A stretch of 64,000 nt of DNA, from assembly GCF_008727875.1 (NCBI RefSeq), contig NZ_VTWS01000001.1, positions 124,001 to 188,000 of the forward strand, given 5' to 3'. A program made the position numbers and the translations under genes. A model generated the notes under the pieces. The model had not been told where the DNA came from. It worked only from the letters and a program-made list of their open reading frames with translations, and did not search any database. Numbering within the stretch: position 1 is the first letter of the stretch; the number at the start of each line of letters is the position of its first letter. Source of the DNA: Larkinella humicola (lineage in GTDB: Bacteria > Bacteroidota > Bacteroidia > Cytophagales > Spirosomataceae). Below, in pieces: positions 1 through 64,000 of the stretch.

Positions 1-196
1 TATCCGATCCGTCCAGGCGCGTGGGCATTCCCACCACAAACGCTTCGACCGGTTCAATGGTAACATACCGTTTCAGGTAGTCCAGCAACTGATGCGTCGG
101 AACGGTTTCCAGCGCCGTCGCAATAATCTGCAACGGGTCGGTAACCGACAAACCGGTACGCTTCGTTCCGTAATCAATAGCCAGTAATCGGGGCAA
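1..196 (-). CDS. ruvX: Holliday junction resolvase RuvX/YqgF (5' part, runs off window)
   Basis: This is the N-terminal 65 codons of a RuvX (YqgF) RNase H-fold nuclease, proposed to resolve Holliday junctions or process pre-16S rRNA. The translation opens PRLLAIDYGTKRTGLSVTDP, with the family's N-terminal Asp-Tyr-Gly metal-site motif, and continues to VVGMPTRLDGSD, the second family signature. The gene continues beyond base 1. No ATG is available. TTG at 194-196 is the best start, as it sits about 20 nt after a Bacteroidota -7 box on the same strand. It is divergent from the NUDIX gene. Confidence 0.85.
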   Translation of the reverse strand, partial: MPRLLAIDYGTKRTGLSVTDPLQIIATALETVPTHQLLDYLKRYVTIEPVEAFVVGMPTRLDGSD

Positions 197-218
197 AGTA
201 ACTTTTGTTAAATGAATT

Positions 219-227
219 GCAAATATA
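219..227 (-). promoter_or_regulatory. Bacteroidota -7 box for ruvX
   Basis: On the minus strand this reads TATATTTGC, matching the TAnnTTTG(C) -7 element of the Bacteroidota primary sigma factor. It is placed so that transcription would begin about 15-20 nt before the TTG start of ruvX. A similar TATATTG on the plus strand at 250-256 could serve the divergent NUDIX gene. The -33 element was not clear. Confidence 0.55.
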
Positions 228-279
228 CGGAAATCCGAACGGGGGTGTTTATATTGACCGCAAATCCTTCGTTGAACCG

Positions 280-777
280 ATGCCAAAGATGAATTTTTGT
301 CCCCAATGCGGTAGTTCGCTTACGCCCGGTTTTGCCGGAGGTCGTGAACGGCTCGTGTGTTCAGCCGCCTGCGGTTACATTTTTTGGAACAATCCGCTGC
401 CGGTCGTGGGTGCGATTGTCGAATACGACAACGATACCGTCATCCTGATTCAAAACCGGGGCTGGCCGACTGAATGGTTTGGTTTGGTAACGGGTTTTCT
501 GGAACCGGGCGAAGAACCGGATCAGGCGGTTTTGCGGGAAATCAAGGAGGAAATCGGACTGGATGCCGAAATTGTGGAGCGGCTGGGCGTCTACACGTTT
601 TACCAGCGCAACGAAGTCATCATCACGTACCACGTCCGGGCGTGGGGCGACATTAAAATTGACGAAGAAGAACTTCAGGATTACAAACTGGTTCCGATCA
701 ATGCGCTGAAACCGTGGCCGTTCGGAACCGGCCCGGCGGTGCGGGACTGGCTAAAAAAGCGAAATAACAGGTCGTAA
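280..777 (+). CDS. NUDIX hydrolase with N-terminal zinc ribbon
   Basis: NUDIX pyrophosphohydrolase acting on a nucleoside diphosphate derivative; the substrate cannot be told from sequence. The N-terminus has CPQCG and a second cysteine pair (CSAAC), a zinc ribbon as in NudC-like proteins. The NUDIX box GFLEPGEEPDQAVLREIKEE-IGL is complete, with the catalytic REIKEE core intact. The frame is open from a TTG at 205, but that would overlap the divergent ruvX promoter. ATG at 280 (or 289, just before NFCPQCG) lies 24-33 nt after a TATATTG box and fits family N-termini better. About 165 aa. Confidence 0.88.
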   Translation: MPKMNFCPQCGSSLTPGFAGGRERLVCSAACGYIFWNNPLPVVGAIVEYDNDTVILIQNRGWPTEWFGLVTGFLEPGEEPDQAVLREIKEEIGLDAEIVERLGVYTFYQRNEVIITYHVRAWGDIKIDEEELQDYKLVPINALKPWPFGTGPAVRDWLKKRNNRS

Positions 778-815
778 TCGATCCTACAATACAAGAGTCA
801 ATACACACACAAGCT

Positions 816-1196
816 TTATCTGCCCCAGAGATTCGTGCCATATAGCACCGCAATCTCTTCCCGATCTTTTTTGAACTGCGCAAAGGTTTCGGGGTGATCG
901 AGGTTAAGCTTCTCCCCATCACAATAATATTGATGCTGATTTGTAGAGCTGGCGTAGCCATTCTGCACTTCAATTACATTTCTGCCTTTGTAGCGATACA
1001 ACACAATTCCGTTGATCAATGGGCCTCCCTGAAATAATTTAAACTGGTCATTCAGCCATTTCAAATTGTTGAGCGGGTCCCTGACGCCACATACCACGAG
1101 CTGCCCATTGGCGTATCTTTCTGGTTCAGGCTCTTTATCACAGGCCGCAAGGAAGACAAATAGCAGCAGGAACCGATAACCGGTATATTTTTTCAT
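816..1196 (-). CDS. Small predicted lipoprotein of unknown function
   Basis: 126-aa protein beginning MKKYTGYRFLLLFVFLAACD: a short basic N-terminus, hydrophobic core and a LAAC lipobox, so it is probably lipid-anchored in the envelope. The mature part starts with an acidic EPEPE stretch and has two cysteines (VVCGVRDP and YYCDGEK) that could form a disulfide. The frame stays open upstream to 1433, but that extension reads through the inverted repeat at 1302-1470 and lacks coding character. ATG at 1194-1196 is therefore the start. I do not recognise a family. The 3' end faces the NUDIX gene across a 38-bp gap. Confidence 0.72.
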   Translation of the reverse strand: MKKYTGYRFLLLFVFLAACDKEPEPERYANGQLVVCGVRDPLNNLKWLNDQFKLFQGGPLINGIVLYRYKGRNVIEVQNGYASSTNQHQYYCDGEKLNLDHPETFAQFKKDREEIAVLYGTNLWGR

Positions 1197-1301
1197 CAGC
1201 ACATCAAGGGTTTGTTCTTTTGTGAGACCCTGAAAAGCATCTGTGAGTTGGAAGCGGAAAACGCAAAGAAACAACAGTAGCACGAATCGACCCGGTCTTG
1301 C

Positions 1302-1470
1302 CCCATTGGGGCACAACAGCAAAGCGTCGGTAGCCCAACGTAATGATTTTTTCCAACGTGCCGTAAGGTACGCGACCGCATTGTTACGACGGCCGTCGCG
1401 TACCTTACGGAATGCTGACGGGGTAAACCGCATTATTTCTACCGACGCTTCGCTGTTAAACCCCGATGGG
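1302..1470. repeat. Imperfect 169-bp inverted repeat (element F)
   Basis: Two arms face each other. The outer parts (1302-1333 and 1439-1470) share about 32 bp with a few mismatches, including AGCGTCGGTAG. The inner parts (1361-1376 and 1395-1410) form a perfect 16-bp stem around CCGTAAGGTACGCGAC with an 18-nt loop. The stretch between outer and inner parts is diverged. It fills most of the 336-bp gap between the lipoprotein gene (5' end 1196) and the VOC gene (3' end 1533). It looks like a mobile or relic palindromic element with no coding role. Confidence 0.75.
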
Positions 1471-1507
1471 CCAATAGAGTCCAGTTAAAAATCTGGCTTA
1501 GGCGAAA

Positions 1508-1538
1508 CCGCTGACAGGGTTTTCAACCGCTGTCAGGG
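1508..1538. repeat. CCGCTGACAGGG hairpin repeat (element G), copy 1
   Basis: Reads CCGCTGACAGGGTTTTC followed by AACCGCTGTCAGGG, so CTGACAG and CTGTCAG can pair. The same phrase occurs twice in tandem at 36273-36353. This copy overlaps the 3' end of the VOC gene and supplies its stop codon (1533-1535). Confidence 0.7.
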
Positions 1539-1913
1539 TTCCGGGGCCGCATAGGTCACGATGTCAATCCCGATTCCGTTCGGGTCGACGATGGCGAAGT
1601 GACGGTCACCCCAGGGTTCGTCGCGGAGTTCAATTTCGATCGGTACATTCAACGATTGGATGTGTTCGTATTCGGCATCGACATCGTCCACTTCAATCGT
1701 CAGGTAGACGCCTTCACCGGTAAACGGTTTCTGGAAAACCGGTCGTTGCGACGGGTGATTCGGTTGCAGAAAACTCAGTTCAGCCTGCTGATTGGGCGTG
1801 TGCAGCAACAGATAAAAATCATTTTCAAACGTGATGCCGAAGTTCAGAACGGTTTGGTAAAACGCCTTCGTTTCGGCCAGTTTGTCGGTAATAATGCCTG
1901 CGTTCAGTTTCAT
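1533..1913 (-). CDS. VOC-superfamily (glyoxalase/bleomycin-resistance fold) protein
   Basis: 126-aa single-module vicinal oxygen chelate protein. It shows the usual order: MKLNAGIITDKLAETKAFYQ (first beta-alpha unit), LTIEVDDVDAEYEHIQ (second half) and EPWGDRHFAIVDPNGIGID, the typical C-terminal Asp-Pro-Asn-Gly turn. Members are metal enzymes, binding proteins or resistance proteins; substrate unknown here. It lies 12 bp downstream of the GyrI-like gene on the same strand, so the two are probably co-transcribed. Its stop codon falls inside element G. Confidence 0.85.
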   Translation of the reverse strand: MKLNAGIITDKLAETKAFYQTVLNFGITFENDFYLLLHTPNQQAELSFLQPNHPSQRPVFQKPFTGEGVYLTIEVDDVDAEYEHIQSLNVPIEIELRDEPWGDRHFAIVDPNGIGIDIVTYAAPEP

Positions 1914-1925
1914 AACGATACGGTT

Positions 1926-2384
1926 TTAAAGAACTCCCAGGTGGATTTGCGTCACGTTATTGGCCGGATTTTCGAAATCCATGTGGACATACACTTCCCG
2001 GTTGACGGCACTCAGCCGGTGTCCGTTCTGCAACAAACCGCCGACCAATGGTCCGTAGGTTGCCGCCAGATTGTCCCAACTGCCAGGGTGTTCGGCAAAA
2101 CCGCTATTGAAGGAATCCAGACTTTTAAACGCCAGCCCCTCAGCCGGTTCGCCCTGCGTCGACTGAACGGGCAGCACAATATCCAGGTCAAAAACCGTGT
2201 CCGGTTTCCCGTCGACGCCGGTGTATTGCCAGCAAATCGGCCCGGTGATTTCGAGATCGAGCCGGACGGCTTCGCGGTACAGTTGCCGGGCCACGGTGCG
2301 GACGAAGGGGGTCAAACCCGCCAGCGTGGTCCGGGTTGAAAAAGCCAGGGTGGTGAGCGGTTTCGCTTCTTTGAGTTGCATCAT
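1926..2384 (-). CDS. GyrI-like / effector-binding domain protein
   Basis: 152 aa from an ATG at 2382-2384 (an ATG at 2379-2381 follows directly; the open frame to 2411 begins at a non-ATG codon). The order matches the GyrI-like/AraC effector-binding fold: an N-terminal strand with LAFSTRTTL, ITGPICWQYTG, DLDIVLPV, then the helix motif HPGSWDNLAATYGPLVGGLL and REVYVHMDF. Such stand-alone domains bind small hydrophobic ligands or inhibit partner proteins. It lies between the WYL regulator (76 bp upstream) and the VOC gene (12 bp downstream), suggesting one ligand-responsive unit. Confidence 0.75.
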   Translation of the reverse strand: MMQLKEAKPLTTLAFSTRTTLAGLTPFVRTVARQLYREAVRLDLEITGPICWQYTGVDGKPDTVFDLDIVLPVQSTQGEPAEGLAFKSLDSFNSGFAEHPGSWDNLAATYGPLVGGLLQNGHRLSAVNREVYVHMDFENPANNVTQIHLGVL

Positions 2385-2460
2385 ACTGGTGTTTGATAGA
2401 GGATGCAACAAAGTAAACGCCCGGTTGTGACAGCCGTATGTCAGCAGGCTTGCGGTATTT

Positions 2461-3423
2461 TCAGGAATTGACGCGTTCCGACAAGTAATGCGCCTGCACT
2501 TCCTGCGCCAGTTCTTTCATGGTTTCGTGCAGCACATCGGGCGATTCTACCTCCACCCACTGGCCGAACATCAGCAGCCAGCGACCCACTTCCCGCACAC
2601 ACTGGGTCATGAACTTCATCCGAACCCATCGCCCGGCGTCTTCCTCTTCCGAGACGTAGCCGTAGTGGTACTTCATTTCCTGAATATGCCGCACCACTTG
2701 TTTGTCAAACCGCACCACCACCTCCTCCAGATGCTGCGTTTGCTGGATTTTTTCGAGGTACGCCGTCAGTGTAAGGCGGTTTTGGCTCGAATAGGTATGC
2801 CCGGTATGGTTCAGTTGCCGGATTCGGTCGACCCGAAAATCGCGGTAGTCCTGCCGAAGGCGGCAAAACGCAATGAGATGCCAGCCCGCTCCGTAATGAT
2901 ACAAGCCCACGGGTTCCACCTCCCGGTCGGTCGTTTCGTCCTTGTAGGCCGACCGATAATCCAGTTGTAAAACCTGTTGCTGCCCGATGGCGCGCTGAAT
3001 ATCGACCAGCAGGGCATCCGAAAACGGGGGCGTCGTGGGGCGTTTGGCCACCTGAACGCGCGGTTCCAGATCCTCGAGATGCTCCTGGTCCTTGCGTTTC
3101 AGCACCGATTTGATTTTGTACAAAGCCGATTCAAATTCCGTCCGAATCGATTCGTCCGCAAATTTTTCAATCACTTTGGCCCCAAACAGCAGCGCGCTGG
3201 CTTCTTCGCGGGTGAGCATCACTGGCGGCAGGTGGTAATCTTCCAGAAAATAGCCAATTCCGGCTTCGGCACCAATCGGCACGCCCGCTTCCTCCAGCGA
3301 GCGAATGTCCCGGTAAATCGTCCGCAAACTGGTGCCGAAACGTTTGGCCAGTTCCTGCGCTTTGACAACGCGTTTGGTCTGGAGGTGAATCAGAATGGCG
3401 GTCAGGCGGTCGATGCGGTTCAT
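2461..3423 (-). CDS. YafY-family HTH-WYL transcriptional regulator
   Basis: 320-aa DNA-binding regulator. Residues about 1-60 form a winged HTH (MNRIDRLTAILIHLQTKRVV, then FGTSLRTIYRDIRSLEEAGV). A WYL ligand/nucleic-acid-sensing domain follows in the middle (VEPVGLYHYGAGWHLIAFCR, with DFRVDRI), then a C-terminal WCX extension. The frame is open to 3501, but ATG at 3421-3423 gives the conserved MNRIDRL start and lies just after a -7 promoter box. It probably controls the GyrI-like and VOC genes downstream, as WYL regulators often act on adjacent genes (inference). Confidence 0.9.
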   Translation of the reverse strand: MNRIDRLTAILIHLQTKRVVKAQELAKRFGTSLRTIYRDIRSLEEAGVPIGAEAGIGYFLEDYHLPPVMLTREEASALLFGAKVIEKFADESIRTEFESALYKIKSVLKRKDQEHLEDLEPRVQVAKRPTTPPFSDALLVDIQRAIGQQQVLQLDYRSAYKDETTDREVEPVGLYHYGAGWHLIAFCRLRQDYRDFRVDRIRQLNHTGHTYSSQNRLTLTAYLEKIQQTQHLEEVVVRFDKQVVRHIQEMKYHYGYVSEEEDAGRWVRMKFMTQCVREVGRWLLMFGQWVEVESPDVLHETMKELAQEVQAHYLSERVNS

Positions 3424-3441
3424 TTCGGGGTGCAGTTTTCT

Positions 3442-3450
3442 GCAAAGGTA
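3442..3450 (-). promoter_or_regulatory. Bacteroidota -7 box for the WYL regulator
   Basis: The minus strand reads TACCTTTGC, a match to TAnnTTTGC, 19 nt before the ATG at 3423. A TTG lies 21 nt further upstream (3472-3474), consistent with a -33 element. This supports the short start for the regulator. Confidence 0.6.
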
Positions 3451-3586
3451 ACCAGACTGCGGTTTCAGCGGCAATTCGATCGGTTTGTTTCCGGTAAACA
3501 TTTTTTTGAAAGCCGCGTGGGGGTAGGACGCAGGATGACGGTCATAGGAGCAGATTCGGGATAACAGAACCCGGTTTTATCAACTT

Positions 3587-3594
3587 TATATTGC
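3587..3594 (+). promoter_or_regulatory. Probable -7 box for the surface-repeat gene
   Basis: TATATTGC, one base short of the TAnnTTTGC consensus, 35 nt upstream of the ATG at 3630. A purine-rich AAAAGGAAC lies between it and the start. Confidence 0.4.
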
Positions 3595-3629
3595 ACAACA
3601 GTAAACACCCATAAAAAGGAACAATTGCC

Positions 3630-4811
3630 ATGAAAAAAATACTCGTACTAGCCACTTCCCTGTTTTGTTTTGCCGCACCGGCCTATTCGCAGGATACGGA
3701 TTCTCTCCGAACGGAATTGAAAGAAGCCCGACAAAACCGGTATCCCATCCGCCCCGCCCAGATCGGTTTTGTGCCGCCCCTGAGCACCAACGGACTCGAC
3801 AACGCCCTGTTCAGCAACCGGTTTTCGTTGAATTTGCTCGGCGGGTATGCCGCGGCCCTGGACGGCATCGAGTTCAGCGGTTTGTTCAGCCTGGAGAAAG
3901 ATTATGCCAAGGGAGCGCAGTTTTCGGGTATCCTGAACGGAGTCAGAAATGAAGTCGATGGCGCGCAATTTGCCGGAATTGTCAACGCCGTGGGTGGCCC
4001 ACTCTACGGAGCCCAGTTCGGCGGGATTGTCAACGTCGTCGGAAAAAGCGTGAAAGGGGCGCAGTTTGCCGGGATTGCCAACCTCTCCGGGTCGCAACTG
4101 ACCGGCGCGCAAGTGGGCGGCATTGCGAACGTGACGAAGGGAGCTGTGAAAGGCGCGCAGATTGCCGGGATTGCCAATCTGGCTGAATCGGTCGAAGGCT
4201 TGCAGATCGCGGGCATTGCCAACGTGGCGAAACGCGTGAAAGGCACCCAGATCGGGCTGATCAACGTGGCCGAAAACGTCGACGGCGCGCAGATCGGTTT
4301 GCTGAATCTTTCCAAAAACGGCTACCACCGCTTCGAAATCTGGGCGGGTGACGCCCTGCACGCCAACATCGGCTTCAAAATGGGTGGAAACCGCAAGTTT
4401 TACAACATATTCGCCCTCGGAGCGGCCTGGCCCAAAAACGACAACGTCCGTTGGAACAGCCTCCGCTGGGGCTATGGTTACGGAATTGGTACCAACCAGT
4501 TTATCGGCAAACGCAACCAGATCAGCATCGAAGCCCTGACCTACCAGATTCAGGAAGAAGGCAACCACTGGGAAGATCTCAATTTGCTGAATCAGGCCCG
4601 GGTAAGTTTCATTTTGCCGATTCATAACCGCATTGCCGTCACCGTAACGCCCACCTTCAATGTGCAGGTAACAAAATTTGAAACCCGCGAAGGAACCGGA
4701 ACGGAATGGGTCAAATGGGACGTGTACGACAAGACGTTCAGCCGCCGGTGGTCGGACGAAGAAGTCCGGGTTCGGATGTGGCCGGGCCTCAATGTCGGAA
4801 TTCAATTTTAA
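3630..4811 (+). CDS. LA_2272-type surface-repeat protein
   Basis: 393-aa secreted protein of unknown function. Residues 1-21 are a signal peptide (MKKILVLATSLFCFAAPAYS). Residues about 79-230 hold some nine to ten imperfect repeats of roughly 14-18 aa built on G-A-Q-F/I-x-G-I-x-N, such as GAQFAGIVN, GAQVGGIAN, GLQIAGIAN and GTQIGLINV. This is the pattern of the LA_2272 surface repeat known from Leptospira proteins. Residues 231-393 (FEIWAGDALHANIGFKMG to GLNVGIQF) look like alternating amphipathic strands ending in aromatic Phe, as in an outer-membrane barrel. I infer a periplasm- or surface-exposed repeat tract joined to a barrel. A strong hairpin follows the stop. Confidence 0.85.
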   Translation: MKKILVLATSLFCFAAPAYSQDTDSLRTELKEARQNRYPIRPAQIGFVPPLSTNGLDNALFSNRFSLNLLGGYAAALDGIEFSGLFSLEKDYAKGAQFSGILNGVRNEVDGAQFAGIVNAVGGPLYGAQFGGIVNVVGKSVKGAQFAGIANLSGSQLTGAQVGGIANVTKGAVKGAQIAGIANLAESVEGLQIAGIANVAKRVKGTQIGLINVAENVDGAQIGLLNLSKNGYHRFEIWAGDALHANIGFKMGGNRKFYNIFALGAAWPKNDNVRWNSLRWGYGYGIGTNQFIGKRNQISIEALTYQIQEEGNHWEDLNLLNQARVSFILPIHNRIAVTVTPTFNVQVTKFETREGTGTEWVKWDVYDKTFSRRWSDEEVRVRMWPGLNVGIQF

Positions 4812-4854
4812 CGCACACTGTTGTAGCAAACCACCCACCAGTAGGGATCAATCG

Positions 4855-4888
4855 AATCGGTTGGAAGCCAGGTTGCTTCCAACCGATT
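4855..4888. terminator. Hairpin terminator
   Basis: Perfect 14-bp stem AATCGGTTGGAAGC / GCTTCCAACCGATT with a 6-nt loop, followed by TTTA. It lies between the convergent surface-repeat gene and the DUF4143 ATPase gene and could serve both. Confidence 0.75.
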
Positions 4889-4928
4889 TTAGTGCAGGCT
4901 GGTCGACATAGCAGGGTTCATTTGTCCC

Positions 4929-6083
4929 TTAATTCAACCCATCCAATTCATTGATGGTCAGCACCCGGGCGTCAGTCCGCTGCTGGGCGTCATTCCCTCC
5001 GTACACCAGTGTCGAGGTAGTTTGAGGAGCCAGTTTCTGGAAGTAGTCCAAGCCTTTAAAAAAGTCCGGCTGAATGGTTCGCCCTGATTTAATTTCAACC
5101 GCCGTCAGGCTCTTGCCCCGGTCAATGAGCAGATCAATTTCGTGATTCGATTGATCCGACCAGAAATAAAACGGCGGTCGCTGACCCTGGTTCAGCCAGT
5201 TTTTGGTCAGTTCGTTGATGATTAAATTTTCAAAAAGGGCACCGCGGGCAAAATGAACCCCCAGATCATCGACCGACCGGATGCCCAACAAATAGGCCGC
5301 CAATCCCGTATCGTAGAAATAGACCTTCGGTGTTTTCACAATGCGCTTGCTGAAATTTTGATAATATGGAGGCAATCGATACGCAATGAATGAGGTTTCA
5401 AGCACCGTCAGCCACGCGTTGACGGTTTTGTTATCAATACCCAACTCCACCGCCAAACTCTGCTGGTTGAACAACTGCCCGATGCGTCCTGCCAGCAACT
5501 GAATGAATTTCTGAAATAGATTTAAATTCAGAATATTTTTGACTTGGCGCACGTCACGCTCTACGTACGTTTGCAGGTAACTATCGTAGAAACCGTCGGC
5601 GTCGATATCGTGTACGAGTTTTCGCGGATAGGACCCACTAACGATATAGGTCTCCCACGACGCGGGCTGATATGTCGTACTTCGAAGTTCCTGCCACGAC
5701 AAAGGCAGCAGGTTGAATACTGCCACCCGCCCCGCCAGCGATTGAGTGATCGACTTCATCAACAGGAAATTTTGTGATCCGGTCAGGATGTATTCGCCGG
5801 TGCGTTGCCGCTCGTCGGTTGCCACCTGCAGATAAGAAAACAGGTCCGGCACATATTGTACTTCATCCAGAATCACCCCGTTCTGATAGGTTTCCAGAAA
5901 CCCTTTCGGGTCTTGCCGGGCAAATTCCCGTTCGGCCAAACGTTCCAGACTCACATATCGGTAATCGGGTTTTAGAAACTTTGCCAGTGTGGTTTTCCCC
6001 GATTGGCGCGGCCCGGTAATGGTGATAATTGGATATTTCCGAAGCATCTCGGAAGCCCGATGCGTAAGCTGACGATCGATCAT
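4929..6083 (-). CDS. AAA+ ATPase with C-terminal DUF4143
   Basis: 384-aa protein of the stand-alone ATPase/DUF4143 family, whose cellular role is not established. Walker A is at residues 24-32 (GPRQSGKTT) and Walker B near 69-75 (GVILDEVQ). The sensor region reads YILTGSQNFLL, and a winged-helix segment follows (LAVELGIDNKTVNAWLTVLE). DUF4143 ends with a nuclease-like EIDLLIDRG...AVEIKSG motif (DUF4143 core resembles PD-(D/E)XK folds). It appears full length. Its ATG is the last codon-sized piece of a perfect palindrome (6080-6140), so the leader RNA could fold over the start. No toxin or partner gene is adjacent. Confidence 0.92.
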   Translation of the reverse strand: MIDRQLTHRASEMLRKYPIITITGPRQSGKTTLAKFLKPDYRYVSLERLAEREFARQDPKGFLETYQNGVILDEVQYVPDLFSYLQVATDERQRTGEYILTGSQNFLLMKSITQSLAGRVAVFNLLPLSWQELRSTTYQPASWETYIVSGSYPRKLVHDIDADGFYDSYLQTYVERDVRQVKNILNLNLFQKFIQLLAGRIGQLFNQQSLAVELGIDNKTVNAWLTVLETSFIAYRLPPYYQNFSKRIVKTPKVYFYDTGLAAYLLGIRSVDDLGVHFARGALFENLIINELTKNWLNQGQRPPFYFWSDQSNHEIDLLIDRGKSLTAVEIKSGRTIQPDFFKGLDYFQKLAPQTTSTLVYGGNDAQQRTDARVLTINELDGLN

Positions 6084-6140
6084 GGTATTTTTCTGACAAT
6101 TTAGGAATTTAATTCCTAAATTGTCAGAAAAATACCATGA
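6080..6140. repeat. Perfect 61-bp palindrome at the ATPase start
   Basis: Thirty-base arms (6080-6109 and 6111-6140) are exact reverse complements around a single T at 6110. The left arm contains the ATPase start codon (6081-6083). The right arm ends with a mirror-image ATG (6137-6139) that opens only a nine-codon frame. The AT-rich core TTAGGAATT/AATTCCTAA could be a dimer-binding operator or form a cruciform or RNA hairpin. Confidence 0.9.
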
Positions 6141-6197
6141 AGTGCAACTTTATGGGGATAGAGTAGAATATTTGAAGAAACTTCATCAATTTTACAA

Positions 6198-6211
6198 CAC
6201 CGTGAACGGTG
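6198..6211. promoter_or_regulatory. Operator-like dyad upstream of the ArsR gene
   Basis: CACCGTGAACGGTG, a perfect 6-bp dyad with a 2-nt spacer, about 70 nt upstream of the ArsR start. ArsR-family repressors bind such short dyads near their own promoters; assignment here is only positional. Confidence 0.3.
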
Positions 6212-6282
6212 ACGTTCAGCACTTTGTAGTATTCTCAACGACCGTATTCTGTTTAAACCGGACCCAACATCCGGCTCAGCCA

Positions 6283-6552
6283 ATGGATAACAAGTTTATT
6301 GAAAAAGCGTCGGGTGCCATTGCCGATAAATACCGGTTGCAAATTTTGCTGGCCCTTTCCGAAAAAGGAAGTTTGAACAATTCGGATATTCAGGAAATGA
6401 CCGGACTGTCGCAACCCTGCGTTTCACACCACGTCAAGACCCTGATCGACAGCGGACTCGTCAACTCCCACAAAGAAGGCCGCAACCAGAACCTGAGTTT
6501 AAATAAAGAGGGATTGAAGGACTTGTCGGGCTTCCTGACGAAGCTGACTTAA
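6283..6552 (+). CDS. ArsR-family winged-helix transcriptional regulator
   Basis: 89-aa protein that is essentially one winged HTH: KYRLQILLALSEKG, SNNSDIQEMTGL-like recognition region (LNNSDIQEMTGLSQPCVSHH) and HKEGRNQNLSLN wing. No metal-binding CxC motif is present in the recognition helix, so it may sense something other than metal. ATG at 6283 (MDNKFIEKASG) is preferred. The open frame upstream to 6121 begins at a non-ATG codon inside the palindrome and reads non-coding sequence. The Old Yellow Enzyme gene follows 74 bp downstream and is a likely target. Confidence 0.85.
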   Translation: MDNKFIEKASGAIADKYRLQILLALSEKGSLNNSDIQEMTGLSQPCVSHHVKTLIDSGLVNSHKEGRNQNLSLNKEGLKDLSGFLTKLT

Positions 6553-6626
6553 AAAATTTTCCCTAATACATTCAAACTTTTAAATGTATGGATGCGTTAT
6601 TCCCCCGAACCAAGACATCCATCGCT

Positions 6627-7718
6627 ATGCATAAGTTACTTTTTTCCCCCGTTCAACTCGGTACACTGACCCTCACCAACCGAATCGCCATGGCTCCGAT
6701 GACCCGCAGCCGGGCTTATAACAACATCCCCAACGAACTGATTGCCAATTATTACGGCCAACGGGCTTCGGCGGGTTTAATCATTTCCGAAGGCGTTTCG
6801 CCTTCCCCCAACGGTTTGGGTTATGCCCGGATTCCGGGTATTTTCAGTGCCGAACAAGTGGCGGGCTGGAAACTGACGACGCAGGCTGTTCACGAAAAAG
6901 GCGGGCATATTTTTGTGCAATTGATGCACACCGGCCGCATTGGCCACCCTCTTAATTTGCCAGCCGGTGCCGAGGTGGTTGCGCCGTCGGCGATTGCAGC
7001 CGAGGGTCCGATGTGGACGGATCAGGAAGGTATGCAGGCCAACGCCCAGCCCCGCGAGTTGACCACCGACGAGGTAAAGCAAACGATTCAGGAATTTGTT
7101 CAGGCGGCTAAAAACGCCGTGGAAGCCGGTTTTGACGGTATCGAGTTACACGGTGCCAATGGCTATCTGATCGAGCAGTTTTTAAATCCGAACAGCAACC
7201 AGCGCTCCGACGAATACGGCGGCAGCGTCGAAAACCGCGCCCGTTTCGCCCTGGAAATTGCTGAACAATCGGCGCAGGCCATTGGAAAGGATCGCGTTGG
7301 CATCCGGTTTTCGCCCTACGGTGTGTTCAACGACATGCCAAACTACCCGGAAATCGACGAAACGTACACCTACCTGGCCGAAAAACTGAACGACCTGGGT
7401 ATCGTTTACCTCCACGTCATCAATACCGCAGCCCCGGAAGGAGCCGAAACCACCGTACCGCTGCTCAAAACCATTCGGGAAAAATTCAGCAATACGCTGA
7501 TTCTGAACAGTAAATATACCGCTGAACGCGCCGAAGAAGACTTGCAAAACGGCCTGGGCGACCTGGTTGCGTTTGGGTATCCGTTCATTGCGAACCCGGA
7601 TCTGGTCGAACGGCTGAGCACCGGCGCTGAACTGGCCCAGGCCGACCCCGCAACGTTTTATGCCGGTGGCGAAAAAGGGTTCATCGATTACCCCGCGCTG
7701 GTTGAAGCGCAGGTGTGA
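6627..7718 (+). CDS. Old Yellow Enzyme family alkene reductase (NemA-like)
   Basis: FMN-dependent ene-reductase that reduces alpha,beta-unsaturated carbonyls, quinones or maleimides with NAD(P)H. It begins MHKLLFSPVQLGTLTLTNRI, a canonical OYE start. It carries the AMAPMTRSRA strand, the GFDGIELHGANGYLIEQFLNP motif with the active-site His-x-x-Asn type pair, and QRSDEYGGSVENRARFALEI. Near the C-terminus is LVAFGYPFIANPDL, the phosphate-binding region. About 363 aa, normal length. An in-frame ATG at 6588 would add 13 residues; homology favours 6627. Probably regulated by the upstream ArsR protein. Confidence 0.93.
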   Translation: MHKLLFSPVQLGTLTLTNRIAMAPMTRSRAYNNIPNELIANYYGQRASAGLIISEGVSPSPNGLGYARIPGIFSAEQVAGWKLTTQAVHEKGGHIFVQLMHTGRIGHPLNLPAGAEVVAPSAIAAEGPMWTDQEGMQANAQPRELTTDEVKQTIQEFVQAAKNAVEAGFDGIELHGANGYLIEQFLNPNSNQRSDEYGGSVENRARFALEIAEQSAQAIGKDRVGIRFSPYGVFNDMPNYPEIDETYTYLAEKLNDLGIVYLHVINTAAPEGAETTVPLLKTIREKFSNTLILNSKYTAERAEEDLQNGLGDLVAFGYPFIANPDLVERLSTGAELAQADPATFYAGGEKGFIDYPALVEAQV

Positions 7719-7720
7719 TA

Positions 7721-7785
7721 TAGACAAGAGAGGATAGACAAGAGAGTAAAGAGTCTCACTTCTCTTGTCTATCCTCTCTTGTCTA
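7721..7785. terminator. Perfect palindrome between convergent genes (element E)
   Basis: Arms 7721-7745 and 7761-7785 are exact 25-bp reverse complements built on AGACAAGAGAGG / CCTCTCTTGTCT with a 15-nt loop, followed by a T-run. It starts 3 bp after the OYE stop and contains the stop codon of the esterase on the other strand, so it can act as a bidirectional terminator. The internal AGACAAGAGAG phrase is itself repeated. Confidence 0.8.
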
Positions 7786-9063
7786 TTTTTTCACCTGCTG
7801 ATCGGCGAAGTTCAGAAATTGTTCCCAGTCATACTGCTTGACGTCATGTTCGCCCGTGCGGATGTGGTAGCGCACCGTCTCCCCGACGGGGGTGTGCACG
7901 GGCGGCCAATCGTCGGTAACAATGCCTTTTTTGCCATATAGTTTGTAAACCGGATCGGTTTGGCGGGCACTCATAAATTCGCCTTTCGGATCGGCCCACT
8001 GGTCGCCCTGCGCACTGGCAACGTAAAGCGGACGGGGCGCGATCAGGGCCAGGAGTTGGTGCTGATCGAACGGCAGGGCTTCAGGCCGGTTGTTGTAGGT
8101 TCGGTATTGCGGACAAAACCAGTGCGGAAAACTCGTGTTAAGCCGCAGAATCGTTTCGCCAAAAACGCGCTTCGATAAAGCCGCTCCGCCTTCGCCGGAT
8201 TCGTTGGCAATAACGGCCGCAAACCGCGTATCCTGCGCGCCCGCCCACAAAGCGGCTTTCCCCTGGCGCGAATGCCCCAGCGCAATTGCCCGTCTGGCAT
8301 CCACCAAGCCGTCGGTTTCCAGGTAATCGAGCATCCGGCTCATGCCCCACGCCCAGACGCCAATCGCCTGCCAGCCATCGCTTTTCTGCTCCGTCGGCGG
8401 TCCCAATACGGAACGAATACCGGTTCTCCAGCCCTCCGGATGATCGGGTTCCAGGTCGCCGTAATAAGCCGTCGCCACGCTATACCCCTTTGAAATGATG
8501 AGTTCCAGGGGCCAGCGGGATCGCTGAACACCCCGCGCGGCTTCCGTCGCCCGGTTATTGACGACTTTTCCGTCGGGCCGGTTGGGCAACCAGCGCGTGG
8601 AGAGCGTAATACCGGGTTCGGTGCTGATGCTGTGGTTTCCCATGTAATTGAATCCGACAAAAACCGGCGGGCGTTTCACACCTTTAGGAACATAAATCAG
8701 GATATCCAGCGACGGCAGATTGGGGTATTCGGTCCAGATGATGGAAATCTGTTTGCGAATGGCCGTCCCGCCGAGCGCGGAGGAATCCACTGATTTTATT
8801 TCATATCGGGTTGCCAGCCGTCGTTCGGGTGTAACACCGTATACCTGCGTGGCAAATTGTTTCAACAAGACCGCCCGTTGCTGGCTTTCCCACTGGCGAG
8901 CCGTCGTGATGCGCTTCCCGGTCGGTGTGACGAGGGGGTCGGGCAAGGTGTAGGGCGGTATTTTGGTTTCGTCGTAGTTGGGTTCAGGCGACTGCGCATG
9001 CAGGGTGGCCTGATGGAATAGAAGTCCTGAAAGCAGGAGGAATCTGACAAACGAAGTCTGCAT
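7783..9063 (-). CDS. CE15 glucuronoyl esterase-like alpha/beta hydrolase
   Basis: 426-aa secreted hydrolase of carbohydrate esterase family 15. These enzymes cleave ester bonds between lignin alcohols and 4-O-methyl-glucuronoyl side chains of xylan. Residues 1-23 are a signal peptide ending HAQS. The catalytic Ser265 lies in GHSRQGKAAL, the CE15 G-x-S-R-x-G-K motif. An acidic residue near 288 (NESGEGGAAL) and His406 (GEHDVKQYDW) complete a likely triad. YVPKGVKRPPVFVGFNYMGN and GIRSVLG are further family blocks. No other plant-polysaccharide gene adjoins it. Confidence 0.9.
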   Translation of the reverse strand: MQTSFVRFLLLSGLLFHQATLHAQSPEPNYDETKIPPYTLPDPLVTPTGKRITTARQWESQQRAVLLKQFATQVYGVTPERRLATRYEIKSVDSSALGGTAIRKQISIIWTEYPNLPSLDILIYVPKGVKRPPVFVGFNYMGNHSISTEPGITLSTRWLPNRPDGKVVNNRATEAARGVQRSRWPLELIISKGYSVATAYYGDLEPDHPEGWRTGIRSVLGPPTEQKSDGWQAIGVWAWGMSRMLDYLETDGLVDARRAIALGHSRQGKAALWAGAQDTRFAAVIANESGEGGAALSKRVFGETILRLNTSFPHWFCPQYRTYNNRPEALPFDQHQLLALIAPRPLYVASAQGDQWADPKGEFMSARQTDPVYKLYGKKGIVTDDWPPVHTPVGETVRYHIRTGEHDVKQYDWEQFLNFADQQVKK

Positions 9064-9241
9064 TACGTTCGATACCGTTGAAGCCGGTCATTTCCTAAAG
9101 GCTTTTCCGTTTCTGTTTTACTCCGTTGATTGAGATTTGTAAATCCTGACCAGCCTAACCAACTGCGGGTTCTTTCCCGCTCGTTATTGACCCCAATCCA
9201 CTCGTTACCGACTCCGGCTAGCCGACCAAACACCGGCGATC

Positions 9242-9249
9242 TACCTTTG
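9242..9249 (+). promoter_or_regulatory. Bacteroidota -7 box
   Basis: TACCTTTG, an exact TAnnTTTG match, 33 nt upstream of the ATG at 9282. It lies in the 218-bp divergent region with the esterase gene. Confidence 0.55.
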
Positions 9250-9281
9250 TTGCACCAACATACCAAAACAACAAAGAACCA

Positions 9282-10157
9282 ATGAACCTCACCAAAATCA
9301 GCGCTCTGGCGCTCTGTAGTCTTCTGATCAGTTTGTCATCGTGTGAAAACCAGCAGCTTGACCCTTCGGCACCTCGCCAGTCGAACACGGCGGGCCAGTC
9401 GGCGGAATCCAACGCACTGGGAATGGATGACATCATCGTATCGGTAGCGAAAAAACACACCCTCGTAAAACAAGGCAACGCTACGTTGTCGTATGATGCG
9501 AACGGAAAACTGGTGAAAGTCACCGAAGGCAACCGCACGACTACGTATGCCTACAGCCCCGGAAAAGTCACGACGCTAACGCTGGTAGGCGGTACGAAAA
9601 CGCAGGATGGCACCTATTTTCTGGATGCGAACGGCCGCTGCACGCACTCTGAAGTGCCGGACTATTCCGTCGTGGATGGCATCCCGCATATTACTATGAA
9701 CTCGTTTAAATACGATTACGACGCCAAGGGCCGGTTGATAAACCGCTACCATTCCATTTACCCCAACATGCGGGTGGAATTTGCCTACAACGCCGACGGT
9801 GATCTGGTTGAAGTGAAGCGGTTCAATAACCCCAATGATGTGATTCAGAAGAACATCTATGAATACCAGTTTGCGGGCTCATCCATCCTGACCGATAATA
9901 ACCGTCTCAATGCGGTTGGCGTGTTCAACCTGGACCCTTACCTGCGTATTTACGGCAAAACCAGCAAACACCTGGTGCAGCGGCTAAAAACGATTCAAAC
10001 CGTGTATGGTGGCACAACGACCGATTACCGATTCGCTTATACCCTCAATGCCGACGGGTATGTAACGATCAGCAAAAAATACAGCGTGTCGAACGGGGCT
10101 CTGCTCCAGACTTCGCCCTACGAATACGTGGTGTCAGACCTGACCGTATCGCTGTAA
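9282..10157 (+). CDS. DUF4595-like lipoprotein with YD-type repeats
   Basis: 291-aa predicted lipoprotein. Its signal peptide ends SLISLSSC-E, a lipobox. The mature region has short repeats of the form YDANGKLVKV, YDYDAKGRLINRY, FAYNADGDLVEVKR and YTLNADGYV, each a strand-turn-strand unit with Asn-Gly or Asp-Gly turns, like YD/RHS repeats. This arrangement fits the DUF4595 family of Bacteroidota envelope proteins, whose function is unknown. It has a good -7 promoter and a shared terminator downstream, so it is probably monocistronic. Confidence 0.8.
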   Translation: MNLTKISALALCSLLISLSSCENQQLDPSAPRQSNTAGQSAESNALGMDDIIVSVAKKHTLVKQGNATLSYDANGKLVKVTEGNRTTTYAYSPGKVTTLTLVGGTKTQDGTYFLDANGRCTHSEVPDYSVVDGIPHITMNSFKYDYDAKGRLINRYHSIYPNMRVEFAYNADGDLVEVKRFNNPNDVIQKNIYEYQFAGSSILTDNNRLNAVGVFNLDPYLRIYGKTSKHLVQRLKTIQTVYGGTTTDYRFAYTLNADGYVTISKKYSVSNGALLQTSPYEYVVSDLTVSL

Positions 10158-10201
10158 TTTGATTACCGGCAAAAGCCATTACTAACCCATCCTCTTAAAC
10201 C

Positions 10202-10229
10202 AAAAAAACTCCCGTTCCGGGAGTTTTTT
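10202..10229. terminator. Bidirectional rho-independent terminator
   Basis: ACTCCCG / CGGGAGT stem with a 3-nt loop, flanked by an A-run on the left and a T-run on the right. It lies between the convergent DUF4595-like gene and the small secreted protein gene. Confidence 0.9.
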
Positions 10230-10234
10230 CATTT

Positions 10235-10510
10235 TTAGTGCCGAACGGTATCCACTTTCATCACTCCACCCCGCCGAAGCGAGTCGGTGCGGAGTTGCTT
10301 CGGATTCGGATCGCCCGTTGGCCGCCGGTCCTCAATTTGTCCCCGGCGCATCCGGTCGCCCTGACGAAGCCGGTTCGTGTCTTTTTTGATCGTATCCTGC
10401 GTAACGGTTTGCCCGGTAACAGGATCCCAGAGACGAACCATCCCCGTAGTTTGCGCAGAAATCCCAAAAAGGGAAACTCCGATTAGGCTGGCAATCAGTA
10501 GCTTTTTCAT
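10235..10510 (-). CDS. Small secreted basic protein, unknown function
   Basis: 91 aa with an N-terminal signal peptide (MKKLLIASLIGVSLFGISAQ). The mature part is hydrophilic and rich in Arg/Asp/Thr, with RRGQIEDRRPTGDPNP and a tail of MKVDTVRH. No domain recognised. It lies downstream of another small secreted protein (10579-11145) with a comparable Arg/Asp-rich tail, and the two may be related in role. A terminator follows directly. Confidence 0.7.
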   Translation of the reverse strand: MKKLLIASLIGVSLFGISAQTTGMVRLWDPVTGQTVTQDTIKKDTNRLRQGDRMRRGQIEDRRPTGDPNPKQLRTDSLRRGGVMKVDTVRH

Positions 10511-10578
10511 GGTTGTAAGGAAAAAAAGCAGACACCGAGTGATGACTGCTTTTCTTGGATTACCTAACTGATTCTCTA

Positions 10579-11145
10579 CTATTTATTTTGTAGCGTATCA
10601 CGCTTCATCGTCGAATCATTCCGGTTTCTATTTCTCCGGTTTTTGCGGTCGTTCGAATTGTTGGTCGTTCCCTTGGTGTTCATTTCTGAATTCGTCGGGG
10701 TTGGGCTGGTCGTAGTCGAAGGATTAGTCGTTGTTGAACCCTGAACCGGATCGGTCTGGGTAGACGTTGGATCGGTCGTACGACGCTCGCGGTTCATCTG
10801 ACCCTGTTGGTTCATTTGTCCCTGCTGGCCTTGTTGCGTTTGCGGAAATGTAGTGGTTCCGGTCGTTGGAGGCTGCGTTTGCATTTGCGGATTGGCCGTC
10901 GAACCGGTAGGCGATTGCGACCCTAAAGTCGTCTGGCCCTGCGGATACGTCGTCGTATTCGTATTTCCCGTCGTACCCATCGACTGGCCGTTCATCCCCT
11001 GGGTTTGCGGATTGGTCGTCTGCGTCTGCGGGTTTACAGTTGTACCGGTCGTCGTACCGGCGCCTGTCGACCCGGTCGTGTTCTGCGCTTTGGCGTTGAG
11101 GGCAACCGCCACGAACATAGCCCCCATCATCACTAGCTTTTTCAT
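10579..11145 (-). CDS. Low-complexity Thr/Gln/Asn-rich secreted protein
   Basis: 188 aa. A signal peptide (MKKLVMMGAMFVAVALNAKA) is followed by about 140 residues made almost only of T, Q, N, G, S and P, with repeated NPQTQ, TTGTTT and GQQGQMNQQGQ phrases. It ends in a basic tail, RKNRRNRNRND. It is probably an unstructured, exported protein; function unknown. The frame is open to 11247, but ATG at 11143-11145 opens the signal peptide and is the clear start. It lies 124 bp downstream of the barrel protein gene on the same strand. Confidence 0.75.
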   Translation of the reverse strand: MKKLVMMGAMFVAVALNAKAQNTTGSTGAGTTTGTTVNPQTQTTNPQTQGMNGQSMGTTGNTNTTTYPQGQTTLGSQSPTGSTANPQMQTQPPTTGTTTFPQTQQGQQGQMNQQGQMNRERRTTDPTSTQTDPVQGSTTTNPSTTTSPTPTNSEMNTKGTTNNSNDRKNRRNRNRNDSTMKRDTLQNK

Positions 11146-11269
11146 CGTTGAGTTTTGTTTTATGATGGTTGTTTGAACCAAATCAATTATAAAACAAACT
11201 CTGATCATACTAAAGTTGTTCGGAAAAATTTTAAATTCCTGAGCCAACGGGACAAGGCTCCGTTCATGT

Positions 11270-12643
11270 TTAAGGCTGCCAGTGTAATCCGACTACCAGA
11301 CCATAGCTGTAGGGACGGACGCTGAAACAACGGGAGTTATCACTGATGGCGTTGAGATTATAGACAATTCCGGGTTCAACCTGCAACCGCAACTTCTCCG
11401 TTAACTGGCGCTCAATTCCGTAGGAAGCCTGCAAAAAGGGCTGCCAGCGTTGGCTGGAGCGGCCACTGACCAGATAACCCAGACTCCCTCCGATCGCCAT
11501 CGAATGCCGCAGCCCCGTCGTCTGACCCGGATTCAACTGCCACCGACCGTCTGCGCTCAGGGCCACATATTGCCAGGCGGTTTTTACCCGGTGTTCCACC
11601 GATTTGTACAGCGGGGTTAGCTTGATGGTTTGCTGATCGACCCACTCCACTTTGGTCGAATCCGAGTGAAGCGCCCGGGCAGAGTAGGTCATTTCCTGCT
11701 GCAATTTCTGATAAACCGCTCCAACCCGTAAACTGAGCCTGCGGTTCAGCGACCATTCGGCCCCGGCCTGCACCCGCAAACCCGTCCGGGCACCCAATGC
11801 GGTGGACGGGCGGATTTTCTCCATCACCACATTATCCTGTCGCACAGGCGTCACCTCCCGGAACGTGTACAGGGGCATGACACTGGCGAAAAAAGATGGG
11901 CGGGCGGTCAACCACTCTGGTTCGATACCGGGAGCCTGCTGCCTGGCCGGGGCATGAACAGCAGGTAAGGTGGCAACCGGAAACACCAGCCGGGTCGTCT
12001 TTCCGGTTATCAATGCGTAGGTCAGAACTGATTCGGTTTGCGGATCAATACGCGTTTGCGGATTGGATGATGGGATCGTAGCGTTTACGTCATAGGCTTC
12101 ACTTACTCTTTCTTTGTGTACGCTTCCGGTTTGATTGACTATGTTCAGACTCGTATTCTGTTCATTCCTTCGCAGTGACTCCGAACCTGAGCCATCCGGT
12201 TTTCGCCGGAATTTTTCAGTTGCCCGGGCGAAAACCGATGATTCATCACCCCGAATCCTGGCAGGGTCGGGAAGGATTTCTGCCGCGCGGGCTGACCTTC
12301 CGTTTCGGGATATACGACTCCCGGCCATCGGACGGTTTTCAGAAGCAAGGGTAGTCCGCGCCGTTTCCGTTATTGGGACAGTTTTCCCCGTCGTCGGTGA
12401 TTGCGCAACGGTGCCTGTCGACGAGGCTGTATACTCCCGGATGCCAACGGTTAGCAGGACCAGAATACCCAGAAAGGCCAGACCCAGGCCAATTCGCCGG
12501 CCCACATGACGCACCGGTTTTTCAGCCGATGGCGGTTTTGATCCCCTTAAAATACGTTCCAGAGCGTCTTCGGCCGGTTCAGACTCGTCGTTTTCGAGTC
12601 GCTGCCGGAAAATCCGTTCCCACTCCTCTTCAGTAGCTGCCAT
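11270..12643 (-). CDS. Membrane-anchored protein with C-terminal predicted outer-membrane beta-barrel
   Basis: 457 aa. Residues about 1-45 are charged and cytoplasmic in style (MAATEEEWERIFRQRLENDE), as in Bacteroidota anti-sigma-like proteins. One transmembrane helix follows at about 50-70 (RIGLGLAFLGILVLLTVGI). A long Ser/Thr/Arg-rich linker (about 70-230) precedes a C-terminal region of alternating strands (LRVQAGAEWSLNRRLSLRVG to GLVVGLHWQP) typical of OMP beta-barrels. It starts inside the sigma-factor gene (14-bp overlap), so translation is probably coupled. ATG at 12641-12643 is preferred over the upstream TTG. An envelope-spanning sensor for the sigma factor is plausible but unproven. 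Confidence 0.8.
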   Translation of the reverse strand: MAATEEEWERIFRQRLENDESEPAEDALERILRGSKPPSAEKPVRHVGRRIGLGLAFLGILVLLTVGIREYTASSTGTVAQSPTTGKTVPITETARTTLASENRPMAGSRISRNGRSARAAEILPDPARIRGDESSVFARATEKFRRKPDGSGSESLRRNEQNTSLNIVNQTGSVHKERVSEAYDVNATIPSSNPQTRIDPQTESVLTYALITGKTTRLVFPVATLPAVHAPARQQAPGIEPEWLTARPSFFASVMPLYTFREVTPVRQDNVVMEKIRPSTALGARTGLRVQAGAEWSLNRRLSLRVGAVYQKLQQEMTYSARALHSDSTKVEWVDQQTIKLTPLYKSVEHRVKTAWQYVALSADGRWQLNPGQTTGLRHSMAIGGSLGYLVSGRSSQRWQPFLQASYGIERQLTEKLRLQVEPGIVYNLNAISDNSRCFSVRPYSYGLVVGLHWQP

Positions 12644-13181
12644 AGCTGACAATCCCTATTTTCTTCAACTTTTGTTTTAAAACGTCTTTGGCCCGCGCCA
12701 GTTGCGACTTCGAGGTCCCTTCCGAAATCCCCAGCATCCGGGCAATTTCCTGGTGGCTGTACCCATCGACGACATACAGGTTGAACACCATGCGATAGCC
12801 ATCGGCCAGGTCCTGCACCAGCGTGAGCAATTCCTCCGTTGAGATGCGGGCCAGAATGTCGTTATGCTCGGTATTGCTGGTTTCCCAGGCTTCGTCGTAA
12901 TCGGTTTCGGACTGCTCGTGGTGGTGCTTGTGATACCAGTTAATGGCCGTGTTGACCATCACCCGTTTCATCCAGTTCAACAACCGCTCGGGTTGTTCGA
13001 TGGTATGAATTTGCTGGAAGATGCGGATAAACCCTTCCTGAAACATGTCCTCCGCTTCCGGGCGAGAATGGGCATAGCGACGGCAAAGGCCCATCATCCG
13101 GCCTTTGTGACGTTCGTACAAAGCCGTTTGAGCCCGCGCATCGTGCCGCTGGCATGCCCGCAACAATTCTATTTCAGACAA
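12630..13181 (-). CDS. ECF-family RNA polymerase sigma factor
   Basis: 183-aa sigma-70 family factor of the extracytoplasmic-function type. Region 2 spans about residues 15-85 (ALYERHKGRMMGLCRRY, AEDMFQEGFIRIF). Region 4 lies near 125-175 (VFNLYVVDGYSHQEIARMLG then SEGTSKSQLARAKDVL, the HTH). No region 3, as expected. The downstream gene overlaps its 3' end by 14 bp and is probably its membrane partner. It lies 75 bp downstream of the Ig-like lipoprotein gene on the same strand. Confidence 0.93.
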   Translation of the reverse strand: MSEIELLRACQRHDARAQTALYERHKGRMMGLCRRYAHSRPEAEDMFQEGFIRIFQQIHTIEQPERLLNWMKRVMVNTAINWYHKHHHEQSETDYDEAWETSNTEHNDILARISTEELLTLVQDLADGYRMVFNLYVVDGYSHQEIARMLGISEGTSKSQLARAKDVLKQKLKKIGIVSYGSY

Positions 13182-13256
13182 AGAGTTTCTTCAGGACGAC
13201 GGTGTATGTACGAATTACAACTTTTCCTTAAACCGACCCAAGTTACCATTTCTACT

Positions 13257-14519
13257 TCATTGAATGGCAAGATTTACCGTCGCCGACGCCTTGTTATTTT
13301 TCACGTCTGTTAATTCATAAGTAAACTGAAAACTTCCTCTGAAATCCAGGGAGGGCCGGTACACAATAGCCCCGTTTGGCAGGACTTCTAAAGCGGCCCC
13401 CGATGGATTATCCGTAATGGTCATACTTCGTAAGGGTGAACAAACGCGGTCATTTCCCAACGCATAAATGTAAACAATCCGCTTTTTGGGGTCGGTAGGC
13501 AAAATAGCGGCCGAAATCTGCCCATTGTCATTGCGTGCCGTCAACGCACAGTCGGCATCCGAACCGGTGACCGAAATACGGGCCGTGGCTTCCTGACAGT
13601 CGCCGGCATCGCAACGCCGGTACGTAAATTCATCTTCCCCTGTATAACCGTTTGTCGGAAAATACAATACCGTATTGTTCTTCAACACCCTTGCCGTGCC
13701 CTTACCGGGGGCCTTGACAATCGTAACCGGCAGGTCATACCGGGATTTGCAAAGCTGGTCGTTGGCCAGAACCGGAATGCGCAGTGAATCGGTAATGAAC
13801 CATTGTTTCCAGTAGATCTGCTCGTCTTTCAGCAGAATTTTACAATCTTTATACGGATCACCGACGCTAATCCGAACCGGACATAAGAATGTGCGGGTTT
13901 TTTGCGGGAAAACAGCCTTTACTTTGTAAAAGAAAAAATCAAACCCGTTGAAACCGGGCGCGGGCGTATAACTAATTTCTCCGTTTTCGACCGTTACTTT
14001 GCCATGCTCCGGTTGCTGCTGGACAGCCAGACTAGCCAGATCAACCGTGGCATCACAAAACCGGTCATTTTTCAGGACATCAGCCGTAATGGCCTGGTTT
14101 TCGGCCGTCCGGTACCAATCCGGAATCGGGCCGGCATTACACGGAATCCGGCTGCTGTCGGCCGCCATACTGATCCGAAACGACCGGGCAAGGCGGGTTT
14201 CTTTGCCCGTGCTGACCGCAAACTGGTCTTCACCCACCACAAAAGTGGAATAAGGCGTATAAACCAGCAAACCGCTGCCGCTGAATCGGGCATTACCGAG
14301 TCGCGGAGTTTGGGTAATGTACAGCGTTGTGACCGAATTGAGGCCGGAAATGGACGTCAAGTCAATCGCCACCTGCTGGTCGGGCAGGGTATAATATTCT
14401 ATTTCTTCCGTATCCACGCCGTCGGGGCCGGGTGCAGCATCCTGCGCGATTCGATCGCAAGCCACTGTGCCCAGCAATACCACCGTCAATACCGTACTAA
14501 AAAATCTGGATGTAAACAT
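13257..14519 (-). CDS. Lipoprotein with tandem Ig/cadherin-like domains
   Basis: 420-aa predicted lipoprotein. The signal peptide MFTSRFFSTVLTVVLLGTVAC ends in a lipobox. About four domains follow, each with the bacterial Ig-like tandem signature: a loss-of-residue start such as ITADVLKNDRFCD or IPVLANDQLC, then GKVTVENGEISYTPAPGFNGFDFFFYKV, GTARVLKNNTVLYFPTNGYTGEDEFTYRR and SGAALEVLPNGAIVYRPSLDF. Each carries cysteines that may form disulfides. Such domains usually mediate surface adhesion or protein display. ATG at 14517-14519 opens the signal peptide; the frame to 14555 is non-coding extension. Confidence 0.85.
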   Translation of the reverse strand: MFTSRFFSTVLTVVLLGTVACDRIAQDAAPGPDGVDTEEIEYYTLPDQQVAIDLTSISGLNSVTTLYITQTPRLGNARFSGSGLLVYTPYSTFVVGEDQFAVSTGKETRLARSFRISMAADSSRIPCNAGPIPDWYRTAENQAITADVLKNDRFCDATVDLASLAVQQQPEHGKVTVENGEISYTPAPGFNGFDFFFYKVKAVFPQKTRTFLCPVRISVGDPYKDCKILLKDEQIYWKQWFITDSLRIPVLANDQLCKSRYDLPVTIVKAPGKGTARVLKNNTVLYFPTNGYTGEDEFTYRRCDAGDCQEATARISVTGSDADCALTARNDNGQISAAILPTDPKKRIVYIYALGNDRVCSPLRSMTITDNPSGAALEVLPNGAIVYRPSLDFRGSFQFTYELTDVKNNKASATVNLAIQ

Positions 14520-14584
14520 ATCACCGTCGAGACAACGCTCTGAACGATATGACAAGGCTGATACCGAAAGGGTTGCAAAAATTA

Positions 14585-14684
14585 GTGAAGAGTTAAGAGT
14601 TAAAAATTAAGAGTTAAAGTAAACCCCATCGGCCAAACAGGCCGCGATGTGTTTCTACTCTTAATTTTTAACTCTTCACTCTTC
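14585..14684. repeat. Long hairpin of AAGAGTTAAGAG repeats (element C)
   Basis: Left arm 14585-14614 (GAAGAGTTAAGAGTTAAAAA type) pairs with 14657-14684 with one mismatch. The stem continues inward through CATCGGCC / GGCCGCGATG around an AAACA loop. It ends about 12 bp from the stop codon of the GMC gene (minus strand) and is therefore its probable terminator or 3' stabiliser. Confidence 0.75.
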
Positions 14685-14696
14685 ACTCTTAACTCT

Positions 14697-16415
14697 CTAA
14701 AGGTTTTGCCGCTTCAGCTCCTGCACGGCGTAGTTGGCCGCGCGGGCGGTCATGGCCATGTAGGTGAGCGACGGGTTGACACACGAAGCCGAAACCATGA
14801 ACGCGCCATCCGTACAGAAGACGTTTTTCACGGAATGCACCTGGTTGAATTTGTTCAGCACCGACTGCTTTGGATCATTCCCCATCCGGGCGGTTCCCAT
14901 TTCGTGAATGCCCAGACCCGGCCACGAACCGTTATCGTTGATGGTCACGTTTTTCAGACCCGCCGTTTCGAGCATTTCAGCCGCATCGTTGCCCATGTCC
15001 TTGCGCATCTTCATTTCGTTTTCCTTGAACTCGGCATCGAAGCGCAGTACCGGCAGACCATACTTATCGGTTTTCGACTTGTCGATCACGACTTTGTTTT
15101 CGAAATACGGCAGACATTCGCCAAAGCCGCCGAGGTTCATCGCCCAGGGTCCCGGTTTGGTCATTTCGTCTTTGAAGGCCGCTCCGAAACCTTCGGAAGC
15201 CGTACCCCGGCCCCAGTTCATGCGTGAAGCACCGCCCTGGTAGCCAAATCCGCGCAGGTAATCGCGTTTTGCCTGGCCGGGCAGGTTGCGGAAACGGGGC
15301 ACATAAATCCCGTTTGCCCGACGACCGTAGTAGTATTTATCGCCAAACCCTTCGTAGACACCGCTGGCACCCACCCGAAAATGGTGATCCATCACGTAGT
15401 GACCCAGCACCCCGCTTTCGTTGCCCAAACCGTTCGGAAACCGGTTGGAAACCGAGGCCATCAGGATTTGCGTCGACGCCATGGACGAGGCACAGAGGAA
15501 AATAATTTTGGCGTTGAACGTCAGTTCTTCTTTTGTCAACTGATCGACCACCCGAACGCCCGTTGCTTTTTTCTTCGCTTCGTCGTAAATCACCGACGTC
15601 ACGATGGAATGCGGCCGAAGCGTCAGGTTTTTGGTTTTCATGGCCGCCGGCAGCGTGGCCGACTGCGTGCTGAAATACGCACCGAACGGACACCCCCGGC
15701 TACACAGGTTCCGGTATTGGCACTGCGCCCGGCCCAGGGCGCTTTGTTGTGCCGTAGGCTTGGTGATGTGTGCCACGCGGCCGATGGTGATCGTCCGCTC
15801 CTTGAATTTTTTCTCTACCTCGCCTTTGACGTGTTTTTCGAGGCAATACATATCCATCGGCGGCTGAAACTGCCCGTCGGGCAACTGCGGCAAACCATCG
15901 CGTGAACCACTGACACCAATGAATTTTTCGACGTAATCGTACCAGGGCGAAATGTCTTTGTAGCGAATCGGCCAGTCGGCACCCACGCCTTCCTTGATGT
16001 TGGCTTCGAAATCGAGATCGCCCAGGCGGTAGCTCTGACGGCCCCACATCAGCGAACGCCCACCCGTGTGGTAGCCGCGCATCCAGTCGAACCGCTTGTC
16101 TTCCAGGTACGGATTTTCTTTATCGTTGACAAACAGGTAAGCGGTTCCTTCCGAAACCGTGTAGCCCGTCCGGGCCTGAACGGCCTGTTCCTCGGCAATC
16201 TCCGACGTCACCCGCCCCCGGTGCGGAAACTGCCAGGGGTCGGTCATGGCGGTTTTATACCCTTCGATGTGTTTGATGTCTTCGCCCCGTTCGAGCATCA
16301 GCACTTTCAAACCCTTCTCCGTCAGCTCTTTCGCTGCCCATCCCCCGCTGATCCCCGACCCGACCACAATGGCGTCGTAGGTAGTGGCTTTGATACTATC
16401 TATGTTAAGGTTCAT
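14697..16415 (-). CDS. GMC-family FAD dehydrogenase, large subunit (glucose/gluconate dehydrogenase type)
   Basis: 572-aa FAD oxidoreductase that oxidises sugars or sugar acids. The FAD-binding GxGxxG lies at residues about 15-25 (AIVVGSGISGGWAAKEL). A cysteine cluster CQYRNLCSRGC near 230 matches the 3Fe-4S-binding motif of membrane FAD-glucose dehydrogenase alpha subunits. The C-terminus has HEMGTARMG and CVNPSLTYMAMTARAANYA, carrying the catalytic His/Asn pair of GMC enzymes. The subunit-3 gene lies 109 bp upstream; no cytochrome c subunit is adjacent. A close paralogue with the same neighbour occurs at 56200-57903. Confidence 0.93.
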   Translation of the reverse strand: MNLNIDSIKATTYDAIVVGSGISGGWAAKELTEKGLKVLMLERGEDIKHIEGYKTAMTDPWQFPHRGRVTSEIAEEQAVQARTGYTVSEGTAYLFVNDKENPYLEDKRFDWMRGYHTGGRSLMWGRQSYRLGDLDFEANIKEGVGADWPIRYKDISPWYDYVEKFIGVSGSRDGLPQLPDGQFQPPMDMYCLEKHVKGEVEKKFKERTITIGRVAHITKPTAQQSALGRAQCQYRNLCSRGCPFGAYFSTQSATLPAAMKTKNLTLRPHSIVTSVIYDEAKKKATGVRVVDQLTKEELTFNAKIIFLCASSMASTQILMASVSNRFPNGLGNESGVLGHYVMDHHFRVGASGVYEGFGDKYYYGRRANGIYVPRFRNLPGQAKRDYLRGFGYQGGASRMNWGRGTASEGFGAAFKDEMTKPGPWAMNLGGFGECLPYFENKVVIDKSKTDKYGLPVLRFDAEFKENEMKMRKDMGNDAAEMLETAGLKNVTINDNGSWPGLGIHEMGTARMGNDPKQSVLNKFNQVHSVKNVFCTDGAFMVSASCVNPSLTYMAMTARAANYAVQELKRQNL

Positions 16416-16524
16416 GTTTTTTAATGACGAATAAAATGGATAATGAACAATTTCCGGGACCGCTCAGGCAGCTCCAAATAACGAACGAACCGGATACCCT
16501 TCCATTCGTCCTTGTTCATCGACA

Positions 16525-17115
16525 TTAGGTAGCCCAGGCTTTCTGGCCGGGTTTCAGATCAATGCACCCCTGGAACCGGCCCGGAACGGCAATGTAAGCC
16601 AGGGCCTGGGTGGCGCCAATTTCCGACGTAAAATACCCGTTCAGCGTCAAGGATTTCAGCGTATTGAAAAAGGGCGTATACCGTTTTTCAGCGGGCATGG
16701 AAGCCATGGCCTTGCGTTGTTCGGCGGCTTCGGCCTGCAGTTTCGTCATGATCTCCGTCCGTTGCGTGGCATCGAGCGCCACGAAATTCTTGCTGTAGGA
16801 AGCCTGACTCAGCTCATTGGTATGGGCCAGTCCGTCTAAAAACTGCTTCTGATCTTTTTGCGGATAACAGTCTTTCAAGATAATGTCAATGATTTCATTG
16901 ACTTTGGCGGCTTTCGCACCGGGGGTGCTGGTCGTGGGGATAATGACTTCGGTCATTTCAGCGACCATCGTGTCCTGGTCGGCCGTAAACAACAGAGGCT
17001 TTCCGCTCAGGGCCCGTCTGGTGGCCGAGGCTTCGAGCGTATCCGCGAGTGCAGGCAGCGTCAGGGTGGTTCCCATCAAGGCCGCAACCCGCATCAAGGC
17101 ATCTCTTCTGTTCAT
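16525..17115 (-). CDS. Gluconate 2-dehydrogenase subunit 3 family protein
   Basis: 196-aa small subunit (PF13618 type) that matures and exports the FAD large subunit encoded next. The N-terminus MNRRDALMRVAALMGTTLTLPALA has the twin-arginine look usual in this family, so the pair is probably exported folded to the periplasm. Conserved blocks include EVIIPTTSTPGAKAAKVNEIID and the C-terminal GYFTSEIGATQALAYIAVPGRFQGCIDL. A TATATTTG promoter box lies 56 nt upstream. Confidence 0.9.
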   Translation of the reverse strand: MNRRDALMRVAALMGTTLTLPALADTLEASATRRALSGKPLLFTADQDTMVAEMTEVIIPTTSTPGAKAAKVNEIIDIILKDCYPQKDQKQFLDGLAHTNELSQASYSKNFVALDATQRTEIMTKLQAEAAEQRKAMASMPAEKRYTPFFNTLKSLTLNGYFTSEIGATQALAYIAVPGRFQGCIDLKPGQKAWAT

Positions 17116-17170
17116 ACTGTATTGAGTAAAAGATTAGTGAGATTCAAAAAACTAACGGAATAATCCATGA

Positions 17171-17178
17171 CAAATATA
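17171..17178 (-). promoter_or_regulatory. Bacteroidota -7 box for the GMC/subunit 3 operon
   Basis: The minus strand reads TATATTTG, an exact TAnnTTTG match, 56 nt before the ATG at 17115. No convincing -33 element was seen. Confidence 0.5.
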
Positions 17179-17545
17179 GGCAATCGATCGGCTATTTGTA
17201 TGGCGTTCGGCAGGTTTCATCCGAAAAAGGAAGGTCCCCAGAGCGTATAGTCTTACCGGTTATGCCCCAATACGTCATCCGGAATCCGGGTCATGAATCT
17301 GCCAAAAAACCGGTAGAAATGAAATGGATGCGGCATTTTTCTTTTTTCGTTCGCGACCAAAGCGCTGAGACAGGTGACAGGAGGCTCAAAAAAACGTCCT
17401 TTCAGCCTCTTGTTACTCGTCTAACTTCTTTACTCCCAAGCCTTAAACGACCTTTCGTCGGGTCCATTGCGCCACTTATCCATTTTTAAGGACTTCAGGC
17501 ACTGGTGATACAATATCCGCTGTTTTCATCCGACTTCCCTGGTGT
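17179..17545. other. Non-coding gap between divergent operons
   Basis: About 370 bp without a supportable gene. An open plus-strand frame at 17196-17489 lacks a sensible start, domain or composition. A weak GAGGCT/AGCCTC dyad is present near 17381-17407. Promoters for the second sigma factor presumably lie here, but I could not pick a clear box. Confidence 0.5.
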
Positions 17546-18196
17546 ATGAGAAACGTAGCGCTGTCTGTCCCCATCAACCCGAAAGGATCGGATCATTCCG
17601 GTTCCGATTCCCGGCCACCCGACGGGGCGGCCCGGGCGGTTCAGCGCGAACGCCCCCGCCTGCTGGATTTTATCCGTCGACGGCTCCCGACGCGCGAGGA
17701 TGCCGAAGACCTGTTGCAGGATGTGCTGATGGACTGGGCCGAAATCGACCGCCGGACGCAACTGCCGTCGCCCACGGAACCGCTGACGCAGCCCATCGAG
17801 CATCTGGCCGGGTGGTTGTTTGCGGTGGCCCGGCGGAAAATCATCGACTGGTACCGGAAAAAGCGGACGGTTTCGCTGGAAGATCAATCCAGGGGCTATG
17901 CCGACGACGATGGCGAACCGCTGCTGATGGCCAGTTTGCTGCCCGCCAACGACTTGACCGCCGACGAGATGCTGATGCGGGAAGCGATGATGGAAGCCGT
18001 CATGGAAGCGGTTTCGGAGCTACCCGCCGAACAACGCGAGGTATTTATCCGGCACGAGATCGACGGACAGAGCTTTCGGGACATGGCCGACGAAACCGGT
18101 ATTCCGATCAACACGCTACTGTCGCGCAAACGCTATGCGATTCTGTATCTGCGGGAACGCCTGCGGGGCTTATACGAAGAATGGATCATGAACTAA
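17546..18196 (+). CDS. ECF-family RNA polymerase sigma factor
   Basis: 216-aa sigma factor. Region 2: residues about 40-100 (LLDFIRRRLPTREDAEDLLQDVLMDW, then HLAGWLFAVARRKIIDWYRKKRT). Region 4: about 155-205 (SELPAEQREVFIRHEIDGQSFRDMADETG then PINTLLSRKRYAIL). The region-2 to region-4 linker is long and acidic (YADDDGEPLLMASLLPANDL). Two small membrane protein genes follow within 12 and 51 bp, likely its operon partners or targets. No anti-sigma factor of classic form is adjacent. Confidence 0.92.
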   Translation: MRNVALSVPINPKGSDHSGSDSRPPDGAARAVQRERPRLLDFIRRRLPTREDAEDLLQDVLMDWAEIDRRTQLPSPTEPLTQPIEHLAGWLFAVARRKIIDWYRKKRTVSLEDQSRGYADDDGEPLLMASLLPANDLTADEMLMREAMMEAVMEAVSELPAEQREVFIRHEIDGQSFRDMADETGIPINTLLSRKRYAILYLRERLRGLYEEWIMN

Positions 18197-18207
18197 ACAC
18201 AACGACA

Positions 18208-18516
18208 ATGGAACCTCTGTTGATTTTAAAAGGAATTGGCTTTTTAGCCCTCGGAATTGCTCTCTTCATGCTGGTCACGCTGGTCGTCATGCGGCTGTGG
18301 AACTGGCTGGTGCCCTCGGTTTTTAACGGGCCGAAAATCCGGTTCGTCCAGGCGCTGGGCCTGCTGTTTCTGACCAGACTGCTGGTGGGCGGTTTTGGCT
18401 TCGGCGGTGGGCATGGCGGACACTGGCGCGGGCAACACGGTTTTGACCGCCACCATGCCGCCGTTTGCCAGCCGTATGAGCATCCCTCAAAAACCGAGAA
18501 ATCGCTCCAACAATAA
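18208..18516 (+). CDS. Small membrane protein (paralogue of next gene)
   Basis: 102 aa from ATG 18208; an in-frame ATG at 18181 would overlap the sigma gene by 16 bp. One or two hydrophobic helices (ILKGIGFLALGIALFMLVTLVV and FVQALGLLFLTRLLVGGFGFG) flank the block LWNWLVPSVFNGPKIR. A Gly/His-rich tail (GGGHGGHWRGQHG) follows. The block LWNWLVP..F.GP.I.FVQALGLL is shared with the next gene, so they arose by duplication. It sits 12 bp after the sigma stop. Function unknown; a sigma-regulated envelope protein is inferred. Confidence 0.75.
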   Translation: MEPLLILKGIGFLALGIALFMLVTLVVMRLWNWLVPSVFNGPKIRFVQALGLLFLTRLLVGGFGFGGGHGGHWRGQHGFDRHHAAVCQPYEHPSKTEKSLQQ

Positions 18517-18567
18517 TGCGGTTGAAACAACCCTTCAACCATCAAACCATTACAACCATTTATTACC

Positions 18568-19026
18568 ATGAAACTATTTTGGATTAAACGCGTAGTCGGC
18601 GGCCTGTTATTCGCTGTCATTTTTGTAACGGCGGCTGGCTGGGCCGTATCAAGTCTCTGGAACTGGCTGGTGCCGGTGCTGTTTGCCGGCCCGACGATCA
18701 CCTTCGTTCAGGCGTTGGGCCTGCTCCTGCTGAGCCGGATTCTGGTCGGTTTTCGCGGGGGCTGGGGTGGCCGACGGTGGGGCGGTAGCGGCTGGGGCGG
18801 TGGTCCCTACGGTCACCCGAGACACGCTTACTGGCGCGAGAAAATGTCGAACCGCTGGCAGAACATGACGCCCGAAGAACGTCAGCAGTTCAAGCAGCAA
18901 ATGAAGGAACAATGGAAAGGCGGGTGCGGCCCGCGCGGATTCGGCCGCGGACGACAGCACTGGGGGCCGCAACCGCAGGAAACGGACCCCGGCCATCCGG
19001 CGGAGCCTACGGCGACGAAGAGCTAA
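18568..19026 (+). CDS. Small membrane protein with Gly/Trp-rich and acid-base helical tail
   Basis: 152 aa. Shares LWNWLVPVLFAGPTITFVQALGLLLLSRILVG with the preceding gene, preceded by a hydrophobic helix (VVGGLLFAVIFVTAAGWAVSS). After it come a GGWGGRRWGGSGWGGG linker and a predicted amphipathic helix MTPEERQQFKQQMKEQWKGG, reminiscent of the LTxxQ/CpxP-type stress-sensing helices. The tail is Arg/Gly/Pro-rich. It is third in the sigma-factor operon. Function unknown. Confidence 0.75.
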   Translation: MKLFWIKRVVGGLLFAVIFVTAAGWAVSSLWNWLVPVLFAGPTITFVQALGLLLLSRILVGFRGGWGGRRWGGSGWGGGPYGHPRHAYWREKMSNRWQNMTPEERQQFKQQMKEQWKGGCGPRGFGRGRQHWGPQPQETDPGHPAEPTATKS

Positions 19027-19043
19027 TTTTTAGAAATACAGGG

Positions 19044-19074
19044 GAAATGAAGAATCCGTTCAGGATTTCATTTC
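19044..19074. terminator. Hairpin downstream of the sigma-factor operon
   Basis: GAAATGA and AGAATCC pair with GGATT and TCATTTC across a 5-nt GTTCA loop, 17 nt after the stop at 19026. No long T-run follows, so a terminator or RNA-stabilising role is inferred. Confidence 0.5.
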
Positions 19075-19096
19075 TCTTCCAGGAACAGAGAAGGAT

Positions 19097-19191
19097 GAAT
19101 ATCGAATGAAAAATGATGAATGTTAAATGTAGAAGTACTGGATTGGAAGCCCCTTTTACATTTAACATTCATCATTTTTTATTCGATATTC
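19097..19191. repeat. Family B palindrome, copy 1
   Basis: Arms 19097-19135 and 19153-19191, 39 nt each, nearly perfect, built on AATGATGAATGTTAAATGT. The 17-nt loop is unlike other copies. It sits between convergent gene ends (stop at 19026 on plus, stop at 19217 on minus). Confidence 0.85.
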
Positions 19192-19216
19192 GTTTTTTGC
19201 AATCCTGAAATCGTTT

Positions 19217-20209
19217 CTACACCGAATCCTCTTTCTCTTTCATTTTTTGCTTCACATAATCAGCCGGATACTGCAAGGCGATTTCACGGATTTTGTAACT
19301 AAATTCCGTAAACGTTTCCTCCCAAAGCCGGGCTTCTTCCGGCGTATAGTCATAAAAACCGTGTGCATTGGCGACTCCCCGCCCTCCGCTTTTTACGATG
19401 TCGTCGATCAGTTTCGGCACTTCCGTACTGTTGTTGAGCGTGGGCAACAGGTCTTTCATGACGGTATGGTAGGCCGGAACGCCCGTCAAATCCATCCAGC
19501 GGAAAACCCCCACCAGCGTCATGAAATAGCCCGCATTGTTGCGGCAGGAACGGTCGACATCCTCCACCGTCGCGTAGCCGTTTTCGACCAGGCTGATGGC
19601 TTCCCGGTACATGGCATACATCAGGCGATTGGTGATAAAACCGGCTATATCCTTGCGAACCAGGATCGGTTCCTTGCCCCAGAAGTGGGCCAGTTCATAG
19701 AGGTATTCGCCCCGGGAAACCGCACTGCTGTCTCCGCAGATGATTTCCAGAAACCGGGTCGTATGCGCCGGTTCGGCCCAATGCAATCCAAAAAACCGCT
19801 CCGGGTGCTGGGTCAGTTTCTGAAGCACACTGATCGGAATGGCCGAGGTGTTGCTCGCCAGCAGCGCATCGGAAGCGATCACCCGTTCCACTTTCTGGTA
19901 TACCGATTCCTTAATCCCCCGGTCTTCGATGGTACATTCAATGACCAGCCGGGCGGGCCGGAGTTGTTCGTAGTCCTCCGTCAGAATCAGGTTTTCCAGG
20001 TACAATTCAGGCTGATTCGTAATCAGTCCTTTCTGATACGACCGTTCGAGGTGTTCTTTGATCCGGGGCAGGGCGGTAACCATGTCAACGGGAATCGGAG
20101 CCACCGCAACGACGGGATGACCGGCAATCAATAAACAGGTGGTAATGCTGCATCCCATCAGCCCAAGGCCAACGATGCCGACCGGGATTTCTTGCGGAAT
20201 TGGGGTCAT
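19217..20209 (-). CDS. 3-hydroxyacyl-CoA dehydrogenase family protein
   Basis: 330-aa NAD-dependent dehydrogenase of the 3-hydroxyacyl-CoA/3-hydroxybutyryl-CoA family. The N-terminus has the dinucleotide motif GIVGLGLMGCSI (residues about 11-22). LASNTSAIPISVL and FFGLHWAEPAHTTRFLEII follow the conserved catalytic-domain pattern (Ser, His and Glu). The C-terminal helical domain (IAGFITNRLMYAMYREAISLVENGYATVEDVD) is typical. Length is slightly above the usual 280-300 aa. No other beta-oxidation gene adjoins it, so the acyl substrate is unclear. A sugar-acid dehydrogenase role is possible. Confidence 0.88.
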   Translation of the reverse strand: MTPIPQEIPVGIVGLGLMGCSITTCLLIAGHPVVAVAPIPVDMVTALPRIKEHLERSYQKGLITNQPELYLENLILTEDYEQLRPARLVIECTIEDRGIKESVYQKVERVIASDALLASNTSAIPISVLQKLTQHPERFFGLHWAEPAHTTRFLEIICGDSSAVSRGEYLYELAHFWGKEPILVRKDIAGFITNRLMYAMYREAISLVENGYATVEDVDRSCRNNAGYFMTLVGVFRWMDLTGVPAYHTVMKDLLPTLNNSTEVPKLIDDIVKSGGRGVANAHGFYDYTPEEARLWEETFTEFSYKIREIALQYPADYVKQKMKEKEDSV

Positions 20210-20344
20210 TAGCTAAAATCTAGTGGTTCAACCGGATACCGACGCAAAAGCGCGGCACAAACGGCCTAAAGGTATTCCGGTTTCAGACAACAGACTACTT
20301 TTTCCTCCTTAATTCTGGCACGAAATTTCACCCAAGCCGGGCTT

Positions 20345-21427
20345 TTACAGGATAACAACCTGACCGGTTCGCACCGATTCATCGCAGGCAAAGGCGATCC
20401 GAAGGCTGTTGACGGCATCCTGCATGTGATCGGTCAGGTCGATATCTTCCCGGATTGATTTCAGAAAATACCGCTGCTCCCGGTTACAAAGCTCCTGATG
20501 ATCAGGTTCGTCCTCCAGATTAATCCACTCATCCGGTTTCGCAAACCGCTCGCTGGCGTCCAGGTCTGCATGGTGAAACCGGATGGATTCCGTTTTGGTA
20601 TGGGCTTCGATGGACGACGATTTACCAGCGCCCCCGGCTTCTTTGGCCACGATGGAAACACTGCCCTTCGGCCCGAAAACATCTTTGACGAAAAACGCCG
20701 TTTCGCTGATCATGGGGCCCCAACCGGCTTCGTACCAGCCCACCGACCCGTCTGCAAACCGGATCTGGAGTTGGCCGTAATTGTAGTTACCCGCCGGTAT
20801 TTCGTCCGTCAGCCGGGCACCGATGGCGTAGACCTGAACCGGTTTGGAACGCGTCATCTGGCACATCACATCGATGTAATGTACCCCGCAGTCCACAATC
20901 GGGCTCAGGCTTTTCATCAGGTTCCGGTGCAGGGTCCACATGGTGGTTTCGCTTTGCTGGTTCAGGTTCATCCGCATCACCAGCGGTTTTCCAAGTTCAT
21001 GCGACAGGCCGACAAATTTCTCCCAAGACGGGTGATGGCGTAAAATGTAGCCGACCACCAGTTTCTTACCCGCTTTCACGGCGGCTTCCACCACCCGCTC
21101 AGCCCCGGCCACCGAGTCGGCCACCGGTTTTTCGATAAAAACATGGCACCCGGCCTCAAACGACTTGACGGCAAATGCCTCGTGCGTGTCCGGGTAGGTC
21201 GAGATACACACCGCATCCGGTTTGGTCTGCTCCAGAGCTTCTTCAAAATCACTGAAAAGGGTAAAACCGCCCCCCAGTTTTTCATTTAAAACTTCCTTAC
21301 TTTTTCCGGTAGAGACAATGCCACAGATTTCAAAGCCATCCAGCCGGTGATAGGCTTGGGCGTGGGATGACCCCATGTTTCCGCATCCCACCACCAGGAC
21401 ACGCAAAGAGGTTGACTGATCAGACAT
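20345..21427 (-). CDS. Gfo/Idh/MocA family oxidoreductase
   Basis: 360-aa NAD(P)-dependent sugar or cyclitol oxidoreductase. Rossmann motif VLVVGCGNMGSSHAQAYHRL (residues about 9-28) and the family signature EKPVADSVAGAE near 115 with the catalytic-region Lys. The C-terminal domain has a cluster of His/Asp typical of the fold (DCGVHYIDVMCQM). It sits 33 bp downstream of the DUF1080 gene and 3' of the cytochrome/HEAT gene, a common arrangement for sugar catabolic units in Bacteroidota. Confidence 0.92.
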   Translation of the reverse strand: MSDQSTSLRVLVVGCGNMGSSHAQAYHRLDGFEICGIVSTGKSKEVLNEKLGGGFTLFSDFEEALEQTKPDAVCISTYPDTHEAFAVKSFEAGCHVFIEKPVADSVAGAERVVEAAVKAGKKLVVGYILRHHPSWEKFVGLSHELGKPLVMRMNLNQQSETTMWTLHRNLMKSLSPIVDCGVHYIDVMCQMTRSKPVQVYAIGARLTDEIPAGNYNYGQLQIRFADGSVGWYEAGWGPMISETAFFVKDVFGPKGSVSIVAKEAGGAGKSSSIEAHTKTESIRFHHADLDASERFAKPDEWINLEDEPDHQELCNREQRYFLKSIREDIDLTDHMQDAVNSLRIAFACDESVRTGQVVIL

Positions 21428-21459
21428 AACGGTTTCGGTTAATCGGTTTTAGGCAAGCG

Positions 21460-22263
21460 TTATTTCCTTCGTAAAGGAACAAGTTCTACTTTTCTAACGA
21501 ATAGCTCGGCACCCTCGGATTGAATCTGGATGCGACCTTTCGCGGGTTTCACCTGGGTAGCCTGGTTGACCAGCGTCCCGTTCAGGTAAATCGAAACCGT
21601 GTCGCCCTCGGCCACGCAAACCATCGTGTTCCACTCGCCAAGCGGTTTTTCGAGGTCTTTGGCACCCCGAAACCCCTTGACATCCTTCCAGGCCGGATCC
21701 CGGTCGAACCAGTCAATCCGGCCGCTGTGGATGGTCAGGGGCGCACCCGATGGGGAGTATACATTTCCCCGGCCTTCCTGTTTGGGTGCTACGGTGGCCG
21801 TCAGGGCGTAGTTCTCACTGCCATCGCCCACCACCAGAAAATCACCCGACCCGCCCTCGATGAGCTGGCATTCGATGGAACGCATCCAGATTCCGCGGTA
21901 CCCGCCATCCGGCCCGGTGGAATGCAACAGGATGCCATTGTCCCGCGCGCGGTCTTCCCGGGGTGCATAGGTTCTGTCTCCCCATTTGAATTCCACCGTC
22001 AGCGTATAATTCTCGTACGCCTTGTTGGTAATGATGCTGCCATATTCTTCGCCCGAGACGTGAATCAGTCCGTCGTGTACCGTAAAGACCTTTTTAACAT
22101 CATTCTCCCGTCCCCGTTTTTCAATAAAGACGTACCACCCCTTCAGGTTTTTTCCGTTGAATAGTTTGACGGTTTTCGACCGCGCCGATTGAGCCGTTGC
22201 GTCGCCCGTGGCAACCAACAGGGCGATGATCACCGCCAGAACTAAAAAATTCAAGCCCCTCAT
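21460..22263 (-). CDS. DUF1080 (3-keto-disaccharide hydrolase) domain protein
   Basis: 267-aa secreted protein. Signal peptide MRGLNFLVLAVIIALLVATGDATAQ, then one jelly-roll DUF1080 domain: LFNGKNLKGWYVF at its start, YTLTVEFKWGDRTY, DNGILLHSTGPDGG, LIEGGSGDFLVVG, and GRIQIQSEGAELFVRKVEL at the end. Members hydrolyse 3-keto-glycosides made by FAD sugar dehydrogenases. ATG at 22261-22263 is used; the frame to 22269 adds a non-ATG codon. Family A palindrome separates it from the upstream cytochrome/HEAT gene. Confidence 0.9.
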   Translation of the reverse strand: MRGLNFLVLAVIIALLVATGDATAQSARSKTVKLFNGKNLKGWYVFIEKRGRENDVKKVFTVHDGLIHVSGEEYGSIITNKAYENYTLTVEFKWGDRTYAPREDRARDNGILLHSTGPDGGYRGIWMRSIECQLIEGGSGDFLVVGDGSENYALTATVAPKQEGRGNVYSPSGAPLTIHSGRIDWFDRDPAWKDVKGFRGAKDLEKPLGEWNTMVCVAEGDTVSIYLNGTLVNQATQVKPAKGRIQIQSEGAELFVRKVELVPLRRK

Positions 22264-22281
22264 TTTCAAGGTGTTTTTTAT

Positions 22282-22372
22282 GCTTTCTGCCCCTAAATCC
22301 CCTGAAGGGGACTTGGACGCGAAACCTTCAGGATGCTACAAGTCCCCTTCAGGGGATTTAGGGGCAGAAAGC
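22282..22372. repeat. Family A palindrome, copy 1
   Basis: Perfect 32-nt arms (22282-22313 and 22341-22372) containing CCCCTAAATCCCCTGAAG, with a 27-nt loop that carries, on the minus strand, GCATCC and CGCGTCCA as in other copies. It begins 36 bp after the stop of the cytochrome/HEAT gene (minus strand). Confidence 0.9.
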
Positions 22373-22407
22373 GTCATTCTCACTTTCATCAGGAACAGAT
22401 TCCGGTT

Positions 22408-25400
22408 TTATTTTTTCTGACTGGCCTGAATCATCCGGTCCAGCCGGTAGGGCAGCGCGTTGAGAAAAGCGATCAGATGGGCCATTTCGGTCGGATTCAG
22501 TTGCTGGTCCAGGCCCGGCGGCATCATCGACAACGTCTGCGGTTCGATGGCGGTGATCTCCGAACGGGCAATTCGTACACCGGGGGCAGGCCCCAGTTCA
22601 ATCACGACCGACTCCGGAAGCTGTTCCTTGAGAATGCCCGTATACGACGTGGTTTTCGTGACCACCCGGAACGTTTCATACTCGCGGGCAAAGCTGGCGC
22701 TCGGGTACACAATGGCTTCCAGAATGTCGTGCTGGGAACGGATTTCACCGATGTTGGTCAGGTCGGGGCCAAAACGCCCTCCTTCGGCTCCCACGGCATG
22801 GCAGGTAGAACACGACGCCTTGCCGTAAAACAGTTTCCGGCCTTCGCCCACATCGCCCCCTGTCAACCGGGCTTCCAGGTTTTGCAGGTGCTCCAACCGC
22901 TCCGCATGCAGCGATTTTAGCTTGACGAGCAGCGGGGCAGCCTGGGCTTGCACCGAAGCGGGAAACGGTTTCAACAGGTTTTGAAAATCCTGCTCCGGTA
23001 CATTGTCCAGCCGCCCCGAAACCGCTTGCAGGGCCGTGATGAGTTCCTGGCCGACCCGCTCATCCCGGTTTCCTTCAAAGGCGCTCAGCAGGGGCGGTAA
23101 CAGGAAGGCGTCCGTCTTCCCGATTTGGGTGCGGGCGATCACCAGAAGCTGATCATTGGTCAGTTCAGCGTGGTTCAGGAGCCGCACCGCCTGCTGGCGC
23201 ACCGGCGAGTCAAACGATGGGCCGAGGTACGTCAGCAAGCGCTGAAACTCCGGATCGGTCAGGCCCGGCGACGACATGATCCGCGCGCTCAGGGCTTTCA
23301 GCCGGAAGCCAACGGGCGTCTTTTCGGCCTGAACGATCCGGTCCAGGTGCGGATTCAGCACCTGGATACGCCGGGATTCAATCAGCCCCAGTACCTGGGA
23401 AAGCACCCGCTCATCGTTACTCCGGAGTTGATTCCCCAGCTCTTCCACCCACGCGTCCGGCAGTTTCTTCAACGTACATTTTGCCATGACCTCCAGCAGC
23501 AAACCCTTTCGGGCGGAGGTTGTGGCCGCACTTGCCAGTTGCGCGGCCAGAAAGTGCTGCAGCGCGGGTTCCTTGCTAAAGGTCAGCATCAGTTCCCGCA
23601 CCGAACCGGCGTCGGCATCCGAGAGCGTCCCGTCCTTCAGTTTTTTTTCCAGAAAACCGATGACGATGTCCGACCATTCCGGGTGATGAGACGCCACCCA
23701 GATACCGGTTTTCTGGAAATCCGTCTCCCGGGCGGCCAGGGCTGCGGCCAGATGCATTTTTTGAAGCGGAGCACCGTCCATCTGATCCAACGCAATCAGG
23801 GCCGCAACGCGGATTTTCGAAGACGGATTTTCCAGCGCCCTGACCAGCAGTTCCGTATTCCTGAGCGTAATGAGTGAATGAACGATGGCGTGTCCGACAA
23901 ACCGGTCGGTGTTGCTCGCGGCTACGTTCAGCAAGGCCGGGACGGCTTTTTGATCGCCGATCTGCCCCAGGGCCGTGGCCGCCTGGCGACGAACCGGCAG
24001 CGCATCCTTCTGCATCAAGGCGATGAGTTTGTCCACGGCCATCCGGTCTTTGTGCAATCCCAGCGCCCGAACGGCTGCCGTACGAACAACGCTACTCCGA
24101 TCCGTCAGTGCTTTATGAACGCCATTCCAGGCCGCAGGCGTATTGATTCGGGACAAGGCAAAAACTGCCGATGCCCGCAACTCCTCGTCTTTTAAGGCAG
24201 GAAAAACCATGAGAAGGGGGTTGACAGCCGCATTTCCGCGTTGGATCAGTTGCTCCATCGCGTTGTCGCGGACGGCCAGCCGGGTATCCGTGAGGTAGTT
24301 CAGTAGGGTTTGGGGAGTCTGTTTGGCCAGTGCGAGTTTTTTGCCCCACGCATCACTTGGCTTGGGCGTACCGGTTTTGCGGATGCGGTAAATACCGCCC
24401 TGAACATCCGGTTTAGCAACGCGTGAAAGCGGGCAACCTTCGATGAACCAGCCGCCCGTAACCACCATCAGCATACTGCCGTCGGCATCCTGAAGCACAT
24501 CCGTCGGGTGCGAATCGGCGCTGAACGACTTCAAAAAGACGTCATCCACCGTTTTGAACGTGGCTCCGTCGGGCGAAAGGCTATGCCGCATGATTCGTCC
24601 GGTATTGAATTCGGCATTGAACAAATTATTCTGATAGGCCGCCCCAAACCCGGCACCCCGGTAGCGCATGATGCCGGATGGCGCGACGCGGGGCATTTTG
24701 GTCATCGTCGGCATCAGCTCGCCGGTCAGTTTCAGGCCATCTTCGGCGATGACTGGGTTCGGTTTGGGGTATGTGCCGCCTTCCACCCAGTGCATGAGGG
24801 CGTCGCGCTGCCCATCCTGCGGATCGACAAAATAGGTCATGGTTCCGATGGTTTCACCCGACGGCAGAAAGGCAATTTCAATCGAATTATCAAAACCGCC
24901 CCCCGCCATCGACTCCAGGCCGGTTCCGTCGGGGCGGCAACGCCAGATCCGGGCACTTTTTCCTTTCAGAACCTTGCCCTCTTTGGTGGTAATCGAAAAG
25001 CCCCGGCGGGCGTCGGTCAGGTAAAGCCAGCCATCCGGGCCGAAAAAAGGACCGCCCAGCGTGGCCCCGTTGGCGTGCAGCGTCCAACCCGTCAGGATCA
25101 CGTCTTTTTGGTCCGAAACGCCATCGTTGTTTGTATCTGTATACTTCACCAGATTGGGCGATTCGGCCACATACAGGCTACCCTGGTAAAATATCCCACC
25201 TTTGGGAAACGGGATATTTTTGGCAAAAATCCGGCTTTTTTCAAACTGGCCGTCCTCGTCGGCATCTTCCAACAGGCGAATGTGATACGACGGTTCGGCC
25301 AGCATCTTTTCGGTCCCCATGGCATTGGGGCCGGTTGACTCAAACACAAAAAGACGGCCTGCGCCATCGAAGCTGGCGAACATGGGGTAGGACAGCAAAT

Positions 25401-25566
25401 CCGGCGCCACCACCCGTTCGATGGTAAAACCGTCCGGTACCTGAAAGCCCGGCGTTTCGTTGGGTTTTCGACCCGTTGATCCGATCAGGAACAGGCCCGC
25501 CAGAAAAAACCCGCCAGTCTGGCTCATTCGACGGCCCCACCGGTACGTGCTGATACGAAGAGACAT
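22408..25566 (-). CDS. Beta-propeller / HEAT-repeat / c-type cytochrome fusion (PVC-type heme-binding)
   Basis: 1052 aa. A signal-like hydrophobic N-terminus is followed by a membrane-bound dehydrogenase-type beta-propeller at residues about 45-420 (GFQVPDGFTIERVV, TGWTLHANGATLGGPFFGPDGWLY, PSGIMRYRG, HPTDVLQDADGSMLMVVTGGW). HEAT repeats run at about 440-880 (VRRQAATALGQIGDQKAVPALL and similar). The C-terminal cytochrome c domain has CSTCH at residues 919-923, with SMMPPG as the likely axial Met region. These proteins carry electrons from sugar oxidation in Bacteroidota and Planctomycetes. ATG 25564-25566 (MSLRISTYRW) is chosen. Confidence 0.9.
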   Translation of the reverse strand: MSLRISTYRWGRRMSQTGGFFLAGLFLIGSTGRKPNETPGFQVPDGFTIERVVAPDLLSYPMFASFDGAGRLFVFESTGPNAMGTEKMLAEPSYHIRLLEDADEDGQFEKSRIFAKNIPFPKGGIFYQGSLYVAESPNLVKYTDTNNDGVSDQKDVILTGWTLHANGATLGGPFFGPDGWLYLTDARRGFSITTKEGKVLKGKSARIWRCRPDGTGLESMAGGGFDNSIEIAFLPSGETIGTMTYFVDPQDGQRDALMHWVEGGTYPKPNPVIAEDGLKLTGELMPTMTKMPRVAPSGIMRYRGAGFGAAYQNNLFNAEFNTGRIMRHSLSPDGATFKTVDDVFLKSFSADSHPTDVLQDADGSMLMVVTGGWFIEGCPLSRVAKPDVQGGIYRIRKTGTPKPSDAWGKKLALAKQTPQTLLNYLTDTRLAVRDNAMEQLIQRGNAAVNPLLMVFPALKDEELRASAVFALSRINTPAAWNGVHKALTDRSSVVRTAAVRALGLHKDRMAVDKLIALMQKDALPVRRQAATALGQIGDQKAVPALLNVAASNTDRFVGHAIVHSLITLRNTELLVRALENPSSKIRVAALIALDQMDGAPLQKMHLAAALAARETDFQKTGIWVASHHPEWSDIVIGFLEKKLKDGTLSDADAGSVRELMLTFSKEPALQHFLAAQLASAATTSARKGLLLEVMAKCTLKKLPDAWVEELGNQLRSNDERVLSQVLGLIESRRIQVLNPHLDRIVQAEKTPVGFRLKALSARIMSSPGLTDPEFQRLLTYLGPSFDSPVRQQAVRLLNHAELTNDQLLVIARTQIGKTDAFLLPPLLSAFEGNRDERVGQELITALQAVSGRLDNVPEQDFQNLLKPFPASVQAQAAPLLVKLKSLHAERLEHLQNLEARLTGGDVGEGRKLFYGKASCSTCHAVGAEGGRFGPDLTNIGEIRSQHDILEAIVYPSASFAREYETFRVVTKTTSYTGILKEQLPESVVIELGPAPGVRIARSEITAIEPQTLSMMPPGLDQQLNPTEMAHLIAFLNALPYRLDRMIQASQKK

Positions 25567-25701
25567 AGGTATAGCAAAGAAGACTTTTACAGACGGCAAT
25601 CTTATTGGATTTCCTGCGTAGACGCAAGCGAGCCCACCCAATCCCGAAATAAAGTATTATTAATCAGCAAAAATGTAGAATCGGCTCCTCCCGGCGGCAG
25701 A

Positions 25702-26961
25702 CTACCCATTCGGCAAGGCTGTTGGGGAAAGATTCTGTAAGGATGAAGAGGGGCGGCTTTTCCGTACAACGTGGACGAAAAAAAAGAGGAAAAATCCATT
25801 CCGCGCCGTCAGCAGCAAAACGCCAAAAACCGTGGGATCAACCAGTTGGGGATAAAAAACCGGGTAAACCAGCGTGGTCAGTAAGAAAATAAAGCCCATC
25901 CAGGCGATCGGTTTAACGGGTAGAAAGAGCACAAACGGAAGTAACCAGATCAGGTATTGGGGCGAAAACACCTTGTTGGTACTGATAAAAACCAGCAAAG
26001 CGCCCAGCAAAAACCGAAGCAGACTGTCCGCCGAAACCGTTCCGGTCTGCCCGTATTCACGCCGGAACCGGAACCAGCCAAGCGCCAGAAGCCCGCTAAA
26101 ACCCGCCAGAAAGATTCCCGGTAAGGCTTTCAAAACCGACTCGACCCCACTGGCCTTCAGGTGAAAAGCGCCGTAGTTAAATTCAGTGCTGACCCGCGAT
26201 AAATCCGTTAAATGGCCCAGCAAGACCAAGCCTCCGGCCACACTTTCGATGTGCAGTCCCCGCAACTGGTGATACGTTAGAAAGGAAAATACCTGACTAC
26301 CCGACAGAAATACAACCGGCAGCAGTACCAGCGCGACCGCAAGACCCGTTCCGGCCACCAGCCGCACCGACGCCCGGTAGTGCTGCCCGGCCAGGTAATA
26401 TACCAGCAGAACCGGCACCAGTATAACCGGATATAATTTAGCCATGATGGCCATTCCTACCCAAATACCGGCCAGCAGGGGTTGCTTCTTTAAAACCGCC
26501 AGGAAGGCCAGTAAGGTCAGCCAGGCCGGAAAGAGATCATACCGCCAGAATACAAAATCTTTACTCAGGATGACCAACAGTAAATAAACCGCCAGAAGCC
26601 GCCAGGGAGATAATGATTCGGGCCAAAACCGGGCCACTCGTTGTACCGTGAAGGCAATCAGCAGCAGCAATAGAAAGGTTTCCAGTAGATACAGCAAGGA
26701 ATACGCCCGGTAATCGAGCGTCATGCCAGCCGTAAGCAGGTGCGGAATTACCAGCGGCAACAGAGCCAATGGCGGGTATTCGACGGTAAAATCGCGGTAC
26801 GGTATTTTCCCTTCAGACAGTTGTGTAGAAACCGAAAAATACAATTTCATATCGGCTGGTGGAGCCGTTGCTTTTCGCTGCCACAGCAAAAAGCCGTAGC
26901 TGAGCAGCAGAATCCCCATCGCCCCGACGACCGACTTGAAAACCGTTTCCTTCGCTTTCAC
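25702..26961 (-). CDS. GT87-family membrane glycosyltransferase (DUF2029)
   Basis: 419-aa polytopic protein with about nine to ten predicted membrane helices, starting at GTG (26959-26961), MKAKETVFKS. The GT87 pattern is visible: a large first periplasmic loop with GKIPYRDFTVEYPPLALLPLVIP (Asp-Phe and Tyr-Pro-Pro are the usual catalytic-loop residues), KLYPVILVPVLLVYYLAG and a C-terminal NKVFSPQYLIWLLPF. Members transfer mannose or other sugars from polyprenyl phosphates. It stands alone here, so the acceptor is unknown. A TATATTGC box lies upstream. Confidence 0.85.
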   Translation of the reverse strand: MKAKETVFKSVVGAMGILLLSYGFLLWQRKATAPPADMKLYFSVSTQLSEGKIPYRDFTVEYPPLALLPLVIPHLLTAGMTLDYRAYSLLYLLETFLLLLLIAFTVQRVARFWPESLSPWRLLAVYLLLVILSKDFVFWRYDLFPAWLTLLAFLAVLKKQPLLAGIWVGMAIMAKLYPVILVPVLLVYYLAGQHYRASVRLVAGTGLAVALVLLPVVFLSGSQVFSFLTYHQLRGLHIESVAGGLVLLGHLTDLSRVSTEFNYGAFHLKASGVESVLKALPGIFLAGFSGLLALGWFRFRREYGQTGTVSADSLLRFLLGALLVFISTNKVFSPQYLIWLLPFVLFLPVKPIAWMGFIFLLTTLVYPVFYPQLVDPTVFGVLLLTARNGFFLFFFVHVVRKSRPSSSLQNLSPTALPNG

Positions 26962-26986
26962 AGAAACTAGTGGTTGATACCGGGAC

Positions 26987-26994
26987 GCAATATA
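26987..26994 (-). promoter_or_regulatory. Probable -7 box for the GT87 gene
   Basis: The minus strand reads TATATTGC, close to TAnnTTTGC, 26 nt before the GTG start. The same variant occurs at 3587. Confidence 0.35.
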
Positions 26995-27056
26995 CCGGAT
27001 AACCCTTGCGCAATCAATCGTGGGCGGTTTTTCACCCGGCGGTGCATGGAGTGGGC

Positions 27057-27491
27057 TTAAATCGGCTTCTTCGCAACCAGCTTGCTGATTGCCGTACCGT
27101 TGATTGAAATGACTTCTTTGGTCTCCATCGCCGGCTCGATATCGATGGCTCTGAAGTTGACACTGATGCCTCCTTTTGGCCGAACCAGCACCACTAACCG
27201 TTTATCAGCGCCCGTTCCAACCTCCCGAAACTCTCTGATGGTCGCGTATTTGAAGGCATACCCTTCTTCCAGCGCGGCCTCTTTTTGTCCAAATTTGTCA
27301 AACGAAAGATAGGCATGCTGATAAGCCCCCGAAGGCAAGCCGCCCTTCCCAAACCGAACCGAATCCCCCGCTTTCAGGACGATGCCGCGCTTCGTGGTAA
27401 CGGGGCCGCTGATGCGTTTGCCCGCAGCCGGTAATTGCGCCAGACCGTTCAGGGAAACGACGGCAAGAACAAAAAACAGGATCCATTTCAT
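27057..27491 (-). CDS. Secreted protein of unknown function
   Basis: 144 aa with a signal peptide (MKWILFFVLAVVSLNGLAQ). The mature region is basic with several beta-strand-like stretches (RGIVLKAGDSVRFGKGGLPSGAYQHAYLSFD) and ends INGTAISKLVAKKPI. I recognise no family. It is followed on its strand by the GT87 gene region but has 95 bp between, so co-transcription is uncertain. Confidence 0.7.
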   Translation of the reverse strand: MKWILFFVLAVVSLNGLAQLPAAGKRISGPVTTKRGIVLKAGDSVRFGKGGLPSGAYQHAYLSFDKFGQKEAALEEGYAFKYATIREFREVGTGADKRLVVLVRPKGGISVNFRAIDIEPAMETKEVISINGTAISKLVAKKPI

Positions 27492-27525
27492 ACGATTCAG
27501 GAAGGGGTTTAGGGATTACGGTATT

Positions 27526-27600
27526 CGGTTTACGGTATTCGGTATTCGGTGGCTGACGCATCCAGGCAAGCACACGTCAGCTACCGAATACCGTAAACCG
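27526..27600. repeat. GGTTTACGGTATTCGG palindrome (element D), copy 1
   Basis: Right arm 27575-27600 pairs with 27526-27558, the left arm carrying a 7-bp ATTCGGT duplication. The stem ends in CTGACG/CGTCAG. It sits 4 bp past the stop of the reductase gene (minus strand). A related element is at 55115-55190. Confidence 0.75.
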
Positions 27601-27603
27601 ATT

Positions 27604-28503
27604 TTAAATCTGCGCGGCCAGAACCGCAATGCCTTCTTCAAAACTTTTGGGTTCGTATCCCAACACCCGACGCGGTTTGTCCAGCACAAAACCGGTGCGC
27701 GGGGGGCGTTTGGCGGGTTGCGAAAACGTCGACGAATCGGCCTTAGTGATGAGCGACTTATCGAGGTTAAAATAATCGGCGGTTTTGATGGCCATTTCGT
27801 AGGGATTCAGAAAATCTTTCCCGGAAATGTTATAAATACCTTCTGCTTTCTGTTCGGCAATGAGCCAGCAGCCGAGGGCCAGATCTTCGGCCAGCGTTGG
27901 CGTGCGCCACTGATCGGTCACCACTTTGATCGTCTTTCCGTCTTCCAGCGATTTCTTCACCCACAGAATAATGTTACTCCGGCTCATGTCGTGGGCAATG
28001 CCGTAGACCAGAACCGTCCGGGCGATGGCCCAGCGAATACCTGAATGAATAACGGCTTTTTCGGCGGCATATTTGCTCCAGCCGTAGAAACTGATCGGGT
28101 TGGCTTCGGCTTCTTCGGTATACGGACCGGCGGCTCCGTCGAAGATAAAATCCGTCGAAACGTGTAACAGGAAGCTATCGTTGCTGCGGCAGGCTTCCAC
28201 CAGATACTCGACGGCTTTCACGTTCTGCGCCCAACAGGCGTCTTTCTCCGACTCACACTGATCCACGTTGGTCATGGCCGCCGTATGAATCACCACATCC
28301 GGTTTGGTTTCGCCGATTACCGCCAGCACCTGTTGGCGGTCGGTAATGTCCATCGGTTGGTAGAAATACCGATCTGACTCCGGCAGCCGGTTGGCTCCGC
28401 GCGCCGTGGCAATGAGTTCCACCTCCGGTTGTTGAGTCAAGAGATCGACTAACTTCTGTCCGAGAAGGCCGTTGGAACCGGTAATAAGAATTCGTTTTTT
28501 CAT
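27604..28503 (-). CDS. RmlD-like NAD(P)-dependent sugar-nucleotide reductase
   Basis: 299-aa extended SDR, similar to dTDP-4-dehydrorhamnose reductase. N-terminal Rossmann motif ILITGSNGLLGQKLV (residues about 4-18), then HTAAMTNVDQCESE, VSTDFIFDG and the YxxxK motif YGWSKYAAEK, with NISGKDFLN later. ATG at 28501-28503 is the start; the extra frame to 28512 begins at TTG. It starts 9 bp after the stop of the cyclophilin gene and is probably in one operon with it. The natural substrate is uncertain without a rhamnose locus nearby. Confidence 0.88.
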   Translation of the reverse strand: MKKRILITGSNGLLGQKLVDLLTQQPEVELIATARGANRLPESDRYFYQPMDITDRQQVLAVIGETKPDVVIHTAAMTNVDQCESEKDACWAQNVKAVEYLVEACRSNDSFLLHVSTDFIFDGAAGPYTEEAEANPISFYGWSKYAAEKAVIHSGIRWAIARTVLVYGIAHDMSRSNIILWVKKSLEDGKTIKVVTDQWRTPTLAEDLALGCWLIAEQKAEGIYNISGKDFLNPYEMAIKTADYFNLDKSLITKADSSTFSQPAKRPPRTGFVLDKPRRVLGYEPKSFEEGIAVLAAQI

Positions 28504-28512
28504 AACATTCAA

Positions 28513-29226
28513 TTACTTCCGATAGGTATACCCAAACTGTTTCGTAATTTTTTTCTTCTTCATCCACTCGCCCGAAACCGTCATGCGAAGGTCTTTCAGG
28601 GGGCGGTTGAGTGGATTGGCGGGTTGTTTGGCCACGCTGTCCACCACGGCCAGGCCGTCAATAACCTCGCCGAAAACCGTGTAGTTCCCGTCCAGATGCG
28701 GGGTTCCGCCCAACGTCTTGTATACTTGTTTTTGAGCGTCGGTTGGTTGTCGTCCTTTCAGTTGCGTGATGCGCTCGGTTTGTTTCTGAAAGTTTTCATC
28801 ATCCCAAACCCGACCCTGCACCACGTAAAACTGGCATCCGCTCGATGCTTTTTCGGGGTTGTTATCGCGGGCTGCTGCCAGTGCTCCTTTTTTGTGAAAC
28901 AATTCCGGCACAAATTCGGCCGGTACGGTATAGCCCACGTCACCATTGCCCAGCATCTGGTCGGCCTGGGCCGTCCGGGAGTTCGGGTCGCCCCCCTGAA
29001 TCATAAAATTCTGGATGATCCGGTGAAACAGCAACCCGTTGTAGAACTTTTCCTGGGTGAGCTTGATAAAATTCGCCTTATGCTTCGGCGTCTGGTCGTA
29101 CAGAATCAACCGCATGACGCCAAAATCCGTCTGGATCGTCACCAAATAATCCTTGCGTTTGGAAGGTTTCTTGCCCAGAACCGAGCCGGTTATCAGGAGG
29201 CAAATAAGGAAAGCAAATAGCCGCAT
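28513..29226 (-). CDS. Cyclophilin-type peptidyl-prolyl isomerase, secreted
   Basis: 237-aa PPIase. Signal peptide MRLFAFLICLLITGSVLG, then a cyclophilin domain with the active-site blocks FHRIIQNFMIQGGDPN, ASSGCQFYVVQG and LDGNYTVFGEVIDGLAVVD. An insertion (TERITQLKGRQPTDAQKQVYKTLGG) breaks the domain, as in several Bacteroidota homologues. It probably folds proteins in the periplasm. It lies just upstream of the RmlD-like gene. Confidence 0.93.
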   Translation of the reverse strand: MRLFAFLICLLITGSVLGKKPSKRKDYLVTIQTDFGVMRLILYDQTPKHKANFIKLTQEKFYNGLLFHRIIQNFMIQGGDPNSRTAQADQMLGNGDVGYTVPAEFVPELFHKKGALAAARDNNPEKASSGCQFYVVQGRVWDDENFQKQTERITQLKGRQPTDAQKQVYKTLGGTPHLDGNYTVFGEVIDGLAVVDSVAKQPANPLNRPLKDLRMTVSGEWMKKKKITKQFGYTYRK

Positions 29227-29247
29227 ACGTGGTGTGTTGGTTTGCTC

Positions 29248-29330
29248 GCCCCCAACCCCCTAAAGGGGGCTTTATAAATTCGGATGCTGAAGCCCGGCAC
29301 CGGCCGCCCGGCCTTCAGGGGGTTGGGGGC
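29248..29330. repeat. Family A-related palindrome, degenerate copy
   Basis: Outer arms about 29248-29266 and 29312-29330 pair through GCCCCCAACCCCCT. On the minus strand the inner part carries CGGCCGGTGCCGGGCTTCAG and CATCCG, matching the extended arm and loop start of the copy at 54192-54320. One arm lacks the extension, so it looks like a broken element. It lies 8 bp past the stop of the GNAT gene. Confidence 0.7.
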
Positions 29331-29337
29331 AATTTTA

Positions 29338-29781
29338 TTACAATTTCAACGCAAAGTGGTGACTGACAATGTTAAACCGCTTGTTCAGATACAGCCGGTG
29401 GGCATCGTACCGTTCGGGCTTGTGGCCCGAATCGAGCGTGACGGCCACACAACCGGCTTTGCGGGCTTCGTCGATCACGAAGTCGAGCAACTGGCTGGCG
29501 TAGCCTTTTCCGCGCTGGTCGGGCAGGGTCGACAAGTCATCGATGTACAGGGTTTTACCGCTGAAAAGCAGGTTCATATAACGGTAGCCAATGGCCGCCG
29601 GGGCTACGGTTTCGGACGGATTCTGATCCGAATGATCGACGAAAGCGACCACGTAGCGGTCCTCTTCCTGCAACAAAAATATCTGTCGGAGGGCCTGTTC
29701 TTCGGTCAAATGCGGCCGCAGGGTCACCAGAGCGGGCAGACAACGGCGAAGATCGGCTTCGGTTTGGGCAATTTTAATCAT
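29338..29781 (-). CDS. GNAT-family N-acetyltransferase
   Basis: 147-aa acetyltransferase that uses acetyl-CoA. The central strand LYIDDLSTLPDQRGKGYASQLL holds the acetyl-CoA-binding R/Q-x-x-G-x-G/A motif (QRGKGYA). The motif is followed by VIDEARKAGCVAVTLDSG and a C-terminal FALKL. Substrate unknown. It starts 34 bp after the hemC stop on the same strand, but also carries a repeat 3' of it. Confidence 0.87.
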   Translation of the reverse strand: MIKIAQTEADLRRCLPALVTLRPHLTEEQALRQIFLLQEEDRYVVAFVDHSDQNPSETVAPAAIGYRYMNLLFSGKTLYIDDLSTLPDQRGKGYASQLLDFVIDEARKAGCVAVTLDSGHKPERYDAHRLYLNKRFNIVSHHFALKL

Positions 29782-29814
29782 GGGAAACGGTGGCAGATGG
29801 CTTGAGCCGACAAG

Positions 29815-30738
29815 TTACAAGTTTTGGCGAACTGCCCGCAAAATTTCGTCCCCGCCTTTGGCTAATAAACTTTCCGCCAGATCGTGCCCAATCTGTTCGG
29901 CATCCGCCAACGGCCCGCTGAATTGTTCCCGCAACAGCTCCTGGCCGTCCAGACTCACAACGCCACCGGTCAGCGTCAGTGTTTCATCCTGCAAAGTGGC
30001 CAGCCCAAAAACCGGGATGCTGCAACCGCCTTCGAGTCTCCGCAAAAAGGCCCGCTCGGCTTTCAGACAGGCTTCGGTGGGCGCGTGGTTGGTGAGTTGA
30101 CGAACGGCATTGAGTTTGTCGATCGGCAGGCTGGCAGCCGCTTCGATGGCCACGCTGCCCTGCCCCACGGCGGGCGTAAAATCCTGCGTCGGCAGGTATT
30201 CGGCAATCATGTCGTCGTATTCCATCCGGTGAACCCCCGCATAGGCCAGCAGCAGCGCGTCGCAGTGCCCCTCTTCCAGTTTTCGCAGGCGGGTTTGCAG
30301 GTTGCCGCGCATGTCGACGGTGGTAATGTGCGGACAGAAATGCTTCAGCATGGCCACCCGGCGCGTCGAGGAGGTGCCGACGACAAACTCCCGGCCACCA
30401 GTCAGCGACAGGCTTTTGTCGTGGCTCACCAGCACATCGTTGACCCGTTCGCGCTCCGTGAAGGCAATAATTGCCAGATCGTTTGGCAGGGACGATTGCA
30501 GGTCTTTGGCACTGTGGACGGCAATGTCGATGGTACCGGCGCGAAGCTGGTCTTCCAGTTCCTGCGTAAAAACGCCTTTGCTGCCAATTTTCGATAGGGA
30601 CCGATCCAGAATCTGGTCGCCTTTGGTTTCGATCAGCACCAGTTCCGACTCGACCTCAGCCGCTTTCAGCAGATCCTGAATGTAATAGGCCTGCCAAAGT
30701 GCCAGCCGACTGCTGCGCGTTCCAATTTTTATTTTCAT
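29815..30738 (-). CDS. hemC: Hydroxymethylbilane synthase (porphobilinogen deaminase)
   Basis: 307-aa enzyme joining four porphobilinogens into hydroxymethylbilane in tetrapyrrole synthesis. N-terminus MKIKIGTRSSRLALWQ, then DLQSSLPNDLAI, VVGTSSTRRVAMLKHF and DMRGNLQTRLRKLEEG. Cys239 in RRLEGGCSIPVFG is the residue that carries the dipyrromethane cofactor. Full length. Its promoter box ends only 5 nt from the ATG, so its mRNA may be almost leaderless. Confidence 0.97.
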   Translation of the reverse strand: MKIKIGTRSSRLALWQAYYIQDLLKAAEVESELVLIETKGDQILDRSLSKIGSKGVFTQELEDQLRAGTIDIAVHSAKDLQSSLPNDLAIIAFTERERVNDVLVSHDKSLSLTGGREFVVGTSSTRRVAMLKHFCPHITTVDMRGNLQTRLRKLEEGHCDALLLAYAGVHRMEYDDMIAEYLPTQDFTPAVGQGSVAIEAAASLPIDKLNAVRQLTNHAPTEACLKAERAFLRRLEGGCSIPVFGLATLQDETLTLTGGVVSLDGQELLREQFSGPLADAEQIGHDLAESLLAKGGDEILRAVRQNL

Positions 30739-30742
30739 GCCG

Positions 30743-30751
30743 GCAAATGTA
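30743..30751 (-). promoter_or_regulatory. Bacteroidota -7 box directly upstream of hemC
   Basis: The minus strand reads TACATTTGC, an exact TAnnTTTGC match, ending 5 nt before the hemC ATG. If used, transcription would start within a few bases of the start codon. A TTTA/TTTG-like -33 lies about 20 nt further upstream. Confidence 0.55.
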
Positions 30752-30773
30752 CCAAAGAGACGGTAGTTAAAGG

Positions 30774-30870
30774 AATGATAAATGTAAAATATCGAATGCT
30801 GAATGTAAAAGTGATTCGCCCGCTGGTTTCAACTTTTACATCTAGCATTCGATATTTTACGTTTATCATT
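30774..30870. repeat. Family B palindrome, copy 2
   Basis: 39-nt arms (30774-30812 and 30832-30870) built on AATGTAAAATATCGAATGC with a 19-nt loop. It begins 9 bp past the rimK stop on the minus strand and lies just upstream of the hemC promoter. Confidence 0.85.
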
Positions 30871-30878
30871 CATCTTCT

Positions 30879-31781
30879 TCACACCCCCACCGTATCGTTT
30901 TCATCCGTCGGAATTTTCTCCTCGATGAAGTCCACAATCTGACCGGCGATGTCGATCCCCGTCGTTTTTTCGATGCCTTCCAGCCCCGGCGATGAGTTGA
31001 CTTCCAGCACCAGCGGCCCCCGCTGCGATTGCAGCATATCGACCCCGGCCACCCGCAAGCCCAGGGCTTTGGCGGCATTGACCGCCGTCCATTCCTCGTC
31101 GGGCGTCAGCAAAACCGCCTGACCGGAACCGCCCCGGTGCAGGTTGGACCGAAATTCGCCTTCCTTGCCCTGGCGTTTCATGGCCCCCACCACGCGCCCG
31201 CCCACGACGAACGCCCGGATATCGGCCCCTTTGGCCTCGGCGATGTACTCCTGAATCAAAACATTCGCTTTCAGGCCATAAAACGCTTCGATCGTCGATT
31301 TGGCGGTTTTGGCGGTTTCGGCCAGCACCACGCCCAGCCCCTGCGTGCCTTCGAGCAGTTTGATCACCACCGGCGGACCACCCACCAGCGCAATCAGTTG
31401 ATCGACGTCTTTCGGGTGTTTGGCAAACACGGTTTTGGGCAACCCCACCCCTGCTTTCGACAATACCTGCAAACTCCGCAGTTTGTTTCGGGAACGGGTG
31501 ATGGCCTGGGAACGAGCCGTTGTGAACACTTTCATCATCTCAAACTGACGAACCACCGCGCAGCCGTAGTCGGTAACGGAAGCCCCGATACGCGGTACAA
31601 TGGCGTCAATTTGTTCCAGTGGCTGGCCTTTGTAGAGAACTTCGGGTTTTCCGCCTTCAATCATCACCTGACACCGCAGGTGGTCGATCACAACGGGTTC
31701 GTGTCCGTGCTGCTCGGCAGCCTGTACCAACCGCCGGGTGGAATACAGGTCGGAATTGGTTGACAATATGGCAATACGCAT
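30879..31781 (-). CDS. rimK: RimK-type ATP-grasp ligase (ribosomal protein S6 glutamate ligase)
   Basis: 300-aa ATP-grasp enzyme that adds glutamates to the C-terminus of ribosomal protein S6 (or another peptide in relatives). N-terminal [22 protein letters not shown] and [15 protein letters not shown] are RimK hallmarks. The ATP-grasp domain follows: [42 protein letters not shown] and [23 protein letters not shown] (metal ligands Glu/Asn). Downstream of holB and the RimB-like gene with 69 bp to the latter. Confidence 0.95.
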
Positions 31782-31850
31782 ATCGGTAAAAAAAGGAAAG
31801 TCGGTTGGTGTAGAATCTGGGAAGAACAGACCCGGTTTTCGCGACAGAAA

Positions 31851-32327
31851 TCAGGATTTCGGCGTCTGTTGTTTGAGTTGATACGAAACGTTTTGCAGTG
31901 ATACGTCAACAACAAATTTGTTACGCAATAGTTTGCGGCCCAGCAAGACCGGGAAGCGCATCGTGCCGCGGTTGGCCAGCGAAAATTCGGCCCGGATGAG
32001 CCGCCCCATCACCAGAACACGGGTTTGGATGACAAACCGCTTTTCGGATTGACCGAATGAGTTTTTAACGGTTTTGTATTGAAAAAAGTCGGTTACAAAC
32101 TGCTTTTTTTTCCGGCCCCGTGCGCCCGCCAGCGTGAAATGCAACCGGGACTGGTCGCCGTTAGACACCAGTTTTACGTCGGTACAATGCAGGGCGGAAG
32201 TATAGGCTCCGGTGTCGATTTTGGCTTCGATGTCGGTCCAGTCCAGATCCGGAAAATCCACCCGGTCGGCAAAACCGATGACCTGTTTGGGGCGCTCGGC
32301 CGAAGCCGTCTGCGTCGGTTTTTTCAT
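31851..32327 (-). CDS. RimB-type retropepsin-like protease (PF05618)
   Basis: 158-aa protein with the ATP-dependent zinc protease/RimB fold. The catalytic motif is IDTGAYTSALHC (retropepsin DTG-A plus following Ser/Thr). Another conserved block is LVMGRLIRAEFSLANRGTMRFPVLLGRKLL. In Pseudomonas the RimB homologue works with RimK on S6 modification. Here ATG at 32325-32327 overlaps the holB stop by ATGA, indicating translational coupling, and rimK follows. The frame upstream to 32537 is the shadow of holB. Confidence 0.88.
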   Translation of the reverse strand: MKKPTQTASAERPKQVIGFADRVDFPDLDWTDIEAKIDTGAYTSALHCTDVKLVSNGDQSRLHFTLAGARGRKKKQFVTDFFQYKTVKNSFGQSEKRFVIQTRVLVMGRLIRAEFSLANRGTMRFPVLLGRKLLRNKFVVDVSLQNVSYQLKQQTPKS

Positions 32328-33469
32328 TTTCCGTTGCGAATCAGGCTGCTGAACGTGAGCGACAAATCCATCATCACCATCTTGGCGCGGACGTTCCGTT
32401 CGATGTGAAATACCGCTTCGTTCAGGTTGCCGACCATGTGTTCGAGGTGTTCCGGTTCGAGGACTTTGCCAAAATTCTCCACAAACGTACGTTCTTCGGC
32501 GGGGAGTCGCAACAGTTCGTTGACGCCGTGTTTCCACAAAAACAGGTCGCGGCAGAGGTTCAGGCTGTAGTCGAGCAAACCGCGTTGCTTTTCTTTCCCG
32601 AGCGCATCGAACCCATCGGCCTGCTTAACCAGCGCGATCAGGTCCTGTCGGTAGCAAAACCGCATCCACTCGGCAAACCACGCGTGCCGGTCCGACCCCG
32701 GTTCACCGTCTTTCGGGTCCGGTTCTTCTTCCGACAACCGAATGGCTTCCGACAGATTTCCGTCGGCCAGATAGGCCATTTCCCGGGCTCGTTTTTCGGG
32801 CAGATTCAGGTGCTGGCGCAGGTGCGTGGCCACTTCATCGTCCGAAAACGCCTGCACGGCCACGCGTTGCGTCCGCGACAGAATCGTGATCAGCAGTTTA
32901 TCGGACTGGTTCGTCACCAGCAGAAAAAGCGTTCGGGCGGGCGGTTCTTCCAGCAATTTCAGCAGGGCGTTGGCCGTAGCGGTATGCAGGTTTTCGGCAC
33001 ACCAGATCAGCACGATTTTATACTCGCCTTCGTACGCTTTCAGCGACAGTTTGCCCATCAGCTCGCGCGCTTCCTCCACCGGAATGTTACCCTGTTTGAT
33101 GCTGATCGCTGCCAGCCACTCGTCCAGCACGCGGTAGGGATGCTGGGCAACAAACTTGCGCCAGTCGGCCATGAACGATTCGCTGGTGACCTTGCTGCCC
33201 GCTACCGGAAAAATGATGGAAAGGTCCGGATGAACGAGTTTATTCATTTTCGTGCAGGACGGACACCGCCCGCAGGAGTCGGCCAGGCCATCCGGAAGTT
33301 CCTGCCGGTTTTCGCAGTTGATGAACGTCGCAAAGGCCAGCGCCAGCGCGAGGTTTGCACTGCCCGGTGGCCCGTCGAAGAGCTGGGCATGAGCCAGGTG
33401 GTTGGTCTGAACCGCCCGCGTCAACGCCCGCTTCGTGTCGTCGTGTCCAATGATTTCGCTGAATTGCAT
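32324..33469 (-). CDS. holB: DNA polymerase III subunit delta prime
   Basis: 381-aa clamp-loader subunit. The degenerate P-loop GPPGSANLALAL lacks the Lys-Thr of ATPase subunits, which is typical for delta prime. The zinc module CENR and CGRCPSC (residues about 51-75) is present. The sensor region and SRC-like SRTQRVAVQAFSDDEV follow, and the C-terminal collar domain contains NLCRDLFLWKHG. It overlaps the RimB-like gene by 4 bp and so leads the holB-rimB-rimK operon. Confidence 0.93.
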   Translation of the reverse strand: MQFSEIIGHDDTKRALTRAVQTNHLAHAQLFDGPPGSANLALALAFATFINCENRQELPDGLADSCGRCPSCTKMNKLVHPDLSIIFPVAGSKVTSESFMADWRKFVAQHPYRVLDEWLAAISIKQGNIPVEEARELMGKLSLKAYEGEYKIVLIWCAENLHTATANALLKLLEEPPARTLFLLVTNQSDKLLITILSRTQRVAVQAFSDDEVATHLRQHLNLPEKRAREMAYLADGNLSEAIRLSEEEPDPKDGEPGSDRHAWFAEWMRFCYRQDLIALVKQADGFDALGKEKQRGLLDYSLNLCRDLFLWKHGVNELLRLPAEERTFVENFGKVLEPEHLEHMVGNLNEAVFHIERNVRAKMVMMDLSLTFSSLIRNGK

Positions 33470-33519
33470 GGTATCAAAAAAGCCGGAAAATCCCGCCGTT
33501 TAACCTGTCGTCTTTCTGT

Positions 33520-34734
33520 TTAAATCTCCTCTCCCGCTTCTTCCTGACGCCGGTTTACCGTCTGCCGATGCACTTCCCGCAAAATCGTTTCTTCGACCTC
33601 GTCAAAGTCCAGCCCCCGGCGGCCGATGGTTTCGCGGGCTACCTGCAAGGCTTTTTCGAGCCGGTATTCTGTAAACCCCTCAGCCCCACCGCCCCACGAA
33701 AACGAGGGAATGTGTTTGGGTTGAAAACCGGCTCCGAATACGTTGGCATTCACGCCCACGACGGTGCCGGTGTTGAACATCGTGCTGATGCCCACCTTCG
33801 TATAATCGCCCATCATCAGCCCGCAGAACAGCCGGCCGGTGTTTTCGAGCCGGTTGGTGGCATAGCTGTACAGGTTCACATTAGTATAATCGTTTTTTAG
33901 GTTGGAATTGTTGGTATTGGCTCCCAGATTACACCACTCGCCGATGACCGAATTGCCCAGAAAACCGTCGTGGCCCTTGTTGCTGTAGCCCAGAAAAACC
34001 GAGTTTCCGACTTCTCCGCCCACTTTGCTATACGGCCCGATGGTGGTGTTGCTGCGCATTTTGCCGCCCCAGTTCACCGTGGCGTTATCGCAGAGCGCAA
34101 AAGGGCCCAGCATGACCGTACCTTCCTGAATCAGCGCGTTTTTGCCGATGTAAATCGGGCCATTTTCGGCATTCAGAACAGCCGCCCGAATCACCGCGCC
34201 CTCTTCCACAAAAATGTTTTCGGGGGCATAACAACGGGTGTGCGGATCGGTAATCGGCTGCGAGGTCCGGCCCACCGTCAGCAGTTCAAAGTCGGTTCGG
34301 ATCTGCTCACCGTTGTGAACAAAGATCGACGGCAGGTCTTTCAGAATCGTCAGAGGTTCGCCAAATACATCCCAGGTACCGGCATCGTCGGTCGAAGGGG
34401 CGGTTTCCAGCGGTTTTTCGGTACGAAGTGCCAGCAGCACTCCCTCCGCCGTTACGAGTCCTGACTCCGGTTTTAACCCGTTCAACGCATTAATCAGGGC
34501 GTTGGTAGGGCAAACGGCACCGTTTACGAAAAAGTTATCGTGAATTGTCCGACGGGGATACTTTATTTGCAGATACAAGTCCGTCAAAAACGACGGTGTT
34601 GTCTGGAGCCGGACGGCCCATTTTTCAGTGATGGTGCAGATGCCAATCCGGATTTCGCTTACGGGCCGGGTAAAGGTAAAAGGCAGAAGGGCCGTGCGAA
34701 TCGTTGGATCGTCAAAGAGAATCAGGTTGTGCAT
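33520..34734 (-). CDS. GlmU-like putative sugar nucleotidyltransferase with hexapeptide repeats
   Basis: 404 aa. N-terminal nucleotidyltransferase-like domain (MHNLILFDDPTIRTALLPFTFTRP, WAVRLQTTPSFLTDLYLQ). The classic pyrophosphorylase LAAGxGTRM motif is absent, so catalysis in this half is doubtful. From about residue 165 a left-handed beta-helix of hexapeptide repeats runs to about 345 (GPIYIGKNALIQEGTVMLGPF, GEVGNSVFLGYSNKGHDGFLGNSVIG). The family is the GlmU-like NTP_transf_4 type of Bacteroidota, thought to act in nucleotide-sugar or cell-envelope metabolism. Confidence 0.87.
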   Translation of the reverse strand: MHNLILFDDPTIRTALLPFTFTRPVSEIRIGICTITEKWAVRLQTTPSFLTDLYLQIKYPRRTIHDNFFVNGAVCPTNALINALNGLKPESGLVTAEGVLLALRTEKPLETAPSTDDAGTWDVFGEPLTILKDLPSIFVHNGEQIRTDFELLTVGRTSQPITDPHTRCYAPENIFVEEGAVIRAAVLNAENGPIYIGKNALIQEGTVMLGPFALCDNATVNWGGKMRSNTTIGPYSKVGGEVGNSVFLGYSNKGHDGFLGNSVIGEWCNLGANTNNSNLKNDYTNVNLYSYATNRLENTGRLFCGLMMGDYTKVGISTMFNTGTVVGVNANVFGAGFQPKHIPSFSWGGGAEGFTEYRLEKALQVARETIGRRGLDFDEVEETILREVHRQTVNRRQEEAGEEI

Positions 34735-34893
34735 ACACTACTCGACGGTCAGGTTGCAAATATCCGAGTTTAATCGGGAAAGTGACAGCCTGAATTTTAT
34801 CAAATAAGTTAATTTTTTTCGGTGGCCCTTTAAACCATTACCCGGTCTAAATGGTCACTGTATATAGAGTTGCCTTTTCCCGCCTATATCCAC

Positions 34894-35442
34894 ATGAAGA
34901 ATATCCTTTTACTGGCTCTGATTGGTTCCATGCTGAATTGCGACAACAAAAAAATAGGGGTTCCTCAGATCCCGAATTGTGGCAATTTCATGGCGTTGAA
35001 GAATTCGCAGGAATGGTCGGCGGCTTCAACGGCGACCTTTGCGCACCGCGACAGCATCAATGTTATGGTAGAAGAATGCGGCACATTCCGCACCGCCGGC
35101 GAAGTCGACTGGCTCAGCATTAACCAGTTACCAACGAAGCCCGGCACCTATCGGCTGCGGCCCATCCGCTGGGACGACCTCAACGGCACCCCGCTTTCGG
35201 CCTGGGTATACACCCGCATTGGCGACAATACGACCGGCGACCGCTATAACCTCTACGCGTCGAAGACCGAGACCAATGAGGTTATTATCGACGCCTACAA
35301 CCCCACCAGCCGCCAGCTCGAAGGCCATCTGAACGCAACGTTTGTGATCGACCCCGACAGTGATTCGCCCGGCCGGTCGCGGCCCGACACCATCCGGATT
35401 CGGGATGCCATTTTTTCGGTGGTGGTCAACGGGGCAATTTAG
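34894..35442 (+). CDS. Predicted lipoprotein, unknown function
   Basis: 182 aa from ATG 34894 (an in-frame upstream ATG at 34870 adds 8 residues but does not start a signal peptide as well). Signal peptide MKNILLLALIGSMLNC ends in a lipobox. The mature domain (NCGNFMALKNSQEWSAAST, GTYRLRPIRWDDLNGTPLSAWVYTRIGD, ITNEVIIDAY-like EVIIDAYNPTSRQLEGHLNATFVID) looks like an all-beta fold of a family seen in Bacteroidota lipoproteins, not further identified. Confidence 0.75.
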   Translation: MKNILLLALIGSMLNCDNKKIGVPQIPNCGNFMALKNSQEWSAASTATFAHRDSINVMVEECGTFRTAGEVDWLSINQLPTKPGTYRLRPIRWDDLNGTPLSAWVYTRIGDNTTGDRYNLYASKTETNEVIIDAYNPTSRQLEGHLNATFVIDPDSDSPGRSRPDTIRIRDAIFSVVVNGAI

Positions 35443-35475
35443 CCGGTTTTTTGTCGGGTTTACCGGTTTTGGTCG

Positions 35476-35483
35476 TAGCTTTG
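35476..35483 (+). promoter_or_regulatory. Bacteroidota -7 box for aroE
   Basis: TAGCTTTG, an exact TAnnTTTG match, 23 nt before the aroE ATG. A TTG at 35451-35453 lies 22 nt upstream as a possible -33. A second TATCCTTTG-like run directly precedes the ATG and could be a spurious match. Confidence 0.55.
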
Positions 35484-35505
35484 GGCAACCGATTTATCCT
35501 TTGCT

Positions 35506-36258
35506 ATGCGCCGTTACGGACTGATTGGGTATCCGCTGACCCACTCGTTTTCCCAGAAATATTTTACTGAAAAGTTTGAAAAAGAAGGCATTCCGGACAG
35601 TCGCTACGACTTGTTCGAGTTGCCCGACCCGACGACTTTTCCAAACCTGGTCGCTTCGATTCCCGATCTGGTTGGCCTGAACGTCACCATACCGCACAAA
35701 CAGGCCATTCTGCCGTTCCTGGATGAACTCGATCCGGCTTCGGCCGGGCGGATTGGCGCGGTCAACACCATCCGGATTTTGCCCGACGGTCGAAAAATCG
35801 GCTACAACACGGATTATTACGGGTTTCGGTCATCGCTGGAAGTCTGGCTGAAATCGCTCAACGTAGTGCCCGAAACGCTCCAGGCAATGGTGTTGGGCAA
35901 TGGCGGAGCGGCCAAAGCGGTCACCACCACCCTGACTGACCTGCTAATCCGCTATCGGCTGGTTTCCCGCCAGCAAACCGCCGAAGCCCTGGCCTACGAA
36001 AACATCAGCCCGACGATTCTGGACGAATACCGCCTGATTATCAACACCTCACCCGTCGGCACGTACCCGAACGTCGAAGCCAGTCCGGCCATTCCGTACG
36101 GTCTGCTGACGAGTCGGCATTTGCTGTATGATCTGGTCTATAATCCGGCGGAAACCCGGTTTTTAGAGCAGGGCCGCGAACAGGGAGCCGCGACGCACAA
36201 CGGACTGCCGATGCTCCACCTGCAGGCTGAAAAAGCCTGGGAAATCTGGAATTTATAG
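35506..36258 (+). CDS. aroE: Shikimate dehydrogenase
   Basis: 250-aa NADPH-dependent enzyme converting dehydroshikimate to shikimate in aromatic amino acid synthesis. N-terminal GLIGYPLTHSFSQKYF (shikimate-binding Ser), catalytic Lys65 in NVTIPHKQAILPF and Asp103 in NTDYYGF. The nucleotide site AMVLGNGGAAKAVTTTL and GLPMLHLQAEKAWEIW complete the fold. Short relative to enterobacterial AroE but usual for the phylum. Confidence 0.96.
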   Translation: MRRYGLIGYPLTHSFSQKYFTEKFEKEGIPDSRYDLFELPDPTTFPNLVASIPDLVGLNVTIPHKQAILPFLDELDPASAGRIGAVNTIRILPDGRKIGYNTDYYGFRSSLEVWLKSLNVVPETLQAMVLGNGGAAKAVTTTLTDLLIRYRLVSRQQTAEALAYENISPTILDEYRLIINTSPVGTYPNVEASPAIPYGLLTSRHLLYDLVYNPAETRFLEQGREQGAATHNGLPMLHLQAEKAWEIWNL

Positions 36259-36272
36259 CCCATCCCAAAAGG

Positions 36273-36353
36273 CCGCTGACAGGGTCTTCGACCGCTTTTA
36301 AGGTCTCGCAAAAAAGCCGCTGACAGGGTCTTCGACCGCTGTCAGGGCCTCGC
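36273..36353. repeat. Tandem CCGCTGACAGGG hairpin repeats (element G), copies 2-3
   Basis: Two units 44 bp apart, 36273-36309 and 36317-36353. Each reads CCGCTGACAGGGTCTTCGAC then CGCT; the second continues GTCAGGGCCTCGC and so can form the CTGACAG/CTGTCAG hairpin, while the first is degenerate (TTTTAAGG). The last unit ends 4 bp before the nagA ATG, in the leader where a ribosome would bind. Confidence 0.8.
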
Positions 36354-36357
36354 AACC

Positions 36358-37506
36358 ATGCACGAACTAACACTGACCAACGCCACGGTTTTTACCGGAA
36401 CAACCCTTTTGCCGAATGCCTCGGTGCGGATTTCGAATGGGCTGATCCAGGAGGTCTTCGCCGGAACAGCGGACGGCCCGGACGCCATCGACCTTCAGGG
36501 ACACTGGCTGGTTCCCGGTTTTGTCGATCTGCAACTGTACGGTGGTTCCGACTTTTTCCTGAACGCATCGCCCACCGCCGAAACCGTCGCGCACATTTAC
36601 GAAACGCACCTGAAAACCGGCACGACCTCCGTGGTGCCAACGCTGTATTCAACCTCATTGCAAACCATTCTGAAAGCCGTGGAATCCGTGCGGCAGGTGC
36701 GGCAAACGAATCCGAATGGGGTGTTGGGGCTGCACGTGGAAGGGCCGTATATCAACGCCGTGAAGCGGGGGGCGCACAGTGCGAATTACGTGCGTCGGCC
36801 TACGGAGGCCGAATTGGCCGAGCTGTTCGAGAAGGGCCGTGACGTCATCCGGCTGCTGACCATTGCCCCCGAAATTTTCAGTCCGGAGCAGCTTTCCAGC
36901 CTGGTTGAACAAGCCGACCAGGCTTCCACCCTGCTGTCGCTGGGTCACAGCAACGCCACCTACGCGGAAGCCACCGGAGCTTTTCACCACGGAATTACCC
37001 TTTCGACACACCTGTACAACGCCATGCGCCCGTTTGAAAGCCGCGAACCGGGCGTTGTCGGGGCGGTTTTCGACCATCCGGGCGTTCGGGCCAGCATCAT
37101 TGCCGACGGTTTTCACTGCGACTGGGCCACCATCCGGATTGCGAAACGGCTGCTCGGCGAGCGTCTCTTTCTGATTTCGGATGCGACTTTTGCCAACCCG
37201 ACCCAGCCCACCTACGCCTTCGAAGATTTTATCCTTCACTACGAAAACGGACGCTATACCAATCCGGAAGGCAAACTGGCCGGTTCGTCGATTACCCTGC
37301 TTAAAGCCGTTCAGAATTGCATTCAGCACGTGGGGCTGGAACCCGCCGAGGTGTTCCGGATGGCGGCCACCGTTCCGGCAGAAATCATTGGATTGGGGGA
37401 TTCACTGGGCAAGATTCAGACCGGTTTTGTCGCCAATCTGGCGGTTTTAACGGAAGATGTTCGGGTTGCTGACGTGCTGGTGGATGGTCGGTTTCAGAAC
37501 CGGTAA
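36358..37506 (+). CDS. nagA: N-acetylglucosamine-6-phosphate deacetylase
   Basis: 382-aa metal-dependent amidohydrolase that removes acetate from GlcNAc-6-phosphate in amino-sugar recycling. Metal-site blocks: HVEGPYINAVKRGAH (Glu ligand), LLSLGHSNATYAEA (His), HLYNAMRPF (His) and the catalytic Asp in LISDATFA. VPGFVDLQLYGG marks the N-terminal barrel strand; KIQTGFVANLAVLTEDVRVADVLVDG ends the small domain. 100 bp after aroE; no nagB in the window. Confidence 0.95.
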   Translation: MHELTLTNATVFTGTTLLPNASVRISNGLIQEVFAGTADGPDAIDLQGHWLVPGFVDLQLYGGSDFFLNASPTAETVAHIYETHLKTGTTSVVPTLYSTSLQTILKAVESVRQVRQTNPNGVLGLHVEGPYINAVKRGAHSANYVRRPTEAELAELFEKGRDVIRLLTIAPEIFSPEQLSSLVEQADQASTLLSLGHSNATYAEATGAFHHGITLSTHLYNAMRPFESREPGVVGAVFDHPGVRASIIADGFHCDWATIRIAKRLLGERLFLISDATFANPTQPTYAFEDFILHYENGRYTNPEGKLAGSSITLLKAVQNCIQHVGLEPAEVFRMAATVPAEIIGLGDSLGKIQTGFVANLAVLTEDVRVADVLVDGRFQNR

Positions 37507-37566
37507 ATGAGTCAGACCTTGCCGGGTGGCTGCAAAACAATAAAGGGTACGAACTTATACGGTTCA

Positions 37567-39339
37567 TTAGGTCTCGGATTGATGAAATCGTAGCGTTTTC
37601 TTCTTCGCAATCACCCGGATCGTTGCGATCAGGGCGACCAGCACCAGCGCCAGAATCAGCAGATACACATAGCCCCGCGATGCGTCCGGACTCACGACGG
37701 TTTTCTGGTTACTGAGCATTTCGTACGTCGGAATGACCCACTGAAAGACGTATGCCTGCGCCAGCGTAATGAAACAGATGACCGTCAGCATGATAAAACT
37801 GTGCTTGACCGTAAAGCGAAACAACTCCGATTCTTTGCCGACCAAATCGCCGGCCGCAGCCGCCACCGCAATGGACTGCGGAGAAATCATTTTCCCCACC
37901 ACGCCCCCCGACACGTTGGCGGCCACCGTTACCACCGGATCGACGCCAATCGACTGAGCCGTAGCGTATTGGAGTTTGCTAAACAACGCATTGGCTGACG
38001 TATCGGAGCCGGTAATGAACACCCCCAGCCAGCCCAGGATTGGCGCGAAAAAGGGGAACAAAAAACCGGTATTGGCCAGCACGGCGGCCAGGGTCAGCGT
38101 GATGCCCGAATCATTGACGATGTAGGCAAAACCCAAAACCGCAGCAATGGTCAGCACGGGAAATCTTAACTGGTTGAGTGTACTAACGAAAATGCGGGCA
38201 GCCTCCCGGTAAGTCAGCCCAATCAGGGGAATCACCACCAGATTAGCGATGAGAATGGCGGTTCCGGCCGCCGATAAGTAATTGAATTTGAACACTTTTG
38301 GCAAAACCGCTCCGTTTTCGCCCACGATGGCGTTGTGCAGGCCGGGCACTTCGAACTGGATCATGCCCACGGCGTTGAGTACGTCCTTGATCGGTTGCAC
38401 ACCCCAGGCAATCACCATGATCGTCAGCACCAGAAACGGCGACCAGGCCCGCAGCATCTGCCCGCTGCTATACGAAACGTCGGTGTTGAACGTGGGAGCC
38501 GGTTCGTTGGCAAACCGCCAGACGGTTTCGGGTTTCCAGAACCGCAGGAAAACCATGAGGCAAATGATCGAGCCCAGTCCCGCGATCACGTCGGGCAGCG
38601 ACGGCCCCAGGTAATTAGACGAAAACCATTGCAGGAACGCAAACGAGATCCCGGAGACCATGACCGCCGGCAGCACCTCCTTCGCTTTTTTGAAACCGGC
38701 GATGATCGTTACGAGGTAAAAAGGCAGAATGATGGACAAAATCGGCAGCGTACGGCCCACCATTTGGGAAATCGGCAACTCAGGAATCCCGGAAACCTGC
38801 GAGGCAACGGTGATGGGAATGCCGATGGAGCCAAACGCCACCGGGGCGGTATTGGCAATCAGGCAAATCCCCGACGCATACAGCGGATTGAACCCCAGAC
38901 CCACCAGCATGGCCGCCGTGATGGCCACCGGCGCCCCGAAACCCGCCGTTCCTTCCAGAAAAGAGCCGAACGAAAACGCAATGAGCAGCGCCTGCAACCG
39001 CCGGTCGGACGTGATGGAAGCCATGAAGTGTTTGATGATTTCGAACTGCCCGCTTTTGACCGTCAGATTGAACAGAAAAACCGCCATGATCACCAGCCAG
39101 CAAATGGGAAACAACCCGTATAACGCGCCGTGGGCGAAGGACAAAACCGCCAGTTTAACCGGCATTCCGTACACCAGAATGGCCAGCAGGGCGGCAATGA
39201 CCGTGGCGAGTAAACTGGCCTGATAGCCTTTCATTTTTCGGATGATCAACGCCCAGAAAATGAAGAGAATGGGGAGGGCCGCGACGAGGACGGACAACGT
39301 GAGGTTCTGCAGGGGATCAATAACCTGGGTCCATTTCAT
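37567..39339 (-). CDS. L-lactate permease (LctP family)
   Basis: 590-aa inner-membrane transporter with at least 12 predicted helices. The family signature EGTAGFGAPVAITAAML is present (residues about 130-148), along with APVAFGSIGIPI and a C-terminal SDTSANALFSKLQYATAQ segment. LctP proteins import lactate or glycolate with protons. The lutABC genes for L-lactate oxidation start 1.1 kb further along on the other strand, so import and oxidation are probably paired. Confidence 0.94.
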   Translation of the reverse strand: MKWTQVIDPLQNLTLSVLVAALPILFIFWALIIRKMKGYQASLLATVIAALLAILVYGMPVKLAVLSFAHGALYGLFPICWLVIMAVFLFNLTVKSGQFEIIKHFMASITSDRRLQALLIAFSFGSFLEGTAGFGAPVAITAAMLVGLGFNPLYASGICLIANTAPVAFGSIGIPITVASQVSGIPELPISQMVGRTLPILSIILPFYLVTIIAGFKKAKEVLPAVMVSGISFAFLQWFSSNYLGPSLPDVIAGLGSIICLMVFLRFWKPETVWRFANEPAPTFNTDVSYSSGQMLRAWSPFLVLTIMVIAWGVQPIKDVLNAVGMIQFEVPGLHNAIVGENGAVLPKVFKFNYLSAAGTAILIANLVVIPLIGLTYREAARIFVSTLNQLRFPVLTIAAVLGFAYIVNDSGITLTLAAVLANTGFLFPFFAPILGWLGVFITGSDTSANALFSKLQYATAQSIGVDPVVTVAANVSGGVVGKMISPQSIAVAAAAGDLVGKESELFRFTVKHSFIMLTVICFITLAQAYVFQWVIPTYEMLSNQKTVVSPDASRGYVYLLILALVLVALIATIRVIAKKKTLRFHQSET

Positions 39340-39486
39340 AAACTATCCGGGCGTTAAGGGTTCAGGGTAAAGGTAGATCAACCAGATAAAGCAAATTTTA
39401 CCGCTTTTTACTATACGATTTCGCCCGTTCGGGGTCTGCGTCTCTTTTTATGATTCGTTTTACCGCCCAGCCAACCCGCCAACCGC

Positions 39487-39494
39487 TATCTTTG
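39487..39494 (+). promoter_or_regulatory. Bacteroidota -7 box for the phosphoesterase gene
   Basis: TATCTTTG, an exact TAnnTTTG match, 35 nt before the ATG at 39529, in the 189-bp divergent region with the lactate permease gene. A TTTTACC about 25 nt upstream is a possible -33. Confidence 0.5.
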
Positions 39495-39528
39495 TGGCTT
39501 GTATTGATGTTGCTTTCTGGTTTATAGG

Positions 39529-40308
39529 ATGTTAAAAATTGCCGTCATCAGCGATATTCACGCTAATCTGCCCGCTCTGGAAGCGGTTTTACAGGACATT
39601 GAAAACCGTCAGGTCGATCAGCTTTTCTGCCTCGGTGATCTAGTCGATTTTGCACCCTGGCCCAACGAAGTCATCGACCTGATCCGGCGAAACCGCATCC
39701 CGACGATCATGGGCAACCACGACGAACGCATTGCCTTCGACCAACCGGTTATTCCGTTGGCGAAACACGGCGATTCCGAAACGCAGGCCCGCATAGCCGC
39801 CATCGCCTACACCCGCCAGCACATTACGCCGGAAAACAAGTCATTCCTGGCCAGCCTGCCGCGCCAGCTCCGGGTAGAATTCACGTTTGCGGATGCGTCG
39901 CTTTCCGTCCTCCTGACCCACGCCAGCACCCGGTCGATCGACGAGTACATTTACGAAGACCATGATTCCGATGATCTGGTGACGATGATGGCGGAGCAGA
40001 ACGCCGATGTATTGATCATGGGTCACACGCACCAGTCGTACATCCGAACGATTCAAAACCGCCCCGGTTTTCCGGCCAAAACCGCCATCAATTGTGGCTC
40101 CGTCGGGCGATCCAAAGAAACGCTCCCGCTGGCGACATACCTGCTCATCACTACCTCCGGCGTTCAGAACCGGTTTGATGCCGACTCGATTAGGTATGAA
40201 CTGGTTCAGGTGGACTACCCCATCGCGCAGACCGCCGACGGAATCCGGCGCAGTGAAATCCCGGATTTTTACGCCGACTTTTTGGAGAGAGCCTTGCCGG
40301 TCGACTGA
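39529..40308 (+). CDS. Metallophosphoesterase (YfcE/calcineurin-like)
   Basis: 259-aa two-metal phosphoesterase. All metal motifs are present: ISDIHANLPAL (D-x-H), CLGDLVDFAPWP (GDxxD), GNHDERIAF (GNHD/E), LLTHAS and IMGHTHQSYI (GHxH). The C-terminus has INCGSVGRSKETLPLATYLLI, usual in the YfcE-like group. Substrate unknown (phosphodiesters, or bis-phosphates). It separates the lactate permease from lutA and has its own promoter. Confidence 0.92.
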   Translation: MLKIAVISDIHANLPALEAVLQDIENRQVDQLFCLGDLVDFAPWPNEVIDLIRRNRIPTIMGNHDERIAFDQPVIPLAKHGDSETQARIAAIAYTRQHITPENKSFLASLPRQLRVEFTFADASLSVLLTHASTRSIDEYIYEDHDSDDLVTMMAEQNADVLIMGHTHQSYIRTIQNRPGFPAKTAINCGSVGRSKETLPLATYLLITTSGVQNRFDADSIRYELVQVDYPIAQTADGIRRSEIPDFYADFLERALPVD

Positions 40309-40351
40309 TCCATGATCCGTCGCCAGAAAGGGTAAAGGGAGCTGATTCGCA

Positions 40352-40407
40352 GTTGCTTAGTAAATTGATTCGCTTCGCTGCTTTAGGGAGAAAAGAGTCT
40401 AAGCAAC
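40352..40407. promoter_or_regulatory. Inverted repeat upstream of lutA
   Basis: GTTGCTTAG (40352-40360) and CTAAGCAAC (40399-40407) are exact 9-bp complements with a 38-nt spacer, ending 20 nt before the lutA start. It could be a regulator site or leader hairpin; purely positional evidence. Confidence 0.35.
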
Positions 40408-40427
40408 CCGATCCTAAACCCTACTCC

Positions 40428-41165
40428 ATGACTGTCGGACTTTTTATTCCCTGCTACGTCAACCAGTTTTACCCCCAGGCCGCCATTGCGACCCTGCAAC
40501 TGCTGCAAAAACTGGGGGTCGAGGTGGTGTATCCGCCCCGGCAAACCTGTTGCGGACAACCGATGGCCAATTCCGGCTTCGAACACCTCACGCAGGACTG
40601 CAACCGTCTTTTTCTGGAAAATTTTTCCGAGTTCGATTACATCGTGGCGCCCTCGGCCAGTTGCGTGTTACACGTCAAGCAACACCTCCATGCGCCAACG
40701 AATCCGGCACTGGCGGAACGTACCCGATCACGAGTCTATGAACTGGTGGAGTTTCTAACCGATGTGCTGAAAGTGGAGAATCTGGCGGCCCGGTTTCCCC
40801 ACAAAGTCGGCATTCACCAGAGTTGCCACGGGTTGCGGGGGCTTTATCTGGCCCAGATGAGCGAACTCAATGCGTCGCCCTTTTCCAAACCGGTGCAGTT
40901 GCTGAACATGGTGGACGGCCTGGAACTGGTTGATCTGGATCGCCCGGACGAATGCTGCGGTTTTGGCGGGACCTTCTGCGTGGCAGAAGAAGCCGTCTCC
41001 GTCAAAATGGGCAAAGACCGGGTGACCGATCACGTGAAAAATGGGGCCGAATACATTACCTCCGTGGATCTTTCCTGCCTGATGCACCTGGAAGGCATCC
41101 TGCACCGGAACAAAAGCGCCATTAAAGCCGTACACATTGCCGAAATTCTAAACGCCACCGTGTGA
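40428..41165 (+). CDS. lutA: L-lactate utilisation protein A (CCG-domain Fe-S protein)
   Basis: 245-aa CCG-domain protein of the LutABC L-lactate oxidation complex. The two cysteine-rich CCG repeats are visible: PCYVNQFYP with CCGQPMANSG, and QSCHGLR with DECCGFGGTFC, matching [4Fe-4S] or thiol-disulfide carriers. ATG 40428 (MTVGLFIPCYVNQ) is the family start; the frame to 40353 is shadow. lutB overlaps its stop by one base. Confidence 0.94.
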   Translation: MTVGLFIPCYVNQFYPQAAIATLQLLQKLGVEVVYPPRQTCCGQPMANSGFEHLTQDCNRLFLENFSEFDYIVAPSASCVLHVKQHLHAPTNPALAERTRSRVYELVEFLTDVLKVENLAARFPHKVGIHQSCHGLRGLYLAQMSELNASPFSKPVQLLNMVDGLELVDLDRPDECCGFGGTFCVAEEAVSVKMGKDRVTDHVKNGAEYITSVDLSCLMHLEGILHRNKSAIKAVHIAEILNATV

Positions 41166-42559
41166 TGGAAAAAGCAACGAAAGATCATGCCGCTCTGGCC
41201 GAAGCGTTTAACCAGGACGAAGAACACGTGAACTGGCACGACGGTGCGCTCTGGTGGATTCGGCAAAAACGGGACATTGCCGCCAAAAACATACCCGAAT
41301 GGGAGCAATTGCGCGAAACCGCTTCCCGAATCAAAAGCAACGTGCTGTCCAATCTGCACGATTACCTGCTGGAGTTTGAAGCCAACCTCACCAAAAACGG
41401 CGTTACCGTCCACTGGGCGGCTGATGCGGAAGAACACAACCGGATTGTGTATTCCATCCTGAAAGCGAAGGAAATCACGCAGATGATCAAGAGCAAATCC
41501 ATGCTCACGGAAGAGTGCCACCTGAACGAATACCTGATCGAACGCGGCATCGACGTCATCAACTCGGATTTGGGCGAATACATCCAGCAACTGGACAACG
41601 AACCGCCGAGCCACATTGTGCTGCCCTGTATTCACAAACGAAAAGAGGAAATCGGCGAAATTTTTCACGAACACCTGGGCACCGAAAAAGGTGTTTCGGA
41701 CCCGACCACCTTAACCCGGTTTGCCCGCTGGCACCTGCGCGATGCCTTCATATCGCGACGGGCAGCCCTGACCGGCGTTAATTTTGCCGTGGCCGAAACC
41801 GGTGAATACGTCGTTTGTACCAATGAAGGGAATGCCGACATGGGCGCTCATTTGTCAGACATTCAGATTGCGTCGATGGGCATTGAAAAGATCATTCCCA
41901 AAAAGGAACACCTCGGCGTTTTTTTACGGCTCCTGGCGCGAAGCGCTACCGGCCAGCCCATCACGATTTATTCCAGCCATTTTAAAAAACCGCGTCCGGG
42001 TCAGGAGATGCATCTGGTTCTGGTCGATCTCGGCCGAAGCCGTCAGTTGGGTCGACCGGATTTCCGGGATTCGCTGAAATGCATCAAATGTGGCGCGTGC
42101 ATGAACACCTGTCCGGTGTATCGAAAAAGTGGCGGCTTGAGCTACCACAACACCATTTCCGGCCCGATTGGCGCGATTCTGGCCCCGAATCTGGACATGA
42201 AAAGGCACGCGGATCTACCTTTTGCATCGACGCTCTGCGGTTCATGTTCCAACGTCTGCCCGGTAAAAATCAATATTCACGATCAGTTGTACCAGTGGCG
42301 GCAGGTGATTGTTCAGGAAGGCTATGCGGCCAATACCAAGGTTTTGGGTATGAAAGCGATGGCCTGGACGTTATCGTCTCCCGGTTCGTATTCAACCATC
42401 GGAAGGGCCGGTCGATGGGTGTTGAACAACATCCCGTTTGCCGTGAATAACAAGTTCAATCCGTGGTACAAACAGCGGGAAATGCCAGACGGCCCGAAAG
42501 AGTCGTTCGGGGAATGGTACGCCAAAAACCAGGGCGACAACGGTTCCGAAAAAGTTTAA
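41165..42559 (+). CDS. lutB: L-lactate utilisation protein B (Fe-S, LUD domain)
   Basis: 464-aa protein with an N-terminal LUD domain and two C-terminal [4Fe-4S] motifs: CIKCGACMNTCPVY and CGSCSNVCPVK. GALWWIRQKRD and ECHLNEYLIERGIDVINSDLGEYIQQ are typical LutB segments. ATG 41165-41167 shares its A with the lutA TGA (TGATG), so translation is coupled; the frame also opens at GTG 41162. Confidence 0.95.
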   Translation: MEKATKDHAALAEAFNQDEEHVNWHDGALWWIRQKRDIAAKNIPEWEQLRETASRIKSNVLSNLHDYLLEFEANLTKNGVTVHWAADAEEHNRIVYSILKAKEITQMIKSKSMLTEECHLNEYLIERGIDVINSDLGEYIQQLDNEPPSHIVLPCIHKRKEEIGEIFHEHLGTEKGVSDPTTLTRFARWHLRDAFISRRAALTGVNFAVAETGEYVVCTNEGNADMGAHLSDIQIASMGIEKIIPKKEHLGVFLRLLARSATGQPITIYSSHFKKPRPGQEMHLVLVDLGRSRQLGRPDFRDSLKCIKCGACMNTCPVYRKSGGLSYHNTISGPIGAILAPNLDMKRHADLPFASTLCGSCSNVCPVKINIHDQLYQWRQVIVQEGYAANTKVLGMKAMAWTLSSPGSYSTIGRAGRWVLNNIPFAVNNKFNPWYKQREMPDGPKESFGEWYAKNQGDNGSEKV

Positions 42560-42592
42560 ACTCCCCTTCCCATCCTGAACCTGAAAACCGGC

Positions 42593-43183
42593 ATGAGCAC
42601 CCGAGAAAGTATACTGGCTGCGGTTTTGAAAAACCAGCCTCCCGCCAGTCCGTTGCCCGATCTGTCTTTTTTAAAGGGCAATCGACCGGACATCGTTTCA
42701 ACCTATCAGGCGGTTTTTACCAGCATCGGCGGCAGCGTCTTTGTCGTTGACGATCTGGCCGCCGTGAACGCCCGGCTTCTGGAGAACTTCGATTCTACGA
42801 AACGGCTGGTAACCACCCTGCCGGACCTGGGCGAACCGTTTGAAGTTCTCTCCAAAACCGCCGATCCGCGCACCTTCAACGATGTCGAACTGGCCGTGAT
42901 CGAAGCCCAACTGGCCGTGGCCGAAAACGGGGCGGTCTGGCTCCCGGAACAACGGATGGGGCAACGCATTATTCCGTATATCTGCCAGCATCTGGCGGTG
43001 GTCGTTCGGGCCGAAACCATCGTTCCGACCCTGCACGAAGCCTATGCGCAAATCGGGGTGGGCGATTACGGTTTTGGTGCGTTCATCGGCGGCCCCTCCA
43101 AAACGGCGGACATCGAGCAGGCGCTGGTGATGGGCGCGCACGGACCGATTACGATGAGCGTGTTTATTTTAACTACTAATTAG
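42593..43183 (+). CDS. lutC: L-lactate utilisation protein C (LUD domain)
   Basis: 196-aa LUD-domain protein completing lutABC. Contains VEAQLAVAENGAVWLPEQRMGQR-type block (AVIEAQLAVAENGAVW), HLAVVVRAETIVPTL and IGGPSKTADIEQALVMGAHGP, a LUD hallmark. It starts 34 bp after lutB. A family A palindrome follows 18 bp after its stop. Confidence 0.93.
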   Translation: MSTRESILAAVLKNQPPASPLPDLSFLKGNRPDIVSTYQAVFTSIGGSVFVVDDLAAVNARLLENFDSTKRLVTTLPDLGEPFEVLSKTADPRTFNDVELAVIEAQLAVAENGAVWLPEQRMGQRIIPYICQHLAVVVRAETIVPTLHEAYAQIGVGDYGFGAFIGGPSKTADIEQALVMGAHGPITMSVFILTTN

Positions 43184-43200
43184 GAGATTTTATAATTTAT

Positions 43201-43309
43201 AGTCCTTTCGCTTTTTGCCCCTAAATCCCCTAAAGGGGACTATTAGCATCCGGATGATTCCGCGTCCAAGTCCCCTTTAGGGGATTTAGGGGCAAAAAGC
43301 GAAAAGACT
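43201..43309. repeat. Family A palindrome, copy 2
   Basis: 41-nt arms (43201-43241 and 43269-43309) with one mismatch, core perfect over 36 nt, built on CCCCTAAATCCCCTAAAG, with a 27-nt loop reading AGCATCCGGA and CCGCGTCCA. 18 bp after the lutC stop. Confidence 0.92.
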
Positions 43310-43329
43310 ATTCGCATCATTTGCTTTAA

Positions 43330-45246
43330 ATGATCAGTAACTCAACCCCGAACATGACCCTTATCATCCGCGACAACCTGCAGGAAACCTATACAGACGT
43401 CTATACCGACGAAGCCCTCGCGGCCCTTTCGGCACTGGCTCCCTTCAACCAACGCATCAAAACCGCCATGACCGACCGACTGAAACGGCGGGCTGATCGG
43501 CAAAAGACTAAAACCCGCATCACCTTCCTCGACCCGGAAAGTCTGATTCCCGGTACGGCGATTACCGTGCAGGACGCCCGTGACGGCCACTTCGAAGGCT
43601 CGGTTATTCCGGCCGACCTGCAACGCCAGTGGATTCAGGGAACCGGGCCAGCCGCCAAACCCAACGCCCCCGTCGAAAACAGCATCCGAAACGTGGCCTA
43701 CGCGCTGTTGTCGGGTGCCGACGGCTGGATGTTCGACGGCGAAGATGCGCTGGGACAAATTACCACCATGTCGCTCGACAACCAGCGCAACCTCAAACTC
43801 GCCATTCACAAAGACCCGGTTTTCCTGAAAGTAGCCGAACAGGTCGCCCAGGAAATGAACCGCTGGTCGAACTCATTTCTGGGCCGCGAAATGATCACCG
43901 ATTGGGAAACCCAACTGAATTTTACTACCAAAATCTTCCGGGCGCGGGGTCTTCACCTCGACGACCGGCACATCCGCGACGCCGACGGAACAGCTCTGGC
44001 CGCGTCTATTGTCGATGCGACACTCTACGTCGTCAATAATTATCAGGCACTGCAAAAAGCCGGTTCGTCCATCGTCCTGTATTTACCCAAAATCCAGACT
44101 GCCGGGGAAGCCGCCGTCTGGAACGACCTGCTCGACGCACTGGAAAGCCAGATTGGACTCCCCGCCGGAACGATTAAAGTGTATGTGCTGGTCGAACAAC
44201 TCGAAGCGACGCACCAGTTGATGGAAATCCGGGCGGCTTTGGGGAAACATTTCGTAGGCTACAATACCGGTCGCTGGGATTACATCAACAGCGTTTCGGA
44301 TGCAATGGCGTGGGACAAAACGTTCATTAATCCGAACATTGAAGCCATTACGATGACCTACGGGTACATGCGAAATTACGAAGACCGGGTTCGCCGGGCC
44401 GTCAACACACCGGACTTGCACGGCAATTTTGCCTTGTGGCAGGGCGGTATGGAACCCAACATTCCGGTGGGTTCCGAAGCCGGAGTCGCAGCCAGCATGG
44501 AAAAAGCCGTGGCGGGTGCCGGTCGCGAACAGCGCGAGGGAGCCAGCGGCAAGTGGGTGGCGCACTGGAAAATGGTACACATCGTCCGACCGGTTTGGGA
44601 GAAAGTGGGCGAAGCCAATCAGCTGGGCCGTGCATTTCCCCGGCTGACGTACACGCAAGCTGACGCCGACGGCTTAATTCTGATCGAACCGGCACCGACC
44701 GACATTCGGGGCGCGCGGAATCTGGTGAGTGTAGCGTTGCAATACGGTAATGCGTTCGGGCAGGGGATGCAGGCAGCAGCCCTGAAACCGGCGGATTTTT
44801 TCGGCAACGACGATATTTTGTACCTGATGGAAGACATGGCAACGGGCGAAATCCGGCTGAGTATTCTGTGGGAATGGATTCACAAAGGGGCGGTTTTGAC
44901 GGACGACGATCCCGAAACCGGAACACAGGCCGGGGCGTTTTTTTCGGAGGAACTGTACCAAAAACTGGTGGCCGAAGAATACGAAAAGCTGTTGAAAGCG
45001 GCTAGTAAGGATGTGTACGAATCCTCGAAAACGACGACCTTGCCCATTGCGCTGGAGATTGCGAACGTCTACACGCTGAGCGCAGTAAAACCGCCCTGGT
45101 TCATCGACCTGCTGAACATCAACCTCAACAATCTGGATCTGGACGTGGCGAAAAAACGGATTCTACTGTATATGAACACGCTGGTGCAGGACGGCAAACG
45201 AATCACCGAAAATTTAGACTTTGTAGCAACGAGTCCGTATGTTTAG
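43330..45246 (+). CDS. Malate synthase (divergent, long)
   Basis: 638-aa enzyme expected to condense glyoxylate with acetyl-CoA to malate. The key residues align: Arg in FRARGLHLDDRH, Glu in YVLVEQLEATHQLMEI, Asp in FVGYNTGRWDYI (NxGRWDYI signature) and the catalytic-base Asp in LMEDMATGEIR followed by LWEWIHKGA. It is about 100 aa longer than enterobacterial AceB, with weak similarity outside these blocks, so its substrate may differ somewhat. An ATG at 43354 is an alternative start. Malic enzyme follows 59 bp later; isocitrate lyase is not in the window. Confidence 0.85.
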   Translation: MISNSTPNMTLIIRDNLQETYTDVYTDEALAALSALAPFNQRIKTAMTDRLKRRADRQKTKTRITFLDPESLIPGTAITVQDARDGHFEGSVIPADLQRQWIQGTGPAAKPNAPVENSIRNVAYALLSGADGWMFDGEDALGQITTMSLDNQRNLKLAIHKDPVFLKVAEQVAQEMNRWSNSFLGREMITDWETQLNFTTKIFRARGLHLDDRHIRDADGTALAASIVDATLYVVNNYQALQKAGSSIVLYLPKIQTAGEAAVWNDLLDALESQIGLPAGTIKVYVLVEQLEATHQLMEIRAALGKHFVGYNTGRWDYINSVSDAMAWDKTFINPNIEAITMTYGYMRNYEDRVRRAVNTPDLHGNFALWQGGMEPNIPVGSEAGVAASMEKAVAGAGREQREGASGKWVAHWKMVHIVRPVWEKVGEANQLGRAFPRLTYTQADADGLILIEPAPTDIRGARNLVSVALQYGNAFGQGMQAAALKPADFFGNDDILYLMEDMATGEIRLSILWEWIHKGAVLTDDDPETGTQAGAFFSEELYQKLVAEEYEKLLKAASKDVYESSKTTTLPIALEIANVYTLSAVKPPWFIDLLNINLNNLDLDVAKKRILLYMNTLVQDGKRITENLDFVATSPYV

Positions 45247-45305
45247 GGGCGGTTTTTGGCAGCAGTGGGCTGTCGCAACAATCGCCATCAGCAAACTACG
45301 ATTCC

Positions 45306-47570
45306 ATGAGTTCGCAAAAATTACGGGAAGATGCGCTGCATTATCACGCCAAAGGACGTCCGGGAAAAATTGAGGTTGTTCCGACCAAAGAAACGCTAAA
45401 TCAACGGGATCTGTCGCTGGCTTATTCACCCGGCGTGGCGGAACCGTGTCTGGAAATTGCCAGCTTTCCCGAAAAAATTTACGATTACACGACCAAAGGC
45501 AATCTGGTGGCGGTGATCACCAACGGCACGGCGGTGTTGGGTCTGGGCGATATTGGCCCCGGCGCTTCCAAACCGGTGATGGAGGGAAAATGCCTGCTGT
45601 TTAAAATCTATGCCGACATCGATGCCTTCGATATTGAGCTGAATACCACCAACATCGATGAGTTTGTGCGGACCGTCAAGATTCTGGAGCCCACCTTTGG
45701 CGGGGTCAATCTGGAGGACATTGCCGCTCCGGCCTGCTTCGAAATTGAAGAGCGGCTCCGGAAAGAACTGACAATTCCGGTCATGCACGACGACCAGCAC
45801 GGCACCGCCATCACCAGCGCAGCGGCTTTGTTGAACGCGTTAACAATATCTGGTAAAGAAATCAGTGAGATCAAGCTGGCCGTCAATGGTGCCGGTGCGG
45901 CTGCCATCGCCTGTCTGGATTTGTACGTTGCACTGGGCGTTAAAAAAGAGCATATTACGGTTTTTGATAAGGACGGATTGCTGCACCCCGCCCGCACGAA
46001 TCTGGTTCCGAACCAATACAAGTACGTCCGGGATCAGCTCCCGGACGGCTGGACGCTGGCCGACGCCATGCAGGGTGCGGATGTGTTTCTGGGGTTATCG
46101 ATCGGGAAGGTCGTTAGCCAGGACATGGTCAAATCCATGGCGAAAGATTGCATCGTGTTTGCGATGGCGAATCCCACGCCCGAAATTTCCTACGAGGAAG
46201 CGGTTGCCGTCCGACCCGACATCATCATGGCCACGGGGCGGTCCGACTATCCCAATCAGGTAAACAATGTGCTGGGCTTCCCCTATATTTTTCGGGGTGC
46301 GCTGGATGTGCGGGCCACGGCGATTAACGAAGCGATGAAACTGGCGGCCGTTCGGGCGCTGGCCGATCTGGCGAAAAAGACGGTTCCTGAAATTGTCAAC
46401 ATGACCTACGGCCAACAGAATCTGTCGTTCGGAAGGCAATATATTTTGCCCAAACCGACGGACCCCCGACTTCTGACCACCGTTGCGCCCGCCGTAGCCA
46501 AAGCCGCGATGGAATCGGGGGTTGCCGGCAAGTTGATTACCGATTGGGAAGAATACCATTCGCAGTTATCGCACCGCATCGGCCTGGACAATTCGCTGAT
46601 TCGGGGCATTATCAACCAGGCGAAACGGTCGCCGAAACGGGTGGTTTTCACCGACGGCGAAAATCTGACGGTGCTACGGGCGGTTCAGGAAGTGCTTGAA
46701 CAGAAGATCGCGGTGCCGATTTTGCTGGGGAACGCGACGAAAATAAACCGGATCATTCGGGAAAATAAACTGGCGATCGAACGGGTTACCATCATTGATC
46801 CGCGTTCCCGGAAACAGGAAAAAACCGTGCTGGATTACGCCGAAGTGCTGTATGAAAAACGGAAACGGAAAGGACTGACCTTCGTCGATGCGAAGGGATT
46901 GATGCTGCACCGCAATTATTACGGCGCGGTGATGGTGGAAGTCGGGGCCGCCGATGTGTTGATTTCGGGCTTGACGCGCAATTACCCCCAAACGCTGCGA
47001 CCGGCCTTGCAGGTGATTGGACCACAGGACGGCATCAACAAGATTCTGGGGATGTATATCCTGATGAGTCGATTCGGCCCGATTTTCCTGGCCGACACCA
47101 CCGTCAACATCAGCCCGACCGCCGAGGAACTGGTGGAAATTGCCGAAATCACGGCTAATGAAGTGAAGCGGCTGAATGTGGAACCCCGCATCGCGTTTCT
47201 GTCTTATTCGACGTTTGGCAGTGCCGGTGGCGAAGACGCTCTGAAAATGCAGAAAGCCGTCAAAATTCTTCACGCCAAACGCCCGGATTTGATCGTCGAC
47301 GGTGAAATGCAGGCTCATTTGCCTTTCAATCTGAACTTATTGAAAGAAACGTATCCGTTCTCGCCCCTGGCGAAATCGGGCGCGAATACGCTGATTTTCC
47401 CCAATCTGTCATCGTCCAACATTGCGTATAATCTTTTGAAAGAAATTGCGCAGATTGAAAAAATCGGCCCGGTGTTGATGGGGCTGAAAAAACCGATCCA
47501 CGTTTTGCAACTCGGCAGTACGGTACGGGAAATTTTCAACATGGTTGCGGTCGCGGTTGTCGATCGGTAA
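45306..47570 (+). CDS. maeB: NADP-dependent malic enzyme with phosphotransacetylase domain
   Basis: 754-aa bidomain protein that decarboxylates malate to pyruvate. Malic enzyme N-terminal half: [52 protein letters not shown] and the nucleotide site [19 protein letters not shown]. Residues about 430-754 are the inactive-type phosphotransacetylase (Pta) domain ([37 protein letters not shown]) that senses acetyl-CoA. Full length. Converges on ribD with only 6 bp between stops. Confidence 0.96.
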
Positions 47571-47576
47571 TTCGGT

Positions 47577-48689
47577 TCAGGAAGGCCGGTACGTCATCAG
47601 CGAATCATCGCCGATCCGCTCGGTAGCGACCAGCCTTCCCCGAGCCACGGGAGCCGCCAGCCCTTCGCCCATCACTTTCAGACTTTTAAAAACCCGCACC
47701 TCATCCCAAAGCCCCAGATTCAGAAAGCTTTCCAGCAAAGCCGCCCCGCCTTCCACAATCACCGACTGAATTTTTTGCCGGTGTAAATCGGCGATGAGTT
47801 GGGGCAGGAAAGGAGTTTCAGGGTCTAATTGGACGTATTTTGTTAAAGCCCCTAAATCCCCTAAAGGGGACTTTGTGGATCCGGATTTTGCTGTGTCCAA
47901 GTCCCCTTTAGGGGATTTAGGGGCATCTACACCTGTTTCCTTTCCCGGCAAAACCGTATACACCAGCGTCGGCTGCAAACCGTCGAAAAGGTGCAGAGAA
48001 GCGGGTAATTGCAATTGCTTATCGATCACAATGCGAACGGGGTTGCGCCCGCTCCAGAGCCGGGCATTCAACTGCGGATTGTCGTGCCGGGCGGTGTTGG
48101 TCCCCACCATGATCGCATCTTCCTCCGTTCGCCATTTGTGGACCAACTGCCGCGACAGCGGGCTGCTGATCGGAATGGGGCGAAAATCGGCGGGAGCCAT
48201 AAAACCGTCGGCGGTTTCGGCCCATTTCAGAATCAGGTACGGTCGTTGTTGTTCGATAAAGGTAAAAAACCGCCGGTTCAATTCACGGCCCCGCTCGGCC
48301 AGCAAACCGGTTTCTACTTCAATACCGGCTGCCCGCAGTTTGGCTAACCCTTTGCCGGCCACCAGTGGATTCGGGTCGTCGTTGCAAACGATTACCTTTT
48401 TCACCCGTTTGGCAATCAGTAAATCGGCGCAGGGGGGCGTTTTTCCAAAATGCGAACACGGTTCCAGCGTGACGTAAACCGTCGATTCGGGCAGCAGTGA
48501 TTCGTCGGTTACCGAGCGAACGGCGTTCACTTCGGCGTGTGGGCCGCCGTACTGCCGGTGCCAGCCTTCGCCAATGATGCGCTGATTGTGGACAATGACG
48601 CAGCCCACCATCGGGTTTGGGCTGACGTGCCCCCGGCCCAGTTTGGCCAGTTCCAGGGCGCGGGACATGAATAAGGTGTCGTCAATCAA
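47577..48689 (-). CDS. ribD: Riboflavin biosynthesis protein RibD with palindromic insertion
   Basis: 370-aa bifunctional deaminase/reductase. Deaminase domain: zinc ligands in HAEVNAVRS (residues 51-53) and EPCSHFGKTPPCADLL (Cys78, Cys87), with NPMVGCVIV. Reductase domain from about 150: LILKWAETADGFMA, TEEDAIMVGTNTARHDNPQLNAR, SVIVEGGAALLESFLN. Residues about 256-281 (KSPKGDLDTAKSGSTKSPLG region) come from a family A palindrome that keeps frame, in a stretch between conserved blocks. The domain is otherwise complete, so the enzyme is probably functional. Confidence 0.94.
   Translation of the reverse strand: MIDDTLFMSRALELAKLGRGHVSPNPMVGCVIVHNQRIIGEGWHRQYGGPHAEVNAVRSVTDESLLPESTVYVTLEPCSHFGKTPPCADLLIAKRVKKVIVCNDDPNPLVAGKGLAKLRAAGIEVETGLLAERGRELNRRFFTFIEQQRPYLILKWAETADGFMAPADFRPIPISSPLSRQLVHKWRTEEDAIMVGTNTARHDNPQLNARLWSGRNPVRIVIDKQLQLPASLHLFDGLQPTLVYTVLPGKETGVDAPKSPKGDLDTAKSGSTKSPLGDLGALTKYVQLDPETPFLPQLIADLHRQKIQSVIVEGGAALLESFLNLGLWDEVRVFKSLKVMGEGLAAPVARGRLVATERIGDDSLMTYRPS
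47848..47924. repeat. Family A palindrome inserted inside ribD
   Basis: Perfect 25-nt arms (47848-47872, 47900-47924) around CCCCTAAATCCCCTAAAG with a 27-nt loop containing GGATCCGGA and GTGTCCA. It is in frame with ribD and adds about 26 codons. No obvious target-site duplication was seen. Confidence 0.92.
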
Positions 48690-48789
48690 CGGTTTTCAGG
48701 ATCAGTTGTATACTTCAACGTAAAGAAATCAGTAAAATCCGTGAAATCTGTTTCGCGAAGGTTTAGATTTACGCAAATTTTACGTCCGC

Positions 48790-49635
48790 ATGATTACAGC
48801 CAAGTCGTTATTTGATTCGCTGGTGGGGCAGTTGGTAGGCTACCGCCCGGAAGAAGCCCGCGCCATCGTGTTTTTGTTGCTGGAACATTACCTGTTGCTT
48901 CGCCGAACCGACGTGGTGGCCGGTAAGCCGATTCCCACCAATCCTCCCCAACCCGACTGGGCCGAACTCATCCGGCGGCTCAACAGCCACGAACCCGTTC
49001 AGCACCTCATTGGCACAACGGAGTTTTGCGGTCTGGAGTTTCAGGTGTCGCCGGCGGTGCTGATTCCCCGCCCCGAAACCGAAGAACTGATCCGGCTCAT
49101 CGTCCGGGATTATGCCGAAACCACCGGCCAACTGAACATCATCGACATCGGCACCGGCAGCGGCTGTATTGCGGTAACCCTGGCCCGGTTTCTGCCACAG
49201 GCATCGGTAGTGGCCTGGGATTTGTCGCCGGAAGCGCTCGAAGTGGCGCAGTTAAACGCCCGGACGCTCCTGGCGGACGTGGAGTTTGAACAACGCGACA
49301 TTCTCAATGTGGGCGAAGAAAACCGCCGGTTTGAGTGCGTGGTCAGCAATCCGCCGTACGTAACCTTGTCGGAAGCGGAACATATGGAAACGAATGTTTT
49401 ACGATATGAGCCCCATTTGGCGTTATTTGTAGAAGACCAGGATCCGCTGCTATTTTATAAAGCCGTCGCCGATTTTGGGCGGCAACACCTGAACACGGAC
49501 GGCGCCTGCTACGTCGAAATCAACGAGCGGTTTGGACCGCAAACCCAGCAGGTGTTCGAAGAACGCGGTTATCGGAATGTGCAGATTTTCAAGGACATTC
49601 ATGGCAAAGAGCGATTTGTTAAGGCGGTTAAATAA
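48790..49635 (+). CDS. prmC: Release factor glutamine methyltransferase PrmC
   Basis: 281-aa enzyme that methylates the Gln of the GGQ motif of release factors. The N-terminal helical domain (YRPEEARAIVFLLLEHYLL, HEPVQHLIGTTEFCGLEF, PAVLIPRPETEELI) precedes the SAM domain: IIDIGTGSGCIAVTLARFLP and the catalytic CVVSNPPYVTLSE. YVEINERFGPQTQQVFE closes the domain. Divergent from ribD. Confidence 0.96.
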   Translation: MITAKSLFDSLVGQLVGYRPEEARAIVFLLLEHYLLLRRTDVVAGKPIPTNPPQPDWAELIRRLNSHEPVQHLIGTTEFCGLEFQVSPAVLIPRPETEELIRLIVRDYAETTGQLNIIDIGTGSGCIAVTLARFLPQASVVAWDLSPEALEVAQLNARTLLADVEFEQRDILNVGEENRRFECVVSNPPYVTLSEAEHMETNVLRYEPHLALFVEDQDPLLFYKAVADFGRQHLNTDGACYVEINERFGPQTQQVFEERGYRNVQIFKDIHGKERFVKAVK

Positions 49636-49643
49636 TAATTATG

Positions 49644-49720
49644 AATGATGAATTATGGACGATGAACGATGGATTGCATGCGCCAGCCCATTCATCGTTC
49701 ATCATTCATAACTCATCATT
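49644..49720. repeat. Family B-related palindrome, copy 3
   Basis: 30-nt arms (49644-49673 and 49691-49720) with about four mismatches, built on AATGATGAATTATGGACG, loop of 17 nt. 9 bp past the prmC stop and 10 bp before the MoxR start. Confidence 0.75.
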
Positions 49721-49729
49721 CCTTAAAAA

Positions 49730-50704
49730 ATGACATCAGCAGACATCACCTATCATACCAAAATCCGTCAGGTATTCGACGAAATGAGCAAGGTCGTTGT
49801 GGGGCAGCAGGCCCTGCTCAACCGGCTGCTGATCGGCTTGTTTACCGGTGGGCATATTTTACTGGAAGGCGTTCCCGGCTTGGCCAAAACGCTGACGATC
49901 AACACGCTGGCAAAAGCGTTGCAGCTCGATTTCCAACGGATTCAGTTTACGCCCGATCTGCTCCCGGCCGATCTGGTCGGGACGATGATTTTTAATCAGA
50001 AATCCGGCGAGTTCGAAGTGAAGCAGGGACCGGTTTTTGCCAACCTGATTCTGGCCGATGAAGTCAACCGTTCGCCCGCCAAAGTGCAATCCGCCCTGCT
50101 CGAAGCCATGCAGGAAAAGCAGGTGACCATCGGCGAAGAAACGTTTATTCTCGATAAGCCTTTTCTGGTGCTGGCCACGCAGAATCCGGTCGAGCAGGAA
50201 GGGACCTACCCCCTGCCGGAAGCCCAGATTGACCGGTTTATGATGAAAGTTTTCGTGGGCTATTTGTCGAAAGACGAAGAACTGGAGGTCATGCGCCGGA
50301 TGTCGAACCTGAATTTCGATTACGAGGTGCAGCCGGTTCTGGACAAGGAAGACATTTTCGCGATTAAGAACGAAATCAATAAAATTACCATTTCGGAAAC
50401 CCTCGAACGCTATATCATCGAGCTGGTTTTTGCCACCCGCCGACCACTCGACTACAACCTGCGCGACGAAGCCCGGTATATTCAATACGGCGTGTCGCCC
50501 CGCGCCAGTATCAACCTCAACCGGGCCGCCAAAGCCCTCGCCTACTTCGACCAGCGCGATTACGTGTTGCCGGAAGACATCAAGGAAGTGGCCCCCGACG
50601 TGTTCAACCACCGGATTCTGCTCAACTACGAAGCCGAAGCCGACGGTGTGACAACTTTGCAGATCATTGATTCTATTCTGCGAAAAGTAGCGATTGGGCG
50701 GTAA
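49730..50704 (+). CDS. MoxR-family AAA+ ATPase
   Basis: 324-aa ATPase with Walker A GVPGLAKT (residues about 44-51, LLEGVPGLAKTLTINTLA), Walker B LADEVNRSPAKVQSALLEAMQEKQVT and sensor TQNPVEQEGTYPLPEAQIDRFMM. The C-terminal lid has PRASINLNRAAKALA. MoxR proteins usually chaperone or insert cofactors with a von Willebrand A partner, but the next gene here (Nif3-like) runs opposite, so its usual DUF58/VWA partners are absent from this window. Confidence 0.95.
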   Translation: MTSADITYHTKIRQVFDEMSKVVVGQQALLNRLLIGLFTGGHILLEGVPGLAKTLTINTLAKALQLDFQRIQFTPDLLPADLVGTMIFNQKSGEFEVKQGPVFANLILADEVNRSPAKVQSALLEAMQEKQVTIGEETFILDKPFLVLATQNPVEQEGTYPLPEAQIDRFMMKVFVGYLSKDEELEVMRRMSNLNFDYEVQPVLDKEDIFAIKNEINKITISETLERYIIELVFATRRPLDYNLRDEARYIQYGVSPRASINLNRAAKALAYFDQRDYVLPEDIKEVAPDVFNHRILLNYEAEADGVTTLQIIDSILRKVAIGR

Positions 50705-50766
50705 AAATCCCGTAAATGGGCCTCATGCTGGTAACCTTCTCAGGTTGGCCATGCTCTCTTTGTCAG

Positions 50767-51504
50767 TCAATCAGGCATCAGCACGACGAAGTCAAGCTCC
50801 GCCAAAAGTTGAGCGAGCTTCCGAATGCCCCATTCCTCGCTCCGTTGGTGGCCAATGGCAATGACGCCCATGCCCGTTTCTTCGACGGCTTTTTGGGCGG
50901 ATTTCCGGTATTGCCCCGTCAGGTATAAACCCGCTCCCCGCTCCGAGGCTTCCTGAATCAGGGCCGTAGTCATGGCACCAACAATGGCAATTTGGCCCGG
51001 TACGGTTTTTAGCCCCGGAATGGCGTCTTCATACCCGCCAAACTCATGGGCAATCCGCTGGCACCAACCCTGAAAGTCCAGTTGCGACTCCGAACCGATC
51101 ATCCCGATTGGCCGATCGGGATAGCCCGGCATCGCTTTGTAGCCTATCACCTCAAGGAGCGGTTTCGGCGTTCCAGAAAATCCCAGGGCTTCCGCCAGCC
51201 AACGGTTGTATCCGATCGTAAAATGCTCATCGAACGGAAGATGATGGTAAAGAACCGCCACGTTTGCGGGCAGGGAAGCCCGGTCGAGCTTCCAGGGGCG
51301 GTGCAGCCAGAGCGTATCGATGCGGTGGGTAACCAGCCATTCCGGAAGCGCCGGCCAGGGTTCAAGAACCAGCCCCAGCCGTTGAACCGGATGGCCTGAC
51401 GGATCGAAACCGGAACCGTAGAACAGACCACCTTGTTCCCCGGGAGGATAGACGGACGTATTAAAAATCTCCGCCAGAAGCTGTAAGAATTGCGTTAAAA
51501 TCAC
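50767..51504 (-). CDS. Nif3-like dinuclear metal-centre protein
   Basis: 245 aa from a GTG start (51502-51504). Nif3/YbgI-fold features: N-terminal LTQFLQLLAEIFNTSVYPPG, YHHLPFDEHF with His/Asp metal-ligand type residues, and a C-terminal GHQRSEEWGIRKLAQLL, corresponding to the GHYxxExxG metal motif. The function of the family (GTP cyclohydrolase-like or hydrolase) is not settled. Divergent promoters are absent because it faces the MoxR gene tail to tail. Confidence 0.7.
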   Translation of the reverse strand: MILTQFLQLLAEIFNTSVYPPGEQGGLFYGSGFDPSGHPVQRLGLVLEPWPALPEWLVTHRIDTLWLHRPWKLDRASLPANVAVLYHHLPFDEHFTIGYNRWLAEALGFSGTPKPLLEVIGYKAMPGYPDRPIGMIGSESQLDFQGWCQRIAHEFGGYEDAIPGLKTVPGQIAIVGAMTTALIQEASERGAGLYLTGQYRKSAQKAVEETGMGVIAIGHQRSEEWGIRKLAQLLAELDFVVLMPD

Positions 51505-51510
51505 CGTCCT

Positions 51511-51518
51511 GAAAGCTA
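51511..51518 (-). promoter_or_regulatory. Possible -7 box just before the Nif3-like gene
   Basis: The minus strand reads TAGCTTTC, one mismatch to TAnnTTTG, 7 nt before the GTG start. If real, the leader would be only a few bases, as at hemC. Confidence 0.3.
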
Positions 51519-51585
51519 CGTGTTCCTAATGTCAGAAGCCGGGCATTCGATCCTCGCTAAAACCAGTCGGATCGAAAATCCCTTC

Positions 51586-51948
51586 CTACCATTGTTGAAT
51601 AACGATACCGAGTTGCGTATCGGTTAAAGCAAACTCTTTTGCTCCCCAGGGTCGTAGGGTTATTTTATTGAGATTGGGATGCAGGAACTCCGGATGGGTG
51701 GATGCGATCTGTTGGTAAACCGCTTCGATCTCATCGGTTACCAGTCTAAATTCAGGGCTATGTTCCTGAGCGAGCTCCGCATTTTCAAAAACGTTGATGC
51801 TCAAACCGTCTTTTTCAATGACGCAAAAGGGTTGCTTGGCGCCCAGTTCATTGTGCTCAATCGTGAATTCAAGACAATCGACAAATAATTTCAAGGCATC
51901 GTTAATGTCCGTGTAAAATACATTCGGTACAAGTCTGGTAAATTTCAT
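51586..51948 (-). CDS. VOC-superfamily protein (bleomycin-resistance fold)
   Basis: 120-aa single-domain vicinal oxygen chelate protein. MKFTRLVPNVFYTDINDALKLFVD, LECTIEHNEL-like strand and RPWGAKEFALTDTQLGIVIQQW at the C-terminus give the two beta-alpha-beta halves. Next to another VOC gene (51978-52334) on the same strand, 29 bp apart, so likely a small operon. Ligand unknown. Confidence 0.83.
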   Translation of the reverse strand: MKFTRLVPNVFYTDINDALKLFVDCLEFTIEHNELGAKQPFCVIEKDGLSINVFENAELAQEHSPEFRLVTDEIEAVYQQIASTHPEFLHPNLNKITLRPWGAKEFALTDTQLGIVIQQW

Positions 51949-51977
51949 GACAGTAGTTTGTTGGGTTTATGTTACAG

Positions 51978-52334
51978 TCAGACACGCTGCCCGAAGGTGA
52001 GGAGGTTGTTGTCGGGGTCCAAGACCGAAAATTCCTTTTGCCCCCAGGGTTTTTCCTGTAAAGGCCCCGCCGGATGGATGCTTACATTATGATCCATTAG
52101 CGACTGGTATAAGGAGTCAATGGCATCCGTCCGGATGTAAACCTGTCCGTAGTTTTGGGCGGGATCGAGGTCGCCGAACGCAAAAAAATGAATCTCGATC
52201 ACGTCTTTTTGCACCATCAGGTAGTCCGCAAAATCGGTCTGCCCGACTTCCTGAAAGCCCAACTGGTTCAGGTAAAAGTCTTGGGTGACGCGCTTGTTGC
52301 GCATAGGCAATTTGGGATGTATGGCTGTCAGCAT
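51978..52334 (-). CDS. VOC-superfamily protein (bleomycin-resistance fold)
   Basis: 118-aa protein with LTAIHPKLPMRNKRVTQDFYLNQLGFQEVG and EKPWGQKEFSVLDPDNNLLTFG, the Asp-Pro-Asp-Asn turn of glyoxalase-fold proteins. Adjacent to a second VOC gene and to a Crp-family regulator 110 bp upstream that could regulate both. Role (resistance or small-molecule metabolism) unknown. Confidence 0.85.
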   Translation of the reverse strand: MLTAIHPKLPMRNKRVTQDFYLNQLGFQEVGQTDFADYLMVQKDVIEIHFFAFGDLDPAQNYGQVYIRTDAIDSLYQSLMDHNVSIHPAGPLQEKPWGQKEFSVLDPDNNLLTFGQRV

Positions 52335-52444
52335 AGGGTTCCTAAGGTTCGATGAGGTCAGTTCGGGCTGTCGGCTGTCGTTTGCTTTCAGCGTGCTGTT
52401 TGGTAAACATAAGAAACCCGGTTTGATTTGATACTTGATTCAAA

Positions 52445-53029
52445 TCAAGAAATGCCCCGCGTCAGACGCTCTCTGACGCGACTCAGCGTTTCGGGCGTTA
52501 TTTTCAAGTAAGCCGCAATCATTTTCAGGGGAAACAGATGCAGCAATTGGGGCTGTGAATCAAGCACATACTGGTATTTCTGAGTGGGTGTTAGATTTTG
52601 ATCAAAGAAGCGAATCCGATCCGTGGCCTGATTGAGCAGGCTGCCCAGTTGCAGGAATACGGGCGACATCGCAATCAATTCATGAATCACCTGAATCGAC
52701 AGTTCGAGCACAACGCCGTTTGAATAGGCCTGAATGGTGTAGGCCGAGGGCGCCTGGGTGACAAAACTTTGGTGATTGAAAAACCACTGCCCGGGAAGGT
52801 GTAAATCAATGATGACCGGCTCCTGTTCGTCGTCGTAACTAACCTGGTAGAAAGCGCCTTCCAGACTGCAATAAACCGTCTGGCAAATGGCTCCTGCCGC
52901 CAGCAGAATGGCTTTTTTTTCTACAGACCGGCGACGCACGCGATGGGCAACCAGCCGAACCTGCTCCTCACTGAACGTTCCGATTGGAGTGAGCATTTGC
53001 GCGACGGTGGTGATCCATGCCTCAGTCAT
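52445..53029 (-). CDS. Crp/Fnr-family transcriptional regulator
   Basis: 194 aa. The N-terminal cyclic-nucleotide-like beta-roll includes EKKAILLAAGAICQTVYCSLEGAFYQ and HLPGQWFFNHQSFVTQAPS. The C-terminal HTH (FPLKMIAAYLKITPETLSRVRERL) has the recognition helix. No cysteine cluster for an Fe-S cluster, so an oxygen sensor is unlikely. Likely controls the VOC genes downstream or acts more widely. Confidence 0.88.
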   Translation of the reverse strand: MTEAWITTVAQMLTPIGTFSEEQVRLVAHRVRRRSVEKKAILLAAGAICQTVYCSLEGAFYQVSYDDEQEPVIIDLHLPGQWFFNHQSFVTQAPSAYTIQAYSNGVVLELSIQVIHELIAMSPVFLQLGSLLNQATDRIRFFDQNLTPTQKYQYVLDSQPQLLHLFPLKMIAAYLKITPETLSRVRERLTRGIS

Positions 53030-53091
53030 TGGTTTATTTTTATGACGACGAAGTAACTCTAGTTGCTGCTGAGCACTAGAACCGTCCGGTT

Positions 53092-54000
53092 TTATACCTC
53101 AGCCAATTGCTTCTTTACGGTCGCCAAACCGAGGGCGACTTCGTTGTCAAAATCGGTCCAGTTGCATTCCAGCGACAGCCCACCCTCGTATTTGATTTGC
53201 TTCAACGCCCGAAAATAAGGCTTGAAATCATCGCCCATCACACCGGGCGCAGTTCGCTTCTGTTTTTCCGCAATGTGGCAATGCGTGATGTACTGGCGGT
53301 ATTTGATGATTTCCTCCGGTTTTTCGTCTTCTTTCAGCATGTGGTAAATGTCACACTGCAACTTAAACCACGGGTTGTTGACGGCCTGAATGATTTCCAC
53401 GCCTTCGGCCAGGCTGTTGATAAAATTGGTTTCACCCCGGTTGAGCGGCTCAACCGCCAGCGTAACACCGTGTTTTTCGGCCAGAGGAGCCATTTTTTTA
53501 CAGAGTTCGATGTGCTGCGCTTTGGCGGTCGCCCGGTCAAATCCATCAGGAATCGCCCGCGAACCGCCACTGCCAAACACAATATTCTTCGAGCCGCATT
53601 CCTTCGCCCGCTTCAGCGCCAGATCGGCCCGCTGCAAAATAGCTTCGTGGTGGAGGGTTGGCCCCACCGACTTCAGGGTGCCCGGAAAAAAATAAATGTA
53701 CGATCGAACGGGCAGTCCTTCCGTCTTCAGCGTCACCCGGTTTTTATCGTACTGCGAATCCCCCGCGTCGGGAATCAAAAACCGGCCGACGCTTTCCTCG
53801 ATAAAGGAAAAGCCCAGCGTTTTTAATAACCCGACCTTTTCATAACCGGCACAAACGCCCAAAGGCAGGGATAAACCGGCCCTGGTTTCTTCCCCCATTC
53901 CGGCTTTAGCCAGCGCACTCGCTGCGGTTATCCCGGCCAGCATTCCGGTGGCACCCTTTAAAAAGGTTCTTCTTGACGGTTGGTTTTCGGTTGGATTCAT
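53092..54000 (-). CDS. Sugar phosphate isomerase/epimerase-type TIM-barrel protein, exported
   Basis: 302 aa from ATG 53998-54000. Twin-arginine signal: PSRRTFLKGATGMLAGITAAS, then an AP-endonuclease-2-like TIM barrel (LGVCAGYEKVGLLKTLGFSFIEE, VTLAVEPLNRGETNFINSLAEGVEIIQ, LQCDIYHMLKEDEKPEEII, GGLSLECNW) with the Glu/Asp/His/Glu metal sites (EPLN, CDIYH, HCHIAEK, LECNW). This family epimerises or isomerises keto-sugars. Frame to 54015 is shadow. It could act on 3-keto sugars made by the GMC enzymes (inference). Confidence 0.9.
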   Translation of the reverse strand: MNPTENQPSRRTFLKGATGMLAGITAASALAKAGMGEETRAGLSLPLGVCAGYEKVGLLKTLGFSFIEESVGRFLIPDAGDSQYDKNRVTLKTEGLPVRSYIYFFPGTLKSVGPTLHHEAILQRADLALKRAKECGSKNIVFGSGGSRAIPDGFDRATAKAQHIELCKKMAPLAEKHGVTLAVEPLNRGETNFINSLAEGVEIIQAVNNPWFKLQCDIYHMLKEDEKPEEIIKYRQYITHCHIAEKQKRTAPGVMGDDFKPYFRALKQIKYEGGLSLECNWTDFDNEVALGLATVKKQLAEV

Positions 54001-54084
54001 GGAAAAAAGGATCAATTGTCAAAAATGATTGGCGGCCACTGCGCATTGGGTTGAACTCCTGAGCGGAAGGAGAACACTACATGA

Positions 54085-54163
54085 AATGCTAAATGTAAAA
54101 TGATGAATGCTAAATGTAAAAGTATTTCCCAATTCAGCACTTTTACATTTAGTATTTATCATT
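54085..54163. repeat. Family B palindrome, copy 4
   Basis: AATGATGAATGCTAAATGTA arm 54099-54123 pairs with 54139-54163; the arm phrase is repeated once more leftwards from 54085. It lies in the divergent gap between the TIM-barrel gene and the NrtR-type gene, with no gene stop within 80 bp, an exception to the usual placement. Confidence 0.75.
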
Positions 54164-54191
54164 AAGACTTACGTCTGATAATTCTGTCACT

Positions 54192-54320
54192 CTTTCGTTT
54201 TCTGCCCCGTTCCCCTAAAGGACGGTCGGCCGCTGCCGGACTTTTAGCATCCGGACTAAGCCGCGTCCAAGTCCGGCAGCGGCCGACCGTCCTTTAGGGG
54301 AACGGGGCAGAAAGCGAAAG
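54192..54320. repeat. Family A palindrome with extended GC-rich arms
   Basis: 51-nt arms (54192-54242, 54270-54320) with one mismatch. The usual CCCCTAAAGG core is preceded by CTGCCCCGTT and followed by ACGGTCGGCCGCTGCCGG. The 27-nt loop is TTTAGCATCCGGACTAAGCC then GCGTCCA, nearly that of copy 2. It shares the GGCCG-TGCCGG segment with the degenerate copy at 29248. Confidence 0.9.
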
Positions 54321-54412
54321 TCCTGATAGTAAATCTCATAGTTTGCTTTAATATTTAGGTTAGGATCAATCGTTGTAAGGATTTCACGGACTTTTGGCCG
54401 TGGGTACGTCGA

Positions 54413-55105
54413 ATGGAAATTGTATACGACCAGCACGAAAAGCATTTTGTAGCTTTAGATTGCATTATTTTTGGATTCGATCAGCAGGAACTGCAATTGT
54501 TGCTGATCAAGCGGGGATTTGAACCCGAACAGGGCAACTGGTCGCTGATGGGCGGTTTTTTGAAACGTGACGAAAGCATCGATGAAGGCGCCGAGCGGAT
54601 TCTGGAGACCCTGACGGGGTTGACCAGCGTTTACATGGAGCAACTGTATGCCTACGGCGAAGTCCGGCGCGACCCGGTGGCCCGTACCCTCTCGATTGCC
54701 TATTACGCCCTGATTCGCACCGACCAGTACAACAAAGACCTCGCCGATTCGCACAATGCCAGGTGGTTTCCGGTTTCGCAACGACCGGATTTGATTTTCG
54801 ATCACAACGACATGGTAGAGAAAGCCCTGGCCCGGCTTCGGCGTCGGGCGCGCACCCAACCGATTGGCTTTGAGTTACTTCCCGAGAAGTTTACCATTCC
54901 CCAGTTGCGCAGTCTCTACGAAGCCATCAACAACCAGCCGCTCGATCATCGGAACTTCAGCAAACGGCTCAATTCGATGGAGTGGCTGGTGAAGCTGAAT
55001 GAAAAAGATAAAGGTTCGTCCCGAAAAGGCGCCTTTTACTACCAGTTCGATCAGGATCTGTACCAGAAGCTGGTGCAGGAAGGCAGTAGTTTTGATTTGA
55101 AATAA
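54413..55105 (+). CDS. NrtR-type regulator: degenerate NUDIX domain plus winged HTH
   Basis: 230 aa. The N-terminal NUDIX domain has the box MGGFLKRDESIDEGAERILE, continuing TLTGL, where the usual REuxEE is REILET-like and lacks the catalytic glutamates, so hydrolysis is unlikely. A C-terminal winged helix (EKFTIPQLRSLYEAINNQPLDHRNFSKRLNSMEWL) binds DNA. This is the architecture of NrtR/AraR-type regulators that sense ADP-ribose or sugar derivatives. The effector and targets here are unknown; the next gene is a dienelactone hydrolase. Confidence 0.87.
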   Translation: MEIVYDQHEKHFVALDCIIFGFDQQELQLLLIKRGFEPEQGNWSLMGGFLKRDESIDEGAERILETLTGLTSVYMEQLYAYGEVRRDPVARTLSIAYYALIRTDQYNKDLADSHNARWFPVSQRPDLIFDHNDMVEKALARLRRRARTQPIGFELLPEKFTIPQLRSLYEAINNQPLDHRNFSKRLNSMEWLVKLNEKDKGSSRKGAFYYQFDQDLYQKLVQEGSSFDLK

Positions 55106-55114
55106 ACGTTTACA

Positions 55115-55190
55115 GTGTACGGTTTTCTGTTTACGGTGGCTGTAGCGGTCATCTCAATAGATTGGCCACCGTAAACGGAAAACCGTAAAC
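55115..55190. repeat. GGTTTACGG-type palindrome (element D), copy 2
   Basis: 26-nt arms (55115-55140, 55165-55190) built on TACGGTTTTCTGTTTACGG with two mismatches. 10 bp past the stop of the NrtR-type gene, before the dienelactone hydrolase gene. Confidence 0.75.
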
Positions 55191-55223
55191 TATTTTGTAT
55201 CTTTCCTGCTAAACCTTTGACCC

Positions 55224-56081
55224 ATGGATCAACGCATTATCAACCTATTTGACGAGTATACTCATGTACCGCTGAAAAGGGATGTTTTTCTGTCGCGGCT
55301 GGCCAAGTTGACCGGAAGCATGACCGCAGCGCTGGCGGTTTTATCGACCCTGGAAGTAAATTATGCCCAGGCTCAAACCGTTGCGGGACAGGATGACCGG
55401 ATCATCACCGAACGCGTCACCTATCCGGGTTCCGACACCACCATGAAAGGCTATCTGGCCCGCCCGAAAGCGAATGGGAAATACGGCTCGGTGGTCGTCA
55501 TTCACGAAAACCGGGGCCTGAATCCGCACATCGAAGACGTGACCCGCCGACTTGCGCTGGCTGGTTTTCTGGCGATGGCCCCCGATGCGCTCTCAGCCGC
55601 CGGAGGAACGCCCACCGACGAAACGCAGATGCGGGAGTTGTTTGGGAAACTGGATGCCGAAAAAACGAAGCAGAACTTTCTGAAGGGATTGGATTACCTG
55701 AAAAGCCGTCCCGACAGCAATGGCAAACTCGGTTGTGTCGGTTTTTGCTGGGGTGGGGCCATGGCCAATCAGTTGGCGGTCAACTACCCGGACCTGAAAG
55801 CTGCCGTTCCGTTCTACGGTCGCCAGCCCGAAGTCGCCGATGTTCCCAAAATCAAAGCGACCGTTCAATTGCATTATGGGGGGATGGACGAGCGGATCAA
55901 TGCCGGGATTCCGGCCTACGAGGAAGCTCTGAAAAAAGCGAATGTGCCGTATCAGTTGTATGTCTACGAAGGGGCACAACACGCCTTTCACAACGACACC
56001 GCCGGGCCGCGCTACAACGAAGCCGCTGCCAAACTCGCCTGGGGACGCACCATTGCGCTTTTTAAGGAGAAACTGGGTTGA
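55224..56081 (+). CDS. Dienelactone hydrolase family protein, possibly exported
   Basis: 285-aa alpha/beta hydrolase. The nucleophile motif GFCWGGAMAN carries Cys rather than Ser, as in true dienelactone hydrolases. The acid lies in the DLKAAVPFYGRQPEV/HYGGMDER region and His is in HAFHNDTAGPRYNEAAA. A hydrophobic stretch TAALAVLSTLEVNYAQAQ about 35-55 residues in suggests a membrane-targeting or twin-arginine-like leader behind a basic PLKRDVFLSR. 118 bp after the NrtR-type gene. Confidence 0.88.
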   Translation: MDQRIINLFDEYTHVPLKRDVFLSRLAKLTGSMTAALAVLSTLEVNYAQAQTVAGQDDRIITERVTYPGSDTTMKGYLARPKANGKYGSVVVIHENRGLNPHIEDVTRRLALAGFLAMAPDALSAAGGTPTDETQMRELFGKLDAEKTKQNFLKGLDYLKSRPDSNGKLGCVGFCWGGAMANQLAVNYPDLKAAVPFYGRQPEVADVPKIKATVQLHYGGMDERINAGIPAYEEALKKANVPYQLYVYEGAQHAFHNDTAGPRYNEAAAKLAWGRTIALFKEKLG

Positions 56082-56087
56082 AATATA

Positions 56088-56184
56088 AATTATAAATGAA
56101 AAATGATGAATGAGAAATGTAAAAGTAACTAGCTCAAGGCTACCCACTTTTACATTGGGCGTTCATCATTTTTCATTTATAATT
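56088..56184. repeat. Family B palindrome, copy 5
   Basis: 39-nt arms (56088-56126, 56146-56184) with AATGATGAATGAGAAATGTA and a 19-nt loop. 7 bp past the hydrolase stop and 16 bp from the stop of the GMC gene on the other strand. Confidence 0.85.
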
Positions 56185-56199
56185 TTTTAACTAATCCTT

Positions 56200-57903
56200 T
56201 TAAATCCGCATCGCCTTCAACTCCTGAACGGCAAAGTGAGCCGCACGGGCCGAAAGCGCCATGTAAGTCAGCGACGGATTGACGCAGGCCGATGAGGTCA
56301 TACAGGCCCCGTCGGTGACAAACACGTTTTTGACCGCGTGAATCTGGTTGTTGCCATTGAGCACCGAGGTTTTGGGGTCACGACCCATGCGGGCGGTTCC
56401 CATTTCGTGAACGGCCTGGCCGAGAACCGAACCCTGGTCGTAGGTTTTCACGTTGATCAACCCGGCTTTTTCGAGCATTTCCTGCGCATCGTTGAGCATA
56501 TCGACCCGCATTTTCTTCTCATTTTCGCCGATCTCCGCGTCAAAGACCAGCATCGGCAGTCCCCATTTGTCCAGTTTGGTTTTATCCAGGTACATGCGGT
56601 TTTTGTATTCGGGCAGTTGCTCGCCAAACCCGATCAGGCCCATGTTCCAAAGCCCCGGTTTGGTGAGTTCTTCCTTTAGCGATGCTCCAAAGGCGAGTTC
56701 GGCCACCTGATGCTGCCAGCCCTGTCGGCCCCCACCGCCCTGATACCCGAAACCGCGCAGGTAGTCGCGCTTGTCTGGCCCAATGTTGCGGTAGCGGGGA
56801 ATGTAAATGCCGTTGGCCCGTCGTCCGTAATAATACCGGTCCTGTCCGCCTTCCCACTGCCCATTGGCCCCGATCCGGAAGTGGTGGTCCATCAGGTTGT
56901 GGCCAAGTTGCCCTGAATCGTTGCCCAGGCCGTTCGGAAACCGCTCAGAAACCGAGTTCATGAGCAGGGCCGTGGAGGCCATGGCGCTGGCACATACGAA
57001 GATAATCTTCGCAAAATACTCCTGACTTTCCAGCGTCTGCGCGTCTTTCACCCGCACGCCCGAGGCCCGTTGTTTTTGGGCGTCGTAGATCACCTCCGTC
57101 ACCACCGAATTTGGCCGGAGAGTGAGCCGACCGGTTTTGACGGCGGGGGGGAGTGTGCAGGATTGGGTACTGAAATACGCACCGTATGGACACCCCCGAA
57201 TGCATTGGTTCCGGTATTGGCAGGGCGACCGGCCATTGTCGACGTGGACCTTTTGCGCTTCCGATAAATTGGCGGTTCGCCCGATGGTCATCACCCGGCC
57301 CGGATAGTTTTTTTCGATGCTTTTCCGGACCTCTTTTTCGACCAGAAACATGTCCATCGGAGCGATGAACTCGCTGTCGGGAAGTTGGGGTAACCCCAGT
57401 TTTTCGCCCGATATCCCCGCAAACTTTTCCACGTAGGAATACCAGGGAGCAAGGTCTTTGTACCGAATCGGCCAGTCGATACCGATGCCTTCTTTGGCAT
57501 TGGCTTCAAAGTCAATGTCACTGAACCGGTACGACTGTCGTCCCCACATGATGGATTTGCCGCCCACAATATCCGGCCGCAGCCAGCGAAACGGTTTTTC
57601 CTGCCGGTACGACGTGTCGGCACCAGGCATCCAGTAGGTCGGAACGGTTTTCGCGGCATCCGGCGGGGCCTGCGGGTACTTCAGGGCCAGATCGCCCAGC
57701 CGGGCTGCTTCCGGCATTTCCCAGGGTGCTTTCAGGGCCTCGGTATAGCCCGAAACGTGTTCCAGCGGACGTCCCCGCTCCAGCATCAGGACCCGCAAGC
57801 CTTTCTCCGTCAATTCCTTGGCGGCCCATCCACCACTGACCCCCGATCCAATCACAATGGCGTCGTAGGTTTGTGCTTTTACCGCATCAATGTTAAGATT
57901 CAT
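56200..57903 (-). CDS. GMC-family FAD dehydrogenase, large subunit (paralogue 2)
   Basis: 567 aa, close paralogue of the protein at 14697-16415. FAD motif AIVIGSGVSGGWAAKEL; cysteine cluster CQYRNQCIRGC (3Fe-4S motif); C-terminal HEMGTARMG and CVNPSLTYMALSARAAHFA. The subunit 3 gene lies directly upstream (57937-58479, 33 bp apart). Differences between the paralogues are in the substrate half, so they may oxidise different sugars or positions. Confidence 0.93.
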   Translation of the reverse strand: MNLNIDAVKAQTYDAIVIGSGVSGGWAAKELTEKGLRVLMLERGRPLEHVSGYTEALKAPWEMPEAARLGDLALKYPQAPPDAAKTVPTYWMPGADTSYRQEKPFRWLRPDIVGGKSIMWGRQSYRFSDIDFEANAKEGIGIDWPIRYKDLAPWYSYVEKFAGISGEKLGLPQLPDSEFIAPMDMFLVEKEVRKSIEKNYPGRVMTIGRTANLSEAQKVHVDNGRSPCQYRNQCIRGCPYGAYFSTQSCTLPPAVKTGRLTLRPNSVVTEVIYDAQKQRASGVRVKDAQTLESQEYFAKIIFVCASAMASTALLMNSVSERFPNGLGNDSGQLGHNLMDHHFRIGANGQWEGGQDRYYYGRRANGIYIPRYRNIGPDKRDYLRGFGYQGGGGRQGWQHQVAELAFGASLKEELTKPGLWNMGLIGFGEQLPEYKNRMYLDKTKLDKWGLPMLVFDAEIGENEKKMRVDMLNDAQEMLEKAGLINVKTYDQGSVLGQAVHEMGTARMGRDPKTSVLNGNNQIHAVKNVFVTDGACMTSSACVNPSLTYMALSARAAHFAVQELKAMRI

Positions 57904-57936
57904 AGTAGTTTACCGATCAGGATGCAACTCATGCAT

Positions 57937-58479
57937 TTATAAAGCCCAAACCTTTTGACCCGGTTTTAAAGGAAGATCGCCCTGGAACCGGCCGGGAATG
58001 GGAAGGTACGCCAGGGTTTTGGTGGCTCCGGTTTCCGAGGTAAAGTAGCCTACGATGGTGAGCTCGCGGAGGGTGAGGAAAAAAGGCTTTTCGCGCTGGG
58101 TCAGTTGCCTGACCACCTCCGTTCGTTGCGGGCTGTCGAGTTCCGAAAACGGTTTCCGGAAAACCGTTTGGCTCAGCGCATCGGTTTGTTGGAGTCCTTT
58201 CAGAAACAATTCCTGCTGGGCTGGGGCGGTACAATGGCCGATGACATGCCCGATAAACTGGTGAACGCCCGCGTCTTTCGCGCCGGGCGTGTCCGTGGAC
58301 GGAAGAATAACGTCTGCCAAATCGGCCATGAGTCTTTGCTGGGCTTCCGAAAAAACCAGCGGAACCCCGGCGGTGGTTTCGCCCCGGAGAGCGGCCTGCA
58401 CCGGTAAGGACAGGGTGGCGCCAACCAGTAGTGCCAGCCGTTGCAAAGCCTCCCGGCGACGAATGAAAGGAGTCGACAT
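57937..58479 (-). CDS. Gluconate 2-dehydrogenase subunit 3 family protein (paralogue 2)
   Basis: 180 aa from ATG 58477-58479 (MSTPFIRRREALQRLALLVG), a twin-arginine-like leader. Blocks VILPSTDTPGAKDAGVHQFI and GYFTSETGATKTLAYLPIPGRFQGDLPLKPGQKVWAL match the first copy at 16525-17115. The frame to 58545 is a non-homologous extension. Encodes the small subunit for the adjacent GMC enzyme. Confidence 0.9.
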   Translation of the reverse strand: MSTPFIRRREALQRLALLVGATLSLPVQAALRGETTAGVPLVFSEAQQRLMADLADVILPSTDTPGAKDAGVHQFIGHVIGHCTAPAQQELFLKGLQQTDALSQTVFRKPFSELDSPQRTEVVRQLTQREKPFFLTLRELTIVGYFTSETGATKTLAYLPIPGRFQGDLPLKPGQKVWAL

Positions 58480-58651
58480 TCCTTGGATCGATTTAATAAA
58501 GAGTTGGTAAAAATCAAGATCAGGTCTGATAAATGGGTAAAGCACAGAATGCTTCCGGTTTACTCACCGGGCTTGATCGAAGGGGAAAAGTGCAGGGAGA
58601 CCCCGTTTTTCAGATTTAACAGGCACCCGTGGGGGGGGCAGATGCCCGTCG

Positions 58652-59719
58652 TCAGGACTGCGGAGCCATCAGTGGCAGGGCTACGGTAAAATGCGAACTG
58701 TCGGAGGTGACAATCGGGTCGCTTTGAGCCAGCAGGCGGTATTTGGCTACGATATTGGAAAGCCCCACCTGATTGGAGGCAACCCGACCGGATTTACGCT
58801 GGAGGTTGTTCCGAACCACCAAGCGGCCGACCTGCGTGGTTTTGATCTCGATCAACAGCGGTTTGCTGGCGTGAATCACATTGTGTTTGACGGCGTTTTC
58901 AACCAGCATCTGCAGCGTCAGTGGAGGAAGTTGGAACGCAAGAAATGGCTCGGCAATGGCGATTTCCAGGCGAATCCCGGCACCATACCGGGTTTTAAGC
59001 AAATGAAAATACGATTGAATAAACGTCATCTCGGTTTCCAGGGTGGTCAGTTCGCCTTCGTTCGTCTGGAGTAAATACCGGTATACTTTCGACATTTCAT
59101 CGACAAACTCTTCCGCCCGGTCAGGTTCGTCGGCAATCAGCGACGATAGCGAGTTGAGGCTGTTGAACAGAAAGTGCGGATTGACCTGGCTCTTGAGGCT
59201 CTCATACTGGCTTTGCAGATTGACTTTCTTCAACTGCTCCTTTTCCAGTGTGTTCTCGCGCCATTTATTCAGGGAGTAAACGCTTTCGTCGATACCGACC
59301 GAAACCAGATTGGCCGCCAGATTGAGCAGCAGGATTTGCCCGGTTGCCGCCGGATTATGGTGATACCCAAACAAGTGGAACGCTTCGTAAATGAAAATGC
59401 CTCCCAGAATAAAGAAAGGCGTTACCAGCACAAACACCAGCAACAGGCGCCAGACCCGTTGCCAGGTCTGGCCCAGGTTCGGATACCGCTGAATGACCCA
59501 CTGCGTCAACTGGTCGAGGGTAAATAAACAGAGGCTGGCAATGGCCAGATTCAGGGCAGTGGCTGACAGAAAAGTCCCCAGGTGGGCAAGGTAACGATCG
59601 CCCACCACCCAGTAGGAAATAAGCGGAATAAACCACGGAAACAGCAGCAAAAAGTGCCACTGGCTTTGTTTCCGAAGGCGCGGAAAATGTTGAAAAAAGC
59701 TGAAATGAAATGACTTCAT
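58652..59719 (-). CDS. LytS-type sensor histidine kinase
   Basis: 355-aa membrane kinase with four N-terminal helices (WHFLLLFPWFIPLISYWVV, ATALNLAIASLCLF, LLLVFVLVTPFFILGGIFIY). The catalytic part is His_kinase type: LKSQVNPHFLFNSLNSLSSLI carries the phospho-His. The N box reads MLVENAVKHN and the G region NQVGLSNIVAKYRLL. It is followed by a region of no response regulator. A paralogue lies 128 bp upstream. Confidence 0.92.
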   Translation of the reverse strand: MKSFHFSFFQHFPRLRKQSQWHFLLLFPWFIPLISYWVVGDRYLAHLGTFLSATALNLAIASLCLFTLDQLTQWVIQRYPNLGQTWQRVWRLLLVFVLVTPFFILGGIFIYEAFHLFGYHHNPAATGQILLLNLAANLVSVGIDESVYSLNKWRENTLEKEQLKKVNLQSQYESLKSQVNPHFLFNSLNSLSSLIADEPDRAEEFVDEMSKVYRYLLQTNEGELTTLETEMTFIQSYFHLLKTRYGAGIRLEIAIAEPFLAFQLPPLTLQMLVENAVKHNVIHASKPLLIEIKTTQVGRLVVRNNLQRKSGRVASNQVGLSNIVAKYRLLAQSDPIVTSDSSHFTVALPLMAPQS

Positions 59720-59847
59720 AAACCGACCGTGTCCACCTTAATCTAGCGATATTGAGTGAACGAAACCCGAAGATAGTGCGTAAATTGATGGATTGGCTGC
59801 CTGAATTGCCAAAAAGCCGGAATGAATTGCGAAGGATGCTCCGGACA

Positions 59848-60924
59848 TCAGGAAGCGGTGTGTGGGGGTATAGAACGCAGCAACGGCAACCATACTTCAA
59901 AATGCGTTCCGGTTTCTTCCACCCGGATCTCTTCCAGGCCCAATTGTCGGTATTTAGCCATCAGGGTAGCCAGTCTGGCCTGCGAAAGATCCATTTTAAC
60001 CGACTTTCGCTGGAGCGTATTCCGAACCGCCAGTCGCCCGTCTGGGGTGGTTTGAAGGCTGATCGACAACGGTTTGCCGGTACTCATGACATTGTGTTTG
60101 ATGGCATTGTCGATCAGGAGCTGGAGCGTCAGCGGAGGCAGCAGGGTGTCTGAAAAGGCTGAGTCGGCGGGCAGATCGACACGCAGGGCCGGTCCGTAGC
60201 GGGTTTGCAACAGCGCCGAATAATTGGCAACAAATTCCAGTTCGGTTTGTAAACTAACCAACGCCTGGGTGTTGGCCTGAAGCAGATAGCGGTATACCTT
60301 GGCGAGCTGGTCGACAAACTGCTCGGCCTGTTTCTGGTCTTCGCCAATCAGCGACGACAGCGAGGTAAGGCTATTGAAGAGAAAATGCGGATTGATTTTC
60401 ATCTTCAGCGAGTCGAGCTGGTGTTGAAGGGTAGCTTGCCGGAGAAGCTCGTTTTCGGTCTGGTCGCGGTGCCACTGGTTGTAGGTGTAAAAAACATTCA
60501 GTGCCACACAGAAACAAAGATCAAAAATGAGCCCCAGAATCAGAATGGGCCGGATGGCATCCCACGTAAACGGGACATTCAAAAGCGGGAAAAGGCTGTA
60601 GATGAACACATCCAAAACCGCCAATCCGATGGTAATCAGGCCCACAACTGCCAGCATCACCAGGGTGCGGAGCGTGGCCCGGAGCACATCAGGGTAGTGG
60701 CGAATGACTCCGCGAACGGCCAGCGTGAGGGTGATGACCGATAACCAGTAGAGACCGAAAACCACCGCTGTGCCCAGCAAAAAGACTCGGGCATCACTAA
60801 AATAGCGAGAGCCAACGAAATAATAATTGCCGACGGGAAACAACACCGGCATCATCAGGATGTGGTACCAAAGCTCCCAGTTGGAGAAAAAAGAGGTCAA
60901 TCGTCGGTGAGGCCGTTGAATCAT
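59848..60924 (-). CDS. LytS-type sensor histidine kinase (paralogue, altered G region)
   Basis: 358 aa, paralogous to the gene at 58652-59719. Four helices, then LKMKINPHFLFNSLTSLSSLI with the phospho-His and LLIDNAIKHN (N box). The G region reads SQARLATLMAKYRQL, where the glycine of the paralogue (GLSNIVAKYR) is replaced, so ATP binding may be altered. No LytTR regulator adjoins either gene. The frame runs to 60924 with ATG start. Confidence 0.9.
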   Translation of the reverse strand: MIQRPHRRLTSFFSNWELWYHILMMPVLFPVGNYYFVGSRYFSDARVFLLGTAVVFGLYWLSVITLTLAVRGVIRHYPDVLRATLRTLVMLAVVGLITIGLAVLDVFIYSLFPLLNVPFTWDAIRPILILGLIFDLCFCVALNVFYTYNQWHRDQTENELLRQATLQHQLDSLKMKINPHFLFNSLTSLSSLIGEDQKQAEQFVDQLAKVYRYLLQANTQALVSLQTELEFVANYSALLQTRYGPALRVDLPADSAFSDTLLPPLTLQLLIDNAIKHNVMSTGKPLSISLQTTPDGRLAVRNTLQRKSVKMDLSQARLATLMAKYRQLGLEEIRVEETGTHFEVWLPLLRSIPPHTAS

Positions 60925-61074
60925 TCGAAAAAGCCGTCGGAGGCTACCGGTTTTGCTGATTTTTCGCCCAAAGGTACGGTTTTTACAGGATGCTTCAATT
61001 GAGAGTGAAAACGAACGGGAGCGGGTTTTGAGCAGTAATTGATCAGAACGTTGCCTTTTTTTTCAAATTTGGGG

Positions 61075-61083
61075 CATCTTTGC
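61075..61083 (+). promoter_or_regulatory. Possible -7 box for the SDR gene
   Basis: CATCTTTGC, one mismatch to TAnnTTTGC, 28 nt before the ATG at 61112. Confidence 0.35.
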
Positions 61084-61111
61084 AGCAACCTTTTTGCCAC
61101 CCGCATTTTCC

Positions 61112-61873
61112 ATGATTTTCCAAACCCAGACTGCCATCGTAACGGGCGCAGGCATCGGCATCGGTTTTGCCATTGCCCGCCAGCTTGCCCGCGAGGGTGC
61201 TTCCGTTTTACTCAATGACCTCGATAACGCAGTGGCTCAGCAGGCCGCCAACCGGATCCAACAGGAAGGGGGCCGCTGTTTGGCCTATCCCGGTGACGCT
61301 TCCGACGTCACCTTCATTCAGGGCATGGTCGATAAAGCCGTTTCGGAATTCGGTAAACTGACCATTGTTGTCGCCAATGCCGGCATCACCATCTTTGGCG
61401 ATTTCTTTGATTACCAGCCGGATGCCTTTCAAAAAGTGGTCGATCTGAACTTGCGGGGAAGCTTTTTTCTAACCCAGTTAGCCGCCCGCCAGATGCGGAA
61501 CCAGAACGAAGGGGGCAGCATTTTGTTGATGTCGTCCGTTACGGGCCATCAGGCGCATCCGGGACTGGCAGCCTACAGCATGACCAAAGCCGCGCTGGAA
61601 ATGCTGGCCAAAAATCTCGTGCTGGATCTGTCGCCCTGCGGAATCAACATCAATGCCGTGGCACCGGGCGCGACCCAAACCGAGCGCACGCTCGATGATC
61701 CTACCTACGTACCAATCTGGTCGCGGATCACACCGATGGGCCGACCCGCCACCGTCGACGATATTGCCAATGCCGCCCTCTTCCTGGTTTCACCCCAGTC
61801 GCGTCACATCACGGGTCAGAGCCTGGTGGTCGATGGCGGCTGGACGGCGGTGAGCCCTCCGCCGGTTGGATGA
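61112..61873 (+). CDS. Short-chain dehydrogenase/reductase
   Basis: 253-aa classical SDR. Cofactor motif TGAGIGIGFAIA (residues about 10-21), NAG in VVANAGITIFGD, catalytic Ser in LLMSSVTGHQ and YxxxK in YSMTKAALEML. NINAVAPGATQTER and GQSLVVDGGWTA end the fold. ATG 61112 (MIFQTQTAIVTG) is the start; the frame at 61094 opens at TTG. A dehydrogenase of alcohols or sugars, exact substrate unknown. Alone between kinase and exporter. Confidence 0.93.
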   Translation: MIFQTQTAIVTGAGIGIGFAIARQLAREGASVLLNDLDNAVAQQAANRIQQEGGRCLAYPGDASDVTFIQGMVDKAVSEFGKLTIVVANAGITIFGDFFDYQPDAFQKVVDLNLRGSFFLTQLAARQMRNQNEGGSILLMSSVTGHQAHPGLAAYSMTKAALEMLAKNLVLDLSPCGININAVAPGATQTERTLDDPTYVPIWSRITPMGRPATVDDIANAALFLVSPQSRHITGQSLVVDGGWTAVSPPPVG

Positions 61874-61875
61874 TC

Positions 61876-61951
61876 GATTTGCCCCCAACCTCCTGAAGGG
61901 GGCTTAATTCCGCCGATTTTTAAGTCCCTTTCAGGGGCTTGTGGGCAAATC
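61876..61951. repeat. Family A-related palindrome, short-loop copy
   Basis: 31-nt arms (61876-61906 and 61921-61951) with several mismatches, built on TTTGCCCCCAACCTCCTGAA, loop 14 nt without the GCATCC core. 3 bp past the SDR stop and 7 bp before the exporter stop on the other strand. Confidence 0.75.
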
Positions 61952-61957
61952 AATCCT

Positions 61958-62875
61958 TTATTTCCGACCCAGGGTGATCAATACGACACCCGATAAAATA
62001 ACCAGGGCGGCCAGGATGGAATACGCGTTCAGGGTTTCGCCGGCAAAGGCCCAGCCCAGCAGCATGGCCACCACCGGATTGACGTAGGCATAGGTCGAAA
62101 CCAGTTGTGGAGGTGCGTTTCGGGCCAGCCACGCAAAGGACGAAAAACCGATGATCGAGCCAAATATGATGAGGTAAACCAGTGACCCAATGGCTTTTAC
62201 CGGTGCATGCTCAATGCTCGTCAACGAAACATTCTCCGTAATCATACTGCACAGTAACAACACCAGACCGCCCACCAGCATCTGGATGGCACTGGAAATC
62301 AGTTGGGAAGGAAGCGAAAGCCGGGAGGAGAGGAGCGTACCGACTGCCCACGAAACATTCGCCACCATGATCAGCCCGACGCCCGTCCAGGTGTGGCTTG
62401 TCGAAGCCATCCCGGAACCGGAGGGCTGAACCAGTAGTGAAACGCCCATTAGCCCGAGCACCAGCCCCGCCAGCGATAAGTTGGTGGGGCGGATGTGTCC
62501 AAAACCCACCCAGTTGAACAGAATAATGAACAGGGGCACCAGCGCGGCCAGCAGTGCGGCAATGCTCGACGGCACGTATTGCAGCGCGACCGACATGCTG
62601 CCGTTGGCAATCGTGAGCAACAAGACCCCGATGATTCCCGCCGAAAGCCATTGTTTGGGAGCGGGAACGGGTGTGCCGGTTAGCCGGGCATACAGAAACA
62701 AGATCAGCCCCGCCGTACTGAGCCGCAAAGATGCCATGTACAGGGGCGGCATCTTCTCGGTCATAAAATGAACAAAAAGGTAGGTCGACCCCCACAAAAC
62801 ATACACGGAGATCAAGGCCATCCAGAGCGTTAAGCGGGGAGGCTGTACTTTATTAACGAAAACCGGATTCATCAC
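61958..62875 (-). CDS. EamA/DMT-family transporter
   Basis: 305-aa drug/metabolite transporter with ten predicted helices in two EamA halves. First half begins LTLWMALISVYVLWGSTYLFVHFM and has LNWVGF-type loop; second half begins with LIMVANVSWAVGTLLSSRLS and ends VNPVVAMLLGWAFAGETLNAYSILAALVILSGVVLI. Substrate cannot be told; exporters of this family move amino acids or small metabolites. Confidence 0.92.
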   Translation of the reverse strand: MMNPVFVNKVQPPRLTLWMALISVYVLWGSTYLFVHFMTEKMPPLYMASLRLSTAGLILFLYARLTGTPVPAPKQWLSAGIIGVLLLTIANGSMSVALQYVPSSIAALLAALVPLFIILFNWVGFGHIRPTNLSLAGLVLGLMGVSLLVQPSGSGMASTSHTWTGVGLIMVANVSWAVGTLLSSRLSLPSQLISSAIQMLVGGLVLLLCSMITENVSLTSIEHAPVKAIGSLVYLIIFGSIIGFSSFAWLARNAPPQLVSTYAYVNPVVAMLLGWAFAGETLNAYSILAALVILSGVVLITLGRK

Positions 62876-63005
62876 TCACTTTTCTCTTGGTTATTTTTAC
62901 AACACCAAAGAAATAGAAATATTTCCAGAGATGAACCGCAAATTTTTTTAATGGAAGTGATTAGTTTTAATAATAGTCAGAATGAAAATGGGCGTAACGA
63001 ATGGT

Positions 63006-63191
63006 TTAGTTGTCGTTTTCGGTCGTACACAGCGATAAAGGGACTTTTTCAACAACGGTAAACCGGATGCTGTTGCTGAGGACCTGGCGGTACCGGTGAA
63101 TGTACAGGGTAAACAGGGCATCGAAAAGGGTAGGATCGTCGGTGGCGTTCAGACGCCGGAGCAATTCAGTTACGTAGACGGTATCGTTCAT
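63006..63191 (-). CDS. Small protein of unknown function
   Basis: 61-aa open frame MNDTVYVTELLRRLNATDDPTLFDALFTLYIHRYRQVLSNSIRFTVVEK, rich in alpha-helical leucine spacing. It follows 35 bp after the stop of the 63227-63613 gene on the same strand. No domain recognised. The region is richer in A/T than its neighbours. Confidence 0.5.
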   Translation of the reverse strand: MNDTVYVTELLRRLNATDDPTLFDALFTLYIHRYRQVLSNSIRFTVVEKVPLSLCTTENDN

Positions 63192-63226
63192 CGTTTCGTG
63201 GATTCAGAGAGGGAAACAGGGGAGTT

Positions 63227-63613
63227 CTAGTCGTTCAGGTCTGACTCAAACCAATTTTTCAGAGAGGGGTGCTGTTGCAGCAAATCATCAAACGTATGGT
63301 CTGTCTGTAAATTAACGGTTTTTAATGTATTGATGTGTGCGTTAAACCGGCTTATGGACTCGGTGGGCTCATTGGAAATCCGGTGCGTGGAAGGTGGTAA
63401 ATCTTGAATCAGTCGGGCCAGGGTCATCACCAGAGCTGCTTTGAGCCCCGCTAGTTTGGTTAGAGCCTCTTCCGGGATGAGCAGGCTATCGGTCTGGCTG
63501 AGGGCGTGGTTTAAGAAGTGATAATTGTGGTAGATTTCGTCAGCCGCCTGACCCCATTCAGGCAGAAGATTATTAAAATGAATCAATGGATTAGGGCGTT
63601 GATAGAAACTCAT
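63227..63613 (-). CDS. Protein of unknown function
   Basis: 128 aa, predicted all helical (QAADEIYHNYHFLNHALSQ, LTKLAGLKAALVMTLARLIQDL). No signal peptide, cysteines or known domain. Same strand as the following small gene at 63006-63191, so likely co-transcribed with it. Confidence 0.55.
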   Translation of the reverse strand: MSFYQRPNPLIHFNNLLPEWGQAADEIYHNYHFLNHALSQTDSLLIPEEALTKLAGLKAALVMTLARLIQDLPPSTHRISNEPTESISRFNAHINTLKTVNLQTDHTFDDLLQQHPSLKNWFESDLND

Positions 63614-63921
63614 TCAGTGGACGGAGTTTTGGTTCGTGACTAGGTGACGAATGGCCGGAAATCCTTTATTGCCGCTTCGTCACCCATTTAGATGTCACAT
63701 CACACAAAAAGTAACACCTAATTTTGTGTCCTTTTCAAATAAAATTCCGGGGGCGGTTCGTGGCCAGGAAGTAGTGAACTCAGTGTCTGGAAATTAGGGC
63801 ATCGGCGTCAAAAAGACGGACACGGTATTTCGTTCGGTTTACCCGAAATTGGCCCTCGTTTCCGTTGGTGCAGTACCGGCAGAGAGCCGTATGGCCAAAG
63901 AACGTATAACTGCATCAAACA
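63614..63921. other. Non-coding gap
   Basis: About 300 bp with no supportable gene. A/T-rich runs (AAAAAGTAACACCTAATTTTG, near 63707) could hold the promoter of the 63227-63613 gene, but no clear box was identified. Confidence 0.45.
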
Positions 63922-63954
63922 AAAACGCCGGAAGTTTGTGGCTTCCGGCGTTTT
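63922..63954. terminator. Rho-independent terminator
   Basis: AAAACGCCGGAAG / CTTCCGGCGTTTT, a perfect 13-bp stem with a 7-nt loop; the last bases supply the T-run. It lies 21 bp past the stop of a partial minus-strand gene ending at 63976, which it probably terminates. Confidence 0.85.
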
Positions 63955-63975
63955 GGACTCGTGTATATGTATGAA

Positions 63976-64000
63976 TTACAGGTCGGCAGCAGCCTTCCGG
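63976..64000 (-). CDS. 3' end of a gene that runs off the window
   Basis: The last bases read, on the minus strand, as RKAAADL followed by a TAA stop (63976-63978). A clear terminator follows 21 bp beyond. Too short to name. Confidence 0.35.

Follow-up and report, generated by a model that had tools for sequence, protein, structure and literature searches.

An in-frame palindrome in ribD of Larkinella humicola belongs to a mainly extragenic repeat family that is probably reshaped between its own arms

The window analysed here is a 64,000-nt stretch of the 7.86-Mb genome of Larkinella humicola (G000; C11:124001-188000). The gene ribD lies on its minus strand and carries, in frame, a perfect palindrome. 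Other copies of the same element lie between ORFs of the window. The features are as follows.

47577..48689, minus strand: ribD, bifunctional deaminase/reductase; an ORF with Pfam PF00383 and PF01872 and with PDB relatives, e.g. 2b3z
47848..47924, no strand assigned: palindromic element within ribD, in frame; 26-nt perfect arms, 25-nt loop, 77 nt
47848..47873, no strand assigned: arm 1 (left on the plus strand); includes CCCCTAAAGGGG, which can form its own small hairpin
47874..47898, no strand assigned: loop of the ribD element, 25 nt between the arms
47899..47924, no strand assigned: arm 2, the reverse complement of arm 1; a perfect inverted repeat
43218..43292, no strand assigned: further copy between ORFs; complementary outer arms; loop inverted, at 100% identity, at the L. 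punicea site
22290..22364, no strand assigned: further copy between ORFs; TTCA variant, the change matched in both arms

The ribD ORF runs for 370 codons from TTG, and the database copy of the protein (P0001) has 363 aa. A preliminary description of the window had placed an in-frame palindrome at 47848-47924. It is present there, the ORF is open, and both domains, PF00383 and PF01872, are recognised by Pfam. On the coding (minus) strand the element encodes APKSPKGDLDTAKSGSTKSPLGDLGA. Its length of 77 nt stands as first described, while the 25-nt arms and 27-nt loop given then are another division of the same sequence, in which the perfect arms measure 26 nt and the loop 25. The loop was also said to be as long as in intergenic copies. 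In the 24-nt arm frame used for this comparison, which covers the two-armed copies collected in G000, a 27-nt loop is shared with 31 of 66 other copies, whereas the others range from 18 to 43 nt. Rfam gave no matches at gathering thresholds in positions 43000-48200 of the window, and a literature search outside most subscription journals found no paper on palindromes in Larkinella.

Nine Larkinella genomes (G000-G008) were compared, among them L. arboricola (G001), L. knui (G003), L. punicea (G004), L. rosea (G005) and Larkinella sp. C7 (G007). Only G000 and G004 give an unbroken, full-length RibD match; in the other seven it is split at about residues 252/282. Aligned ribD DNA confirms the gap where the element is absent, and the open frame has 372 codons in G000 vs 345 in G007, a net 27 codons. 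Across the wider phylum the insert occurs in 4 of 46 RibD sequences; the other 42 have 2-9 residues at this position. The clean gap expected of an insertion is thus found in the orthologues, and no distant relative among the RibD sequences compared carries the segment as non-palindromic DNA. Judged from these gaps in relatives, the alignments show the ribD palindrome to be an insertion. A search of 5.8 billion proteins with the peptide region, which reaches similar-length proteins sharing exact words, found the peptide, besides in the window's own protein, in P0002 and P0003, which are RibD proteins from other genomes.

The carriers differ from one another. The L. punicea ribD copy is an altered one, a mosaic that includes a second arm type, and P0002 and P0003, known from their proteins alone, retain the arm peptides. 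G000 and G004 have the same right junction, and the left junction differs between carriers. On a RibD tree built with the insert cut out, the carriers G000, G004 and P0003 form a clade that also contains G007, which has no insert, and the carrier P0002 falls outside it. Insert status requires at least two changes on this tree, and loss, allele replacement or repeated insertion must therefore have occurred.

An AlphaFold2 model of RibD, made with 46 sequences, has a mean pLDDT of 87, and 247 of its 370 residues reach at least 90. All 25 residues with pLDDT below 50 lie at 255-275 and 277-280, between the strands at 241-245 and 283-287; a weaker block at residues 181-190 has a mean of 67. The PF01872 match (150-344) spans the insert. 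Because the low-pLDDT residues fall between two strands and PF01872 runs through the insert, the insert is predicted to form a flexible loop in the RibD reductase domain.

The palindrome belongs to a dispersed family. One 24-nt arm gave 83 + 78 = 161 half-arm matches in G000 (≤3 mismatches), and a reversed-arm control gave none in the same genome at the same threshold. From part of these half-arms, 77 distinct copies were collected (67 two-armed, 10 one-armed), and the two-armed copies always have both arms in the same inverted order. The G004 sample comprises 74 copies, about half of those in that genome, picked by translated search. Arm scanning at ≤4 mismatches overlooks strongly altered copies, for example the membrane-protein and LeuRS copies of G000. 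At ≤2 mismatches, the arm is present in 45 of 222 genomes of the host's family (7 of 36 genera), and half-arm totals within the genus are 275 in G004, 146 in G000, 90 in G008, 5 in G003, 4 in G007, 2 in G006, 1 in G005 and none in G001 or G002.

The common form of the element is mainly extragenic. Between ORFs lie 70 of the 77 collected G000 copies (39 same-strand, 19 convergent, 9 divergent, 3 unclear), as split by a codon-usage ORF caller, under which an out-of-frame broken gene could hide among the 39 same-strand copies. The median distance of the collected intergenic copies is 30 bp to neighbouring 3' ends and 81 bp to 5' ends. The seven copies inside ORFs include four that are internal and in frame and three at C-termini. 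These C-terminal copies (L226 2501, L147 2506 and L133 2501) supply the last ORF residues, and the repeat may alter protein ends. In some copies of both G000 and G004 one arm is broken or replaced by a GTCCGGCAGCGGCCGAC-like imperfect palindrome (L146, L141 2501, L041, L177 4135, L196 1217).

The search for the element in other coding sequences was productive. It occurs in frame in six more Larkinella gene families, each with relatives lacking the segment, which makes seven families genus-wide with RibD, LeuRS and IleRS included. A molybdopterin oxidoreductase/nitrate-reductase-like protein (nas) carries it in G000 and G004, and it is absent in 7 of 9 genomes. In the lantibiotic dehydratase (lanB) it lies between the N and C domains in G000 and G008, in altered form in G004, and also in P0005; four of the seven genomes compared are without it (G001 and G002 have no match to this protein). 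A DUF5107/TPR protein has it in G000 and, altered, in G004, and five of seven genomes are without it (no match in G006 or G008). A small membrane protein has it in G000, G003, G004, G007 and G008, two of these altered, with three of eight genomes without it (no match in G006). LeuRS carries it in G000, where the insert is followed almost at once by conserved YEYELSTMPGWAGSSWYW; it is absent in 6 of 9, and the shorter peptides of G004 and G008, TPQSPKGEEK and TPQSPEGDEK, look like remnants. In IleRS it occurs in G004 and G008, with 7 of 9 genomes without it; this stretch, cut by the locus end, falls just under the family cut-off. A serine-hydrolase-like gene (G000:C1:44942) with an unclear start codon is not part of the in-frame count. 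Comparison with relatives, whose flanks have diverged, gave no clean target-site duplication in ribD, nas, lanB or DUF5107, and in the DUF5107 gene the target sequence is replaced at the insert. In G003, G005, G007 and G008, the nas linker that corresponds to the palindrome site of G000 and G004 contains different peptides, variable and partly repeated, such as ENRIPKTENRIPETGTK in G005.

The six further families and the RibD gap support the analogy, drawn at the outset, to the palindromic elements that insert in frame in Rickettsia genes. In-frame palindromic repeats are, however, not limited to Rickettsia: they are known from many bacteria, with O. terrae, Thauera and X. oryzae among the examples in PMC3733652. 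Like the Rickettsia palindromic elements (RPE), as described in PMC10969869 and PMC3733652, the Larkinella palindromes lie in frame in unrelated genes. Unlike RPE, the common Larkinella form has no in-gene bias (7/77 collected copies in ORFs), the host is a Bacteroidota species with a 7.9-Mb genome, and the loop inverts; the likeness was judged from published descriptions of RPE.

A second comparison is with CGTC-tagged REP dimers, which, according to PMC3733652, are recorded in Bacteroidetes and are said to include RPE-4, RPE-6 and Neisseria dRS3. As described there, these too are inverted dimers with a 4-nt loop and an 8-bp stem whose first two positions are A-T; they have copies near gene 3' ends and some in genes, lack a flanking RAYT, and include dimers inside longer palindromes never found alone. 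The Larkinella unit stem-loop, AAGTCCCC-TTTA-GGGGATTT, with one G-T pair by eye, fits the CGTC stem of 8-9 bp and loop of 4-5 nt. Unlike in CGTC REP, a C/TGTC tag stands at one loop end in 54 of 67 G000 copies, at neither in 13 and at both in none, and the 3 nt past the stem are AGG (130 of 134 G000 arms) where CGTC REP have CCA.

REPIN/RAYT (GTAG) elements share the layout of two inverted hairpin units round a short spacer, but the Larkinella arm ends carry no GTAG tag and the copies are not associated with Y1_Tnp genes. This bears on the possibility that the ribD copy is a REPIN moved by a RAYT (a TnpA-REP-like transposase) and that in-gene copies are ordinary landings. G000 does have seven PF01797 (Y1_Tnp) matches, which together with the REPIN-like layout would suit such a mobile element. 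However, of the 28 Y1_Tnp loci of the genus only one has the element within about 1.5 kb, and copy number does not track transposase count (five matches and 4 half-arms in G007, three matches and 275 half-arms in G004). Examined around all 28 genus matches, mobilisation by a RAYT was not supported, and we consider it unlikely. We assign the element to none of RPE, CGTC REP and REPIN/RAYT; it works like an in-frame REP or RPE.

Copies at orthologous sites differ in loop orientation. G000 and G004 share ten sites at which both flanks could be aligned. Loop orientation is the same at five of them and inverted at the other five, one of which is the window copy at 43218-43292. Two of the inverted pairs are at 100% identity and three at 85-96%, and the aligned flanks reach the arms. 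Not counted among the ten are one-armed, composite and one-flank pairs (L146/L199 and others), of which L148/L165 and L027/L177_4135 look inverted and L146/L199 the same; pairs with flanks at 67-72% (L013/L172, L021/L175, L035/L174, L149/L183); and pairs involving other genomes, where L009/L157 is inverted (0.67), L153/L173 and L154/L162 are the same and L140/L159 is one-armed. Opposite loops at a shared site could also result from independent insertions in opposite orientation, with no inversion in place. Some shared sites, such as L002/L178 with loops 0.67 identical, are indeed too different for one inherited copy, and the left RibD junction varies between carriers. Against such insertions stand the inverted pairs, two at 100% identity and three at 85-96%, whose flanks align as far as the arms. 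Among the copies listed, loops mostly differ from one copy to the next. The right RibD junction, the same in G000 and G004, also speaks against them, and we hold this account to be very unlikely.

In ribD, the loop with neighbouring arm bases reads LDTAKSGST on the coding strand, and the computed inverted loop reads FVDPDFAVS. The peptide is LDTAKSGST in G000 and LDALASGCV in P0002, and P0003 and G004 have FKHPDAGAS, as expected of the opposite orientation. Judging by these peptides, RibD proteins carry loops of both orientations.

Some changes in one arm are also present in the other. At the main variable arm site, G000 copies are A/A in 51, G/G in 12 and mixed in 4 (n=67), so that the arms agree in 63 of 67; in G004 the counts are 56, 9 and 1 (n=66). 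Other arm sites are mostly one-sided, with matched changes numbering 3 vs 58 in G000 and 6 vs 17 in G004, and correction between arms is therefore partial. Single sites show the same change in both arms (L010/L212), the same one-base length change in both outer arms (L013/L190) and a left outer arm that appears rewritten from the right one (L018/L184). Outer arms differ among copies yet pair. At least 11 of 14 sites are complementary in 22 of 65 G000 copies (the 67 less two with 43-nt loops), against a mean of 2.5 and a maximum of 8 copies when outer arms are shuffled, and in 27 of 66 G004 copies (shuffled mean 6.3, maximum 13). No such pairing was seen in six G008 copies or three G003 copies. 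Insertion into a pre-existing palindrome was considered as well, and the commonest outer palindrome was found without the core in 0 of 9 genomes (exact pattern, ≤12 nt between).

These observations most likely reflect an extragenic REP-like repeat that inserted in frame into proteins and was then reshaped by template switching between its arms, a reading drawn from sequence comparison. A mainly extragenic REP-like palindromic family, expanded in some Larkinella species, has entered several proteins in frame, including RibD, as the gaps in relatives show. The inserted peptide is probably tolerated, because the frame is kept and the predicted structure puts the insert in a loop or linker. After insertion, the pattern suggests, polymerase would switch template between the inverted arms, which would match the arms, extend pairing into the flanks and invert the loop. 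For ribD, an inverted loop would swap one nine-residue peptide for another without closing the frame. The element would thus act as a selfish or neutral repeat, seeding and then reshaping protein loops. Template switching between inverted repeats is reported to homogenise arms and invert spacers in yeast genes (PMC8604942) and to cause loop inversions (PMC8794818), and chloroplast spacers show frequent inversions tied to palindromes (PMC2903610). The Larkinella elements resemble both the yeast and the chloroplast cases. Those, however, concern resident inverted repeats, whereas in Larkinella a dispersed repeat must first bring the palindrome into the gene.

The insert might instead be functional, with an mRNA hairpin or the peptide tuning RibD and kept by selection. 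It is found in four RibD genomes, and the coding strand of the ribD element folds at -56.9 kcal/mol (z -9.7). Moreover, with the loop inverted in silico, all six scored in-gene copies are open both ways, where scoring took copies with 27-nt loops (which leaves out nas) and not the altered G004 ribD copy. Of 96 other copies, however, 29 are open both ways, and for 87 the orientation makes no difference to whether the frame is open or closed. No selection for invertibility is therefore implied, as the result follows from frame keeping. The copy is also altered in L. punicea and absent in 7 of 9 genus genomes, and a function of this kind is highly improbable.

Larkinella adds another example of palindromic repeats that seed peptides into proteins, RibD, LeuRS and IleRS being among the enzymes concerned. 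One genus here offers carriers, non-carriers and altered copies for comparison, and at orthologous sites the repeat is seen rewritten by its own symmetry. This may account for an oddity known from other REP families, whose dimers can sit inside long palindromes that do not occur by themselves (PMC3733652, section 7), and Larkinella loci could serve to measure the rate of template-switch inversion in bacteria.

Several in-gene copies have a second outer-arm type, CCCCTAAAGTCGTGCGCGACCC and its complement, which encodes APKVVRDPGPKGD or PGSRTTLGA (seen at L370-L384, L365 1186-1290, L366 701-865 and the L203 ribD region). In the G004 DUF5107 gene, second-type arms form a long palindrome round the usual core, with one change in both arms. 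This type is rare, with 15 half-arm matches across the nine genomes (8 in G004, 5 in G000, 1 each in G003 and G007; ≤3 mismatches) and none for a control at the same threshold. Long open frames hold 14 of the 15 matches and 12 of the 13 loci, the exception being G003, with no long ORF; three of the 12 (L378, L381, L382) have doubtful start codons. Nine of these loci are internal to the insert-bearing genes already described, and three lie near signal peptides. Compared with the common form, 12/13 vs 7/77 loci are in ORFs (Fisher p 2e-9, a test that mixes genomes and has one locus common to both rows), and in G000 alone 4/4 vs 7/77 (Fisher p 2e-4). The second arm type is strongly biased to ORFs, a likeness to RPE.

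The new features here are loop inversion at orthologous sites and this gene-biased arm type, which makes the adaptation of such repeats to coding sequence testable. A two-form element could be imagined, with an extragenic palindrome and a gene-dwelling form that has its own arms, spreads in frame from gene to gene and inverts its loops between perfect arms, exchanging one open peptide for the other, to diversify proteins. If true, this would amount to slow, recombinase-free protein diversification, LeuRS and IleRS included, and we give it only a small chance. In L378 and L381 (a TonB-receptor-like gene) and in L382, where starts are unsure, copies appear to split the signal peptide, with its first residues on one side and its hydrophobic core on the other. 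With the true start codon of L378 unsure, its order reads MKLKVYRSI, the insert and then VFLLFFLIANAGLAQ.
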